Made by a program: the position numbers and the translations under genes. Of a stretch of DNA of 41,120 nt, positions 1 through 41,120 are shown in pieces. The notes beneath the pieces are model-generated. The model was not told the origin of the DNA. It ran no database searches and saw only the letters and a list, made by a program, of their open reading frames with translations. Source of the DNA: Ornithinimicrobium cerasi. Its GTDB lineage: Bacteria > Actinomycetota > Actinomycetes > Actinomycetales > Dermatophilaceae. The DNA is taken from positions 1-41,120 of the forward strand of contig NZ_QZMN01000017.1 of the NCBI RefSeq assembly GCF_003702705.1, written 5' to 3'. Positions within the stretch are counted from its first letter, which is position 1. Each line of letters begins with the position of its first letter.

Positions 1-98
1 CTCACCGCCATCTCCAGGGTCGCCTGGGTGCCGGTCTCGTTCTGCAAGGACCGCGCCACGGCCGACAGATCCTGGACGAACAGATCCGAGCTGTTCAT
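1..98 (-). CDS. N-terminus of a probable GAF/ANTAR-type regulator (partial)
   Basis: A minus-strand reading frame begins with ATG at 98-96 and stays open to the left edge, so only about 32 residues are seen. They read MNSSDLFVQDLSAVARSL, then QNETGTQATLEMAV. A short helix followed by 'QATLEMAV' is how many actinobacterial GAF-plus-ANTAR regulators begin, just before the GAF domain that senses signals; the ANTAR domain of such proteins binds RNA and antiterminates. Neither domain is inside the window, so the call rests on the N-terminal pattern alone. It could equally be another GAF-domain sensor. Confidence 0.45.
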   Translation of the reverse strand, partial: MNSSDLFVQDLSAVARSLQNETGTQATLEMAV

Positions 99-204
99 CG
101 CCGCATCGTCTCATCGCAGGCGCCGGGGACGGCGACCGGCTCACGCTCGAGCATCAGGAGCGTGCCCTACGGGGCGGAGACACCGGGATCTGGCGATGCA
201 CGGC

Positions 205-345
205 CTACTGAGGGGTTCCGGGAGACCTGCGGTTCCGGGCCTTGGCGACGACGTCCTTGATCTTGCGCTGGTTCTCGGGCTTACGTGCCTCGTCGATCAC
301 TTTCTTGGCCAGGCCGACCTTGACCAGTCCGCTGAAGATTCCCAT
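205..345 (-). CDS. Small conserved basic protein, 46 aa
   Basis: ATG at 345-343 is preceded by a good ribosome binding site (GAGGAG, spacing about 7). The product begins MGIFSGLVKVGLAKKVIDEA and continues RKPENQRKIKDVVAKARNRR before a short tail. It has a hydrophobic N-terminus and a strongly basic helical C-terminal half, with no cysteines or catalytic motif. Small proteins with this 'KVIDEARKPENQRKIKD' pattern occur in actinobacteria without known function. It diverges from arr, with about 140 bases between the two starts. I do not assign a function. Confidence 0.6.
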   Translation of the reverse strand: MGIFSGLVKVGLAKKVIDEARKPENQRKIKDVVAKARNRRSPGTPQ

Positions 346-470
346 GCCCACTCCTCGTCGTCGATTGACGCAGTCGCCGACGGCGACGTGCTCAGTGGCC
401 ACCGTAGCTCCTCCGCCGTGACCCAGCCCCTCGGTGCGGATCACACCCCTGCACCCGACGCGTCGACAGC

Positions 471-476
471 TACTGT
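471..476 (+). promoter_or_regulatory. -10-like hexamer for leaderless arr
   Basis: TACTGT ends seven bases before the arr ATG at 484. No Shine-Dalgarno sequence precedes that ATG. The spacing would put the transcription start at or next to the start codon, so arr is probably translated from a leaderless mRNA. No clear -35 element is seen. Confidence 0.4.
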
Positions 477-483
477 CGTGCGC

Positions 484-918
484 ATGAGCGAGGCGACGGA
501 GCCCGTACCCTTCGAGGTCTACGACACCGGTGTCTACCTGCACGGCACCAAGGCGGATCTTGCGGTCGGGGAGATGCTGGTCCCCGGCCGCGAGTCGAAC
601 TTCGAGCACGGCCGGGTGATGAACTACGTCTACTTCACCGAGACCCTCGACGCCGCTACCTGGGGGGCCGAGCTGTCGCAGGGTGAGGGCCGTGGCCGCA
701 TCTACGTCGTCGAGCCGACGGGCGAGTTCGAGGACGACCCCAACGTCACGGACAAGAGGTTCCCCGGCAACCCGACCCGGTCCTTCCGCACCCGGGAACC
801 GCTGCGCGTGGTGGGCGAGCTTGTCAACTGGGTCGGTCACCCACCCGAGAGGTTGCGGGCGATGCGGCACGGGCTCGAGACCTTGAACCGGGAGGGCGGG
901 GCGCAGATCGAGGACTGA
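484..918 (+). CDS. arr: Rifamycin ADP-ribosyltransferase (Arr family)
   Basis: This 144-aa cytoplasmic enzyme should transfer ADP-ribose from NAD+ to the ansa-bridge hydroxyl of rifamycins, inactivating them. The whole protein matches the compact Arr fold: 'YLHGTKADLAVGE' near residues 18-30, 'NYVYFT' at 47-52, 'WGAELS', 'IYVVEPTGEFEDDPN' and 'KRFPGNPTRSFRT'. The catalytic residues known from Arr (His19, Tyr49, Asp84 in the mycobacterial enzyme) correspond here to His20, Tyr50 and Asp85. Length is typical of Arr. The frame is open much further upstream, but the family begins at this ATG and the upstream reading has no family character. Chromosomal arr genes are common in actinobacteria, so this need not mark a mobile resistance cassette. 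Confidence 0.93.
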   Translation: MSEATEPVPFEVYDTGVYLHGTKADLAVGEMLVPGRESNFEHGRVMNYVYFTETLDAATWGAELSQGEGRGRIYVVEPTGEFEDDPNVTDKRFPGNPTRSFRTREPLRVVGELVNWVGHPPERLRAMRHGLETLNREGGAQIED

Positions 919-970
919 GCGAGGCTTGACGTCGGCGATCATGAAGCATGGATGGGAGAGAATCAGAGTC

Positions 971-1501
971 GTGCCTACTCTCTTCCTCACCGTCGGGCTT
1001 CCGGGGACCGGAAAGACGACTGCGGCGCGGCGGATCGAGCAGGAGGAGCACGCTCTCCGCCTGACGAAGGATGAGTGGGTGAAAGCCCTGTACGGGACCG
1101 AGAACCCACCCGCAGCTCAGGCTGTCATCGAAGGACGGCTGATCGAGGTCGGCCTGCGCGGCCTCGAACTCGGGATCAACGTCGTGATCGACTTCGGCCT
1201 CTGGGGCCGGGACGAGCGCGCTGCCCTCCGGCAGGCGGCCGCCGACCGTGGAGCAGTGGTGGTGATGCACTACGTCGAGCTCGACCCGGCCGAGCAGCGC
1301 AGGCGGCTCGACCAACGCCAGGCAGAGTCGCCGCACACGAGCTGGCCCATGACCGAGGGCGAGCTGGTCGACTGGGCCGCCGCGATCGAGACACCGACAC
1401 CCGGAGAGCTCGACGGCAGCGACCCGATCGGTGCGCCACCCGTCGGCCACGGCACCTGGGACGACTGGCGACGCCACCGCTGGCCGCCGACGGTCCCCTG
1501 A
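971..1501 (+). CDS. P-loop kinase / AAA_33-type ATP-binding protein
   Basis: This 176-aa protein starts at GTG 971 and opens with a beta strand and a Walker A loop, GLPGTGKTT at residues 9-17. A second acidic strand, 'INVVIDFGLWGRDER', lies mid-protein. A lid-like region, 'ELDPAEQRRRLDQRQ', follows. This is the architecture of small P-loop phosphotransferases such as zeta-toxin-like or chloramphenicol-phosphotransferase-like kinases, which phosphorylate small molecules or proteins in the cytoplasm. The substrate cannot be read from the sequence. Upstream ATG codons at 926 and 941 are possible, but GTG 971 sits just before the first beta strand and has a GGGAG element about 12 bases upstream. 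It lies 52 bases after arr in the same direction and may be co-transcribed. A related kinase lies at 39951-40547. Confidence 0.75.
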   Translation: MPTLFLTVGLPGTGKTTAARRIEQEEHALRLTKDEWVKALYGTENPPAAQAVIEGRLIEVGLRGLELGINVVIDFGLWGRDERAALRQAAADRGAVVVMHYVELDPAEQRRRLDQRQAESPHTSWPMTEGELVDWAAAIETPTPGELDGSDPIGAPPVGHGTWDDWRRHRWPPTVP

Positions 1502-1585
1502 GGACCAGCGACGTGCAGGGATCCGTCCTGGAGCGCCCGACCGTCTGGACGGCCACGGCGTCTGGCAGGGTGTGAGCACCCGGAT

Positions 1586-1798
1586 GTGGGTTCGACCGAC
1601 CTGGTGGTGCGCCGGTCGGCGTTGGGCGGCCCTGACGCGGTCGTGGGTGTTGACCACACGTTCGCAGCGGAGATGGCGGCGCCATACTCTCGACCTGAGA
1701 CGGTCCTGGATGCCTACGCCCGCCAGTTCGTCGAGGCCTGGATGAGCGAGGACCTGGTGACGATGACCCGCCTGTCCGACGCCGAGCTGGCCCACGAT
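1586..1798 (+). pseudogene. Remnant of an unidentified coding gene
   Basis: Between about 1670 and 1798 the + strand frame shows strong G/C third-position bias and a helical peptide, 'RPETVLDAYARQFVEAWMSE' followed by 'DLVTMTRLSDAELAH'. After about 1798 the coding character is lost in this frame, and neither flank gives a sensible start or end. It resembles a piece of a small alpha-helical or NTF2-like protein, but I cannot name the family. I read it as a fragment left by deletion or frameshift. Confidence 0.3.
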
Positions 1799-1906
1799 CG
1801 TTGCAGAGCTATCCGGCCGATCCCGCGCGTGCACCCGTCTGGGCCGGCTTCCAGGCGAGGAGCCGCACGGCGTCGTGGACACCAACGTCATGTCGACCCG
1901 ATCTAC

Positions 1907-2155
1907 TCAGGGGTCTGTGGCGGCGGCTCCCGGCCCGTCGTCACCGATCCTGCCCCCTGACGAGGGCTCGTCCTCCGGTGGCTCTTCAGCCCTGGGCAGG
2001 AAGATGATCCCGCGCTCGAGATCGACCGCGGCACCACGAGGGTCGTCCGCAGCCTCCGAACCGGGGAGCTGGGCCTCGATCCGCTTGCGATCCCGTTCTT
2101 CGGCCAGGTGCTTATGGCCAGGGTTGAACAACTCGATGAGGTCGTCCCAGCTCAT
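1907..2155 (-). CDS. DUF6191-like small protein
   Basis: An 82-aa product begins MSWDDLIELFNPGHKHLAEE and continues with a charged stretch (RDRKRIEAQLPGSEA), then 'DLERGIIFLPRAEEPP' and a disordered, acidic, proline-rich tail. The order 'LFNPGHKHLxEExxRK ... IDLxxGxxxL' is that of the small actinobacterial family I know as DUF6191, whose role is unknown. The ATG at 2155 follows GAGGGAGGCGCC, a good ribosome binding site. The family name is from memory and should be checked by profile search. Confidence 0.6.
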   Translation of the reverse strand: MSWDDLIELFNPGHKHLAEERDRKRIEAQLPGSEAADDPRGAAVDLERGIIFLPRAEEPPEDEPSSGGRIGDDGPGAAATDP

Positions 2156-2475
2156 GGCGCCTCCCTCCTGGTCCTGACCCTAGCGTCCGACGGACGAGAG
2201 GGGGCCGGCCTCGGCATGCACGCCGCCGCAACGGGTTCCGTCCCTCAGTGTGTCGCCGGACGCATCGGCTGGGGCGCTTGGACCACCACCACTGCTTCCA
2301 TACCCAGACCGTTCCGCCCAGGGCGAGAGCAACCAGTACGGCCGCTGAGACATACGTCCATCCCACCGCTGCGATGCCGAGGACCGGGTCAGCGCCCGAC
2401 GAGGAACAGGACGATGGTGACCGACGGGAGCCGGAACCATCCTTCAGCGGCGACGACGAATCGCTGGTGGCTCAT
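2112..2475 (-). pseudogene. Two-helix membrane protein broken by a frameshift
   Basis: Reading from ATG 2475, the minus strand gives MSHQRFVVAAEGWFRLPSVT, then IVLFLVGR and a stop at 2389. One frame over, the sequence continues as a sensible membrane segment: ADPVLGIAAVGWTYVSAAVL, then VALALGGTVWVWKQWWWSKR. Joined at the LVG/ADP junction near 2391-2396, the two parts make one small protein with two transmembrane helices and a positively charged end. Downstream of the SKRPSR stretch, coding character fades toward 2112. The likely explanation is a single-base frameshift in a small DUF-type membrane protein; a sequencing error is the alternative. GTG 2366 could serve as a start for the second half alone. 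Confidence 0.45.
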
Positions 2476-2533
2476 GCCCTGGACCGTACCGAGAGGCAAG
2501 GGCCGTTGTGCCAGGGGGGGCAGTGGGAGCACC

Positions 2534-3289
2534 ATGGGAGAGAGGACGGTAGCGGCGGACGGGGTCGTGATGAAAGCGTTGCAGAGCGCTGTGGTGGTCC
2601 TGGCCCTGCTGGTGACGGGCTGTACGGCCGCCGGCACTGGCGGGGCGGACGGGGGGACAACGACGTCGGCGCCGGCCCCGCAGCCCTCGGCGTGCGATAC
2701 CCCGTGGGCGGAGCCTCCCGAGGGGGCGCGCACGCCGAGGCCGGATCGTTGCAGGGCCAGCTCGACCTGACCGTGGACCGTCTGGAGGGTGGGGTGGTGA
2801 TTGCCCAGGGGCCACCGGGGGCGGTGCGCTACTGCGTCGCAGGTGCCGCCGACACCGCGGGCAGGCCGCTGGTCGTCGGCGACGTGTTGCGCATCTTCAG
2901 CATCACGAAGACCTTTGCCGCAGGGCAGCAGCGACGCCTACTCCTACCATGCGGTGGAGACGGCCAGCGGTGCCGCCGGCGCCGTGGTGTCCACCGCGCC
3001 AAACCTGGTGACGTTCCTCACCGCCCTGGAGGAGGGCCGCCTCCTGTCAGTGCGCAGCTGGGACCAGATGACCGACTTCACGACCTTCGCGGATCGGGAG
3101 CGTGTGGGTCTGGGCGTGTTCGAGTTCACCGTCGGCGAGCAGACACTCGTCGGGCACGGCGGTGACTTTCCCGGGTACCAGGCACTGGCTGCCTTTGAGC
3201 CGACATCCGGAGAGGTGCTCGTGGTGCTGACCAACGACGACAACACGCCGCTGGGACACCTGGTCGAGATCGTCGCAGCCACCTCCTGA
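2534..3289 (+). pseudogene. Decayed serine beta-lactamase-like lipoprotein
   Basis: The 5' part encodes a lipoprotein signal (MKALQSAVVVLALLVTGC from ATG 2570, lipobox LVTGC) and a Ser/Thr/Gly-rich linker. Parts of a class C beta-lactamase / penicillin-binding-protein-like domain follow. The nucleophile motif SITKTF (SxxK type) is visible around 2900-2920 in one frame. The C-terminal portion, 'GHGGDFPGYQALAAFEPTSG' then 'EVLVVLTNDDN', is in another frame (2940-3289). The central 150-200 residues expected between SxxK and the HGG motif are missing, and at least two frame changes are needed. The gene is therefore a deleted, frameshifted remnant of an exported serine hydrolase. ATG 2534 with a GGGAG site is an alternative start. 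Confidence 0.65.
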
Positions 3290-3311
3290 CCCAGAAGCCG
3301 TCCGACCACCG

Positions 3312-3588
3312 GCCCTGGTGACCTTCCTCTCCGCCTCGCCGCCGGTCAGCTCATCGCTGCACAGAGCTGGGCGGAGATGAGTTCCGTCCCAAGGGCGACG
3401 GTGTCGGGCTCCGGTTGTTCAAGGCCACGATCGCGGAGCGAGATGTGGTCGGTCACGATGGCGAGATCCACGGCTGCAGCTCGATCATCATGGTGGTGCC
3501 GGAGTCCGACGAAGTCGTGGTGGTGCTGTCCAACGACCAGGAAGTGCTGGCCGGTGAGGTGGCCGAGGACATCCTGTCCAGACTGTGA
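3312..3588 (+). pseudogene. Second beta-lactamase-like C-terminal remnant
   Basis: Directly after the first remnant, the + strand (in mixed frames) reads LVTFLS, then LAAGQLIAAQSWAEM, then 'GLRLFKATIAERDVVGHDGE', 'IHGCSSIIMVVPESDEVVVV' and 'LSNDQEVLAGEVAEDILSRL' before a TGA at 3586-3588. This parallels the C-terminal part of the first copy (LVTFLTALEEGR, SWDQM, VGHGGDFPGYQ, VVLTNDD) but is clearly diverged. It is the tail of a second, paralogous serine hydrolase whose N-terminal region is absent. The tandem arrangement suggests an old duplication or a recombination between two neighbouring paralogues followed by decay. Confidence 0.6.
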
Positions 3589-3771
3589 GCTCCAGGTGTT
3601 GTGGTCTGCCGCTGGCTCCAGCGCGATGGCGTCCCGGCGAAGCGCTCAGATCCCACTACCCACGGTCCCAAGAACCACCGGGAGCCAGTCGCAACTGACC
3701 CACCCGAGGCATACGCGTGGCAGGGATCGGGACCTGCTTCAGCACCAGCTCGACCCGGCCGTCCGTCCCGC

Positions 3772-4716
3772 TCACAGCCGTTCGACGCGGTCGGCCTGTG
3801 GTCCTCGATCGCTCTGTCGCACCTGGTACTGGACCCGATCGCCCTGATGCAGCGCGTCGACGCCTCGAAGAACCGACACGTGCACGAACAGGTCCGCGCC
3901 GCCCGTGTCTGGGGAGATGAAGCCGAACCCCCGCTCCGCGTCGTAGCGCACGACAACTCCCTCGCCGCCGCGCGCCGGGACGTCGGATGCCTCCCGTCGA
4001 CCCGACCGAGCCCGGGTCGACGTCGCGGGCGCGCCCCGCTGCGTCAAGCTGCGCACCAGGCGCACGTCGCGAGCCTGCGGGCCCTTCTCGCCCACGGCGA
4101 CGTCATACGACACCCGGTCCCCCTCCCCCAGCTCAGCAAGCCCGTCCGCCAGCGCCCGCACGTGGACGAAGACATCGGGACCGGCCGACTCGGGGGCGAT
4201 GAACCCGAACCCCTTGTCCCCGTCGTACCAGGACACGGTGCCGTCCGCCCCGTCAGACGCCACGACCTCCTCCTGGGCGGCCTGGGCTCCCAGGGGGAGC
4301 AGATGGTCAGCCTGCGGCCCCTTCTCCCCGTCGACGACGAGGAACGCCACCCGCTGCCCCTCACGGACCACGCCGCCTCCGACGATGGCCGTACTGTGCA
4401 GGAAGATCTCGGCACCACCGCCGTCGGGGGTGACGAAGCCGTACCCCTTGGCAGGCTCGTACCAAGAGACGGTGCCGAGCAGGCCCAGCGGTATGCCGGC
4501 CGCCTGGTCGGCCGTGACCCGCACGTGGCGAGCCTGAGGGCCCCGGTCGCCCTGACCGATCTCGAACTCGACCACCTGCCCCTCCCGGAGCAGCTTCACC
4601 GGGTCGTCGCCGACGACCTCGGACGCATGCACGAACAGGTCCTCTCCCTCCTGCCCGAGGGCGATAAAACCGAACCCTCGGTCGGCATCGAACCAACGCA
4701 CGGTTCCCTCGGTCAC
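3772..4716 (-). CDS. Four-domain cold-shock protein
   Basis: This 314-aa protein carries four cold-shock domains in one chain. The start is GTG 4716, with a perfect AAGGAG site eight bases upstream. Domain 1 covers about residues 1-67, domain 2 about 78-143, domain 3 about 156-222 and domain 4 about 250-314. Each has both nucleic-acid binding motifs: RNP1 as GFGFI, GYGFV, GFGFI, GFGFI (14-18, 91-95, 169-173, 263-267) and RNP2 as LFVH, IFLH, VFVH, LFVH. Each also ends with a GPQA block. A basic linker (residues 223-249, 7 Arg) precedes domain 4. CspA-type proteins are single 65-70 aa domains that bind single-stranded RNA or DNA as chaperones; a tetramer in one chain should bind longer stretches, which is inference. 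The gene stands alone on this strand. Confidence 0.9.
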   Translation of the reverse strand: MTEGTVRWFDADRGFGFIALGQEGEDLFVHASEVVGDDPVKLLREGQVVEFEIGQGDRGPQARHVRVTADQAAGIPLGLLGTVSWYEPAKGYGFVTPDGGGAEIFLHSTAIVGGGVVREGQRVAFLVVDGEKGPQADHLLPLGAQAAQEEVVASDGADGTVSWYDGDKGFGFIAPESAGPDVFVHVRALADGLAELGEGDRVSYDVAVGEKGPQARDVRLVRSLTQRGAPATSTRARSGRREASDVPARGGEGVVVRYDAERGFGFISPDTGGADLFVHVSVLRGVDALHQGDRVQYQVRQSDRGPQADRVERL

Positions 4717-4906
4717 GGCTGACTCCTTCTCGAAGCGACGGTCGGTGTTCCCCCAGTGTCCCCGACGGGACTGCGAGTGATCTGAGCCTGGACGTCTGCG
4801 CAACCGCTGGACGCGAGGCCAGGAGCCGGGCCAGCCCTGTCGGGTTGGCCGGCACTTCCGTCAGTCTGTTTCGGTTCTGTCGTCGGTCTGGCCCTGAGAC
4901 GTCGTC

Positions 4907-6388
4907 CTAATGGAACTGGAAGGTCGCGGTCCGGGTGACGCCGGCGCCGAGGTCGACGCCAAGAGTCCAGCACTGACCGGCCCAGCTCTTGGAGGTCTTG
5001 TAGTTGAACTGGTAGAGACCGCCACCAAGGTTCTGGAGCCCAGATCCGCCAGCAGCCACCTCCCCGATTGGCGCGGTCTGCTCCTCCGCGTCACAGGCGG
5101 AGCGGACTGCCACTGTCCTGACGCTGTCCAGGTCGGTGACCGGCTCGTCCTCCAGGCTGACGAAGAACGTGAACGGCACGGCGCGTCCGGCCTTCATCAG
5201 GTTGACGTCCTCGTTGGTGACGGGGTCGGCGAAGGGCCAGACAACTGGGCTGGGTGTCGTCAGGACCAGTGTGCCGTAAAGGTCGTCGTCGTCCCCGGTC
5301 TCCCCGCCGTCGTCCGAGGCGGCATTGCCGTCGAAGGTCACCGAGGTGCCCACCGCCGCCGCGCCCTCCGCGACGAAGATCGCACCGCCCTTGCCCTGAC
5401 CGCTCTGGGCACGGAGGTCCAGACCCTTGCTCACCCCACCAGTCCCACCGGTGGCGGAGTTGTCCGCGAGGATGACCGTGTCGAGCGTGAGAGCCCCGGA
5501 CTGCACGAAGATCGCCCCACCGAGGCCTGCTCCGCCTTCGCCACCACCGTCCGGAGCGATCCCTGTGCTCGGCGGCACATCAGTGCCAGCCCCCCCGAAT
5601 GCTCCGCCGACGCCTCCGGCAGTGAGCGAGCCGCCTCCCCCGGTTGGGGCGCCGCCGCCCCCGCCGCCGCCGAACCCCCCGGCACCACCCGCGCCGCCGG
5701 GGCGGCCGATCCCCAGGGCGCCGCCACCACCACCGCTGGCGAACCCACCTGGCTGGCCCTCGGTTGAGCTTCCGCCGAGCAACGGGCCACCGGCACCCCC
5801 CAGCAGCCCTCCGCCGGCCCCGCCCGACCCACCAGTCGAAGTGCCCCCGCCGCCACCGGCGCCACCGATGACGTTGTTGCTCACGAGTTCCACGTCCTTC
5901 AGCGTGACTGATCCTGCCGCGAGTAACAGCGCGCCACCTAGCCCGGCGCCACCGCCCCCGCCGCCACCTCCACCGCCGCCGGAGACAGACCCGTCGCTGA
6001 GGGTGACACCGGAGAGGTGAAGGGTTCCACCGTCGACCGCGAGGATCCTGACCGCTCTGTTGCCGTTGATCTGAAGCAGGTCACCGCCCGGTCCGCTGAT
6101 CGTCAGCCCGTCGGCGTCCGTGATCGTCGGCAGCTGGGAGCTCAGGGTGATGGTGCCGTTGAGGTCCAGCTGGATGACGTCCGGCCCGGGCGTCAGGTTG
6201 GCCGCGCTGATGGCGTCGCGCAGCGTGCCCGGCCCCGCGTCCGCGAGGCTGGTCACCACCAGCGTCTCCGCACTGGCCGGCGAGGCAAGCCCGAGCAGGG
6301 CGGTGACGGTGGCTGCGGAGACGGCCATCGCCGCCATCGGGAGCCCCCGTCGCGCGGGTGGCCGGCACGAGTCCTGGACGATGTTCAT
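4907..6388 (-). CDS. Secreted glycine-rich beta-helix protein with PxKF-type C-terminus
   Basis: This 493-aa exported protein has a basic N-terminus, a hydrophobic core and the cleavage site 'LASPASA-ETLV' near residues 33-41, which is a Sec signal peptide. The passenger starts 'VTSLADAGPGTLRDAISAAN', the hallmark of parallel beta-helix surface proteins. Asparagine- and glycine-bearing turns follow, and then long runs of Gly (about residues 130-300). The last 115 residues, with 'NLMKAGRAVPFTFFVSLE', 'SACDAEEQTAPIGEV' and 'YQFNYKTSKSWAGQCW', match the PxKF domain found at the ends of actinobacterial cell-surface proteins; its two Cys probably form a disulfide. No LPXTG or C-terminal transmembrane anchor is present, so it is secreted or loosely wall-bound. 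ATG 6388 has a GAGGAAG ribosome site. Function unknown; adhesion or matrix is a guess. Confidence 0.75.
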   Translation of the reverse strand: MNIVQDSCRPPARRGLPMAAMAVSAATVTALLGLASPASAETLVVTSLADAGPGTLRDAISAANLTPGPDVIQLDLNGTITLSSQLPTITDADGLTISGPGGDLLQINGNRAVRILAVDGGTLHLSGVTLSDGSVSGGGGGGGGGGGAGLGGALLLAAGSVTLKDVELVSNNVIGGAGGGGGTSTGGSGGAGGGLLGGAGGPLLGGSSTEGQPGGFASGGGGGALGIGRPGGAGGAGGFGGGGGGGAPTGGGGSLTAGGVGGAFGGAGTDVPPSTGIAPDGGGEGGAGLGGAIFVQSGALTLDTVILADNSATGGTGGVSKGLDLRAQSGQGKGGAIFVAEGAAAVGTSVTFDGNAASDDGGETGDDDDLYGTLVLTTPSPVVWPFADPVTNEDVNLMKAGRAVPFTFFVSLEDEPVTDLDSVRTVAVRSACDAEEQTAPIGEVAAGGSGLQNLGGGLYQFNYKTSKSWAGQCWTLGVDLGAGVTRTATFQFH

Positions 6389-6796
6389 GGTGCGCTTCCT
6401 CGCACGGGTGAGCGGCGCACGAGCGTGGAGTCTCAGGGGGATGCGCTACTCGTGAAAGTGAGTATGGCGGCCAAGCGCGTGGTGCACATCGGGCAAATGC
6501 CCTATACGGGATCGGCTGCCGGGTCGCTGGCGGGCGACGCACCGTCGAGGGGTCCTGCGATTCTGCCGCTGGGGGTCAGCTCCGCAGGCGCTCCAGACCA
6601 CGCCTCACGACGGAGGACCACTGAGGTCTCGAGTAGGCGCTGCACATCGAGGCGGTCGCGGTCCAGAGGCTGGCGACGGCCTGCATGCTCACGAGGGCCT
6701 CCACGATCTGCTGAGATGACCCTACGGCTGCCCGCGGGCCCTCACGACAAACCCCGGACTCCGCGTCGTTCTGCGGAACCAGGGCTGGCGTGCGAC
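6389..6796. other. Intergenic region, no gene seen
   Basis: These roughly 400 bases separate the divergent beta-helix and UbiA genes. Open frames exist on both strands, but none has a ribosome site, family motif or consistent third-position bias. The left part must contain the promoter of the beta-helix gene; no convincing -35/-10 pair was identified. Confidence 0.4.
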
Positions 6797-6960
6797 AACT
6801 CGCACAGCGTGAGACACCAAAGTGGAGGTGGCGGGAAACGCACCGCCACGGCCCTGACCTGCGACGACACCCCTGCCCTGCCGCGTGTGCCAGTTCTGTG
6901 ACAGTTCCGATGGGCACTCTTGCTCACTTGTGCACGGTCCAGTCCCCCGGGGTCACCGGT
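6797..6960 (+). repeat. Copy 1 of a diverged ~160-bp repeat
   Basis: This stretch matches 16208-16370 in several ordered blocks: GCACAGCGTGAG, CCTGACCTGCGACGA, a TGTGCCAG/TATGCCAG block, and a long block from CCGATGGGCACTCT through GCTCACTTGTGCACGGTCCA to GGTCACCGG. Identity is near complete in the last block and lower in the first half. Copy 1 ends about 20 bases before the -10-like hexamer of the UbiA gene. In copy 2 the + strand could encode a short Cys-containing peptide, but copy 1 needs a frameshift and has no start, so a peptide is not well supported. Confidence 0.65.
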
Positions 6961-6981
6961 GTCGGGTGGGACGCGCGTCCC

Positions 6982-6987
6982 TAGGCT
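6982..6987 (+). promoter_or_regulatory. -10-like hexamer for leaderless UbiA gene
   Basis: TAGGCT lies six bases before ATG 6994, so transcription would begin at the start codon. No Shine-Dalgarno is present. The same arrangement precedes several other genes in this window. Confidence 0.45.
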
Positions 6988-6993
6988 GCAGGG

Positions 6994-7809
6994 ATGGGCG
7001 GAGCCTCAGGTGGGACAGACCTGCTCCGGGCCAGCCATCCTGGGCCCACCGTGGCGGTCACCCTGCTGACCGCACTGCTGGCCGTCGCAGCCGGCACCGG
7101 CTGGGAGCGTGGGGTGCTGGTGACGACGGCGGTCCTGGCCGGGCAGCCCACCATCGGCTGGTCCAACGACCTGGTGGACGCCGATCGTGACCGTTCCGCG
7201 GGGCGCACGGACAAGCCCGTGGCGATGGGCTCCGTCTCGCGGGCGAGTGTCAACGTTGCCCTCCTGCTCTCCGTCGTCGCCGCGGTGGCGCTGTCAGCCA
7301 TGACCGGGTGGCCCTCGGCGAGCGTCCACCTGGTGCTGGTCGTCGGGTCCGGGTGGGCCTACAACCTCGGCCTCAAGAGCACCGTCTGGTCGTGGGTGCC
7401 GTACGCGATGGCCTTCGGCTCCCTCCCCGCTGTGGTATGGCTCGCGGCGGACCCAGCCTCACTGTCCCTGCCGCCTGCCTGGATGATGCTCGTGGGCGCG
7501 GTTCTCGGGGTGGGCGCCCACCTCTTGAACGTCCTGCCCGACCTGGCCGACGACGAGCTCACCGGCGTCCGCGGTCTGCCGCACCGGCTCGGCGAACGCA
7601 GGGTACGCCTGCTCGCCCCGCTGCTGCTCCTCGCCGGTGCTGTCGTGGTCGTCCTCGCCCCCCGTGATGACATACCGGTATGGGCATGGGCGGCACTGGC
7701 GGTCTCCGCGGTGCTGGCCGCCCTGGCCTGGGCCACCCGCGGCTCCACGCCGTTCATAGCGGCGATGCTGCTGGCTCTGGTCAACGTGGCGGGACTGGTG
7801 CTGCGCTGA
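6994..7809 (+). CDS. UbiA-family prenyltransferase
   Basis: This 271-aa polytopic membrane protein has about eight hydrophobic helices. It carries the two aspartate motifs of the UbiA superfamily: NDLVDADRD at residues 58-66 in the loop after helix 2 and DLADDELTG at about 182-190. These coordinate Mg2+ and the diphosphate of a polyprenyl donor, which is transferred to an aromatic or other lipid acceptor (menaquinone, heme O, carotenoid end-group or archaeal-type lipids in various family members). The exact acceptor cannot be told. The protein is close to the smaller UbiA members and is not obviously MenA or CtaB by motif. It is transcribed alone, probably leaderless. A related repeat precedes both this gene and the phytoene-dehydrogenase-like gene at 16537, so an isoprenoid theme is possible. 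Confidence 0.85.
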   Translation: MGGASGGTDLLRASHPGPTVAVTLLTALLAVAAGTGWERGVLVTTAVLAGQPTIGWSNDLVDADRDRSAGRTDKPVAMGSVSRASVNVALLLSVVAAVALSAMTGWPSASVHLVLVVGSGWAYNLGLKSTVWSWVPYAMAFGSLPAVVWLAADPASLSLPPAWMMLVGAVLGVGAHLLNVLPDLADDELTGVRGLPHRLGERRVRLLAPLLLLAGAVVVVLAPRDDIPVWAWAALAVSAVLAALAWATRGSTPFIAAMLLALVNVAGLVLR

Positions 7810-8159
7810 GGAGCACGGCGCAGCTCGGCGGTGGATGCCGGCGGCCCTCTTCAGCGCTCGACGGGTGTGACGACGTAGGGAGTCACGCTGTCTACGACCC
7901 GACTTCCCCAGCGCGCACAAAGTCAGGTCGACGCTACCTCTCTGTCGACGTGGTGCCGCTCCCCCAGAAGCGAGACGACAGCCCTCAGCATGGCTCCCGT
8001 CAGGATCGTGAACGCAGTGCGGGAAGAACAGAACGAGGACACAGGTCGCCGTGTGGCTCAGGGCGTGGAAGAGAGCGGCGAGCGCGATCGAGCCGCTTGG
8101 GCGGCACACCATGCATTGTCGCTAGGCCTCACGGAGCGCGGCTACTAGTTCTATTGACC
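7810..8159. other. Intergenic region, no gene seen
   Basis: About 350 bases between the UbiA gene and the insertion element. I see no convincing ORF, RNA gene or strong terminator. It ends where the IS110-type left end is thought to begin. Confidence 0.35.
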
Positions 8160-8164
8160 TCAGG

Positions 8165-8370
8165 ATCGGTGGCCGGCCAGGCTCGGTCCAGGTGGTCGGG
8201 GTGGTCGCTCGTTCGCGGCTGTCCATCCTGGTGGTGTGACTCTTTTTTTGCTTGCGCTGCCCCGGCCACCGACATGGTCGGGAGAGCCTCAAGAAGGGAA
8301 TGCTCTGCTGGTAGTAGCGGTGCCCTCCTGACCGACCCAACATGTCGAGGTCGTCAGGAAGGAACAGCTC
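8165..8370 (+). ncRNA. Possible bridge-RNA region of the IS110 element
   Basis: In IS110 elements the non-coding end upstream of the transposase gene encodes a structured bridge RNA whose loops pair with target and donor DNA. The matching position here lacks coding signal and contains a hairpin at 8326-8359, where CCTGAC pairs with GTCAGG and an inner CGAC pairs with GTCG. That hairpin also abuts the transposase ribosome site (GGAAGGA), so it could instead control translation. The assignment is by position and family knowledge only. Confidence 0.25.
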
Positions 8371-9554
8371 ATGGGCGAGCAGGAACCGGGTCCGGTCGTG
8401 ATCGGAATGGACCCGCACAAGCGCACGGTGACGATCGAGGTGATGACCCCGACCGAGCAGGTCGTCGGCCATGGCCGGTTCACGACGGATGAGGCGGGGT
8501 TACCGCGATGCTGGAGTACGCTCGGCGTTGGCCTCAGCGGACGTGGGCGATCGAGGGTTGCGAAGGGATCGGGCGGCACGTCGTGGCCCGGTTGCTGCCG
8601 CTGGCCGAGCCAGGTGGTGGACGTGCCGGCGAAGCTGTCCGCGCGGATGCGGATCTTCGCCACCGGGCAGGGCCGCAAGACCGATGACACCGACGCCCAC
8701 TCCATCGCCCTGGTCGGTGTGCGGATGGCCGGGCTGCGCAGCGTCGTCCACGACGAGCAGCTGGAGGTGCTGCGCCTGCTGGTCGACCGGCGCCGCCGGA
8801 TCGGTGAGGACCACACCCGGGTGGTGTGCCAGCTGCACGCCCTGCTGCTGGAGATCGTGCCTGGTGGGGCCAAGAAGGACCTGTCCGCGGCGCAGGCACG
8901 CAAGATCCTGGCTGGTGTCCGACCGCGTGACGTCGTGGGCAAGACCCGCAAACGCGTCGCGCTGGAGATGGGGGCCGATCTGGAGAAGACCTACCGCCGG
9001 AAGAGGCGAACAAGGAGCTCACCGAGCTCGTGGCCGCGACCGGCACCAGCCTGCTCGGACTTCATGGCATCGGTCCCTCAGGCGCTGCCCGGCTGCTGGT
9101 CGAGGTTGGTGACATCACCCGGTTCCCGACCAAGGGGCACTTCGCGTCCTGGGCCGGGACCGCGCCGGTGGACGCCTCCTCCGGCGACAACGTGCACCAA
9201 CGACTCTTCCGCGGCGGGAACCGGCACATCAACCAGGTGCTGCACATCATGGCCACCGTGCAGCTGCGCACCCGGACCACCGAAGGACGGGCCTACTACG
9301 ACCGGAAGGTCGCCGCCGGCAAGACGCCCAACGCGGCGATGCGCTGCCGGAAACGACGCCTGTCCGTCATCGTCTACCGGACCATGCTCAACCGACATCA
9401 TCACCGCTGCTGGGACGGGCCAGGGAGGACACCGGGGCGCGTCACTGTCATCCAGCGCGGCCGGCTCACAGCCCCACACCGAGACACTTCGGATCAGTCA
9501 CTTCCCGGACCCGTCACCCACCAACATAGAACCCCCCTCATGACCCCCGCTTGA
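8371..9554 (+). pseudogene. IS110-family transposase, frameshifted
   Basis: The N-terminal DEDD nuclease-like domain starts 'VVIGMDPHKRTVTIEVMTP' and includes 'KTDDTDAHSIALVGVRMAG'. The C-terminal transposase_20 domain reads 'LLGLHGIGPSGAARLLVEVG', 'RFPTKGHFASWAGTAPVDAS' and 'HINQVLHIMATVQLRTR'. Three frame changes are needed. Near 8505 the frame shifts so that 'MLEYARRWPQRTWAIEGCEG' is read. Near 8610 it returns at 'VVDVPAKLSARMR'. Near 9008 it shifts again into 'EANKELTELVAATG'. With those repaired, the protein would be about 395 aa, normal for the family. Active-site aspartates appear present, so the lesions and not residue loss inactivate it. Confidence 0.85.
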
Positions 9555-9760
9555 CACAGAAGGGAGCCATGAGCGTAAGTGGCCCGCTGGGGTCGCTGCG
9601 TGGAGGGCTAGGTGCCAGGAACCACGTTGCGCTCAAGGTCCCGAAGTATGACGCGAAGGGCCTTGTCGATACGTGAGCTGCTCTCGAGCGAGACATCTGT
9701 ACATGCGAATCTGGGACGGCCCCTTGCCTGCCCGTCACCGGCGGTGAGGTTCAAGTGTCG

Positions 9761-9775
9761 TGTCGCAAAGCGACA
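9761..9775. promoter_or_regulatory. Short palindrome upstream of the STAND gene
   Basis: TGTCGC-AAA-GCGACA is a perfect inverted repeat about 45 bases upstream of the -10-like hexamer. It could be an operator or a hairpin. No regulator gene is adjacent, so the role is open. Confidence 0.3.
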
Positions 9776-9818
9776 GCAAGACTGGAAACAAGTGAATGTG
9801 CCGGGGCCAAGTAGGGGT

Positions 9819-9824
9819 TAGATT
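9819..9824 (+). promoter_or_regulatory. -10-like hexamer of the STAND NTPase gene
   Basis: TAGATT lies seven bases before ATG 9832 and 70 bases before ATG 9895. Either the mRNA is leaderless and starts at 9832, or it has a leader of about 63 bases and uses ATG 9895 with its GGGAGGG site. Confidence 0.35.
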
Positions 9825-9894
9825 GGGCTCGATGCGATCGGCTGTCCCGCATCCCTGGTCCAGCAGGTGCTTCAGGAGGGGCGACGGGAGGGTC

Positions 9895-12800
9895 ATGCGC
9901 CGAGAGTCTGTGAACACGCTTGATGCGTCCCAGTTCGAGTGGGTGTGTGCCGGCATAGCTGGAGACATCGCCTTCGACCGTGGGTTGACCCCGACTGGCC
10001 CGACCCAGGTCATGGCGCCGACAAGTGACGGTGGTATCGAGGCGAAGGTCCCCACTCGCTCAGGGGAACTGGCTGTTCAGTGCAAGGCCTACTCCGACTT
10101 TAGAAAAGAAGGGGCCAGTGTGAGGGACTCCTTCGCGACGTTCCTGGACCGGCCCGAGCAGCAGGCTGTCACCACCTACGTGTGGTGCTCTACCTCCCAC
10201 CGGACGACCGGCTCCGGGGCGGCTCCCCATCGTCGGACGGGGAACGACACGAAGGCCCTGGAAATACTTGCTGAAATGAAAACAGCTGCCCAGCAGAAGG
10301 GTCGCGACATTGAGGTAGTGATCTACTTCGCAGGGGATCTCGATCGCGTTATCCGGGAGCATCGTCCGGAGTATTTCCGGGTCATGACGTCGCTGGCTCC
10401 GATTCGCCACAACGATGTCGAGCGCTACTCGCGTGAGCGCGTCTCCGACATCCTGCGTCGCCTGGGCGGAGACGATATCCCACAATTGGAATTCCCGGTC
10501 CACGAGACTTCGGCGTTCCTGGATCGGTTAGCCAAATCTTCCAGGCCTCCGTACCTTGTGCAAACTGCGGGTATCCAGGGGCTGCTGGGCGAGGTCGATC
10601 GCCGCACGCGAAAGACTTCCTCGGATCCGGTGATTGGCGGGGAGTGGCATGCTAACGCCCCTCGTATCCTGGAGATCGGAGCACGCCTCAGGGGGCGGTC
10701 GGAGGTCCCGGCCGGCGAGTTGGCGACGCTCTTGACCGAGTTGCGTGCCGAAGCCGAGGCCGGCTTCGAGGCAGTGACCACGGTCCTGGGCGCGCATCGT
10801 GGCCATGCCGTGGACGACTCAGCAATGGGCTTTCAGAACCGTTGGATGAAGGAGCTGATCCTTGGTTACTCGAAGTCGCTTCTGACGCTCATCGAGAGCG
10901 TGGATCTGTTGAGTTCCGAGGCCAATGCTGCCCTCACCCGACGGCTTCTTGTGACTGGACGGTGGGGGACCGGCAAGAGTTATCAGCTCGCGCATTACAC
11001 AGGTCGTGCGTTGGACCTTGGCACTCCGGTGCTACTCCTTCGCGCGCGCGACTTTACCCGTGCGGATGCGGCGATTCTTGCGCAGCCTTGGCGAGAGAGT
11101 TTCGACAACGAGAATGCCGAGCCCAAGGTCTTCGCGGCAATGCTCGATGCAATCGGGCATCAGACACGAAAGTCGCCCAACGGCGGTGCGGCGCACCGGC
11201 AGCTGGTCCTCATCATCGACGGCTTGAACGAGGCGGCAATCACGGACGTACCCGCGGCGCTCGACCGCCTACAACAAACAATCAGTCCGTTCCCGAACAT
11301 TCGGTTAGTGGTGTCCACGCGACGGGACCGGGGCCCTGTCGCGGACGACTCGATGCCCGAGCTCATGCACGAAGCGCCGGAGCGTGTGACGATGGCGCGC
11401 TCGGTAACGCGCGCCCTGAACGCGGCTCCGGGCACGTCGTGGCACGCTGCGGTGACCAACCCTCTTCTTGCGTCCATCGCCGTCAGGGTGCTCACAGCAA
11501 GCCCCGGTACAGCCGACCAATTACTGACCAGGGCAAGCCTCTTTGATGCGTGGAGGGACCTACTGATCGACGAGGCGGCAGCCGGGCTCGGACAACCGTC
11601 TGCCACGATCCAACGCGTGATCACGCAGATCACGACGATCACCGAGTCCGGGGGCGCCAGCACCGTGGCCGACATCGCGGCCGCCGCGCACCTATCGTCC
11701 GACGTCGTCGACCGCATCGTGCAGCGGCTCGCGGATGAAGGATTCCTCGAAACCAGTTCAACGTCCGACGACCTAGTCCGATTCCGCTGGGAAGCCATCA
11801 GCGACATGCAACGGGCCCGCCACGCGATCCGCACCGGTGCGACCAATGCGTTCATCAAGGACGCCCCCGAAGACCGCAAACTCGCACTCCTCGCCCTGAT
11901 CGCTGAACTTCTGCCCACCGAAATCCCTCCACGAGAGCTTCCTGAGCTTCGACTGCCGTCTGTCACAGGGACGCAGCAGGCTAGGGCCTTCGCGCGGTCA
12001 CTAAGCACACGAGCCAACGAAACTGTTCGAGCGACGACGCTGAAACTGGCAGCGGCGACACTCCGGGGCGAGGATACAACGGCAAGCCAGCTCGTCATCT
12101 GGTCGGTGCTTAGCATGCCACGTCGCACCAAACTCGGCTTCGCATGGCTCAATGAACAGTTGCGGTCCACCACAATCGGTGACCGGTCCCAGTTCTGGCC
12201 TTCGGGGTTGGAGCAACTTTGCGAGGGGTCCCAATCCGATCAGCAAGCCATGGAGCAGCTACTCAGCTGGTACGCCACCGACCTTTTTCCGTCGCTGACG
12301 GCGGAAGACGCGGGTTCGGCGATCGAGATGCTGGCCTGGATGGGTTGCTCCACCATGGCGACCGAACTACCGGCCTTCGCGATCCGCAGTCTGGTAGAGA
12401 TCCTCTTGAGCTACCCGGAACAGTTCAAGACGGTCTTAGAGCGGCTTCGAGACGTGGACGATGACCACCCTCGTGACGCCCTCTTCACCGCGGCCTCGGG
12501 CCTGATCACGCGATGGCCCGCATCGGGGGCCGCACAGATCATACGAGATGCCTGTCGACATGTGCGGGACCATGGCTCCGGCCCCTTGTCGTTCCGCTCC
12601 CTCTCAGCCATGCGCGACGTTGTCAGCCCGGACGTGCCGTTGCATCGATTTTTGCGGGAATCACTTCCTGACCTTGGACCTACCCCCTGGCGCCGCGTGA
12701 GGCTCCTCATCCGCGACGAGGACCGCGCGGTCTTCGCCGACGGACGCGACCAGCGTCAGGCCGAACGATTCGAAACATGTATCCTCCGGACCTTCGGCAT

Positions 12801-13047
12801 CGGAGCAAGGCATCGAGGGGTCGTGCTGGACGATAAGCCCCATTCCGGCGACTACAGCCACGGGCGGTCCTTGGTCTTCGGGCGCTGGCTTGCCAAACAG
12901 TACGCCGAGCATCCCGCAGGCCGCCGCATATCGGTGGGATGGGTTCCCGTAAAGGCAGGAACCCCGAAGAACCCGGAGGTCAACTTCTTGGACGACCCAG
13001 GGAACGCCTGGGACTGGTACGTGGACCAACCCAACCTTTGGCGCTGA
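9895..13047 (+). CDS. Mrr-like nuclease / STAND NTPase, candidate anti-phage protein
   Basis: A 1050-aa protein from ATG 9895 (21 aa longer if ATG 9832 is used). Residues 10-130 look like an Mrr-type restriction endonuclease domain: 'SDGGIEAKVPT' at 44-54 and 'LAVQCKAYSDF' at 59-69 supply the D...QxK core of a PD-(D/E)xK nuclease. A NTPase domain follows, with Walker A GRWGTGKS near 354-361 and Walker B 'LVLIIDGLNEA' near 436-446. The acidic 'DGLNE' form is typical of STAND/NACHT ATPases. A winged-helix-like segment, 'ADIAAAAHLSSDVVDRIVQR', follows near 610, then about 350 residues of helical, repeat-like sequence that could be the sensor. Nuclease-STAND-sensor is the layout of Avs-type antiviral proteins, which detect a phage protein, oligomerise and cut DNA. 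Exact subfamily is not identified. The gene overlaps the next by one base (TGATG). Confidence 0.75.
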   Translation: MRRESVNTLDASQFEWVCAGIAGDIAFDRGLTPTGPTQVMAPTSDGGIEAKVPTRSGELAVQCKAYSDFRKEGASVRDSFATFLDRPEQQAVTTYVWCSTSHRTTGSGAAPHRRTGNDTKALEILAEMKTAAQQKGRDIEVVIYFAGDLDRVIREHRPEYFRVMTSLAPIRHNDVERYSRERVSDILRRLGGDDIPQLEFPVHETSAFLDRLAKSSRPPYLVQTAGIQGLLGEVDRRTRKTSSDPVIGGEWHANAPRILEIGARLRGRSEVPAGELATLLTELRAEAEAGFEAVTTVLGAHRGHAVDDSAMGFQNRWMKELILGYSKSLLTLIESVDLLSSEANAALTRRLLVTGRWGTGKSYQLAHYTGRALDLGTPVLLLRARDFTRADAAILAQPWRESFDNENAEPKVFAAMLDAIGHQTRKSPNGGAAHRQLVLIIDGLNEAAITDVPAALDRLQQTISPFPNIRLVVSTRRDRGPVADDSMPELMHEAPERVTMARSVTRALNAAPGTSWHAAVTNPLLASIAVRVLTASPGTADQLLTRASLFDAWRDLLIDEAAAGLGQPSATIQRVITQITTITESGGASTVADIAAAAHLSSDVVDRIVQRLADEGFLETSSTSDDLVRFRWEAISDMQRARHAIRTGATNAFIKDAPEDRKLALLALIAELLPTEIPPRELPELRLPSVTGTQQARAFARSLSTRANETVRATTLKLAAATLRGEDTTASQLVIWSVLSMPRRTKLGFAWLNEQLRSTTIGDRSQFWPSGLEQLCEGSQSDQQAMEQLLSWYATDLFPSLTAEDAGSAIEMLAWMGCSTMATELPAFAIRSLVEILLSYPEQFKTVLERLRDVDDDHPRDALFTAASGLITRWPASGAAQIIRDACRHVRDHGSGPLSFRSLSAMRDVVSPDVPLHRFLRESLPDLGPTPWRRVRLLIRDEDRAVFADGRDQRQAERFETCILRTFGIGARHRGVVLDDKPHSGDYSHGRSLVFGRWLAKQYAEHPAGRRISVGWVPVKAGTPKNPEVNFLDDPGNAWDWYVDQPNLWR

Positions 13048-13778
13048 TGCTTCGAGGCTCAGACACCGTTCAGCCCATCACATGGTGGGCCGTTCAGCAC
13101 CTCCCGGCCACAGATTCCGGCAGCGCACTGATGGTCACCGATCCAGACGGTGCGGAATGGGTCGTGATCCAGGGTGGGTTCCGGTTCCTCTCACCGCTTC
13201 CCGAGCCCACGGCGGAGGGGCCCTTACTGCGGCTAGGGCGCGGACTTTGGATAGGTGGCGGGAATGACGATGGACGGCCCGAACCGGGCAGTACGCGAGA
13301 GGAATTCGTCGCCGTTGATGATGCCACCTTGGTCACGCTGCCCGGTAAAGAGATCGGTGGTCAATGTGAGGAAGTCGGGCGACGCAGCCGATTCGCCGAC
13401 AGCTTCTCTCACAAGATGAGAGATGGAAGGCTGATCGCGCACACGCTCACGGGCGGAATCGAGCCCGTTACAGCCAGCCTGCTGGAATGGCTCGGTGCGC
13501 GCTGGACCGGCTGGGGCCTGGACTGCATCGACGCGGAAGCCACGTTGGTCATCACGGATCCCGCGGTTGGAAAGGATGGCCCACACGCGGTGCTCGTGCG
13601 CAAGACACACCTTGAGGCAGCTCTGAAGTGCAGCGAGCGGCAGCTCACGGTGCAGATCACGGTCACCGATCTGCACGCTCCAATCCATCGCCGTTCAACA
13701 CCAAGGACCGTGACCCTTGACGCTAAGACGGCATGGGGGAAGTTGAGTCCCGGGAATGGCACTCGGACGCTGGCTTAG
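13047..13778 (+). CDS. Partner or detached C-terminal domain of the STAND protein
   Basis: ATG 13047 overlaps the stop codon of the STAND gene by one base, so translation is probably coupled. The 243-aa product has no membrane segment or signal. Its middle, 'LLEWLGARWTGWGLDCIDAE' then 'ATLVITDPAVGKDGPHAVLV', looks like the C-terminal domain that ends some very large bacterial STAND/NACHT proteins (a Trp-containing 'LxxxWxGxGxDxxD' block, then 'DPxxxxxGPxALLV'). This is a resemblance from memory. It may be a separate subunit that works with the NTPase, or the former tail of a single protein split by a frameshift near 13045. The region 13779-13901, between this gene and the convergent cyclase gene, holds nothing recognisable. 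Confidence 0.6.
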   Translation: MLRGSDTVQPITWWAVQHLPATDSGSALMVTDPDGAEWVVIQGGFRFLSPLPEPTAEGPLLRLGRGLWIGGGNDDGRPEPGSTREEFVAVDDATLVTLPGKEIGGQCEEVGRRSRFADSFSHKMRDGRLIAHTLTGGIEPVTASLLEWLGARWTGWGLDCIDAEATLVITDPAVGKDGPHAVLVRKTHLEAALKCSERQLTVQITVTDLHAPIHRRSTPRTVTLDAKTAWGKLSPGNGTRTLA

Positions 13779-13901
13779 CGGCTGCTATCACGCCAGGTGC
13801 CGCGGTTGAGTGGCACCCGTAGATGTCTCAGTCTCTCTGCTGAACGTCTTGCTGTTTGCCCGACCGGTAAGCACCTCATAGGAGCCGCCGCACCGATGGC
13901 A

Positions 13902-14894
13902 TCAGCCCAACGGCGGGTCTTCCTTAAGTTGTTGAGCGCCGGGTGGCTCGGTGGCAAGAGTCTCCGCACCCTCGCTGGCGATAGAGGCGTTCGCCAGGTA
14001 TTGCGCGAGGGGATCCGGCTGTACTTGTGAAAACAGTCCCGTCGTAGAGTCGGGTAGGTGCAGCTTGAACGGCCAGGCGACGTCTGAGTATAGCGCTTTG
14101 CATAAGTCGTGTATTGCCGCGGTGTCGTACTGCCAAGGCGAGAACTGGCGGAAGGCGGCAGCGATCGCGGAGTCCGCCTCAAGGTCAAGGGCAAACAATG
14201 GGTAGGTGCGCCCTCCCCATACTCCCTTTAGCCCTAGACTTTCGAGCAACATAAGATTCGAAACGTCTCTGCTCTCGCCTCTGGCGCCCTTGTCAAAGTG
14301 AAGAAGCGATATTGCATATGCGACTTCAAGAGACAGGGTCATGTACCGCTCTGTGCACTTACTGATCACCCGAAAGCCAGTATCGATACTGGGTCCGAAG
14401 TAGTCATAGAGATATCGCTGATGCGCGGGGGGAGCCTCGATGGCCTCCTGATTCAACACTACGACGTCACGGCCCGAGGTTTCAGAGGCAGGATCGCGAG
14501 GGATGGTGGACTGACTGTCTGGCCCTGGAAAAGTGGCTATGAAGGCACCGCCTTTCACGCCCAATTGGGTGTCGTCAAGATGGTTGTTCTTGTACGCGCT
14601 CATGGTCTCATGCCAGATCGTCACTGCGTCATAGATGTCCGCCTCGCTTCGTACGTCGCAGGTAAATATCAGCTCGTCTCCGACCGGCTTCCACAGTTTG
14701 AACTCTATATGCTCAGCCCCCATCGCTTTCTGCTCTAAGTAGAGCTGCTGCGGAAACTCCCGATAGAACTGAAGGAAGACCTTCTGCCACGGCGTCTCAG
14801 AACCAGGGTTTGGGCGTTGCTTGAACGCAGTTGAACCCGTCAGGTCGCATGAGAGAAAGAGTTTGCTATGGCACCCGCTTGTCTCCGTTGTCAC
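13902..14894 (-). CDS. Class III nucleotide-cyclase-like protein
   Basis: A 330-aa cytoplasmic protein starting at GTG 14894. The N-terminal half has features of class III nucleotidyl cyclases. These are a first strand with a metal-binding aspartate, 'KLFLSCDLTGSTAFK' (Asp17), and a second, 'KLWKPVGDELIFT' (Asp73), followed by 'LGVKGGAFIATFPG' where the family has its later strand. The spacing Asp17-Asp73 suits the fold, and both two-metal ligands appear kept. Residues 170-330 have no motif I recognise. Pycsar anti-phage cyclases belong to this superfamily and make cCMP or cUMP; whether this one does is inference. The gene overlaps the upstream metalloprotease gene by four bases (GTGA). Its base composition is visibly less GC-rich than the surroundings, suggesting transfer. 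Alternative: a housekeeping or inactive cyclase-like sensor. Confidence 0.6.
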   Translation of the reverse strand: MTTETSGCHSKLFLSCDLTGSTAFKQRPNPGSETPWQKVFLQFYREFPQQLYLEQKAMGAEHIEFKLWKPVGDELIFTCDVRSEADIYDAVTIWHETMSAYKNNHLDDTQLGVKGGAFIATFPGPDSQSTIPRDPASETSGRDVVVLNQEAIEAPPAHQRYLYDYFGPSIDTGFRVISKCTERYMTLSLEVAYAISLLHFDKGARGESRDVSNLMLLESLGLKGVWGGRTYPLFALDLEADSAIAAAFRQFSPWQYDTAAIHDLCKALYSDVAWPFKLHLPDSTTGLFSQVQPDPLAQYLANASIASEGAETLATEPPGAQQLKEDPPLG

Positions 14895-15385
14895 TGAAGA
14901 CCAAGTACCTGCGCCCGAACGTTAGCGGCAGCCGGACTTACGCCGAAATGGTTCGCCACTTCCCATTCGTCACTTTCCAGGCGTTGCCAGACGCGCTTGA
15001 AATCGTCCGCGGGCATGAGTAGTGCCGACGCAAAAACGTTCGCTTCCGTCTCGGCTCGGTTGCGACTACCTCGGTTGAAGATCTTGGCGCCCGTTGACTG
15101 AGAGTACAGGTAGTGCAGGAAATAGTGCCCCAATTCATGCGCCATCGTGAACCTATCGCGGCTGCGAGAAGTGAAGTGCGGCAGAAATATGGTGAATTTT
15201 CCGGGCTCGTATACAATCGTTGATTCTGGCCCGTCACCATAATCCCACTGGCCACCTAGTTCACCTATTAGGCGCTCGAGGTCAGCACGGCCGCCGGAAT
15301 AGATGGCATGGTGCTCGCCGATGCGCTGCGCGTAATCAGCGATGGCGGCATTAGTCAAGTTCGCTGGCTCAGTTGTGACACTCAC
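14891..15385 (-). CDS. ImmA/IrrE-type metalloendopeptidase
   Basis: A 164-aa protein from GTG 15385, chosen because a strong AGGAGGAG site sits eight bases upstream; the frame is open further but lacks family character. The zinc-binding HExxH motif is HELGH at residues 83-87 in 'RFTMAHELGHYFLHY'. The next helix, 'RAETEANVFASALLMP', carries the expected third-ligand glutamate and the typical 'FAsaLLMP' ending. The C-terminal part, 'VANHFGVSPAAANVRAQVLG', is the small helical domain usual in IrrE/ImmA proteins. These proteases cleave repressors (ImmR, DdrO) to switch on mobile elements or stress genes, or act as toxin and defence components. No HTH repressor is encoded beside it. The partner gene is the cyclase-like protein, overlapping by four bases, so the two are probably made together. 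Confidence 0.88.
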   Translation of the reverse strand: MSVTTEPANLTNAAIADYAQRIGEHHAIYSGGRADLERLIGELGGQWDYGDGPESTIVYEPGKFTIFLPHFTSRSRDRFTMAHELGHYFLHYLYSQSTGAKIFNRGSRNRAETEANVFASALLMPADDFKRVWQRLESDEWEVANHFGVSPAAANVRAQVLGLQ

Positions 15386-15760
15386 TTCTTGGCTCCTCCT
15401 GCGCAGCCTCGAGGCAGCGCCTGCTGGTCGCTCCCTCACGCCTACAGGATGGCATACGGTGGGGACAGACCCGCCTGGGCTCGCGGCGAGGACTCCTCCC
15501 GTAGATGCGAGGCCGACTCCTGCCCCAGCGCTGGGCCGAGGCGAGGCGGGTGGATGTGGGCCGGTTCCACCTAGGCTCGGCGTGATGGCGGCATTTGTCC
15601 TTGGCAGTAGGCTCCAAGTTAGCGCTGCGATGGGCGACCCGTACGGCGTATCGCGTCCGAGCCTCCGCCAGCGTCCTGTATTCGGCGTGTCAGCGATGTA
15701 CCGACCCTCCACGCGCGCGGGTCACAGGCAGATCCCTGATGACCGTGCGCTCATCGCGGG

Positions 15761-15776
15761 GTCGTGATGTCACGAC
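15761..15776. promoter_or_regulatory. Palindrome A (operator-like)
   Basis: GTCGTGA-TG-TCACGAC, two perfect 7-base arms around a 2-base centre. It lies about 380 bases upstream of the metalloprotease start, rather far for a simple operator. Its core resembles that of palindrome B, 54 bases away centre to centre. Confidence 0.35.
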
Positions 15777-15814
15777 CGCCGGGCGGCACTCGTTGGTTAT
15801 CCGACCCGTGGCGG

Positions 15815-15830
15815 CGTGACGACGGTCACG
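15815..15830. promoter_or_regulatory. Palindrome B (operator-like)
   Basis: CGTGAC-GACG-GTCACG, two perfect 6-base arms. CGTGA/TCACG is also the core of palindrome A, so the two may be binding sites for one dimeric regulator. Confidence 0.35.
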
Positions 15831-16207
15831 ACATCGCCACCGGGGAGACGGCCAGGAGGTTGGTAGTCCGACTCGTTATGGCCCCGCGGGTCTTACATGC
15901 AGCGGGCGGCGTCCGCCCCTCGTGCTGGCGCCACTCCCCCATCGCCAAGATCCGCCGCCTTCTTCAGTCCGCCCCTGGTGTCGTAGGTACGCGCGCGCGC
16001 CCTCGCTAGGACTCAATCCACGAGCAGCGCCCGCGCTGGCCCATCCGGGTTCTCTGCCGCGCGAGTTGCCCACCACCCCGGGAGGCACCATCTTGTGACC
16101 TCCATGGCCAGAACGTTCGATGGAACCATGCACTTCGGTTACTTCGTCCGCAGCCATCATGACCCCATCGCATGCCTGCGAGTCGCGCCGTTGCAAAACT
16201 TCGGCGA

Positions 16208-16370
16208 TAAGGCCTGACAATGCACAGCGTGAGTCGAGGCGGCGGGGAATACACCCTCACAGTCCTGACCTGCGACGATGAGCCTTGCGGCGTATGCCAG
16301 TCCGTTGACAGGCCCGATGGGCACTCTGGCTCACTTGTGCACGGTCCACCTCCCGCGGTCACCGGCGGCG
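16208..16370 (+). repeat. Copy 2 of the diverged ~160-bp repeat
   Basis: Matches 6797-6960 in the same order of blocks. On the + strand an ORF from ATG 16220 reads 'TVLTCDDEPCGVCQSVDRPD' then 'GHSGSLVHGP', with three cysteines. Copy 1 preserves pieces of this (ALTCDDTP, VCQFCDSSDGHSCSLVHGP) in two frames. It ends about 165 bases before the oxidoreductase gene. Confidence 0.65.
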
Positions 16371-16464
16371 GGGTAGCGTCCAGAGGGTAGTCCGCGCCGA
16401 ACTTGATCGTGACCCCGTCGCCCTCTGCGGCGTCCGACAGGTCCTCGGCCGGGGGTGGCAGCAT
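16371..16464 (-). pseudogene. Short coding-like fragment
   Basis: The minus strand from ATG 16464 reads MLPPPAEDLSDAAEGDGVTI and KFGADYPL with good third-position bias. It then runs into the repeat, where coding character is lost. 'VTIxFGADYPLW'-like strings occur in small actinobacterial hypothetical proteins. This is probably a fragment of such a gene cut by the repeat. Confidence 0.25.
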
Positions 16465-16536
16465 GAGACCTGAGCGAGCAGTCGCATCCCGCTAAGGGGT
16501 TCGCGTAAGGCGAGAAGATCTGGAGGGCTGGCGTCG

Positions 16537-18141
16537 ATGACCTCAGTGGACGTGGTGGATGCGGTGGTCGTCGGCGCGGGACCCAATGGTCTGGTCGCAG
16601 CCAACGCGTTGGTGGATGCCGGGTGGGACGTGGTGCTGGTCGAGGCCAACGACCAGGTCGGTGGCGCCGTCCGCAGTGCGCAGGTGACGGCACCGGGGTT
16701 CGTCAACGACCTGTTCAGCGCGTTCTACCCGTTGGCCGCAGCCAGCCCGATCATGCGTGATCTGCACCTGGAGCAGCACGGTCTGGTCTGGCGCAAGGCG
16801 CCACGGGTGCTGGCGCACGCCCTGGACGACGGGTACGCAGCCCTCCTTCACGACCGCGCCGAGGACACGGCCGCTGAGTTCGACAACGACGCCGCCGGAG
16901 ACGGTGAGGCGTGGCTGGAGCTGGTGTCCGGTTGGGACCGTGTCCGGGACCCCCTGCTTGATGCACTGTTCACCCCCTTCCCGCCGGTCGTCTCCGCCGC
17001 CCGCATGCTTCGCCGCCTCGGCGCTGGCGACACCCTCGACTTTGCCCGTCTTGCGGTGCTGCCGGTGCGGCGCCTCGGTCAGGAACATTTTGCCGGTCAA
17101 GGGCCTGGGTTGCTCCTCACCGGCAACGCCATGCACAGCGACGTTCCTCCGGACTCGGCTGGCAGCGGCATGCTCGGGTGGCTGCTCACCATGCTGGGGC
17201 AGGACGTGGGGTTCCCGGTGCCGCAGGGTGGTGCGGGGGAACTTGCGAACGCCCTGAGGCGACGGGCTGAGAGCAAGGGAGCCCTGATCCGGACAGGCAC
17301 CGTGGTGAGCGCGGTGATCGTGGACAACGGGCGGGCGTCGGGCGTGCGGTGCGCGGACGGGACGGTGATCCGATCCCGACGCGGCGTCCTGGCCGACGTG
17401 CCGGCGCCATCGCTCTACCGCGACCTGCTGGCCGGCCACATCCTGCCCTCGCGCCTCCATCGCGACCTTGACCGTTTCCAATGGGACAACCCGACGATCA
17501 AGGTGAACTGGGCGCTGGACCGGCCGGTCCCGTGGCGCCATGAAGGCACTCGTGGTGCTGGCACCGTGCACCTGGGGGTCGACTCCGACGGCTTCGTCGA
17601 CTTCGCCGCTGACCTGTCGGTCGGTCGCACGCCGCAACGACCGTTCGTCCTGTTCGGCCAGATGACGACCTCCGACCCGACACGTTCTCCGGCGGGCACG
17701 GAGTCGGCGTGGGCCTACACGCACGTCCCGCACGGGATCGACTGGACCGGTGCTCGGCTCGCTGAGCACGTGTCGCGGATCGAGGGATCCGTCGAGCGGG
17801 TCGCACCAGGCTTCCAGGACACCCGTTTGTCCCGCCACGTGCAGTCCCCCGCGGACCTGGAGCGCGCGGACGCGAACCTGGTGTCAGGTGCGGTCAACGC
17901 CGGCACCTCAAGTCTTCACCAGCAACTCATCTTCCGACCTACCCCAGGACTTGGTCGTCCGGAGACGCCCGTGCCCGGCCTCTACCTCGCAAGCGCGTCC
18001 GCGCACCCCGGTGGTGGTGTCCACGGCGCGCCGGGATGGAATGCCGCACGCGCTGCACTCCGGGCTAACGGCCGACTCACGGGCGGGGTGCGGCGTGCGC
18101 TCACGCGCACCGCATGGGACCGGCTCCTGCCCCGCGGGTGA
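16537..18141 (+). CDS. Phytoene-dehydrogenase-like FAD oxidoreductase
   Basis: A 534-aa flavoprotein. Residues 8-40 form the dinucleotide-binding fold: 'DAVVVGAGPNGLVAANALVD' followed by 'DVVLVEANDQVGGAVRS', with the GxGxxG and downstream GG motif. The C-terminal FAD motif 'PVPGLYLASASAHPGGGVHG' near 490 and the closing 'APGWNAARAAL' are typical of the phytoene dehydrogenase / COG1233 family. Members desaturate or isomerise carotenoids, but many actinobacterial ones, like mammalian PYROXD2, have unknown substrates. No crtB or other carotenoid gene is nearby, so a carotenoid role is not established. ATG 16537 follows GGAGGG about 10 bases upstream. The convergent SDR gene begins its end 50 bases downstream. 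Confidence 0.85.
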   Translation: MTSVDVVDAVVVGAGPNGLVAANALVDAGWDVVLVEANDQVGGAVRSAQVTAPGFVNDLFSAFYPLAAASPIMRDLHLEQHGLVWRKAPRVLAHALDDGYAALLHDRAEDTAAEFDNDAAGDGEAWLELVSGWDRVRDPLLDALFTPFPPVVSAARMLRRLGAGDTLDFARLAVLPVRRLGQEHFAGQGPGLLLTGNAMHSDVPPDSAGSGMLGWLLTMLGQDVGFPVPQGGAGELANALRRRAESKGALIRTGTVVSAVIVDNGRASGVRCADGTVIRSRRGVLADVPAPSLYRDLLAGHILPSRLHRDLDRFQWDNPTIKVNWALDRPVPWRHEGTRGAGTVHLGVDSDGFVDFAADLSVGRTPQRPFVLFGQMTTSDPTRSPAGTESAWAYTHVPHGIDWTGARLAEHVSRIEGSVERVAPGFQDTRLSRHVQSPADLERADANLVSGAVNAGTSSLHQQLIFRPTPGLGRPETPVPGLYLASASAHPGGGVHGAPGWNAARAALRANGRLTGGVRRALTRTAWDRLLPRG

Positions 18142-18190
18142 GGGGGCGGGCGCATTCCCGATGGGAGTGCGGCGACCTGGGACCAATGTG

Positions 18191-19621
18191 TCAGGCGCTC
18201 GTCTCGCCGCTGCGGAACCGCCCCTCGGCCAGGAGGGCCAGCCGCCTCAGCGCCTCGACGTTGCGCGGGCCGATCCCGAGCTGACGGACCGGCCGGGCGA
18301 TCATCCTCCCCGGACCCTTGGTGGCGTCCTCCTCGATCCTGATCGTGCAGGCGTCCTCTCCGCGGGGGGTGATCGAGATGACGACCCGAGCCTCGCCGAC
18401 GGGCCAGCCACGCGCCGTCATCACCAGGCTGGAGGGCTCGGTGGAGGCCTCCACCCTCGTCGTGTCGTTGAGCAGTGCCGGCCACAGGCCGAAGGAGTGA
18501 TGGATGCATGCGCCCTCCGCGGGCCAGGCCACGTCGACGTCACGTACGCGGGCCGCGCCCACCACCCAGGTCGCATAGGACCACCCGTCGGACAGCACGT
18601 CCCAGACCGCCTGTCTGGGCGCCTGCACCTCCCGCGTCACAGTCACGACTCCATCGCTGCTGTCCGTCATGGCCTGGACAGGTGGTGTGCCGACGGTGAC
18701 GGCCTCCGGCCCGGCCCCGGCGCGCCCGTTACCGCGCGTAAGGGGTCGACCCCACTTCCCATGGACCGCCTCCCCTCCAGGCAGCGGCCCCAGGACGTTG
18801 CCGGGTGAGTTCTCCACCTGCCCTCGGCCAAGCCCGCCCACACGCATGAGCGGTGTCACCACGAGGTCGAAGACCGCAGGCGCCAGCCGGAACCCCGCGA
18901 CCGTGAGGTGGTTGGCCAGTCCGACGGACGCCTCTCGACGCGGCACCCTGAGTGCTCGGACAACGGCGCGGGCCACCTTCTCCGGGGGGTCGACCGGGGG
19001 TGGTGGGCGACCGTGACGGTGCAGGTACGTCCCTGCCTGCAGGTAGACGGGGGTGTTCACGCTCCCGGGCGAGACCAGACTCACCCTCACGCCCGCCGTG
19101 CTGCGGGCCTCGATCTGCAGGGTCCGCACCAGGCCATGGACTCCCCACTTCGGTGCGACGTAGGAGCTCATGTACGGCGTACTGATCTTGCCCAGCAGCG
19201 AACCGACGACGACCAGGCTCCCACCGCCCGTCGCCGCGAACTCCCGCAGGGTGCGCCGGGCGACGTTCGCGGTGCCGGTCAGTGTCGTCTCCACGCACCT
19301 GTTGAAAACCTCGGCCGGCACGTCCTCGAACCGTCCATACGCCAGGACCGCAGCAGAGTGCACCACACCATCGAGCGCGCCGAAGACCCGGCGAGCCGCG
19401 TCGAACGCAGCATCCAGCGCCTCCTCGTCCCGCACGTCCGTCACGCTGACCAGAGCCCTTGCCCCGCGATCCTCGCACTCCTTCCGCACGGTCTGCAGGA
19501 CGTCCCCCGACCGTGAGAGAAGAACCACGTTGACACCCTCCTCGGCGAGCTGCAGGGCCGTGGCACGTCCGATGCCGCTGGATGCACCGGTGACGAGCAC
19601 TGTCCTGACGGTGTGGGTCAT
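18191..19621 (-). CDS. SDR-SRPBCC fusion protein
   Basis: A 476-aa two-domain protein. Residues 1-about 250 are a short-chain dehydrogenase: cofactor motif TGASSGIG at 11-18, catalytic Ser141, Tyr154 and Lys158 (YVAPK), and 'SPGSVNTPVY' after the active site. A hydrophobic stretch and a linker follow. From about 325, 'VVTVTREVQAPRQAVWDVLS' then 'DGWSYATWVVGAARVRDVD' starts a SRPBCC (START-like) lipid or hydrophobic ligand-binding domain that runs to the end. Each half is familiar as a separate actinobacterial protein; here they share one frame with no stop. An internal ATG at about residue 319 (MTDSSDG) could still give a separate SRPBCC product. ATG 19621 was preferred to the upstream in-frame start because a CAGACT hexamer lies seven bases before it (leaderless pattern). 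Confidence 0.8.
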   Translation of the reverse strand: MTHTVRTVLVTGASSGIGRATALQLAEEGVNVVLLSRSGDVLQTVRKECEDRGARALVSVTDVRDEEALDAAFDAARRVFGALDGVVHSAAVLAYGRFEDVPAEVFNRCVETTLTGTANVARRTLREFAATGGGSLVVVGSLLGKISTPYMSSYVAPKWGVHGLVRTLQIEARSTAGVRVSLVSPGSVNTPVYLQAGTYLHRHGRPPPPVDPPEKVARAVVRALRVPRREASVGLANHLTVAGFRLAPAVFDLVVTPLMRVGGLGRGQVENSPGNVLGPLPGGEAVHGKWGRPLTRGNGRAGAGPEAVTVGTPPVQAMTDSSDGVVTVTREVQAPRQAVWDVLSDGWSYATWVVGAARVRDVDVAWPAEGACIHHSFGLWPALLNDTTRVEASTEPSSLVMTARGWPVGEARVVISITPRGEDACTIRIEEDATKGPGRMIARPVRQLGIGPRNVEALRRLALLAEGRFRSGETSA

Positions 19622-19628
19622 GCTCCAC

Positions 19629-19634
19629 AGTCTG
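19629..19634 (-). promoter_or_regulatory. -10-like hexamer for the SDR-SRPBCC gene
   Basis: On the minus strand CAGACT ends seven bases before ATG 19621, with no ribosome binding site between. This fits leaderless transcription. Confidence 0.35.
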
Positions 19635-19735
19635 GAGGTTCGCCCGGTCGGGTGCCCCTCCATCCAGCACCGTGCACGGCTGCCGCGCTACGACCCGACG
19701 GACCAGCCCACGCTGCCCATCATCATCGCTGCTGC

Positions 19736-20269
19736 TCAGCCGTAGTCCATGGCTCTCAGGTAGCGGCGGGTAATCAGTGACTGCGCGACCCGCCCCAGCG
19801 GTCCGGCCAGCCGTGCCGTCGTCGTGGCGGGCCTGGAGCACGCGGTGATCGTGAGGATCAGGCGACCATCACGGCGCTGCTCGAGGAGGAACCGTTCCTC
19901 GCCGGCCTCCGGGTGGCCGGGCAGGGTGCCGTAGCTGAAACCTTTGCGGTGCGGCTCGTCGATGACGTCCACCACCCGGCAAGGGATCCGCAAGGACAGG
20001 ACACCCCAACCCAACCGCAGCAGGACCACTGACCCGACCTGCAACGGGTCGTCTGACAGTTGCACCGTCAGGCCGGCCGCGCTGTGCATCCGGCCGCCCA
20101 GCAGTGCCTGGGCGGTCACGGCAAAGTCCCGGCGACCCAAGACGGTCGACCGCTCGAAGCGTCGGAAGCCACGCGGTGGCGCACCAGCCACGACACCGAC
20201 CGGAGCGTAGGAGAACGGAACCGCCCGCAGGGCAGCCGCCTCCGCCTCATCCAGGCGAGATACCGACAC
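19736..20269 (-). CDS. DUF1990 family protein
   Basis: A 177-aa protein from GTG 20269. Recognisable DUF1990 features in order: 'FSYAPVGVVAGAPPRGFRRF' near the N-terminus, 'VGSVVLLRLGWGVLSLRIPC', 'VVDVIDEPHRKGFSYGTLPG', 'HPEAGEERFLLEQ', and a C-terminal 'ITACSRPATTTARLAGPLGR'. Length is typical. The family is widespread in actinobacteria and plants, probably a START/SRPBCC-like ligand-binding fold, with no settled function. The long open extension upstream of GTG 20269 is low-complexity Arg/Gly/Ala without family match, so this start was chosen. A CATAAT hexamer six bases upstream supports it. The neighbouring SDR-SRPBCC gene is in the same direction, 115 bases downstream. Confidence 0.82.
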   Translation of the reverse strand: MSVSRLDEAEAAALRAVPFSYAPVGVVAGAPPRGFRRFERSTVLGRRDFAVTAQALLGGRMHSAAGLTVQLSDDPLQVGSVVLLRLGWGVLSLRIPCRVVDVIDEPHRKGFSYGTLPGHPEAGEERFLLEQRRDGRLILTITACSRPATTTARLAGPLGRVAQSLITRRYLRAMDYG

Positions 20270-20275
20270 CGGAAC

Positions 20276-20281
20276 ATTATG
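20276..20281 (-). promoter_or_regulatory. -10 hexamer CATAAT for DUF1990 gene
   Basis: Minus-strand CATAAT, six bases before GTG 20269. This is one of the best -10 matches in the window and again implies a leaderless transcript. Confidence 0.45.
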
Positions 20282-20502
20282 CTGGTCTAACTGACCCCCC
20301 ACGCCCCCAGCGGCCGCCTGGGTCGACACGGCACCCATATCCGCACCCGCCGAAGAGCGCACACCGCTCCTCGGCCCGGCTTCCGTGACAGGCGCCCGGC
20401 CGAGGGTCCCAACGCCGACGCGCGCAGCCGGACGATCCGGCACGCGCGTGGGCCACCGTCCTCGCCTCCGGGACAGGGCGTCGTCCACCGCCCAGCCGGG
20501 GG

Positions 20503-20967
20503 TCAGTTGGTCTGCTCCGCCGCCTGCTCCTCGGTGAACTCGGCCAGCGCGGGGAGCTGCTCCGGGCAGAGCGTGTAGATCGCCACCACGATCTGGGAGG
20601 CCGCCAGCTCCTGCTCGTCCGTCCCCTCAACCGTCTGGGCGCGCAGCGCCAACTCGCCGATCGTGGTGCCCTCGTCGAGCTTGGTGCAGACGTCGTTACC
20701 GATGAAGAGCAGCTGCTCGTCGGGCTTGCCCTCCGCCGCGGCCATCCGGCGAACGCTCGCCAGGTAGCGCTCCTCCGGGGAGCCGGCGACAGTAGTCACC
20801 GCGGCGTCGTCGGCGGGCAGGGGTGCCGCGGACGATTCGGCGACCTGGTCGACTGCAGCCTGGTTCACGGTGGTCGCCTCGACGACGTCTCCCCGACCGC
20901 CGGCACATGCGCCCAGCAGGAGGGCGCAGGCGGTCAGTGCCGGAATGATGGAGATCCCCCGAGTCAT
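20503..20967 (-). CDS. DUF732 lipoprotein
   Basis: A 154-aa lipoprotein. ATG 20967 begins MTRGISIIPALTACALLLGA with lipobox LLGAC, so the mature protein is lipid-anchored outside the membrane at Cys21. A disordered Ala/Asp/Val linker leads to a DUF732-type helical domain: 'ERYLASVRRMAAAEGKPDEQ', 'LLFIGNDVCTKLDEGTT', 'AIYTLCPEQLPALAEF'. Its two cysteines (in VCTKL and LCPEQ) are conserved in the family and probably form a disulfide. DUF732 domains are common in actinobacterial secreted proteins and have no known activity. A minus-strand TAGGCA seven bases before the ATG gives a leaderless promoter. The gene stands alone. Confidence 0.8.
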   Translation of the reverse strand: MTRGISIIPALTACALLLGACAGGRGDVVEATTVNQAAVDQVAESSAAPLPADDAAVTTVAGSPEERYLASVRRMAAAEGKPDEQLLFIGNDVCTKLDEGTTIGELALRAQTVEGTDEQELAASQIVVAIYTLCPEQLPALAEFTEEQAAEQTN

Positions 20968-20974
20968 GGGTCCA

Positions 20975-20980
20975 TGCCTA
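20975..20980 (-). promoter_or_regulatory. -10-like hexamer for DUF732 gene
   Basis: Minus-strand TAGGCA ends seven bases before ATG 20967 and there is no ribosome site. Confidence 0.35.
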
Positions 20981-21099
20981 TCAGATGCGCGGGTGCAGGT
21001 CGCAAGCCGCATGGGGCGCCTGAATCCACCGGGTGCGCCACGTTGCGCGCTCGTACACCCCCCAGGTGTGGTGCCCTTCTCGGAGCGGGCGCGCGCAGT

Positions 21100-21395
21100 G
21101 CAAAGCCCACCTCCTCGACCCAGGACGAGGTCGTTGCGCAGCGGGAGGACTTCTCCCAACAGAGCGACCCGGACCACACGGCCCTCGTCGGCGACGGACC
21201 CCTGGGCGTCGAGCCGGGCAAGGGAGTACCCCAGCGGGCGGAAGGTCTCGACCGAGCCAGTCGACCACCTTCTCGACGGTGAGCCCGCGGCAGGTCTCGG
21301 GCCAGACGCGCACGTGCAGCGAGGCGAAGCCCTCGACGTCCTCGGGGCGCGGCTCTGGGGGGAGGTATGCCGCGGCACCCAGGTGGCCGGTGCCG
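21100..21395 (-). pseudogene. Frameshifted fragment of an unidentified gene
   Basis: The minus strand reads 'PEPRPEDVEGFASLHVRVWP' then 'ETCRGLTVEKVVDWLG' in one frame. One frame over it continues 'SVETFRPLGYSLARLDAQGS' then 'VADEGRVVRVALLGEVLPLR'. Both halves have coding-type third-position bias, and joining them near 21260 gives one smooth protein segment. The family is not recognised. No good start or end is visible, so this is a broken remnant just downstream of the LuxR-type regulator gene. Confidence 0.4.
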
Positions 21396-21406
21396 CACCG
21401 GACCGG

Positions 21407-24058
21407 TCACGAGGGTTCCGCCGGCTCCCCGGTGGAGCGCTGCCCCACCACGGACTCGAGGAGGCCGAAGAGCTCGGTGCGTGAGGACGCACCGCTGCGT
21501 CTTCGGATGCGCGCTACGTGGTGCTCGACCGTCTTTGGTGACAGGTAAAGGATGTCCCCCACCTGCTTGTACGTGCGTCCGGCAACGAGCAGCTCTGCCA
21601 CTTGCCGCTCCCTCTCAGTCAGCTGCAGCGCCACGCGCTGTTCGTCATGCGGGCGTCCACCGCGCACCCCGTCACGCGCACGTGCCGCGCCGGCGTCTGC
21701 CGGGGCCGCGAGCTGAGGCCGCAGTTCTCGCGCACATTCGAGCAGTCGGGCGCTGTCACGCCGCACGGTGGCAGCAGCCGCCCCGTGGGACGCTAGCCGC
21801 GCCGCCTCCCACGGCTGGCCGATCTGCGACAGTGATCGGGCGGCCTGCTCGATCTCGTCCACGCGCACGTTGCGGGCGCGGACCTGGACCCACGCTCGGC
21901 CCGCGGAGGACACGACCGCGGCGACCTTCCACTCCTGCGCTGCCCGCACGAGAGCGGCAGCATGAGGTGCCGCGGCGGACGGCTCGTCCCGCTGCAGCGC
22001 GATCTGCACGCCGTACCAGTGGAAGGGCGTGGACCACAGCACCGGCTCGCGGAGACCGGCCAGCAGGCGGGCAGCCTGCTGCCACTGTGGCCGAACAAGG
22101 TCGAACTCGCGCAGACGAGCCGCGGCCAGCCCGAGCTCGGCGAGAGGCAGCAGCTGCCAGAGGCTGACCGGGTGCCCAAGCGTCGTCTCGCGCGCGGCCG
22201 TCCAGGCCCGGCGCAGACGCGCCGGGTCGTCGGCACGCCGGGCGATACCGACCTGGAGCGCACTCACCCACAGCTCCTCCCGGGGGGCCAGGTGTGACAG
22301 GTCGTCGAGCGCCTCGGCCGCCTCGACCAGCCGACCGCCTTGCATCAGGGCAAAGGCCTGGAGGACCCGGAGTCTCGTCCGGACCAGCGGTCCGAGGCCA
22401 CCGTCCCGCAGCGCAGCATCGGCGACCGACTCGACCAGGTGCAGATCACCGGCGTGCAGGCCCCACAACGCGACCATCGCTGCCGGGCTGTCTGCGAGTG
22501 CAGGCGGGGCCCCTGTGCTCCGGGCGGCAGCGACAGCGAGCATGAACTCCGGAAGGGCCGCCTCTGGGTCGTGGTGCAAGCTGGTGCGCACACCCCGCGC
22601 CAGGAGCATCGTCGCGGACGCCGTGGGGTCGGCAACCTCGGCGGCTCGCTCCACCGAAGCATCCCCAGCGCGGAGGTCGCCTGCGGCATACCGGCTCAGC
22701 GCGACGCCGGGATGGTCCGCCGCCGCCGGCTCGCGATGCTGGACCCACCTGATCAGGCCGGCCGCCCGGTGCGGCAGGTCCACGGCCTGGATGACCTCGA
22801 GGCCGAGCGCGAGGATGCCCTCCGGGGCCAGCGGACCGCCCGCGGCGAGCAGGAGGTCGAGCTCCCGCGCGGCCCTGGTCGGGTCACCGTCGCACAGCGC
22901 CAGACGGCACAGCTCGAGGCGCACTGCATCGTCCTGACCGCCAGCACCGAGCACGGCGCGCAACAACCGGGCAGCCTCCCGAAGCTCCTCGCGACCGCCC
23001 TCCGCAAGGCCGGGCGCCCGCAACCCGTCGTTGATAGGTCCGTCCGCCAGCGTGATCGCAGTGAGTGCCTTCACCTGGTCGACGAACGCATCGACCACCC
23101 TCGGGTCGCGTACCCCCTGGCGGACCAGGTCCCTGGCCCACGCCCCCAGTTCCTGGTCCGAACGGATCAGGTCCTCGACCAGCTGCTCGCGCCAGCGCTG
23201 CACCCGGTGGGCAGGCGCGTGGTTCAGCAAACAGTCGCGCAGGAGCGGGGGCAACGTCCCGTCAGAGCCCAGGAATCCGGCCGCCTCCACCGAGCGGATC
23301 AGTCGGTCCTGGGCTGGTGCGTCGTCGGCAGCCGCACCCGGGAGAGCTGGCCGGCCGCCAGCGGGGTAGCCCACGGCGAGCGCGAGAGCGGCATCGGCCA
23401 CCGAGGAGCTGCAGCCGTCGAGCAGCCCGAGCACCGACACCCCGATGCCGCCTGATGAGGGCCCGTCGGCGTCGGCCCTTTCCTCTGGCGAGCCGTCCTC
23501 GGGGCGTGATCCGACGTATTGCAGCAACCACGGCAGCCCCCCGGTCAGCGTCGTTACCTCCGCAGCATCTCGCGTGCGCAGACCTCTTGCCTCGAGAGCT
23601 TGGCTCACCTGGTGCACGCTCCAGGGACGGAGTACGAACGTGTACCCGCCGTGAGTGCGGACGACATCCTGCACCGGGTCCCACTCGGGCCCCGTCCGGG
23701 CGACGAGCAGCACCTGAGCGCCGGTGGCAGATGCAGCGCCGACCGCCCGCTCGACGAACTCCACATGGTGGTGGTGGCGTACGTCGACCGCCAGGACGTC
23801 ACCCGGCGACAGCTCCGGCCACCGTGCCTCGTCCCCAGTGTCAGCGACGTGCGCGGGCAGGACATGCACCCGGTGGCCCCGTGCGCGGAGCTGTGCGACG
23901 CAACATCCGAGCGCCGTGCTGAGACCGGAGCCCCGGGCACCGCTGAGCACGGCGTGGCCGTGTCGGCGGTCGAGGTGCTCCACGAGGCGCGCCACCACCT
24001 CCAGGGGCACCACGTCGCTGGTTGCGGTGTCCCGCAACCGGGCGTATGACGTCCTCAC
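21407..24058 (-). CDS. Large LuxR-type regulator (IniR-like)
   Basis: An 883-aa protein. The N-terminal part resembles a LAL/STAND-type ATPase: 'GHAVLSGARGSGLSTALGCC' at about 35-54 is in the P-loop position, and 'LSPGDVLAVDVRHHHHVEF' is a Walker B-like strand. The Walker A lysine is replaced by Leu46 (GARGSGLST), so ATP binding may be lost or altered. The middle is helical and TPR-like. The C-terminus is a LuxR helix-turn-helix: 'LTERERQVAELLVAGRTYKQ' then 'VGDILYLSPKTVEHHVARIR'. In Mycobacterium a large LuxR-type regulator, IniR, sits beside iniBAC; here the same neighbourhood recurs, so it probably controls the divergent ini-like operon. GTG 24058, 10 bases after the Hsp70 gene's stop, was preferred to ATG 24133, which lies inside that gene. 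Confidence 0.82.
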   Translation of the reverse strand: MRTSYARLRDTATSDVVPLEVVARLVEHLDRRHGHAVLSGARGSGLSTALGCCVAQLRARGHRVHVLPAHVADTGDEARWPELSPGDVLAVDVRHHHHVEFVERAVGAASATGAQVLLVARTGPEWDPVQDVVRTHGGYTFVLRPWSVHQVSQALEARGLRTRDAAEVTTLTGGLPWLLQYVGSRPEDGSPEERADADGPSSGGIGVSVLGLLDGCSSSVADAALALAVGYPAGGRPALPGAAADDAPAQDRLIRSVEAAGFLGSDGTLPPLLRDCLLNHAPAHRVQRWREQLVEDLIRSDQELGAWARDLVRQGVRDPRVVDAFVDQVKALTAITLADGPINDGLRAPGLAEGGREELREAARLLRAVLGAGGQDDAVRLELCRLALCDGDPTRAARELDLLLAAGGPLAPEGILALGLEVIQAVDLPHRAAGLIRWVQHREPAAADHPGVALSRYAAGDLRAGDASVERAAEVADPTASATMLLARGVRTSLHHDPEAALPEFMLAVAAARSTGAPPALADSPAAMVALWGLHAGDLHLVESVADAALRDGGLGPLVRTRLRVLQAFALMQGGRLVEAAEALDDLSHLAPREELWVSALQVGIARRADDPARLRRAWTAARETTLGHPVSLWQLLPLAELGLAAARLREFDLVRPQWQQAARLLAGLREPVLWSTPFHWYGVQIALQRDEPSAAAPHAAALVRAAQEWKVAAVVSSAGRAWVQVRARNVRVDEIEQAARSLSQIGQPWEAARLASHGAAAATVRRDSARLLECARELRPQLAAPADAGAARARDGVRGGRPHDEQRVALQLTERERQVAELLVAGRTYKQVGDILYLSPKTVEHHVARIRRRSGASSRTELFGLLESVVGQRSTGEPAEPS

Positions 24059-24068
24059 GACGACCTCG

Positions 24069-26237
24069 TCACGGGACCGTTCCCGGGTCCGTCCCCCCAC
24101 CGCCGTCTTGGGGGTCGGTCGGCGTAGGTTCACCAGGCTCTTGGTCCCCGCCGGTGCTGCCGGCCCCGGGGTCCGGAGGAGCCGGGTCGCCCGGGTCGGG
24201 ACCGGACGGCCCCGGGTCCTGGTTGTCGGGGTTCGTCGGTGCCGGGTCGGGGGTGGTGGGGTCGGGCACCGGGTCGGGCGTGGTGGGGTCGGGCACCGGT
24301 TCGGGGGTGGTGGGGTCGGGTACCGGCTCGACGACGGGGTTAGTCGGCGCAGGGTCGCCGGGGGCCGGGGTCGAAGGCCCGGGCTGCGGCGGGGTCACCG
24401 ACGGGGCGGTCGACGGCGGGGTGGAGGGCGGGCGCCCTGAGGACGTCGGCTGGGTGGAAGACGTGTCGGGCGTTGAGGGATCCCCCGCAGCCGTGGCACC
24501 GGACGCCTTCTGCGTGCCGTCGGCCGACCGAGCACGGGCGGGCGACGGATCGGCGATCTGGCCACCCGCCACCCCCGAGTCGACCGACACCCCAGCCAGG
24601 GTGTCCGGAGCCACACCGGGGTGCGCAACCGGGGCACCGGGCAGCACACGTACAGGCGCAGGCATCGGGCCTGATTCGGACTGCACGCTATCGGCTGCAG
24701 GACGTGTCCCCGCGCCGGGTGCCCAAGGCACCAGTAGGGCCTGACCGGCGCCGGCGCCCCCCAGCGTGACGGTCTCGGTCGTCGTCTGCGTGACGATGCG
24801 GGACGGCCCGGCATTGGCGTCCATGTCGGGGAGGAGTGCCATGGCAGCTCCGGAGACGCCGGTGAGCGCAACCACAAGGGCCGCGCCGACCAGAGCCGGA
24901 TGAGCTCGACGGTGCGGGCCAGAACCGACCAAGTGCTCGCCCCCGCCGCCGGCCGACATCCACGCCGGCGACCCGGCGTGCTCGTGCTCGTCAATCACGA
25001 CATCGGCGGGGTTCGCCGCCGGGCTGGCACCATGCCCGGTCCGGCGGCTACCGACGGCGGCCGCCGCCAGGGTGGAGACTCCGACGGCCGTGCTGCCAGC
25101 GGCCGCGACCGCGTGGTGGGGCTGGCGGTCAACGGACTCGGCCTCGCGCACCCACGCGTCCGTGACCACGTCGAGGGCGCCGAGCAGTGCGTAGCATTCC
25201 GGGTCCTCCGGCCGGTCGACGGGGCTGGACCAGCGTGCAGAGGCAAGCTGCACGAGCCGCGGGGTGCGGGAGCACCCACCGATGAGGAGGACGCGTCCGA
25301 CCGAGCCCCCACCGGACTCCACCGCCCGCTGGCCCGCATCGAGAATGCGACGGAGGTCGTCGTCCAGCAACGCCTCCAGCTCGGACCGGACGAGACGGAT
25401 GTCACCGCCCGCACCAACCAGGTGCACCGGCACCGTCGTCTCGGTCTCGCTCGACAGCGCGTGACGGGCGCGGCTGCACTCTGCGCGGATACGGGCCAGC
25501 TCCACCCGCGCCTCGTCGGAGCCGCTCGCGGCACGCAGGGCCGGGGGCACCTGCGTGAGCACGTGCCGGAGCACGCGATCGTCCAGGAGGTCCCCACCGA
25601 ACCCGGCAGCGATGGCCGGGCGTCGGCCGGCACGACTGCCGCCCGCACCGTTCCGCCCCGGCGAACCCTCTCCGCTCACGGCGCCCGGAGGCGTCGCGAC
25701 ACCGAGCAGCTGGGCACGGACGGCGCGGACGCCGACGTCGATCACCAGGACCGGTGCAGCTCCCGGCGCGCCCAGCCTGCGCTGCAGTCCCTCGCCGTGC
25801 CGCACGAGATCCACAGCGACCTCATCATGCTCCGGGCGCAGGGCCTCCTGGATCGAGGCGCGCACGCGCCGTGCCCTGGCTGCTGGCCATTCGTCGGGCG
25901 TCAGCACACCCAGCCGGTCGAGGCGGCCGCCGAGCTCCTCGACGACCTCCGACAGCGGTGCGAGCAGCACGCTGCGCAGCAGCTGGGGCAAGGTCAACCT
26001 GCCCCCCGCCGTGTGGAAAGGCACCTCGTCACCGAGCCGGTCGACCCACCCCACGACCCTGTGCTCAGGAGCCTCAAGGGCAGCCACCTCAGCCTGGGCT
26101 CCACCCCGCAGGTTCTCGTGCCCGGGCCCGACCCAGACACCGCTGGACGCGACGCGCCGGACCTCTGCCCCGGTGTCAGCATCCCTTCCGCACACCTTGA
26201 CGCGCGCGTTCCCGATGTCAATGACGACGATCCCCAT
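24069..26237 (-). CDS. Hsp70-like ATPase with membrane anchor and Pro-rich extracellular tail
   Basis: A 722-aa protein starting at ATG 26237. The N-terminal 370 residues follow the actin/Hsp70 ATPase layout: phosphate-1 strand 'IVVIDIGNARVKVCGRDA', a second strand 'APVLVIDVGVRAVRAQLLG', 'IAAGFGGDLLDDRVLRHVL' and the adenosine motif 'VGRVLLIGGCSRTPRLVQLA'. Some glycine/aspartate positions differ from DnaK, and no substrate-binding domain follows. A single membrane helix lies near 470 (ALVGAALVVALTGVSGAAMA). About 230 outside residues are rich in Pro, Thr and Gly and contain repeated 'PVPDPTTP' units. It is probably a membrane-anchored signal or chaperone-like ATPase, not a general chaperone. 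It is co-directional with the regulator gene (10-base gap) and diverges from iniB. A TTG start at 26249 is the alternative. Confidence 0.75.
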   Translation of the reverse strand: MGIVVIDIGNARVKVCGRDADTGAEVRRVASSGVWVGPGHENLRGGAQAEVAALEAPEHRVVGWVDRLGDEVPFHTAGGRLTLPQLLRSVLLAPLSEVVEELGGRLDRLGVLTPDEWPAARARRVRASIQEALRPEHDEVAVDLVRHGEGLQRRLGAPGAAPVLVIDVGVRAVRAQLLGVATPPGAVSGEGSPGRNGAGGSRAGRRPAIAAGFGGDLLDDRVLRHVLTQVPPALRAASGSDEARVELARIRAECSRARHALSSETETTVPVHLVGAGGDIRLVRSELEALLDDDLRRILDAGQRAVESGGGSVGRVLLIGGCSRTPRLVQLASARWSSPVDRPEDPECYALLGALDVVTDAWVREAESVDRQPHHAVAAAGSTAVGVSTLAAAAVGSRRTGHGASPAANPADVVIDEHEHAGSPAWMSAGGGGEHLVGSGPHRRAHPALVGAALVVALTGVSGAAMALLPDMDANAGPSRIVTQTTTETVTLGGAGAGQALLVPWAPGAGTRPAADSVQSESGPMPAPVRVLPGAPVAHPGVAPDTLAGVSVDSGVAGGQIADPSPARARSADGTQKASGATAAGDPSTPDTSSTQPTSSGRPPSTPPSTAPSVTPPQPGPSTPAPGDPAPTNPVVEPVPDPTTPEPVPDPTTPDPVPDPTTPDPAPTNPDNQDPGPSGPDPGDPAPPDPGAGSTGGDQEPGEPTPTDPQDGGGGTDPGTVP

Positions 26238-26390
26238 GTGATACCCCAAGCCGATCAGCTAGACATGCCTGTCCAAGAACCGTAGCAGTGCTCATCAGCT
26301 CGCTCAGGGTGAACGACCGACTTGCCCTGCGATCCCCGCCCCCCCCCTATGGGCGGCCTGGCCAATCCCCCACTCCCCCCGGACAACGTA

Positions 26391-26404
26391 GGGGAGTTCT
26401 CCCC
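26391..26404. promoter_or_regulatory. Palindrome in the iniB promoter region
   Basis: GGGGAG-TT-CTCCCC, two perfect 6-base arms, in the 249-base space between the divergent Hsp70-like and iniB-like genes. It ends 22 bases before a -10-like hexamer, so it overlaps the expected -35 region. This suits an operator or activator site for the adjacent LuxR-type regulator. Confidence 0.45.
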
Positions 26405-26426
26405 GTCGTGGGGGACCGGCCGAGTG

Positions 26427-26432
26427 TCTAAC
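26427..26432 (+). promoter_or_regulatory. -10-like hexamer of the ini-like operon
   Basis: TCTAAC lies about 55 bases upstream of the iniB-like ATG. No good -35 is seen, which fits activator-dependent transcription. The leader then carries GGAAGG before ATG 26487. Confidence 0.35.
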
Positions 26433-26486
26433 GTCGTCGTCAGGCGTTCCCGCCTCTCACACTACCGTCAGACGGAAGGCACTTCG

Positions 26487-27857
26487 ATGCTCGCTACCTC
26501 GCTGCTCGACTTCATCCTCAACCTGTTGCGTGACCCGGAGGCCAGGGCCGCCTTCGAGGCGGACCCGGAGGCGGCGCTCACCGATGCCGGCCTCGAGGAC
26601 ATCAGCGCCGAGGACCTCGACGCCATCCTGCCGCTCCTCCTTGACTTCTCCTCGGTGAGCTTCACCGGCGGTGACTTCGCCCGTGAGTACAACACCGGTG
26701 GCAACTGGGCTTCCTACGGCGACAACAACACCTCTGTCGGCGGGGCCACCCTCGACGACGCTGACACCGCCTACGCGGAGTCTGGCGCCGGGGCGCACGG
26801 CGGGTATGCCGGCGGTGGCCACGGCGGCGGCGGCCACGGCGGCGGCCACGGCGACTGCGACGACGACAGGGGCGGCCACGGCGGCGGCGGCCACGGCGGC
26901 GGCGGTCACGGCGGCGGCCACGGCGGCGGCCACGGCGGCGGCGGCCACTACGCTCCTGCTGCACCGGCGGCAGCTGCAGAGGCCACCTCGAAGGCCAAGG
27001 TCGAGGTGCACGACGAGTCGTCCAACGTGGTCGAGCAGATCACCAAGATCGTCAACAACTACTCGTACACGACCAACATCGACGACCGCGACACCATCGT
27101 GGACCAGTCTGTGAACCAGAACATCTGGGCCGGCGGCGACGTGACGCAGATGTTCGACAACGAGTCCGTGGTGGCCTCCGGCGACGGCGCCCACGCCGCC
27201 GGCGACGACCTTGAGGTCGACAACTCGGTCGACAACTCGGTGGACAACTCCGACAACTCGGACAACTCGACCACGATCGTGGACTCCTACAACGAGGACA
27301 ACGACACCGACGTCGAGATCGACGTCGAGATCGAGGACGCGTTCAACGACAACTCGGACAACTCCTGGACGGACAACTCCGTCAACGACTCGTTCAACGA
27401 CAACTCCACCAACGACAACTCCACCAACACGGACGTGGACGTCGAGATCGAGGACTCGTTCAACACCGACAACTCCACCAACCTGGACGTCGAGGTCGAG
27501 GACTCGTTCAACGACAACTCGGACAACTCCGTCAACACGGACGTGGACGTCGAGATCGAGGACTCCTTCAACACGGACAACTCGGTCGAGGTCGAGGACT
27601 CTTTCAACACCGACAACTCGATCGACGTCGAGGTCGAGGACTCCTTCAACACCGACAACTCGATCGACGTCGAGGTCGAGGACTCCTTCAACACCGACAA
27701 CTCGGTCGAGGACTCGTTCAACACGGACGTGGAGGTGGACGTCGAGGTCGAGGACTCCTTCAACACCGACGCGTCGGTGGACAACTCCATCGACCTCGAG
27801 GTCGAGGAGTCGTTCAACGACAACGAGCTCACCGTAGAGCTCCCGCTCCTCGGCTGA
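26487..27857 (+). CDS. iniB: IniB-domain protein with His/Gly and Asp/Asn repeats
   Basis: A 456-aa protein from ATG 26487, with GGAAGG six bases upstream. Residues 1-about 55 are the IniB N-terminal domain: 'LLDFILNLLRDPEARAAFEA' then 'DPEAALTDAGLEDISAEDLD'. Residues about 110-155 are a histidine/glycine run (GGHGGGGHGGGHG type) that could bind metal ions. The rest is very acidic, built from Val/Asn/Asp repeats; units such as 'VEVEDSFNTDNSID' recur with alternating polar and apolar residues, as in beta-solenoid or amyloid-like proteins. No signal peptide is obvious. In mycobacteria iniB is the first gene of the cell-wall-stress operon iniBAC, induced by isoniazid and ethambutol, and its product has a Gly/Ala-rich tail. 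The repeats here differ. Cellular role is unknown. Confidence 0.8.
   Translation: MLATSLLDFILNLLRDPEARAAFEADPEAALTDAGLEDISAEDLDAILPLLLDFSSVSFTGGDFAREYNTGGNWASYGDNNTSVGGATLDDADTAYAESGAGAHGGYAGGGHGGGGHGGGHGDCDDDRGGHGGGGHGGGGHGGGHGGGHGGGGHYAPAAPAAAAEATSKAKVEVHDESSNVVEQITKIVNNYSYTTNIDDRDTIVDQSVNQNIWAGGDVTQMFDNESVVASGDGAHAAGDDLEVDNSVDNSVDNSDNSDNSTTIVDSYNEDNDTDVEIDVEIEDAFNDNSDNSWTDNSVNDSFNDNSTNDNSTNTDVDVEIEDSFNTDNSTNLDVEVEDSFNDNSDNSVNTDVDVEIEDSFNTDNSVEVEDSFNTDNSIDVEVEDSFNTDNSIDVEVEDSFNTDNSVEDSFNTDVEVDVEVEDSFNTDASVDNSIDLEVEESFNDNELTVELPLLG
27557..27724 (+). repeat. 42-bp in-frame tandem repeats in iniB-like gene
   Basis: Near-identical 42-base units (14 codons: SFNTDNSIDVEVED) start at about 27599, 27641 and 27683, with shorter related units before and after. 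The second and third copies are almost identical at the DNA level, which implies recent expansion or gene conversion and possible length variation between strains. Confidence 0.8.
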
Positions 27858-27889
27858 TCCGCCCGGCGGAGCCCGTTCCGCAAACACGG

Positions 27890-27934
27890 CACGGAACGGC
27901 CCCGGCGTCCTCAGGACGTCGGGGCCGTTCCGTG
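27890..27934 (+). terminator. 21-bp stem-loop between iniB and iniA
   Basis: Bases 27890-27910 pair with 27914-27934 over 21 positions, with one G-U wobble and a loop of three (TCA). It lies 33 bases after the iniB stop and 53 before the iniA ATG. There is no U-run, so it is not a classic intrinsic terminator. It may be an attenuator, an RNA-processing site or a stabiliser of the iniB 3' end. Confidence 0.7.
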
Positions 27935-27987
27935 TCGGGCCCGTGTGGAACACTCGGGGACAACAGTCGTCGCGGGGAAGGTGCTTC

Positions 27988-29829
27988 ATGGACGACCCGG
28001 TCGAGGTCATCGAGCGGTGTGCGGAGCTGTGCCGCCGACGCGAGCGGACCGACCTCGTGATGCGCCTGGAGGCGGCCACGGGGCGCTGGCAGTCCTCCGA
28101 CGTCCGGGTGCTGGTGGTCGGTGAGTTCAAGCAGGGCAAGAGCCAGCTCGTCAACGCGCTGGTCGGTGCTCCGGTGTGCCCGGTGCACGACGACATCGCC
28201 ACGAGCGTCCCACTTACGGTCAGCTACGCCGAGCAGCCGACGGCTGCCGTGCTGTGGGCCGCACCGGGCGCGATCACCGAGGAGGAGCCTCGCCGCGAGG
28301 TGGTGGACGTCGCGATGCTGGCGGCCCGCATCTCGCTCCCTGGGCAGGACCGGGTCATCGAGGACAAGGACGGGTCCCGCCTGGTCGCCGCCGAGGCCGG
28401 CCTGCCGCGCCAGCTGCTCCGCGACGGGTTGACCCTCGTCGACACCCCCGGGCTGGGCGGGCCCGGCTCAGCGCACAGCGCGGCCACCCGGGCGGTGCTG
28501 CCCTCGGCGCACGCCGTGCTCGTCGTCACCGACGCATCCCAGGAGCTGACCGGGCCCGAGGTGGAGGTCATCAGGCAGGCGCTGGCCGCCTGCCCGCATG
28601 TCGCGCTGGTGCTGACCAAGACCGACCTGCACGGGCAGTGGCGTCGCGTCCAGCAGCTCAACGCCGCCCGGCTGCGCGACGCCGGGCTGAAGCTCTCGCA
28701 GCTGGCGGTCTCCTCCCAGCTGCGACTACTGGCCGCCCGCAGCAAGGACGCGGACCTCAACGCCGAGTCGGGTTTTCCCGAGCTGGTCGGCTTTCTGCGG
28801 CGCTCCGTCGTGACCCGCCGCGAGGAGCTCGCGCGCCGCTCGGTGCGCCACGACCTCAACGCGGTTCTTGCCGCGCTGTCCTCGAGCCTCGACTCCGAGC
28901 ACCGGGTCCTGTCCTCCCCCGAGCACCTGCCTGCCGTCGTCGCTGAGCTAGCGCTGGCACGGACCCGTGCAGAGGAGCTGAAGAAGCGCAGCGCCAAGTG
29001 GCAGCAGACGCTCAACGACGGGGTGGCCGATCTCAACGCCGACCTGGACCACGACCTGCGCGAGCGCATCCGAGTCGTGCAGGCGGAGGCCGAGCGGATC
29101 ATCGACGAGGGCGACCCCGGGCACGCCTGGTCGGAGTTCGTCGCCTGGCTGGAGGAGTCCACCGCGTCCGCCCTGGCCGACACCTTCACCTGGGCCGAGC
29201 AGAACGCCGAGTGGCTCCTGACACGGGTGGCCGAGCACTTCGAGGAGGCGAGCGCCGAGACGCTCCCCCAGCTCCGGCTAGCCGACACGACCAGCCTGGG
29301 TGATCGGATACGCCCCATGGGGGACCTCGACCTCAACGAGACCACCCTTGGCGGCAAGGTCATCATCGGCATGAAGGGGTCCTACGGCGGCGTGCTCATG
29401 TTCGGCATCCTCACGTCGCTGGCCGGGCTGGCGCTCATCAACCCCATCTCGATCGGCGCCGGGATCCTGCTCGGCGCACGGGCATTCCGCGAAGACAAGG
29501 AGAACCGCCTCGCCCGCAGGCAGGCCGAGGCCCGCACCCTCGTGCGCAAGCAGCTGGACGAGGTGGTGTTCCAGAGCTCCAAGGTGCTGCGGGACAGGCT
29601 CCGGCACACGCAACGCCAGGTCCGCGACCACTACGCCGCGACCGCCGAGGACCTGTTACGGAGCATCGGTGAGTCGGTCGCCAGCGCGCAGGGTGCGGCC
29701 AAGGCGGACGAGAAGCAGCGCATCACGCGCCTGGCCGCCATCGCCACCGACCGCACCACCGTGATCCGGCTCCGCCGCGAGGTGGACACACTCGGTGCTC
29801 CCACCGCCGCAGCACAGGCTGCTTCGTGA
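27988..29829 (+). CDS. iniA: Dynamin-like GTPase, IniA type
   Basis: A 613-aa protein from ATG 27988, chosen because GGGGAAGG lies eight bases upstream (GTG 27943 is a weaker alternative). GTPase motifs: G1 GEFKQGKS at 45-52, G3 DTPGLGG at 152-158, G4 TKTD at 210-213. Long helices rich in Glu, Arg and Ala follow, as in the stalk of bacterial dynamins. A hydrophobic segment near 465-495, 'GVLMFGILTSLAGLALINPI', is the probable membrane-insertion paddle. Mycobacterial IniA is a dynamin-like protein that binds and remodels membranes by GTP hydrolysis and helps the cell tolerate cell-wall antibiotics. The gene overlaps iniC by four bases (GTGA), so the two GTPases are made together, as bacterial dynamins often are. 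Confidence 0.88.
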   Translation: MDDPVEVIERCAELCRRRERTDLVMRLEAATGRWQSSDVRVLVVGEFKQGKSQLVNALVGAPVCPVHDDIATSVPLTVSYAEQPTAAVLWAAPGAITEEEPRREVVDVAMLAARISLPGQDRVIEDKDGSRLVAAEAGLPRQLLRDGLTLVDTPGLGGPGSAHSAATRAVLPSAHAVLVVTDASQELTGPEVEVIRQALAACPHVALVLTKTDLHGQWRRVQQLNAARLRDAGLKLSQLAVSSQLRLLAARSKDADLNAESGFPELVGFLRRSVVTRREELARRSVRHDLNAVLAALSSSLDSEHRVLSSPEHLPAVVAELALARTRAEELKKRSAKWQQTLNDGVADLNADLDHDLRERIRVVQAEAERIIDEGDPGHAWSEFVAWLEESTASALADTFTWAEQNAEWLLTRVAEHFEEASAETLPQLRLADTTSLGDRIRPMGDLDLNETTLGGKVIIGMKGSYGGVLMFGILTSLAGLALINPISIGAGILLGARAFREDKENRLARRQAEARTLVRKQLDEVVFQSSKVLRDRLRHTQRQVRDHYAATAEDLLRSIGESVASAQGAAKADEKQRITRLAAIATDRTTVIRLRREVDTLGAPTAAAQAAS

Positions 29830-31376
29830 CCACCACCTCCGCACCGCCCCTCCCCCCGCAGGACGGAACGGTGTCCGTGAGGGTCGACGAGACCACCGCC
29901 GGCACCCGCGGGACGACCGCCGAGGACCTGCTGCGGGAGGCCGCCCACCTGTATGCGGATGACCCAGCAGCTAGCGAGGCGGTGGAGCGGTTGCGCCGTC
30001 GGCTGCAGGAGCCCCTGCGCGTCGCGCTGGCCGGCCGCATCAAGGCCGGCAAGTCCACGCTTCTTAACGCCATCGTTGGTGAGGAGCTGGCGCCCACGGA
30101 CACCGGTGAGTGCACCAGGATCGTGACCTGGTACCGCCACGGGGAGGTGCCCGACGTGACGGTCCGCCTCCGGGACGGCACTGCCGCGCGCCAGCCGGTG
30201 CGCCGGGTTCGTGGCAGGCTCCAGCTCGACACCGGCGGCCACGACCTGCGGGAGGTCGCCCGGATCGAGGTGACCTGGCCCAGCCCGGCGCTGACCCGCA
30301 TGACCGTCATCGACACCCCGGGTCTCGCGTCGTTGTCCACCGAGGTAAGTGAACGCACCACCGAGGCGCTGACGCCGGAGCTGGGAGCGCCCGAGGTCGA
30401 CGCGGTCGTGTACCTCATGCGTCACCTGCACACCAGCGACGCCGAGCTCCTCGAGGCGTTCCGGGAGGCGACCGTCGGCGACGCCAGTGCGGTGGGCACG
30501 CTCGCCGTGCTCTCCCGCGCCGACGAGATCGGCGGTGGTCGCATCGACGCGATGGTCTCCGCCTCCGACGTCGCCCGGCGCTACGCGCACGACCCGAGGG
30601 TGCGGGCGATGGCCCTGGACGTGCTGCCGGTCGCCGGCCTGCTGGCAGAGGGCGCGCACGCCCTCCGGCAGGTCGACTTCGACGCGCTGCGCGAGATCGC
30701 GATGCTGCCGCCGGCCAGGCGGGAGAGCCTGCTGGCCTCCGCAGACCGGTTCGGCACCCAGTCCGTGGACGAGCTGGAGGTGGCCTCTCCCGCGCTGCGC
30801 GCCGAGCTGCTCGCGCGCCTCGGCTTCTACGGGGTGCGGCTGGCCTCGGCCCTGCTCCGGGGTCCGGGGCTCGACGCGACAGCGCTGGCCAAGGAGCTCA
30901 GCCGCCGCAGCGGCCTCGGGCCGTTGACGTCCGCCCTGACGACCCAGCTGGGTCAGCGGGCCGGAGCGCTCAAGACGCGGTCGGCCCTCGCCGGGCTCGA
31001 GCAGGTCCTTGCCGAGCACCCCCGGGACGAGGCAGCAGACCTGGCCGAGCGCGCCGACGCTCTGCGCGCAGGTGACCATGCGATCACCGAGCTCGAGTGG
31101 GCCGCCCGGCTCCGTCGTGGTGCGGCGGGCGCGCTGGAGGACGTGCTGCGGACGGAGGCGGAGCGCCTCCTCGGGATGCACGGCTCGGCTCCCTCCGAGC
31201 GACTCGGCCTGGCCCCCTCGGCGTCTCGCGAGAAGCAGCTCGACGCGGCTATGGCAGCCTCGGAACGGTGGCGGTGGGTCGCGGCCGACCCGCTCAGCGA
31301 CCGCGAGTCGGTGGGGTTGGCTCTGTCTGCAGTCCGGTCGCTGGATGCGTTGCTCCTCCAGCTCGGTGGGTCCTGA
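29826..31376 (+). CDS. iniC: Dynamin-like GTPase, IniC type
   Basis: A 516-aa protein from GTG 29826. G1 is GRIKAGKS at 70-77, G3 DTPG at 163-166; the G4 motif appears as 'VLSRADE' near 235. Helical regions follow ('RAELLARLGFYGVRLASALL' and others), ending in a helix-rich tail. It lacks the long hydrophobic paddle seen in IniA, matching the usual IniA/IniC division in which one partner carries the membrane contact. It is translationally coupled to iniA. The last 83 bases are also covered on the other strand by the convergent membrane-protein gene at 31294-32061. Likely role: partner GTPase in envelope-stress membrane repair, by analogy with mycobacterial IniC. Confidence 0.85.
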   Translation: MTTTSAPPLPPQDGTVSVRVDETTAGTRGTTAEDLLREAAHLYADDPAASEAVERLRRRLQEPLRVALAGRIKAGKSTLLNAIVGEELAPTDTGECTRIVTWYRHGEVPDVTVRLRDGTAARQPVRRVRGRLQLDTGGHDLREVARIEVTWPSPALTRMTVIDTPGLASLSTEVSERTTEALTPELGAPEVDAVVYLMRHLHTSDAELLEAFREATVGDASAVGTLAVLSRADEIGGGRIDAMVSASDVARRYAHDPRVRAMALDVLPVAGLLAEGAHALRQVDFDALREIAMLPPARRESLLASADRFGTQSVDELEVASPALRAELLARLGFYGVRLASALLRGPGLDATALAKELSRRSGLGPLTSALTTQLGQRAGALKTRSALAGLEQVLAEHPRDEAADLAERADALRAGDHAITELEWAARLRRGAAGALEDVLRTEAERLLGMHGSAPSERLGLAPSASREKQLDAAMAASERWRWVAADPLSDRESVGLALSAVRSLDALLLQLGGS

Positions 31377-32061
31377 CCCAGCGCAACGTCCCGGGGAATA
31401 GGCCCAGCAGGGTCGCGGCGGTGCCGGTGGCCCCGGCAATACCGAGCAGGACACGTGCCGCCAGTGCCAACCCGTCACCGCTGGTGAGCGCCATCGCGGT
31501 CACCCCCAGCACCACGAGCAGGACGAGGAGCAGCAGCAGGCCAAGCATCCTCGGGGCGAGGGACGGCCGGCGCATCCTGGCACCGACGACCAGGGCCAGC
31601 ACCGCCAGGAGCCCCCACGTGAGCACCCCGCCGAAGAGCACGATGTTCGTCGCCAGGTTGACGTCGTCCGGGGGCAGGCCGTCGGCCCGTTCGACGACGA
31701 GCGCATGCAGCCGGGCCTTGCGAGCGGGGAGGTCGAAGAACGACAGCCCCACAGCCAGACCGAGCGCCACGGCCGTCAGCCGCCAGGTCCTGGCGGACGC
31801 TCTCAGGGCCCACGGCGGGTCCGGTGGCCTCAGCCGTGGTGGCGTGCGGCCGGGCTCGACCGGCGGCCGGGCCGGACGGGCCACGGTCACCGGTCCGGCG
31901 GCATCCTCGTACTCGCTGCGGGGAGTCGCCGGGTCGTCGCCCCCAGCCTCGCCGACCGACCTCGCCAGGTCCTCGACGTCGCCGTCATACTCAGCTCGCT
32001 CGGGCGGGGCAGCGCTTGCCCGGGCATCGTGCTCGGGTCCGCGGGGTGCGGGTGTCGTCAT
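31294..32061 (-). CDS. Four-helix membrane protein of unknown function
   Basis: A 255-aa protein from ATG 32061, with GAGGGGG six bases upstream. The first 90 residues are charged and proline-rich (cytoplasmic, disordered). Four membrane helices follow, near 93-110 (LTAVALGLAVGLSF), 140-163 (IVLFGGVLTWGLLAVLALVV), 172-192 (LGLLLLLVLLVVLGVTAMAL) and 200-222 (ALAARVLLGIAGATGTAATL), then a short tail. No family is recognised. Its 3' end runs 83 bases into the convergent iniC gene. Residues encoded there (about 230-255) have low complexity, so the overlap may reflect loss of the original stop codon. It could be functionally linked to the ini cluster, but only position suggests this. Confidence 0.65.
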   Translation of the reverse strand: MTTPAPRGPEHDARASAAPPERAEYDGDVEDLARSVGEAGGDDPATPRSEYEDAAGPVTVARPARPPVEPGRTPPRLRPPDPPWALRASARTWRLTAVALGLAVGLSFFDLPARKARLHALVVERADGLPPDDVNLATNIVLFGGVLTWGLLAVLALVVGARMRRPSLAPRMLGLLLLLVLLVVLGVTAMALTSGDGLALAARVLLGIAGATGTAATLLGLFPGTLRWVRTHRAGGATHPATGLQTEPTPPTRGR

Positions 32062-32539
32062 GTGTCCCCCTCTGGTCGGACCACGGCAGCGTAGCGCCGA
32101 TCCGGCACGCCTCTGGCAGGATGACGGGTGGGCCTCACCATCCGCACCCCCCCGCACCGCGACCTGGTCAACAGGTGCCCCGCGAGGGCTGCGACGACGG
32201 GCCGGATCGTTCGTCGTCGCGATGACGGTCGGTTGTCGCAAATTGAGAAGGCACCCAATCCCGTACCCGAGCGCTCTGCGTCCTGGGCACTTCGGCCCCG
32301 CCAACTCAAGGCGCACGATCGTTACGTCGCTGTCACGTCCGATGTCCGGACGTGGTGAAGGCGTCCCTGGGCGCCACAACGGCGCCCAGCGGTCGTTGGC
32401 CGCGCGGAATCTGGTGTGTCCTAGCCAGTCGCACGGCCGCCGCACTGCCAAGATGCGCACCACTGGCCGCGCGCACCAGCGCACGGCCAAGGTCGTCACC
32501 GCGACAATTGGGACTGCTGCACACGGCGGGCCAAGGCAC
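32062..32539. other. Intergenic region, no gene seen
   Basis: About 480 bases with no convincing ORF. It contains one copy of a short repeat (32191-32233) and is the start of a stretch of decayed genes reaching 33.8 kb. Confidence 0.4.
32191..32233 (+). repeat. Short dispersed repeat, copy 1
   Basis: The core CGACGGGCCGGATCGTTC and the following GTCGTCGCGATGA match 40605-40636 with a few substitutions. The copy can form a hairpin: CGACGAC pairs with GTCGTCG across 14 bases. On the minus strand both copies read a peptide ending 'IAT-N-PARRR', so they may be tails of related lost genes. Confidence 0.45.
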
Positions 32540-32760
32540 GCGACTCTACGTCATGCCGGGGCAGCACGCGCACGCCGACGGCATCATCTCCCACACGTTC
32601 TGGTGAAAGGGCTTGAGTACGACAACGTGATTATTGCCCACGCAAGTAACCACGCTGAGGTCAACGACCTTTATGTCGCGCTCACCGGCGCACGCACGTC
32701 CATCATCATTTTCCCACGCCAGCTCGCTGACCCTGTCGCATCGCCCAGGGGCCGAAAGCC
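32540..32760 (+). pseudogene. UvrD/Rep-type helicase C-terminal fragment
   Basis: In one + frame the sequence reads 'HVLVKGLEYDNVIIAHASNH' then 'AEVNDLYVALTGARTSIIIF'. The strings 'VKGLEYDxVII' and 'DLYVALTxA' are the late motifs of superfamily 1 UvrD-type helicases (UvrD_C_2). Only about 60 residues remain and nothing upstream restores the ATPase core. A relic of an accessory helicase such as those found in defence or mobile regions. Confidence 0.6.
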
Positions 32761-32810
32761 CGCAACTATCCCAAAACTGAAGACCAAAAGCTCTCGCGGA
32801 CTTTCGCGCG

Positions 32811-33499
32811 TCAGTCCGCCGCGTCCTGGCTACGGTCTGGGTGCACCCGCGCCGACTCGTCAGCCCAGCGGGCGACCGTGGAGAGAATCGCCGGGTACTC
32901 CAGGGCCTCCCACTCGGACCACCGCGGGTCCACCGCATGAGCCACGACGTTCCTGATGCCGGCGAGGGCTCCGATAGCCAGGTGGCGCAGCCCATCCTGT
33001 CTGGATCGCCAGGTGTCTGCCCCCCGGTTGCCTGGAAGCCACAACCGCGACCTGCTCAGGTGAGGTTTCGACGAAAGACATCCGCTGCGAGTTCACGGTC
33101 CGCGAGCTTCGAACCGGACTTCTGTTGAATGTGGGCGATGAGCGACTTCGCTCCGTACTCGACGGCCGCGGCAGGCTGTCTGGCCTCCCAGAACTAGCTC
33201 GCTGCGCGCCAAAGTCCATGGGTGCAGCCTGTCAGCATCAGCACCGGTGCCTCGGGCCGGTCCGTCTCGAGTCGAACCTCCCATTCCTCTCGGTCACGAA
33301 GGATGCCCAGTCCCTGACGCACGAGTCGCGCAGTCGGACATGAGGAGTACTCCGGCGGAAGGAGCGGCTCTTTCGGCGGGGCCCCAAGGGCCTCGAGGAT
33401 CCGGGTCACAGTGGGCAGCAGCTCAATGGCCTCTTCGTTAAAACGCGCTGGCCCGTTCATTCCAGTACTCGCCTGCTGGGACGGCATCGTTGCACGCAC
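32811..33499 (-). pseudogene. TIGR02391 (Ymh)-type protein, interrupted
   Basis: Reading minus from about 33499: 'FNEEAIELLPTVTRILEALG' and 'LRDREEWEVRLETDRPEAPV' lead to a TAG at 33194-33196. The same frame then continues 'FWEARQPAAAVEYGAKSLIA', 'HIQQKSGSKLADRELAADVF'. One frame over, it continues 'HLAIGALAGIRNVVAHAVDP' then 'RWSEWEALEYPAILSTVARW'. 'AVExxAKxLxxxxQxKxG' and 'GxxxxIRNxxAH' are the signature of the TIGR02391/Ymh family, often found in phage and defence neighbourhoods with unknown activity. One nonsense codon and one frameshift (near 33055) inactivate it. Its start may lie upstream of 33499, since coding-like fragments continue to 33742. Confidence 0.65.
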
Positions 33500-33742
33500 T
33501 GGCGAGCTCTAGATACTTCACCAGCCTGTCGCGAGAGACCACTCGATGTCCACGTCGGAAAGGTATCCCAAGCAGCTCGAGGATGCGGCATAGCTCGGGC
33601 GCGCGGCGCCGATGAGGCGCCTCAGCCAGTACCTGCACGAGTTGCCATTACGTCTCAACCCTGACGTGGTCGGCGATCTTCGAGGTCGTGCGACGATCAA
33701 CAACCTGGCGAGACGTGTCACCGCTGGGACAGACTGACCCAC
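33500..33742 (-). pseudogene. Coding-like fragment, unidentified
   Basis: The minus strand contains 'RRRAPELCRILELLGIPFRR' and 'GHRVVSRDRLVKYLELASAC' with coding-type composition (frame closing near 33438). A possible N-terminal continuation lies in another frame towards 33742. It may be the N-terminal part of the adjacent TIGR02391 pseudogene or a separate broken gene. No family recognised. Confidence 0.3.
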
Positions 33743-33885
33743 GCGGCGGATCAGTCCTGCGTCGCCAGGGCGAGATAGCCCACTGCGGATGCGTTCGAAG
33801 CAGGCTGATATCTCACCATCCTGCTCGGGTCGTCAATCCCGCGTAGAATGCAGCGACTCATTGATCCAGACGTGTAGGAGCCATA

Positions 33886-34227
33886 GTGGCGCAGAAGGTG
33901 CAGACCATCCTTGTCTCGGACCTGTCCGGGAAAGAACTCGGCGAGGACGGTCAGACCGTCACGTTCGGCTTCCTCGGCAGTGTCTTCGAGATCGACCTCT
34001 CCCAGAAGGAGGCCGACGACTTCGCAAACACCATCCAAAAGTACGTCGACGCCGGCCGTCGCGTCGGCGGACGTCGCCAGTCCGGACCCGGCAGCACCAC
34101 CCGTCGTGACCCCTCCCAGACCAGGAATATCAAGTCGTGGCTGGACGCGCAGGGTATCGAGTACCCCAAGCGCGGCAGGCTCCCCCAGAACCTGATCGAG
34201 CAGTGGGACGCCGCCCACAAGTCCTGA
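33886..34227 (+). CDS. lsr2: Lsr2-family nucleoid-associated silencer
   Basis: A 113-aa protein from GTG 33886 with TAGGAG six bases upstream. The N-terminal dimerisation domain is 'AQKVQTILVSDLSGKELGED' followed by 'VTFGFLGSVFEIDLSQKEAD'. The C-terminal DNA-binding domain ends 'IKSWLDAQGIEYPKRGRLPQ', with the RGR motif that inserts into the minor groove of AT-rich DNA. Length and both domains are normal. Lsr2 is the actinobacterial H-NS analogue: it coats AT-rich and newly acquired DNA and silences it, and acts as an origin-independent nucleoid organiser. In this window its natural targets would be the low-GC stretches such as the cyclase gene at 13.9-14.9 kb; that link is inference. It is monocistronic, surrounded by gene fragments. 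Confidence 0.93.
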   Translation: MAQKVQTILVSDLSGKELGEDGQTVTFGFLGSVFEIDLSQKEADDFANTIQKYVDAGRRVGGRRQSGPGSTTRRDPSQTRNIKSWLDAQGIEYPKRGRLPQNLIEQWDAAHKS

Positions 34228-34256
34228 GCACCCAACAGCAACGCCGGGTAGCCACC

Positions 34257-34285
34257 GCTGCTGGGGATTGCCGGTCTCCAGCAGC
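34257..34285 (+). terminator. Possible terminator after lsr2
   Basis: GCTGCTGG pairs perfectly with CCAGCAGC across a 13-base loop, 30 bases after the lsr2 stop. No U-run follows, so termination efficiency is uncertain. Confidence 0.35.
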
Positions 34286-34365
34286 AGCCAGAGGTTCACC
34301 CTTAATGGCGTGCTCGGGTGCAGCGGGAGCCCAGACCGTCTGGCTGCCCTCCCCCGCGTTCCGGC

Positions 34366-34563
34366 GAAAGGCGTTCGCCGTACGTGGAACGCTGTTTGCA
34401 GATCGCAGCCAGGACCAGCAACCCGGAACGAGCGTTGGCGAACATCTTGGAGCGCGACCAGCTGTTCACCGAACAGCTGAGGATCGAGGCCGACTCGATG
34501 GGACTGCCGGCCGTCGAGGTGGATGACGACCTGACTGCCGCGGAGCACATGACTCGGGTGCGT
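34366..34563 (+). pseudogene. Fragment of a nucleotide-kinase-like protein
   Basis: The + strand reads 'SPYVERCLQIAARTSNPERA', 'LANILERDQLFTEQLRIEAD' and 'SMGLPAVEVDDDLTAAEHMT'. This resembles the C-terminal end of AAA_33-type small kinases, where a helical lid is followed by 'GLPxxxVDxxxxxxE'. No P-loop precedes it within the open frame. It is probably the tail of a deleted gene. Confidence 0.4.
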
Positions 34564-34761
34564 CATCCCTGGGGTGATCACATGCGACCAACCGTCGCAC
34601 CCGCCACTGGCGGCAGGCGGCCCGCCCAGAGCGCGGCAAATCAGGATCGGTCGCCGTTCGCTCGGGCTGGAGGTAGGGCCGAGGAAGTCCAACAGATCAC
34701 CACGCTCTCACACCGGGCGATTGTCAGCCGGTGCGTCGTTGGCGAACCGGTCAGGGTGGCG

Positions 34762-35082
34762 TCAGGCGGGCAGGTCGTCGCGCGCCAGCGCCTCAGCTGA
34801 GTCATGTGTTGCCTCGGACTCGAGCTGCAGGAGGGCCTCGCGGTCGTCCTCGGTGAGACCGCCCCAGACCCCGTAGGGCTCACGCACCCGAAGTGCGTGC
34901 TCGCGGCACTCTGCGAGGACGGGGCACGCCTGGCAAACGGCGATGGCGCGCTGGTCCCTCCACCGGCGGGATGGACCTCGTTCGCCCTCTGGATGGAAGA
35001 ACACCTCCGGGTTCATCGTGCGGCACAGACCCTGCTGCTGCCACTCCCACAGTCTGGCGATCGGTACTGGTACAGCACTCAC
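34762..35082 (-). CDS. WhiB-family iron-sulfur regulator
   Basis: A 106-aa protein from GTG 35082 with AAGGAG seven bases upstream. The four cluster-binding cysteines are Cys20, Cys50, Cys53 and Cys59 (C...CxxCxxxxxC), followed by the 'GVWGG' turn at 71-75 and a charged tail. WhiB proteins are actinobacteria-specific. They hold a [4Fe-4S] cluster and bind region 4 of the principal sigma factor to tune transcription in response to redox state, antibiotics or development. Which WhiB class this is cannot be told by eye: the arginine-rich C-terminal DNA-binding tail of WhiB7 is not obvious. Alone on this strand; about 200 bases upstream are without a gene. Confidence 0.93.
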   Translation of the reverse strand: MSAVPVPIARLWEWQQQGLCRTMNPEVFFHPEGERGPSRRWRDQRAIAVCQACPVLAECREHALRVREPYGVWGGLTEDDREALLQLESEATHDSAEALARDDLPA

Positions 35083-35296
35083 CGCAGCTCCTTAGTTGGT
35101 CCTGTGAACACGCCCGCCCGCGGGTCTCTCCCCGAGCGGTGATGGGCCCCGGGTCGATGACGACACGCTCGTGGGTGTCCTGCCGTACCGCACGTCGATC
35201 CACTCCCGGCGAGCCCCTGCTGGCCAGAAGTGTGCCCACAGCGGCCAGTGACCCTCACGCCGTTCGTGGCGACAGTCTGGTCTGCCATAGCCAGGC

Positions 35297-35491
35297 TCAA
35301 CCTAAGAGGCCTCCTCGGCCACCACCGGGCGGCTTGCTCAGCAGGTTCGTGGGTTTGACGCCGAGCTTGGCTAGCAGGCCCGAGTCCTGCTGGGTGTCGA
35401 CCTGGTCGGACAGGTCCGACTGCGCCCGGGCCGCCTTGTCCTGCTCCCCTTCGTATTCCAGGAGGTCGATGATTTGTGCCCTGTCGGTCTT
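35297..35491 (-). pseudogene. Small gene that has lost its start codon
   Basis: The minus strand has a clean coding frame ending at TGA 35299-35297: 'TDRAQIIDLLEYEGEQDKAA', 'RAQSDLSDQVDTQQDSGLLA', 'KLGVKPTNLLSKPPGGGRGG'. No ATG, GTG or TTG is available between it and the upstream in-frame TGA. At the expected start position (35491-35489) the codon is AAG, one base from ATG, and a GAGGA ribosome-like site lies about nine bases upstream. The simplest reading is a start-codon mutation in a 64-aa gene with a glycine-rich end. A sequencing error or a non-canonical start is possible. The family is not recognised. Confidence 0.5.
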
Positions 35492-35647
35492 CGATGGTGT
35501 TCCTCAGCGGTTGTGGTGGTTGGTGCGGAGGCAGCGCAGTCCGGCTTAGGTCACCTTGCGGTGGAGGCGGTGACCGGTCTCCATAAGGAGTGTGCGACCG
35601 GTTGGTGCCGAGCTGGTGCGTGTGCCCTTCGAATGGCCTGGGCAGAA

Positions 35648-35685
35648 CCGTCGGCCCGCCCCCGGGGCGGGGAGCGGGCCGACGG
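35648..35685 (-). terminator. Strong stem-loop after PRC-barrel gene
   Basis: CCGTCGGCCCGC pairs perfectly with GCGGGCCGACGG (12 bp, plus one flanking A-T) around a 14-base loop, 34 bases beyond the stop of the minus-strand PRC-barrel gene. It is likely a terminator or 3'-end stabiliser of that transcript. Confidence 0.6.
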
Positions 35686-35718
35686 TCCGGACGGGCGCAG
35701 ATCCTGCGCCGGCCAAGC

Positions 35719-36483
35719 TCAGCGACGTCCGGGCGTGCGGTCGTCGACGACGTCGACCTCCTCGTGGGACACGTCGGTGGTGACGGCGCGCTCCTGGGTG
35801 ACGGTCCTCTTGTCGACTCCGACCTGCTCGGTAGCGACGACGCGCTTGCTGACCACCGGCCGCTCCTCGTGCACGGCGACCTCGATCTCGTCATCGCCCA
35901 TCTGTGAGCGGTCGGACGTGCCGGAGCCGGTCACGGGCTCACGGACGATCTCGTACTCCTCTCGCTCAACGGGTACGGTGACGTCCCTCTGCTCGGTGAC
36001 GACGTGCTTGCGGAGTCGCACACCCCCGGTCTGGGCACGCTCGGTGCCGACGTTGACGCGCTCCTCGTGCAGGGTCATCCGTGCCTCTGCGTCACCGCGG
36101 TCGCGGTCGAAACCTGCATGGTCACGACCGTCAGCCCCGTGGTCCGCCCCCACGTAGGCAGGGCCGGAACCCTGCAGGCCGTAGTAGCGGTACAGCTCCT
36201 CCTGCTCGGACTCGCTGAGATGGTGGTCGGCGCGCATATTGGGGGCGCCCTTGATGTGGCTGCCGTCGAAAGGGACGCGCACGCGGTCGGTCTCCACGTC
36301 CGCACCCTCCAGCGGCACGAAGGTCTCGTTGCCGCCGAAGAAGCCGGTGTTGACGGTGATCCAGGCGGGGACGCCGCTCTGGTCGTCAAGGTAGACCTGG
36401 GCGACCTTGCCCACGGTGTCGCCGTCCTGGTCGAGGACCTGGGCCGTGGAGAGCTGGTCGATGTGCTCGCGGGTGATCTTCAT
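35719..36483 (-). CDS. PRC-barrel and DUF2382 stress protein
   Basis: A 254-aa soluble protein from ATG 36483 (GAGGAGC upstream). Residues 1-75 form a PRC-barrel: 'LSTAQVLDQDGDTVGKVAQV', 'GVPAWITVNTGFFGGNETFV'. An acidic, histidine-bearing linker follows. Residues 135-250 are a DUF2382 domain ('MTLHEERVNVGTERAQTGGV', 'KHVVTEQRDVTVPVEREEYE') that repeats the pattern 'VxxEExxVxKxxV'. PRC-DUF2382 proteins are common in actinobacteria and deinococci, are linked to general stress and desiccation, and have no defined activity. It belongs with the next two genes in a same-strand group that looks like a stress regulon. Confidence 0.88.
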   Translation of the reverse strand: MKITREHIDQLSTAQVLDQDGDTVGKVAQVYLDDQSGVPAWITVNTGFFGGNETFVPLEGADVETDRVRVPFDGSHIKGAPNMRADHHLSESEQEELYRYYGLQGSGPAYVGADHGADGRDHAGFDRDRGDAEARMTLHEERVNVGTERAQTGGVRLRKHVVTEQRDVTVPVEREEYEIVREPVTGSGTSDRSQMGDDEIEVAVHEERPVVSKRVVATEQVGVDKRTVTQERAVTTDVSHEEVDVVDDRTPGRR

Positions 36484-36614
36484 GGTGCTCCTCTGGATGG
36501 GGTTGATGAGACGGGTAGCGGTGCGAAGCAGGAGTGGCCTTCGACCAGGTGGCCGGTGTGGTGCTGCGGCGTCACGTCCGACCGCTGATGTGCTGACGCG
36601 CCATCGGACGGCGG

Positions 36615-36815
36615 CTACCGGGCGTGGCGGGCAAGCAGCTCCTCCACCGTGTCCAGGTCCGCCTGGTCGATGTCCCAGGTGCCGGCGGTGGCGTGGTAGT
36701 CCTTCGCGGCCGCGGTGACGTTGAACTCGCCGGCGTCACGAGGCGGGGACGAGGTGTGCAGCACCTGAATCAGGTGGTTCTCGGCATCGGCCAGGGCGTG
36801 CGGGTCGTAATCCAT
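36615..36815 (-). CDS. Small acidic protein, 66 aa
   Basis: Starts at ATG 36815 with AAAGGAC upstream. Sequence: MDYDPHALADAENHLIQVLH, then TSSPPRDAGEFNVTAAAKDY and a charged helix ending ELLARHAR. No family recognised. It lies between the PRC-barrel and membrane-protein genes, on the same strand, and has good coding bias and its own ribosome site, so it is probably real and shares their regulation. Confidence 0.55.
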   Translation of the reverse strand: MDYDPHALADAENHLIQVLHTSSPPRDAGEFNVTAAAKDYHATAGTWDIDQADLDTVEELLARHAR

Positions 36816-36877
36816 GATGAGGAGTCCTTTCGATGCAGTTGTCCGGAGGTGAAAACTCGGACGGTTTGGTCGCAGCG

Positions 36878-37609
36878 TCAGCCGCGCGCGGGCCTACGGT
36901 GCTCGACCACGACGTCACCGTCACGGTTCATGACGCTCCTGGCGCCGGCTGCGCCGGCGAAGGAAGCGATGAGCGCGCCGATAAGCGCACCGGCGAAGGC
37001 CCACCAAGCACCCGCGGCGATGTCGTCGGTGGCCTGCTCGACCTCCTGCTGCGCCTGGTCGAGGTCTTCCTGCGAGACGGCGTCCTCGGCGTCGCCGGTT
37101 GCCTCCTCGACGTCCTGGCCGGACACCGTGCCGCTCTGCGCCACGGTCTGTGCGGCCGTGCCGGCGATGCTGCCCACGGCGCCGAGCAGGCTGGAGCCCA
37201 GCCACCCGGCGAGCACGAGGATCGCCAGCATCGAGGTCGCCCAGGCGAGGAAGCCGTGCAGCAGGCCGGCGCGGGTGGCCAGGGCCCCGGCGACGTAACC
37301 GGCCGCGGCCAGCGCGAGGGCCAGCGAGATGACGCCCCACATGCCGGCGGCGAAGCCGGAAGCTCCCTGCAGCCCCATGGCAGCCGTCGCGATGTTCAGC
37401 AGGAGGGTCAGGGCAAGGAAGGTCACGACGCCGGCGAAGATCGCGCCCCAGGAGACGTTCGAGACAGACCGGCCCCGCTCGGTGCCGATGAAGGCCTCCT
37501 GCGTGCTGTGGTCCTCGTGCGCCGAGCGTGACTCGACGGCGGTGGCCCCTTCGTCCTCCAGGCCCGCGCCCAGGCGCGGACGGTCGTCGGAAGTGGTCGT
37601 GCGGTCCAT
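36878..37609 (-). CDS. Four-helix stress-type membrane protein
   Basis: A 243-aa protein from ATG 37609 with AAGGAC upstream. A disordered charged N-terminus (residues 1-48) is followed by membrane helices near 53-75 (WGAIFAGVVTFLALTLLLNI), 85-108, 118-140 (FLAWATSMLAILVLAGWLGS) and 205-225 (AFAGALIGALIASFAGAAGA). Between helices 3 and 4, about 50 residues are rich in Glu, Gln and Asp ('EEATGDAEDAVSQEDLDQAQ'), predicted helical. This layout is that of the YrzE/TIGR04086-like membrane proteins often found next to PRC-barrel/DUF2382 stress genes. Function unknown. The 582 bases upstream contain no gene and must hold its promoter; a 7-bp hairpin (CACACCC/GGGTGTG) lies at 37724-37741. Confidence 0.75.
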   Translation of the reverse strand: MDRTTTSDDRPRLGAGLEDEGATAVESRSAHEDHSTQEAFIGTERGRSVSNVSWGAIFAGVVTFLALTLLLNIATAAMGLQGASGFAAGMWGVISLALALAAAGYVAGALATRAGLLHGFLAWATSMLAILVLAGWLGSSLLGAVGSIAGTAAQTVAQSGTVSGQDVEEATGDAEDAVSQEDLDQAQQEVEQATDDIAAGAWWAFAGALIGALIASFAGAAGARSVMNRDGDVVVEHRRPARG

Positions 37610-38191
37610 AGGGATGTCCTTCTGGTGAGGTGCGTCAGGTACGAGCTGGAAAATGTTTGCCCAAGGCTTGTTGCGTCTTTGTTAAACCCTAGCCGAACCT
37701 AGTGGGCGTGCATTTCCGGATGCCACACCCTTTCGGGTGTGACCGAATCGAGTACGCACAGTGATGCGGACTGCGACCACGACGGCTGTTCGATGTCGCG
37801 CCGGTGAGCCCGTCCCGGACGTCAGGTTTTCGTCCGAGGGGCCCTTCCTGCGCCGCGCTCCCGCTAGGACGGGGACCCCATCCGTGACAGTGAACCGAAC
37901 CGCGGTCGCACGCATGGGTGTTGCCCTCGGCCTCGACAGATCGCCGATGTCGACAGCGGCCGGCGTTGGAATACCGTGCGAGCGCCAAGGTCCCCCCGCA
38001 TCAGCCGCTCACTGCCGGCTCCACCCAGACCACGGTTGACCGATCCCACCTTGTCGAGACCGTGACCAGTGACCAGTACACGACCGTCGCAGCGCCGGGG
38101 CCATCACCCACGGGGATCCAGGTGCGCGCCACGCACCAAGCGAGGCAGCAGCCGCACCCACGTGCTCACCGGCCCGGGCAGGCAACGAGTC
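37610..38191. other. Intergenic region, no gene seen
   Basis: Between the divergent-end membrane gene and the ZIP transporter. Both strands have open frames without ribosome sites or motifs. A short hairpin sits at 37724-37741. No promoter match was convincing. Confidence 0.4.
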
Positions 38192-38974
38192 TCAGAGCGT
38201 GGCGAGCAGGTAGGACAGGACGAAGCCCGCTGCGGTGGCGAGCGCCACCGTGGGCCCGCCCTCCTCGTACGCCTCGGGCATGAGGGTGTCCGCCAGGGAG
38301 GCGAGCACCGCACCGGCCGCGAACGCTAGCGGCAGCGAGAGGGTCTCAGGCTCGGCGCTGGCCAGAGGGCCCGCGCCGACAACCACCGCCACAGTCAGGA
38401 GTACCGCGCACGACGTCCAGGTCAACAGGACGAACCCCTGAGAGCGGCCCTGCGCCCGCATCGAGGCGCTGCCCACCAGGGCCTCGGGAAAGTTGGACAC
38501 GAAGATCGCGCCGAGAAGCGCGACACCTCCGGTCCCCCCTCCAAGGGACACCCCGAGCGCGACGTTCTCCGGCACCCCGTCCAGCGTCACGGCGGCCAGC
38601 AGCGCCAGACCGGCCGCACCCTTCACCGACGACGCTGCAGCCGGCTCTCCCTCGGTCGCGGCCTCCTTGTCCAGCTTCTCGCTCCCATCCCCTGCTCCGT
38701 CACCCCCGCCGGGAGCCGCGGCCCGGTCCAGCCAGGCGCTGATGAACGTGAAGACGACCGCACCGACCATGAGACCCAGCCCCGCACGCCACAGCCCGCC
38801 CTGCTCGTGAGCATCCTCGAAAAGCTCGAAGGCCAGAGCGGTGATCAGCGCCCCCGCGGCGAACGCCAGCATCGCAGCCAGTACCTTCTTGGGGATCTGG
38901 AAGCGTCCTCCGACCAGCGCCCCCAACACCAGGGCACTCGAACCCAGCAGTCCGAACAGCACGGCCTGCGTCAC
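38192..38974 (-). CDS. ZIP-family metal transporter
   Basis: A 260-aa membrane protein from GTG 38974, preceded by GGAGG at the correct distance. About eight helices, with a long acidic loop between helices 3 and 4 (residues about 95-128) rich in Gly, Asp and Glu rather than His. Helix 4 carries 'TLDGVPENVALGVSLGGG' and helix 5 'SNFPEALVGSASM', the two ZIP metal-site motifs. The usual first histidine (HNxPEG) is replaced by aspartate and asparagine (DGxPEN). ZIP proteins move zinc, iron or manganese into the cytoplasm. The DGVPEN form defines an actinobacterial branch with less clear specificity. No metal-responsive operator was found upstream. It stands alone. Confidence 0.82.
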   Translation of the reverse strand: MTQAVLFGLLGSSALVLGALVGGRFQIPKKVLAAMLAFAAGALITALAFELFEDAHEQGGLWRAGLGLMVGAVVFTFISAWLDRAAAPGGGDGAGDGSEKLDKEAATEGEPAAASSVKGAAGLALLAAVTLDGVPENVALGVSLGGGTGGVALLGAIFVSNFPEALVGSASMRAQGRSQGFVLLTWTSCAVLLTVAVVVGAGPLASAEPETLSLPLAFAAGAVLASLADTLMPEAYEEGGPTVALATAAGFVLSYLLATL

Positions 38975-39290
38975 TTCGCCACCTCCGATCCTCACCCGGC
39001 CGGCGCACCCTGCAACGTCACGCGGTGCACCCCCGCCATCCTCCACGCCATCGCGCCGTGCCCGCACCTTCAACGCGACCCGCGCCCGGACTACCTCGAT
39101 CACCGGGGCCGAAGGCCGCTCAGTTTGGCGGCCTTGCTGACACCGCACGCGGCGAACCCGATGCTTCAGTTCCTGTGGCGAGACCGGGACGGGTGGGCAT
39201 CGATCCCACGCTGTAAGTACGGAGGATCGCCAGACCTCATCCTTCCGGAAGTTCGGGACGTGCAGCCCGCCGACATCGAGCCGTCTGGGC
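38975..39290. other. Intergenic region, no gene seen
   Basis: About 315 bases upstream of the ZIP transporter and downstream of the DinB pseudogene; no coding or RNA signal recognised. Confidence 0.35.
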
Positions 39291-39862
39291 TCAGGGCACG
39301 GGGAAGTCCTGCGGAGGGCCCTCACCGATGACCCCGTCGACGTGCTCGCGGAGCAGGTCGGCGTGACCCGTGTGGCGGGCGTACTCCTCGATCAGGTCCG
39401 CCAGCAACCGGCGCAAGCTCATTTCGCTGACGGTTGTCTGCTCCAGTCCACCGCTGGACAGCGCCTCGGTCAGGGCGTCACGGGAGCGGTGCACGCTGTC
39501 AGCCCAGAGCGTGCGCAGCGCATCGGGCGTGTCGCCGGCCGCCGTGCTCCAGGGCCAGTCTTCCCAGTCCTTCTCGGGGTTCAGCTGGTCGAACGGCGCC
39601 ATGGACTGGCGACCGGCGAGCCGGTCCTGGAAGTAGAGCTCCTCGACCCAGGCCAAGTGTTTGAGCAGGCCCCCCAGCGTCACCGGCGACGCACCGAGCC
39701 GTAGCGCAGGCCTTCGGCACCCACGTCAGCGCACTTCCACCCGAACGTGCGCCGGTTCCGTTCCAGCGTGATCACGGCCGTGTCGATCTCATCGCCGTGC
39801 ATGAAGCGGTCGATGTCCCACTCCGGTGGCTGGCCGGGCGTGAAGCCGAACGTTCTCGCCAT
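39291..39862 (-). pseudogene. DinB/DUF664-type protein, frameshifted
   Basis: From ATG 39862 the minus strand reads MARTFGFTPGQPPEWDIDRF and MHGDEIDTAVITLERNRRTF, stopping at 39680. One frame over, the protein continues GASPVTLGGLLKHLAWVEEL, 'YFQDRLAGRQSMAPFDQLNP' and 'EEYARHTGHADLLREHVDGV'. Joined at 39690, it is a normal-length (about 190 aa) member of the DUF664/DinB_2 family of metal-dependent thiol transferases, with the histidines in 'LKHLAW' and 'YARHTGHAD' that bind metal. In actinobacteria relatives are mycothiol-dependent. A single-base frameshift is the only lesion, so a sequencing error is a real alternative. TATGGT six bases before the ATG suggests a leaderless mRNA. Confidence 0.75.
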
Positions 39863-39950
39863 GTAGCCACCATAGGACTCCCCACTCAGAGAGGTTCGGA
39901 TACCGGTAATGGTTCGGGTCGTCCGGATGTGATCCCTACTCGGCGGCCGG

Positions 39951-40547
39951 TCAGTGGCGCGACAGGGCTGCGCCCCACCTCCGGGCGGCGGGATCGTGCA
40001 TACCTTCGTGGACCAGCGTCAATGCAGTGCTGAGTGCTGCAGAGTCGTCTGCGGTGTCGATCAGGGTCCGAGCACCGTCGCGCTGAACGTCCCAGGGCAC
40101 CCATCCGTCGTGCTGGACGTCCTGCCACGTAGGGACACGCTGGCCCGGGATGTCGGGCGTTCGGTTCTCCACCCTCCGTCGGTGTTCACCCTCATCCGTC
40201 AACGACGTCTCGATGACGATGAGTCTCGCCCCGGCCACGTCTGCGGTGGACCTCCAACCGGCGCGGGCTTCGGGTACCGGGTTCACTGCGTCGACAATCA
40301 CATTGGTTCCGAGCATGAGATTAGAAGCAGCGAGCTCGTGGATGACGACGTACCCATCCGCCCCGACGTCGTTGCGAAGGCGGCCCAGGGCGGTCTCGAC
40401 CGCGTCGACGCGTAAGTAGCACGCGCGCGTAGTGGAGGCAAGACCCTTGGCCAGAGTGGTCTTCCCCGTTCCAGGACGGCCAGCGATCACGAGCAACCAC
40501 GGACGACCCGCGGGCTCCACCGCTCCAGTCTCAACCTCTCCCGACAC
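39951..40547 (-). CDS. P-loop kinase / AAA_33-type ATP-binding protein
   Basis: About 198 aa if begun at GTG 40547; a TTG at 40559 and a GTG at 40520 are alternatives. The Walker A motif is GRPGTGKTTLA, about 25 residues in. A strand 'ACYLRVDAVETALGRLRNDV', then 'TNVIVDAVNPVPEARAGWRS' and a Walker B-like strand 'ARLIVIETSLTDEGEHRRRV' follow. A lid region 'VENRTPDIPGQRVPTWQDVQ' comes next. This is the layout of small zeta-like or gluconate-kinase-like P-loop phosphotransferases. The substrate is unknown. The gene shares its fold with the kinase at 971-1501 but is diverged from it, so the two are members of one superfamily and not recent copies. Confidence 0.75.
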   Translation of the reverse strand: MSGEVETGAVEPAGRPWLLVIAGRPGTGKTTLAKGLASTTRACYLRVDAVETALGRLRNDVGADGYVVIHELAASNLMLGTNVIVDAVNPVPEARAGWRSTADVAGARLIVIETSLTDEGEHRRRVENRTPDIPGQRVPTWQDVQHDGWVPWDVQRDGARTLIDTADDSAALSTALTLVHEGMHDPAARRWGAALSRH

Positions 40548-40602
40548 GGTCCCATCCAAGCAGCCGTCGGTGAAGCTCGGGTCGAGCCAGCAAGGGTTAC
40601 CG

Positions 40603-40647
40603 GCGACGGGCCGGACCGTTCATCGTCGCGATGATGGGACGATCGGT
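40603..40647 (+). repeat. Short dispersed repeat, copy 2
   Basis: Matches 32191-32233, with the same GGCCGGA-centred core and the following CGTCGCGATGA. CGACG can pair with CGTCG. It sits just upstream of the VOC-family gene's promoter region. Confidence 0.45.
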
Positions 40648-40688
40648 CTGCCTGGTGGCGTTCCGAACCTGGGTACCCGCACCCGCAC

Positions 40689-40694
40689 TACCGT
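40689..40694 (+). promoter_or_regulatory. -10-like hexamer for leaderless VOC gene
   Basis: TACCGT, six bases before GTG 40701; no ribosome site is present. Confidence 0.35.
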
Positions 40695-40700
40695 GAACCT

Positions 40701-41096
40701 GTGGACCCCGCCCAGCACGCCCGGATGATCGCCCTGCTGCCGTGCGCCGACATTGACGAGATGGCGGCGTTCTGGACCACGCTCGGGCTGGAGGTAACCT
40801 ACCGACAGCTACGGCCCAACCCCTACGTCGCGCTGCACCGGGGCGGGATCGACCTGCACTACTACGGGATGCCGGGCGTGGAACCGGATGCCAGCTACTC
40901 CACCTGCGTGATCCTCGTGCCCGATACGGGCGAGCTGTACCGCCTCTTCACCGACGGCCTCCGGGCCCGACAAGGCCAGGTCCCACTGTCCGGCTACCCG
41001 CGCATCACCCGCCCTCGGAAGCGGGCCAACAACGCCGGGCTCAGCGGGTTGAATCGCCCCGGGTCTGATGGAGGCTCTGAATCCTGGAAAGGATGA
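40701..41096 (+). CDS. VOC-family protein, probably truncated by an insertion sequence
   Basis: A 131-aa frame from GTG 40701. 'MIALLPCADIDEMAAFWTTL' then 'GLEVTYRQLRPNPYVALHRG' and 'IDLHYYGMPGVEP' form the first betaalphabetabetabeta module of the vicinal oxygen chelate fold. The second module starts 'ASYSTCVILVPDTGELYRLF'. The end should read like 'GLSGFxxxDPGGNWIR', but after 'RANNAGLSGLN' the frame turns into RPGSDGGSESWKG and stops. The break coincides with what looks like the left end of an IS3-type element near 41050. VOC proteins include glyoxalases and bleomycin-type resistance proteins; the chelating residues of the second module would be lost, so activity is doubtful. Confidence 0.7.
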   Translation: MDPAQHARMIALLPCADIDEMAAFWTTLGLEVTYRQLRPNPYVALHRGGIDLHYYGMPGVEPDASYSTCVILVPDTGELYRLFTDGLRARQGQVPLSGYPRITRPRKRANNAGLSGLNRPGSDGGSESWKG

Positions 41097-41120
41097 TGAG
41101 CACCATGCCAGCACCGAGGA
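41050..41120 (+). mobile_element. Left end of a probable IS3-family element (partial)
   Basis: From TGAATCGCCCCGGG (41050) the sequence departs from the VOC gene. After an AAAGGA ribosome site there is ATG at 41105 followed by CCA GCA CCG AGG, i.e. MPAPR. 'MPAPRK' is the usual beginning of the OrfA protein of actinobacterial IS3-type elements. Only five codons are inside the window, so this rests on memory of that start and on the disrupted VOC gene. Confidence 0.4.

Follow-up and report, generated by a model that had tools for sequence, protein, structure and literature searches.

In Ornithinimicrobium cerasi, we have identified a pair of overlapping genes that encode an ImmA/IrrE (M78) zinc protease and a class III nucleotide cyclase-like protein, and we have found that the pair recurs across bacterial phyla and in phages, with a gene for PycTM located next to it in some relatives. 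We propose, with a confidence that falls a little short of even, that protease and cyclase act as one unit in a horizontally mobile and so far undescribed signalling module of the conflict between phages and bacteria, which is coupled to PycTM in some lineages. The link of the family with a protease and with PycTM provides a concrete function to test: Pycsar-type signalling may extend past the pyrimidine cyclases, and one conserved gene pair would combine regulated proteolysis with nucleotide signalling.

The gene pair and the surrounding island

The window, i.e. the whole stretch of DNA that was analysed, comprises 41,120 nucleotides (contig NZ_QZMN01000017.1). Both genes of the pair are located on its reverse strand: the protease gene (14891..15385, 164 aa; Pfam M78, E 9.3e-21) lies upstream and the cyclase-like gene (13902..14894, 330 aa, GTG start) lies downstream, with a stop/start overlap of four nucleotides, GTGA, at 14891-14894. 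In the list of open reading frames, the frame of the protease runs on to 15712; we have placed its start at 15385, giving 164 aa, because a Shine-Dalgarno-like GGAGGAG, recognised from the sequence (15393..15399, reverse strand), is located 7 nt ahead of the GTG at 15385, and because the protease of the closest relative (locus L011) likewise has 164 aa. The GC content of the pair is approximately 0.56, versus roughly 0.67-0.73 in most of the flanking windows. The overlap, the coordinates of the pair and its lower GC content agree with a preliminary description of this DNA, and the residues that it had named (Asp17, Asp73 and the HELGH motif) are all present. Scans for promoters and terminators found none, the window contains no tRNA gene and no Rfam match, and no fusion of protease and cyclase in one frame occurs among the open reading frames of the family loci examined.

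The pair is situated in a segment (7806-16534), flanked by a UbiA-like gene and by one for a CrtO-like oxidoreductase, that is without similarity to the relatives compared: the DNA of L148 ceases to resemble the window at 7805 and that of L149 at 7661, and resemblance starts at 16535 in L160, in a comparison that covers approximately 1.5 kb beyond each gene and takes its left and right flanks from different genomes. Judging from these ends, the 8.7 kb between the flanks are likely to be one insertion. An Avs2-like nuclease-STAND gene (9796-13778, forward strand), with PADLOC Avs2 matches in both of its pieces, and an IS110-type transposase gene (8371-9543, forward strand), a probable remnant whose family match extends only over the first part of the frame, are also located here. 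The nuclease-STAND gene that the preliminary description had placed next to the pair is thus present, but it is convergent with the pair, outside the operon, and split over two frames; its Pfam matches of the HTH type are only sub-threshold. Six short open reading frames near the pair gave no Pfam match, so that no HTH substrate of the CapH kind, or other repressor, is found in them.

Among the genomes of relatives, the cyclase occurs in one of 59, and the protease (E up to 1e-20) in one of the 32 genomes of the genus; the prevalence in the sample of the phylum is one of 396 genomes. In all three cases, the genome is the window's own, which also contains a cNMP-binding domain in two places.

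Predicted folds and active sites of the two proteins

The protease has the zinc ligands of the HELGH motif (H83, E84, H87) and a probable third ligand, E112; of 68 paired loci, 67 retain HExxH and all retain the Glu ligand. Its longer open reading frame matches the PADLOC capP model (E 9.7e-26), and its AlphaFold model (pLDDT 95.4) has CapP (PDB ID: 7t5t) as its best structural match, with PprI also among the best. The target-normalised TM scores of the 164-aa protease, 0.38 with CapP (278 aa) and 0.42 with the PprI chain (240 aa), are as expected if the modelled protein shares only the protease part with the two structures. In the predicted fold and by Pfam, nothing is recognised beyond the M78 fold and a helical end, i.e. 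no nucleotide-binding domain and no GAF-like C-terminal domain; according to passages of PMC10904395, PprI needs such a domain in order to sense ssDNA, and PprI, like CapP, is a regulator that acts by cleaving a repressor. A search of 50,697 phage records with the protease (E up to 1e-12) has returned three records, all of them Orf2 of phage LE1, which is the partner of a family cyclase; the protease of phage phiC2 is out of reach at E 1e-12.

Neither Pfam nor PADLOC nor NCBIfam gave a match for the 330-aa protein (E up to 1), and the two PHROGs families that match it are of uncharacterised function. Its fold is a predicted one, because the sequence search of the PDB was weak: profile A2 gave one match, Rv1900c (E 0.93), with the motifs in register. 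The AlphaFold model, obtained with 57 family members as input (pLDDT 91.7, pTM 0.88), matches 113 PDB chains in Foldseek (E up to 0.001), and each of the 50 that were listed is a class III cyclase, with 1wc4 (E 1.2e-7) as the best of them. The model supports a class III cyclase fold in which the metal-binding aspartate pair, D17 and D73, is intact, and so the structure prediction is favourable to the cyclase that the preliminary description had recognised.

The codons of the first metal aspartate, D17 (14844..14846), and of the second, D73 (14676..14678), are both on the reverse strand; at each of the two positions, all 110 family sequences that have a residue have Asp. Four residues ahead of D73, in the motif W-K-x-x-G-D-E, is located K69 (Lys in 105 and Arg in 5 of 110 sequences), which we take to be the base-specifying lysine from its place in class III cyclases. 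The position of the aspartate that specifies ATP together with this lysine is occupied by D164 (codon 14403..14405, reverse strand; Asp in 100 and Glu in 11 of 111 sequences), both residues being assigned by motif spacing, without side-chain superposition. No variation is seen at E74 (110 of 110 sequences that have a residue at this position) or at K114 (111 of 111), and position 223 is occupied by Lys in 103 sequences and by Arg in 7. In the transition-state region, D171-R175 (D-T-G-F-R, 14370..14384, reverse strand), the arginine of the usual pair is kept (R175), while Asp (D171) replaces the asparagine; this stretch is part of the search pattern, so that its conservation is partly by construction.

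Among the class III adenylyl cyclases, Ma1120 and Rv1900c have the same fold, and the spacing of D164/D171/R175 equals that of D157/A164/R168 in Ma1120, where, according to passages of PMC4215837, Lys 101 and Asp 157 specify ATP and an alanine (A164) occupies the asparagine position, yet the enzyme is an active cyclase. The window protein differs from these two enzymes in that it has no Pfam match, has Asp at the asparagine position and has 98 residues after a conserved YP. The Lys/Asp motifs, combined with the Ma1120 spacing, point to ATP as the likeliest substrate, a motif-based prediction that we hold to be reasonably probable; that the protein is a competent cyclase is very probable.

The C-terminal tail of the cyclase (residues 307-330, 13905..13976, reverse strand) is modelled with low confidence (mean pLDDT of its final three blocks: 75, 67 and 66) and ends in DPPLG, with similar endings in several close actinobacterial relatives. 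The median number of residues after the YP is 112 in 66 paired members versus 84 in 43 unpaired members (L117, L144 and L089 are left out), and the median charge of the last 40 residues is -5 in 68 paired versus 0 in 43 unpaired members, with core charges of -4 and -6; both comparisons ignore kinship, and the differences may reflect ancestry only. The longer and more acidic tail of the paired members is a lead for a possible site of contact with, or cleavage by, the protease. In L009, L083, L111 and L142, the cyclase has a NUDIX-looking C-terminal extension, and all four loci also have PycTM; the likeness to NUDIX comes from one Pfam NUDIX match among the 57 members and from a weak PHROG match for phiC2. 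A match to PDC-S07 was rejected after it had been traced to the C-terminal region, not to the cyclase, of three members.

Conservation of the pairing and the neighbouring genes

By tblastn and pattern scans, relatives were found on a Mycolicibacterium plasmid, on Leptospira plasmids, in the Leptospira phage LE1 and in the C. difficile phages phiC2 and phiCD27. The loci compared comprise 80 from one-genome-per-species contigs (out of 164 confirmed ones) and 55 from viral contigs; the genome scan used the region of D171-R175 only and the viral scan used the same region together with W[KR]xxGDE, so that conservation there is partly by construction. Because the viral set is rich in near-identical C. 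difficile phages, counts are given by distinct sequence, the window included. An ImmA/IrrE gene is located directly upstream of the cyclase, on the same strand, in 69 of the 112 distinct sequences and is not found there in the other 43, two of which (L026 and L105) are cut by the end of the contig; by locus, 40 of the 80 genome loci and 53 of the 55 viral loci are paired. Actinobacteria, Proteobacteria, Verrucomicrobia, Clostridium and spirochaetes, Treponema among them, are named in the record titles of the paired loci; the single locus from Acidobacteria (L088) is unpaired. The gap between protease and cyclase is within 30 nt in 58 of 68 paired loci (L003, also paired, is left out of the counts of 68).

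In a cyclase tree of 108 sequences, from which L026, L105, L144 and L089 are left out, the unpaired members are found in two proteobacterial clades (16 and 22 sequences) and as three singles; the pairing requires 5 parsimony changes on this tree, versus at least 26 in 500 shuffles. The tree distances of protease and cyclase are correlated (r 0.85 over 68 loci, versus a maximum of 0.17 in 1000 permutations), with shared ancestry contributing to the correlation. The recurrence of the pair across phyla is more than chance, and the comparison of neighbourhoods is favourable to the conserved pair that the preliminary description had supposed; the pairing is old, and it is wider than could be seen from the window. 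The protease and the cyclase almost certainly form a functional partnership.

Clustering of the neighbouring genes has revealed no third gene that is common to all paired loci. Two further viral scans found nothing, and another gave 48 new locus ids, 23 of them with PycTM by a home-made profile, the contig names of which are those of contigs already in the set. In L084, L087, L102 and L108 (spirochaete and viral loci), an HTH-looking gene precedes the pair in the same orientation. The relatives are annotated as hypothetical even in the well-studied phages phiC2 and LE1, and in the open-licence literature we found no paper on the pair, nor on its occurrence in either of these phages.

In eight of 68 paired loci (L009 and L123 are near-identical), a PycTM gene adjoins the pair at a distance of -4 to 63 nt; the remaining 60 have none in the flanking DNA examined. 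The preliminary description had regarded the pair as being without a membrane effector: as to PycTM, this holds for the window's own genome, where none was found, but not for the family in general. Four of the PycTM proteins were tested against Pfam PF18967 and are above its curated cut-off (E 1.4e-7 to 3e-12); among 150 neighbour proteins of the paired representative loci, the window left out, seven match PF18967 at E up to 1e-4, and PADLOC PycTM gives the same result. The PycTM gene of L117, which the automatic list had missed, was added to this set by hand in place of another protein. In the 43 unpaired loci, PycTM was not found with a home-made profile that was built from seven of the eight. 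The PycTM loci occur on three branches: L117, the sisters L074 and L075, and a clade of ten sequences, of clostridial type or from Leptospira, five of which have PycTM, the Leptospira members there being without it. In L074, from Methylomonas, the genes for PycTM, protease and cyclase form a three-gene operon. Five of the PycTM genes are co-directional with the pair, and three are convergent and hence outside the operon. The adjacency of PycTM to the pair is hardly chance, because only nine of 296 genomes sampled from the window's phylum hold PycTM above the cut-off, but the adjacent cases come from phyla other than this background sample.

Ten proteins near eight pairs, picked by eye and with no control set, were also compared with PADLOC models. 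Seven of them matched: GajA and GajB (L013), PD-Lambda-2_C (L016 and L018), SIR2 (L020), dGTPase (L014) and AbiD (phiC2); the three picks from L092, L049 and L011 were without match. The AbiF of C. difficile prophages is the subject of PMC12373285, the main text of which contains neither the term cyclase nor the term Pycsar.

Comparison with known systems and interpretation

With Pycsar, the pair shares the class III cyclase fold and, in the eight loci described above, the adjacent PycTM. The differences are located both in the partner, which is here an ImmA/IrrE protease, in a genome without PycTM, and in the cyclase itself: none of the 57 members matches the Pycsar cyclase models of PADLOC at E up to 0.1, the coverage of the five PycC clades by PADLOC being taken as is. 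The window cyclase has Ser (S15) two residues before D17 and Lys (K69) four residues before D73; according to passages of PMC11224242, EaPycC has Phe two before the first metal Asp and Arg four before the second, while BcPycC uses Y50, D94 and R97, which corresponds to Tyr/Asp at the two positions with its metal positions being inferred. The pyrimidine signature is not uniform among the PycC proteins described there, as AnPycC (clade D) has F60, K104 and F109.

CapH/CapP, from CBASS and other immune operons, resembles the pair in its M78 protease with zinc ligands, CapP being the best structural match, but no CapH was found beside the pair, the protease is shorter and lacks the C-terminal domain, and the partner is a cyclase, not a repressor. 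ImmA of ICEBs1 or phi105 is a protease that cuts the element's own repressor; the ImmR/ImmA system of ICEBs1 and PprI-DdrO likewise have an M78 protease, and the window protease is ImmA-sized and its family is found on mobile elements, but the window pair is without a repressor partner. DUF2652, which is also an uncharacterised class III-like family, matches one of the 57 members weakly (E 0.05) and differs by its Lys-Glu or Glu-Lys/Arg pairs, according to passages of PMC4886424, in the main text of which the terms metallo and peptidase are absent.

The mechanism that we infer for the proposed module, its trigger, catalysis, product, direction of control and anti-phage role included, would begin with a rival phage or element that disturbs the cell, upon which the cyclase would make a cyclic mononucleotide, with ATP as the likeliest substrate; the protease would be the switch that gates the cyclase, perhaps through cleavage of its flexible tail or of a bound inhibitor; the target of the nucleotide would be PycTM, in loci that have it, or else a receptor that is encoded elsewhere. 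A role in conflict with phages or other elements is, by itself, probable, and whether the protease acts above or below the cyclase we judge to be nearly an even choice. A protease-gated form of second-messenger immunity, where proteolysis and an ATP-type cyclase would control each other in a two-protein unit carried by phages, plasmids and islands of several phyla, and PycTM would be one interchangeable output, is possible, though doubtful. To our knowledge, it would be the first cyclase-based defence to combine a dedicated protease with a cyclase of the purine mononucleotide type. Counting against the proposed module are the Asp in place of Asn, the lack of PycTM in the window's own genome, the 60 of 68 paired loci without PycTM, the three convergent PycTM genes among the eight and the location of five of the eight PycTM loci in one clade; our estimates are unchanged by the number of PycTM lineages, because they are based on the adjacency of PycTM.

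The protease could, alternatively, be the effector, as in the main model of the preliminary description: the product of the cyclase, or the nucleotide-loaded cyclase, would activate it, and it would then cut host or phage proteins. As no third gene is common to the paired loci, the protease is the only obvious adjoining output in most of them; however, a protease of 164 aa with no visible nucleotide receptor, which is still there where PycTM is present, and the nature of PprI and CapP as repressor-cutting regulators (passages of PMC10904395) make this rather unlikely. A switch of lysogeny or plasmid immunity, where the protease would cut the repressor of the element and the cyclase would sense the state of the cell, e.g. 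ATP, and so control induction, would suit the phiC2 pair, located within a few kilobases of genes for integrase and repressor, the LE1 pair, located near a ParA-like gene in a 5.3-kb record that notes Orf2 as being like the phi105 immunity repressor, and a cluster of neighbouring genes that spans eight loci, among them LE1 and a Leptospira plasmid, and is of HTH type by record annotation. We nevertheless judge such a switch to be unlikely: no repressor family is widespread (HTH_3, HTH_19 and HTH_31 each occur in three of the 150 neighbour proteins), the six short open reading frames near the window pair contain no Pfam repressor, and the adjacent PycTM genes are left unexplained.

It is improbable that the cyclase-like protein acts by binding alone, without production of a cyclic nucleotide; the change of the active-site Asn to Asp would agree with this, as would a protease without the GAF-like domain that PprI needs for the sensing of ssDNA (passages of PMC10904395), but the metal Asp pair, the Lys/Asp pair, the Arg and the Lys are kept beyond the need of binding, and Ma1120 is an active cyclase with Ala at the Asn position (passages of PMC4215837). 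That unrelated accessory genes have come together in islands by chance deserves almost no credence: none of the other genomes sampled from the genus has the window pair, which adjoins a transposase remnant, as hitch-hiking genes might, but order and spacing are kept across phyla and the two trees are correlated, and the tree correlation and the parsimony count already contradict such a coincidence.

Two variations of the arrangement are mentioned here. On a Mycolicibacterium plasmid (L004, 2623-3974) and on a Mycobacterium contig (L031), two tandem ImmA/IrrE genes are located ahead of the cyclase. Among the unpaired members, L007 and 37 loci between L032 and L085, mostly from Phenylobacterium, Caulobacteraceae and sphingomonads, belong to the two proteobacterial clades, which perhaps make a different use of the cyclase family; 14 of these loci share a neighbouring gene that is annotated as a PP2C phosphatase in L007.
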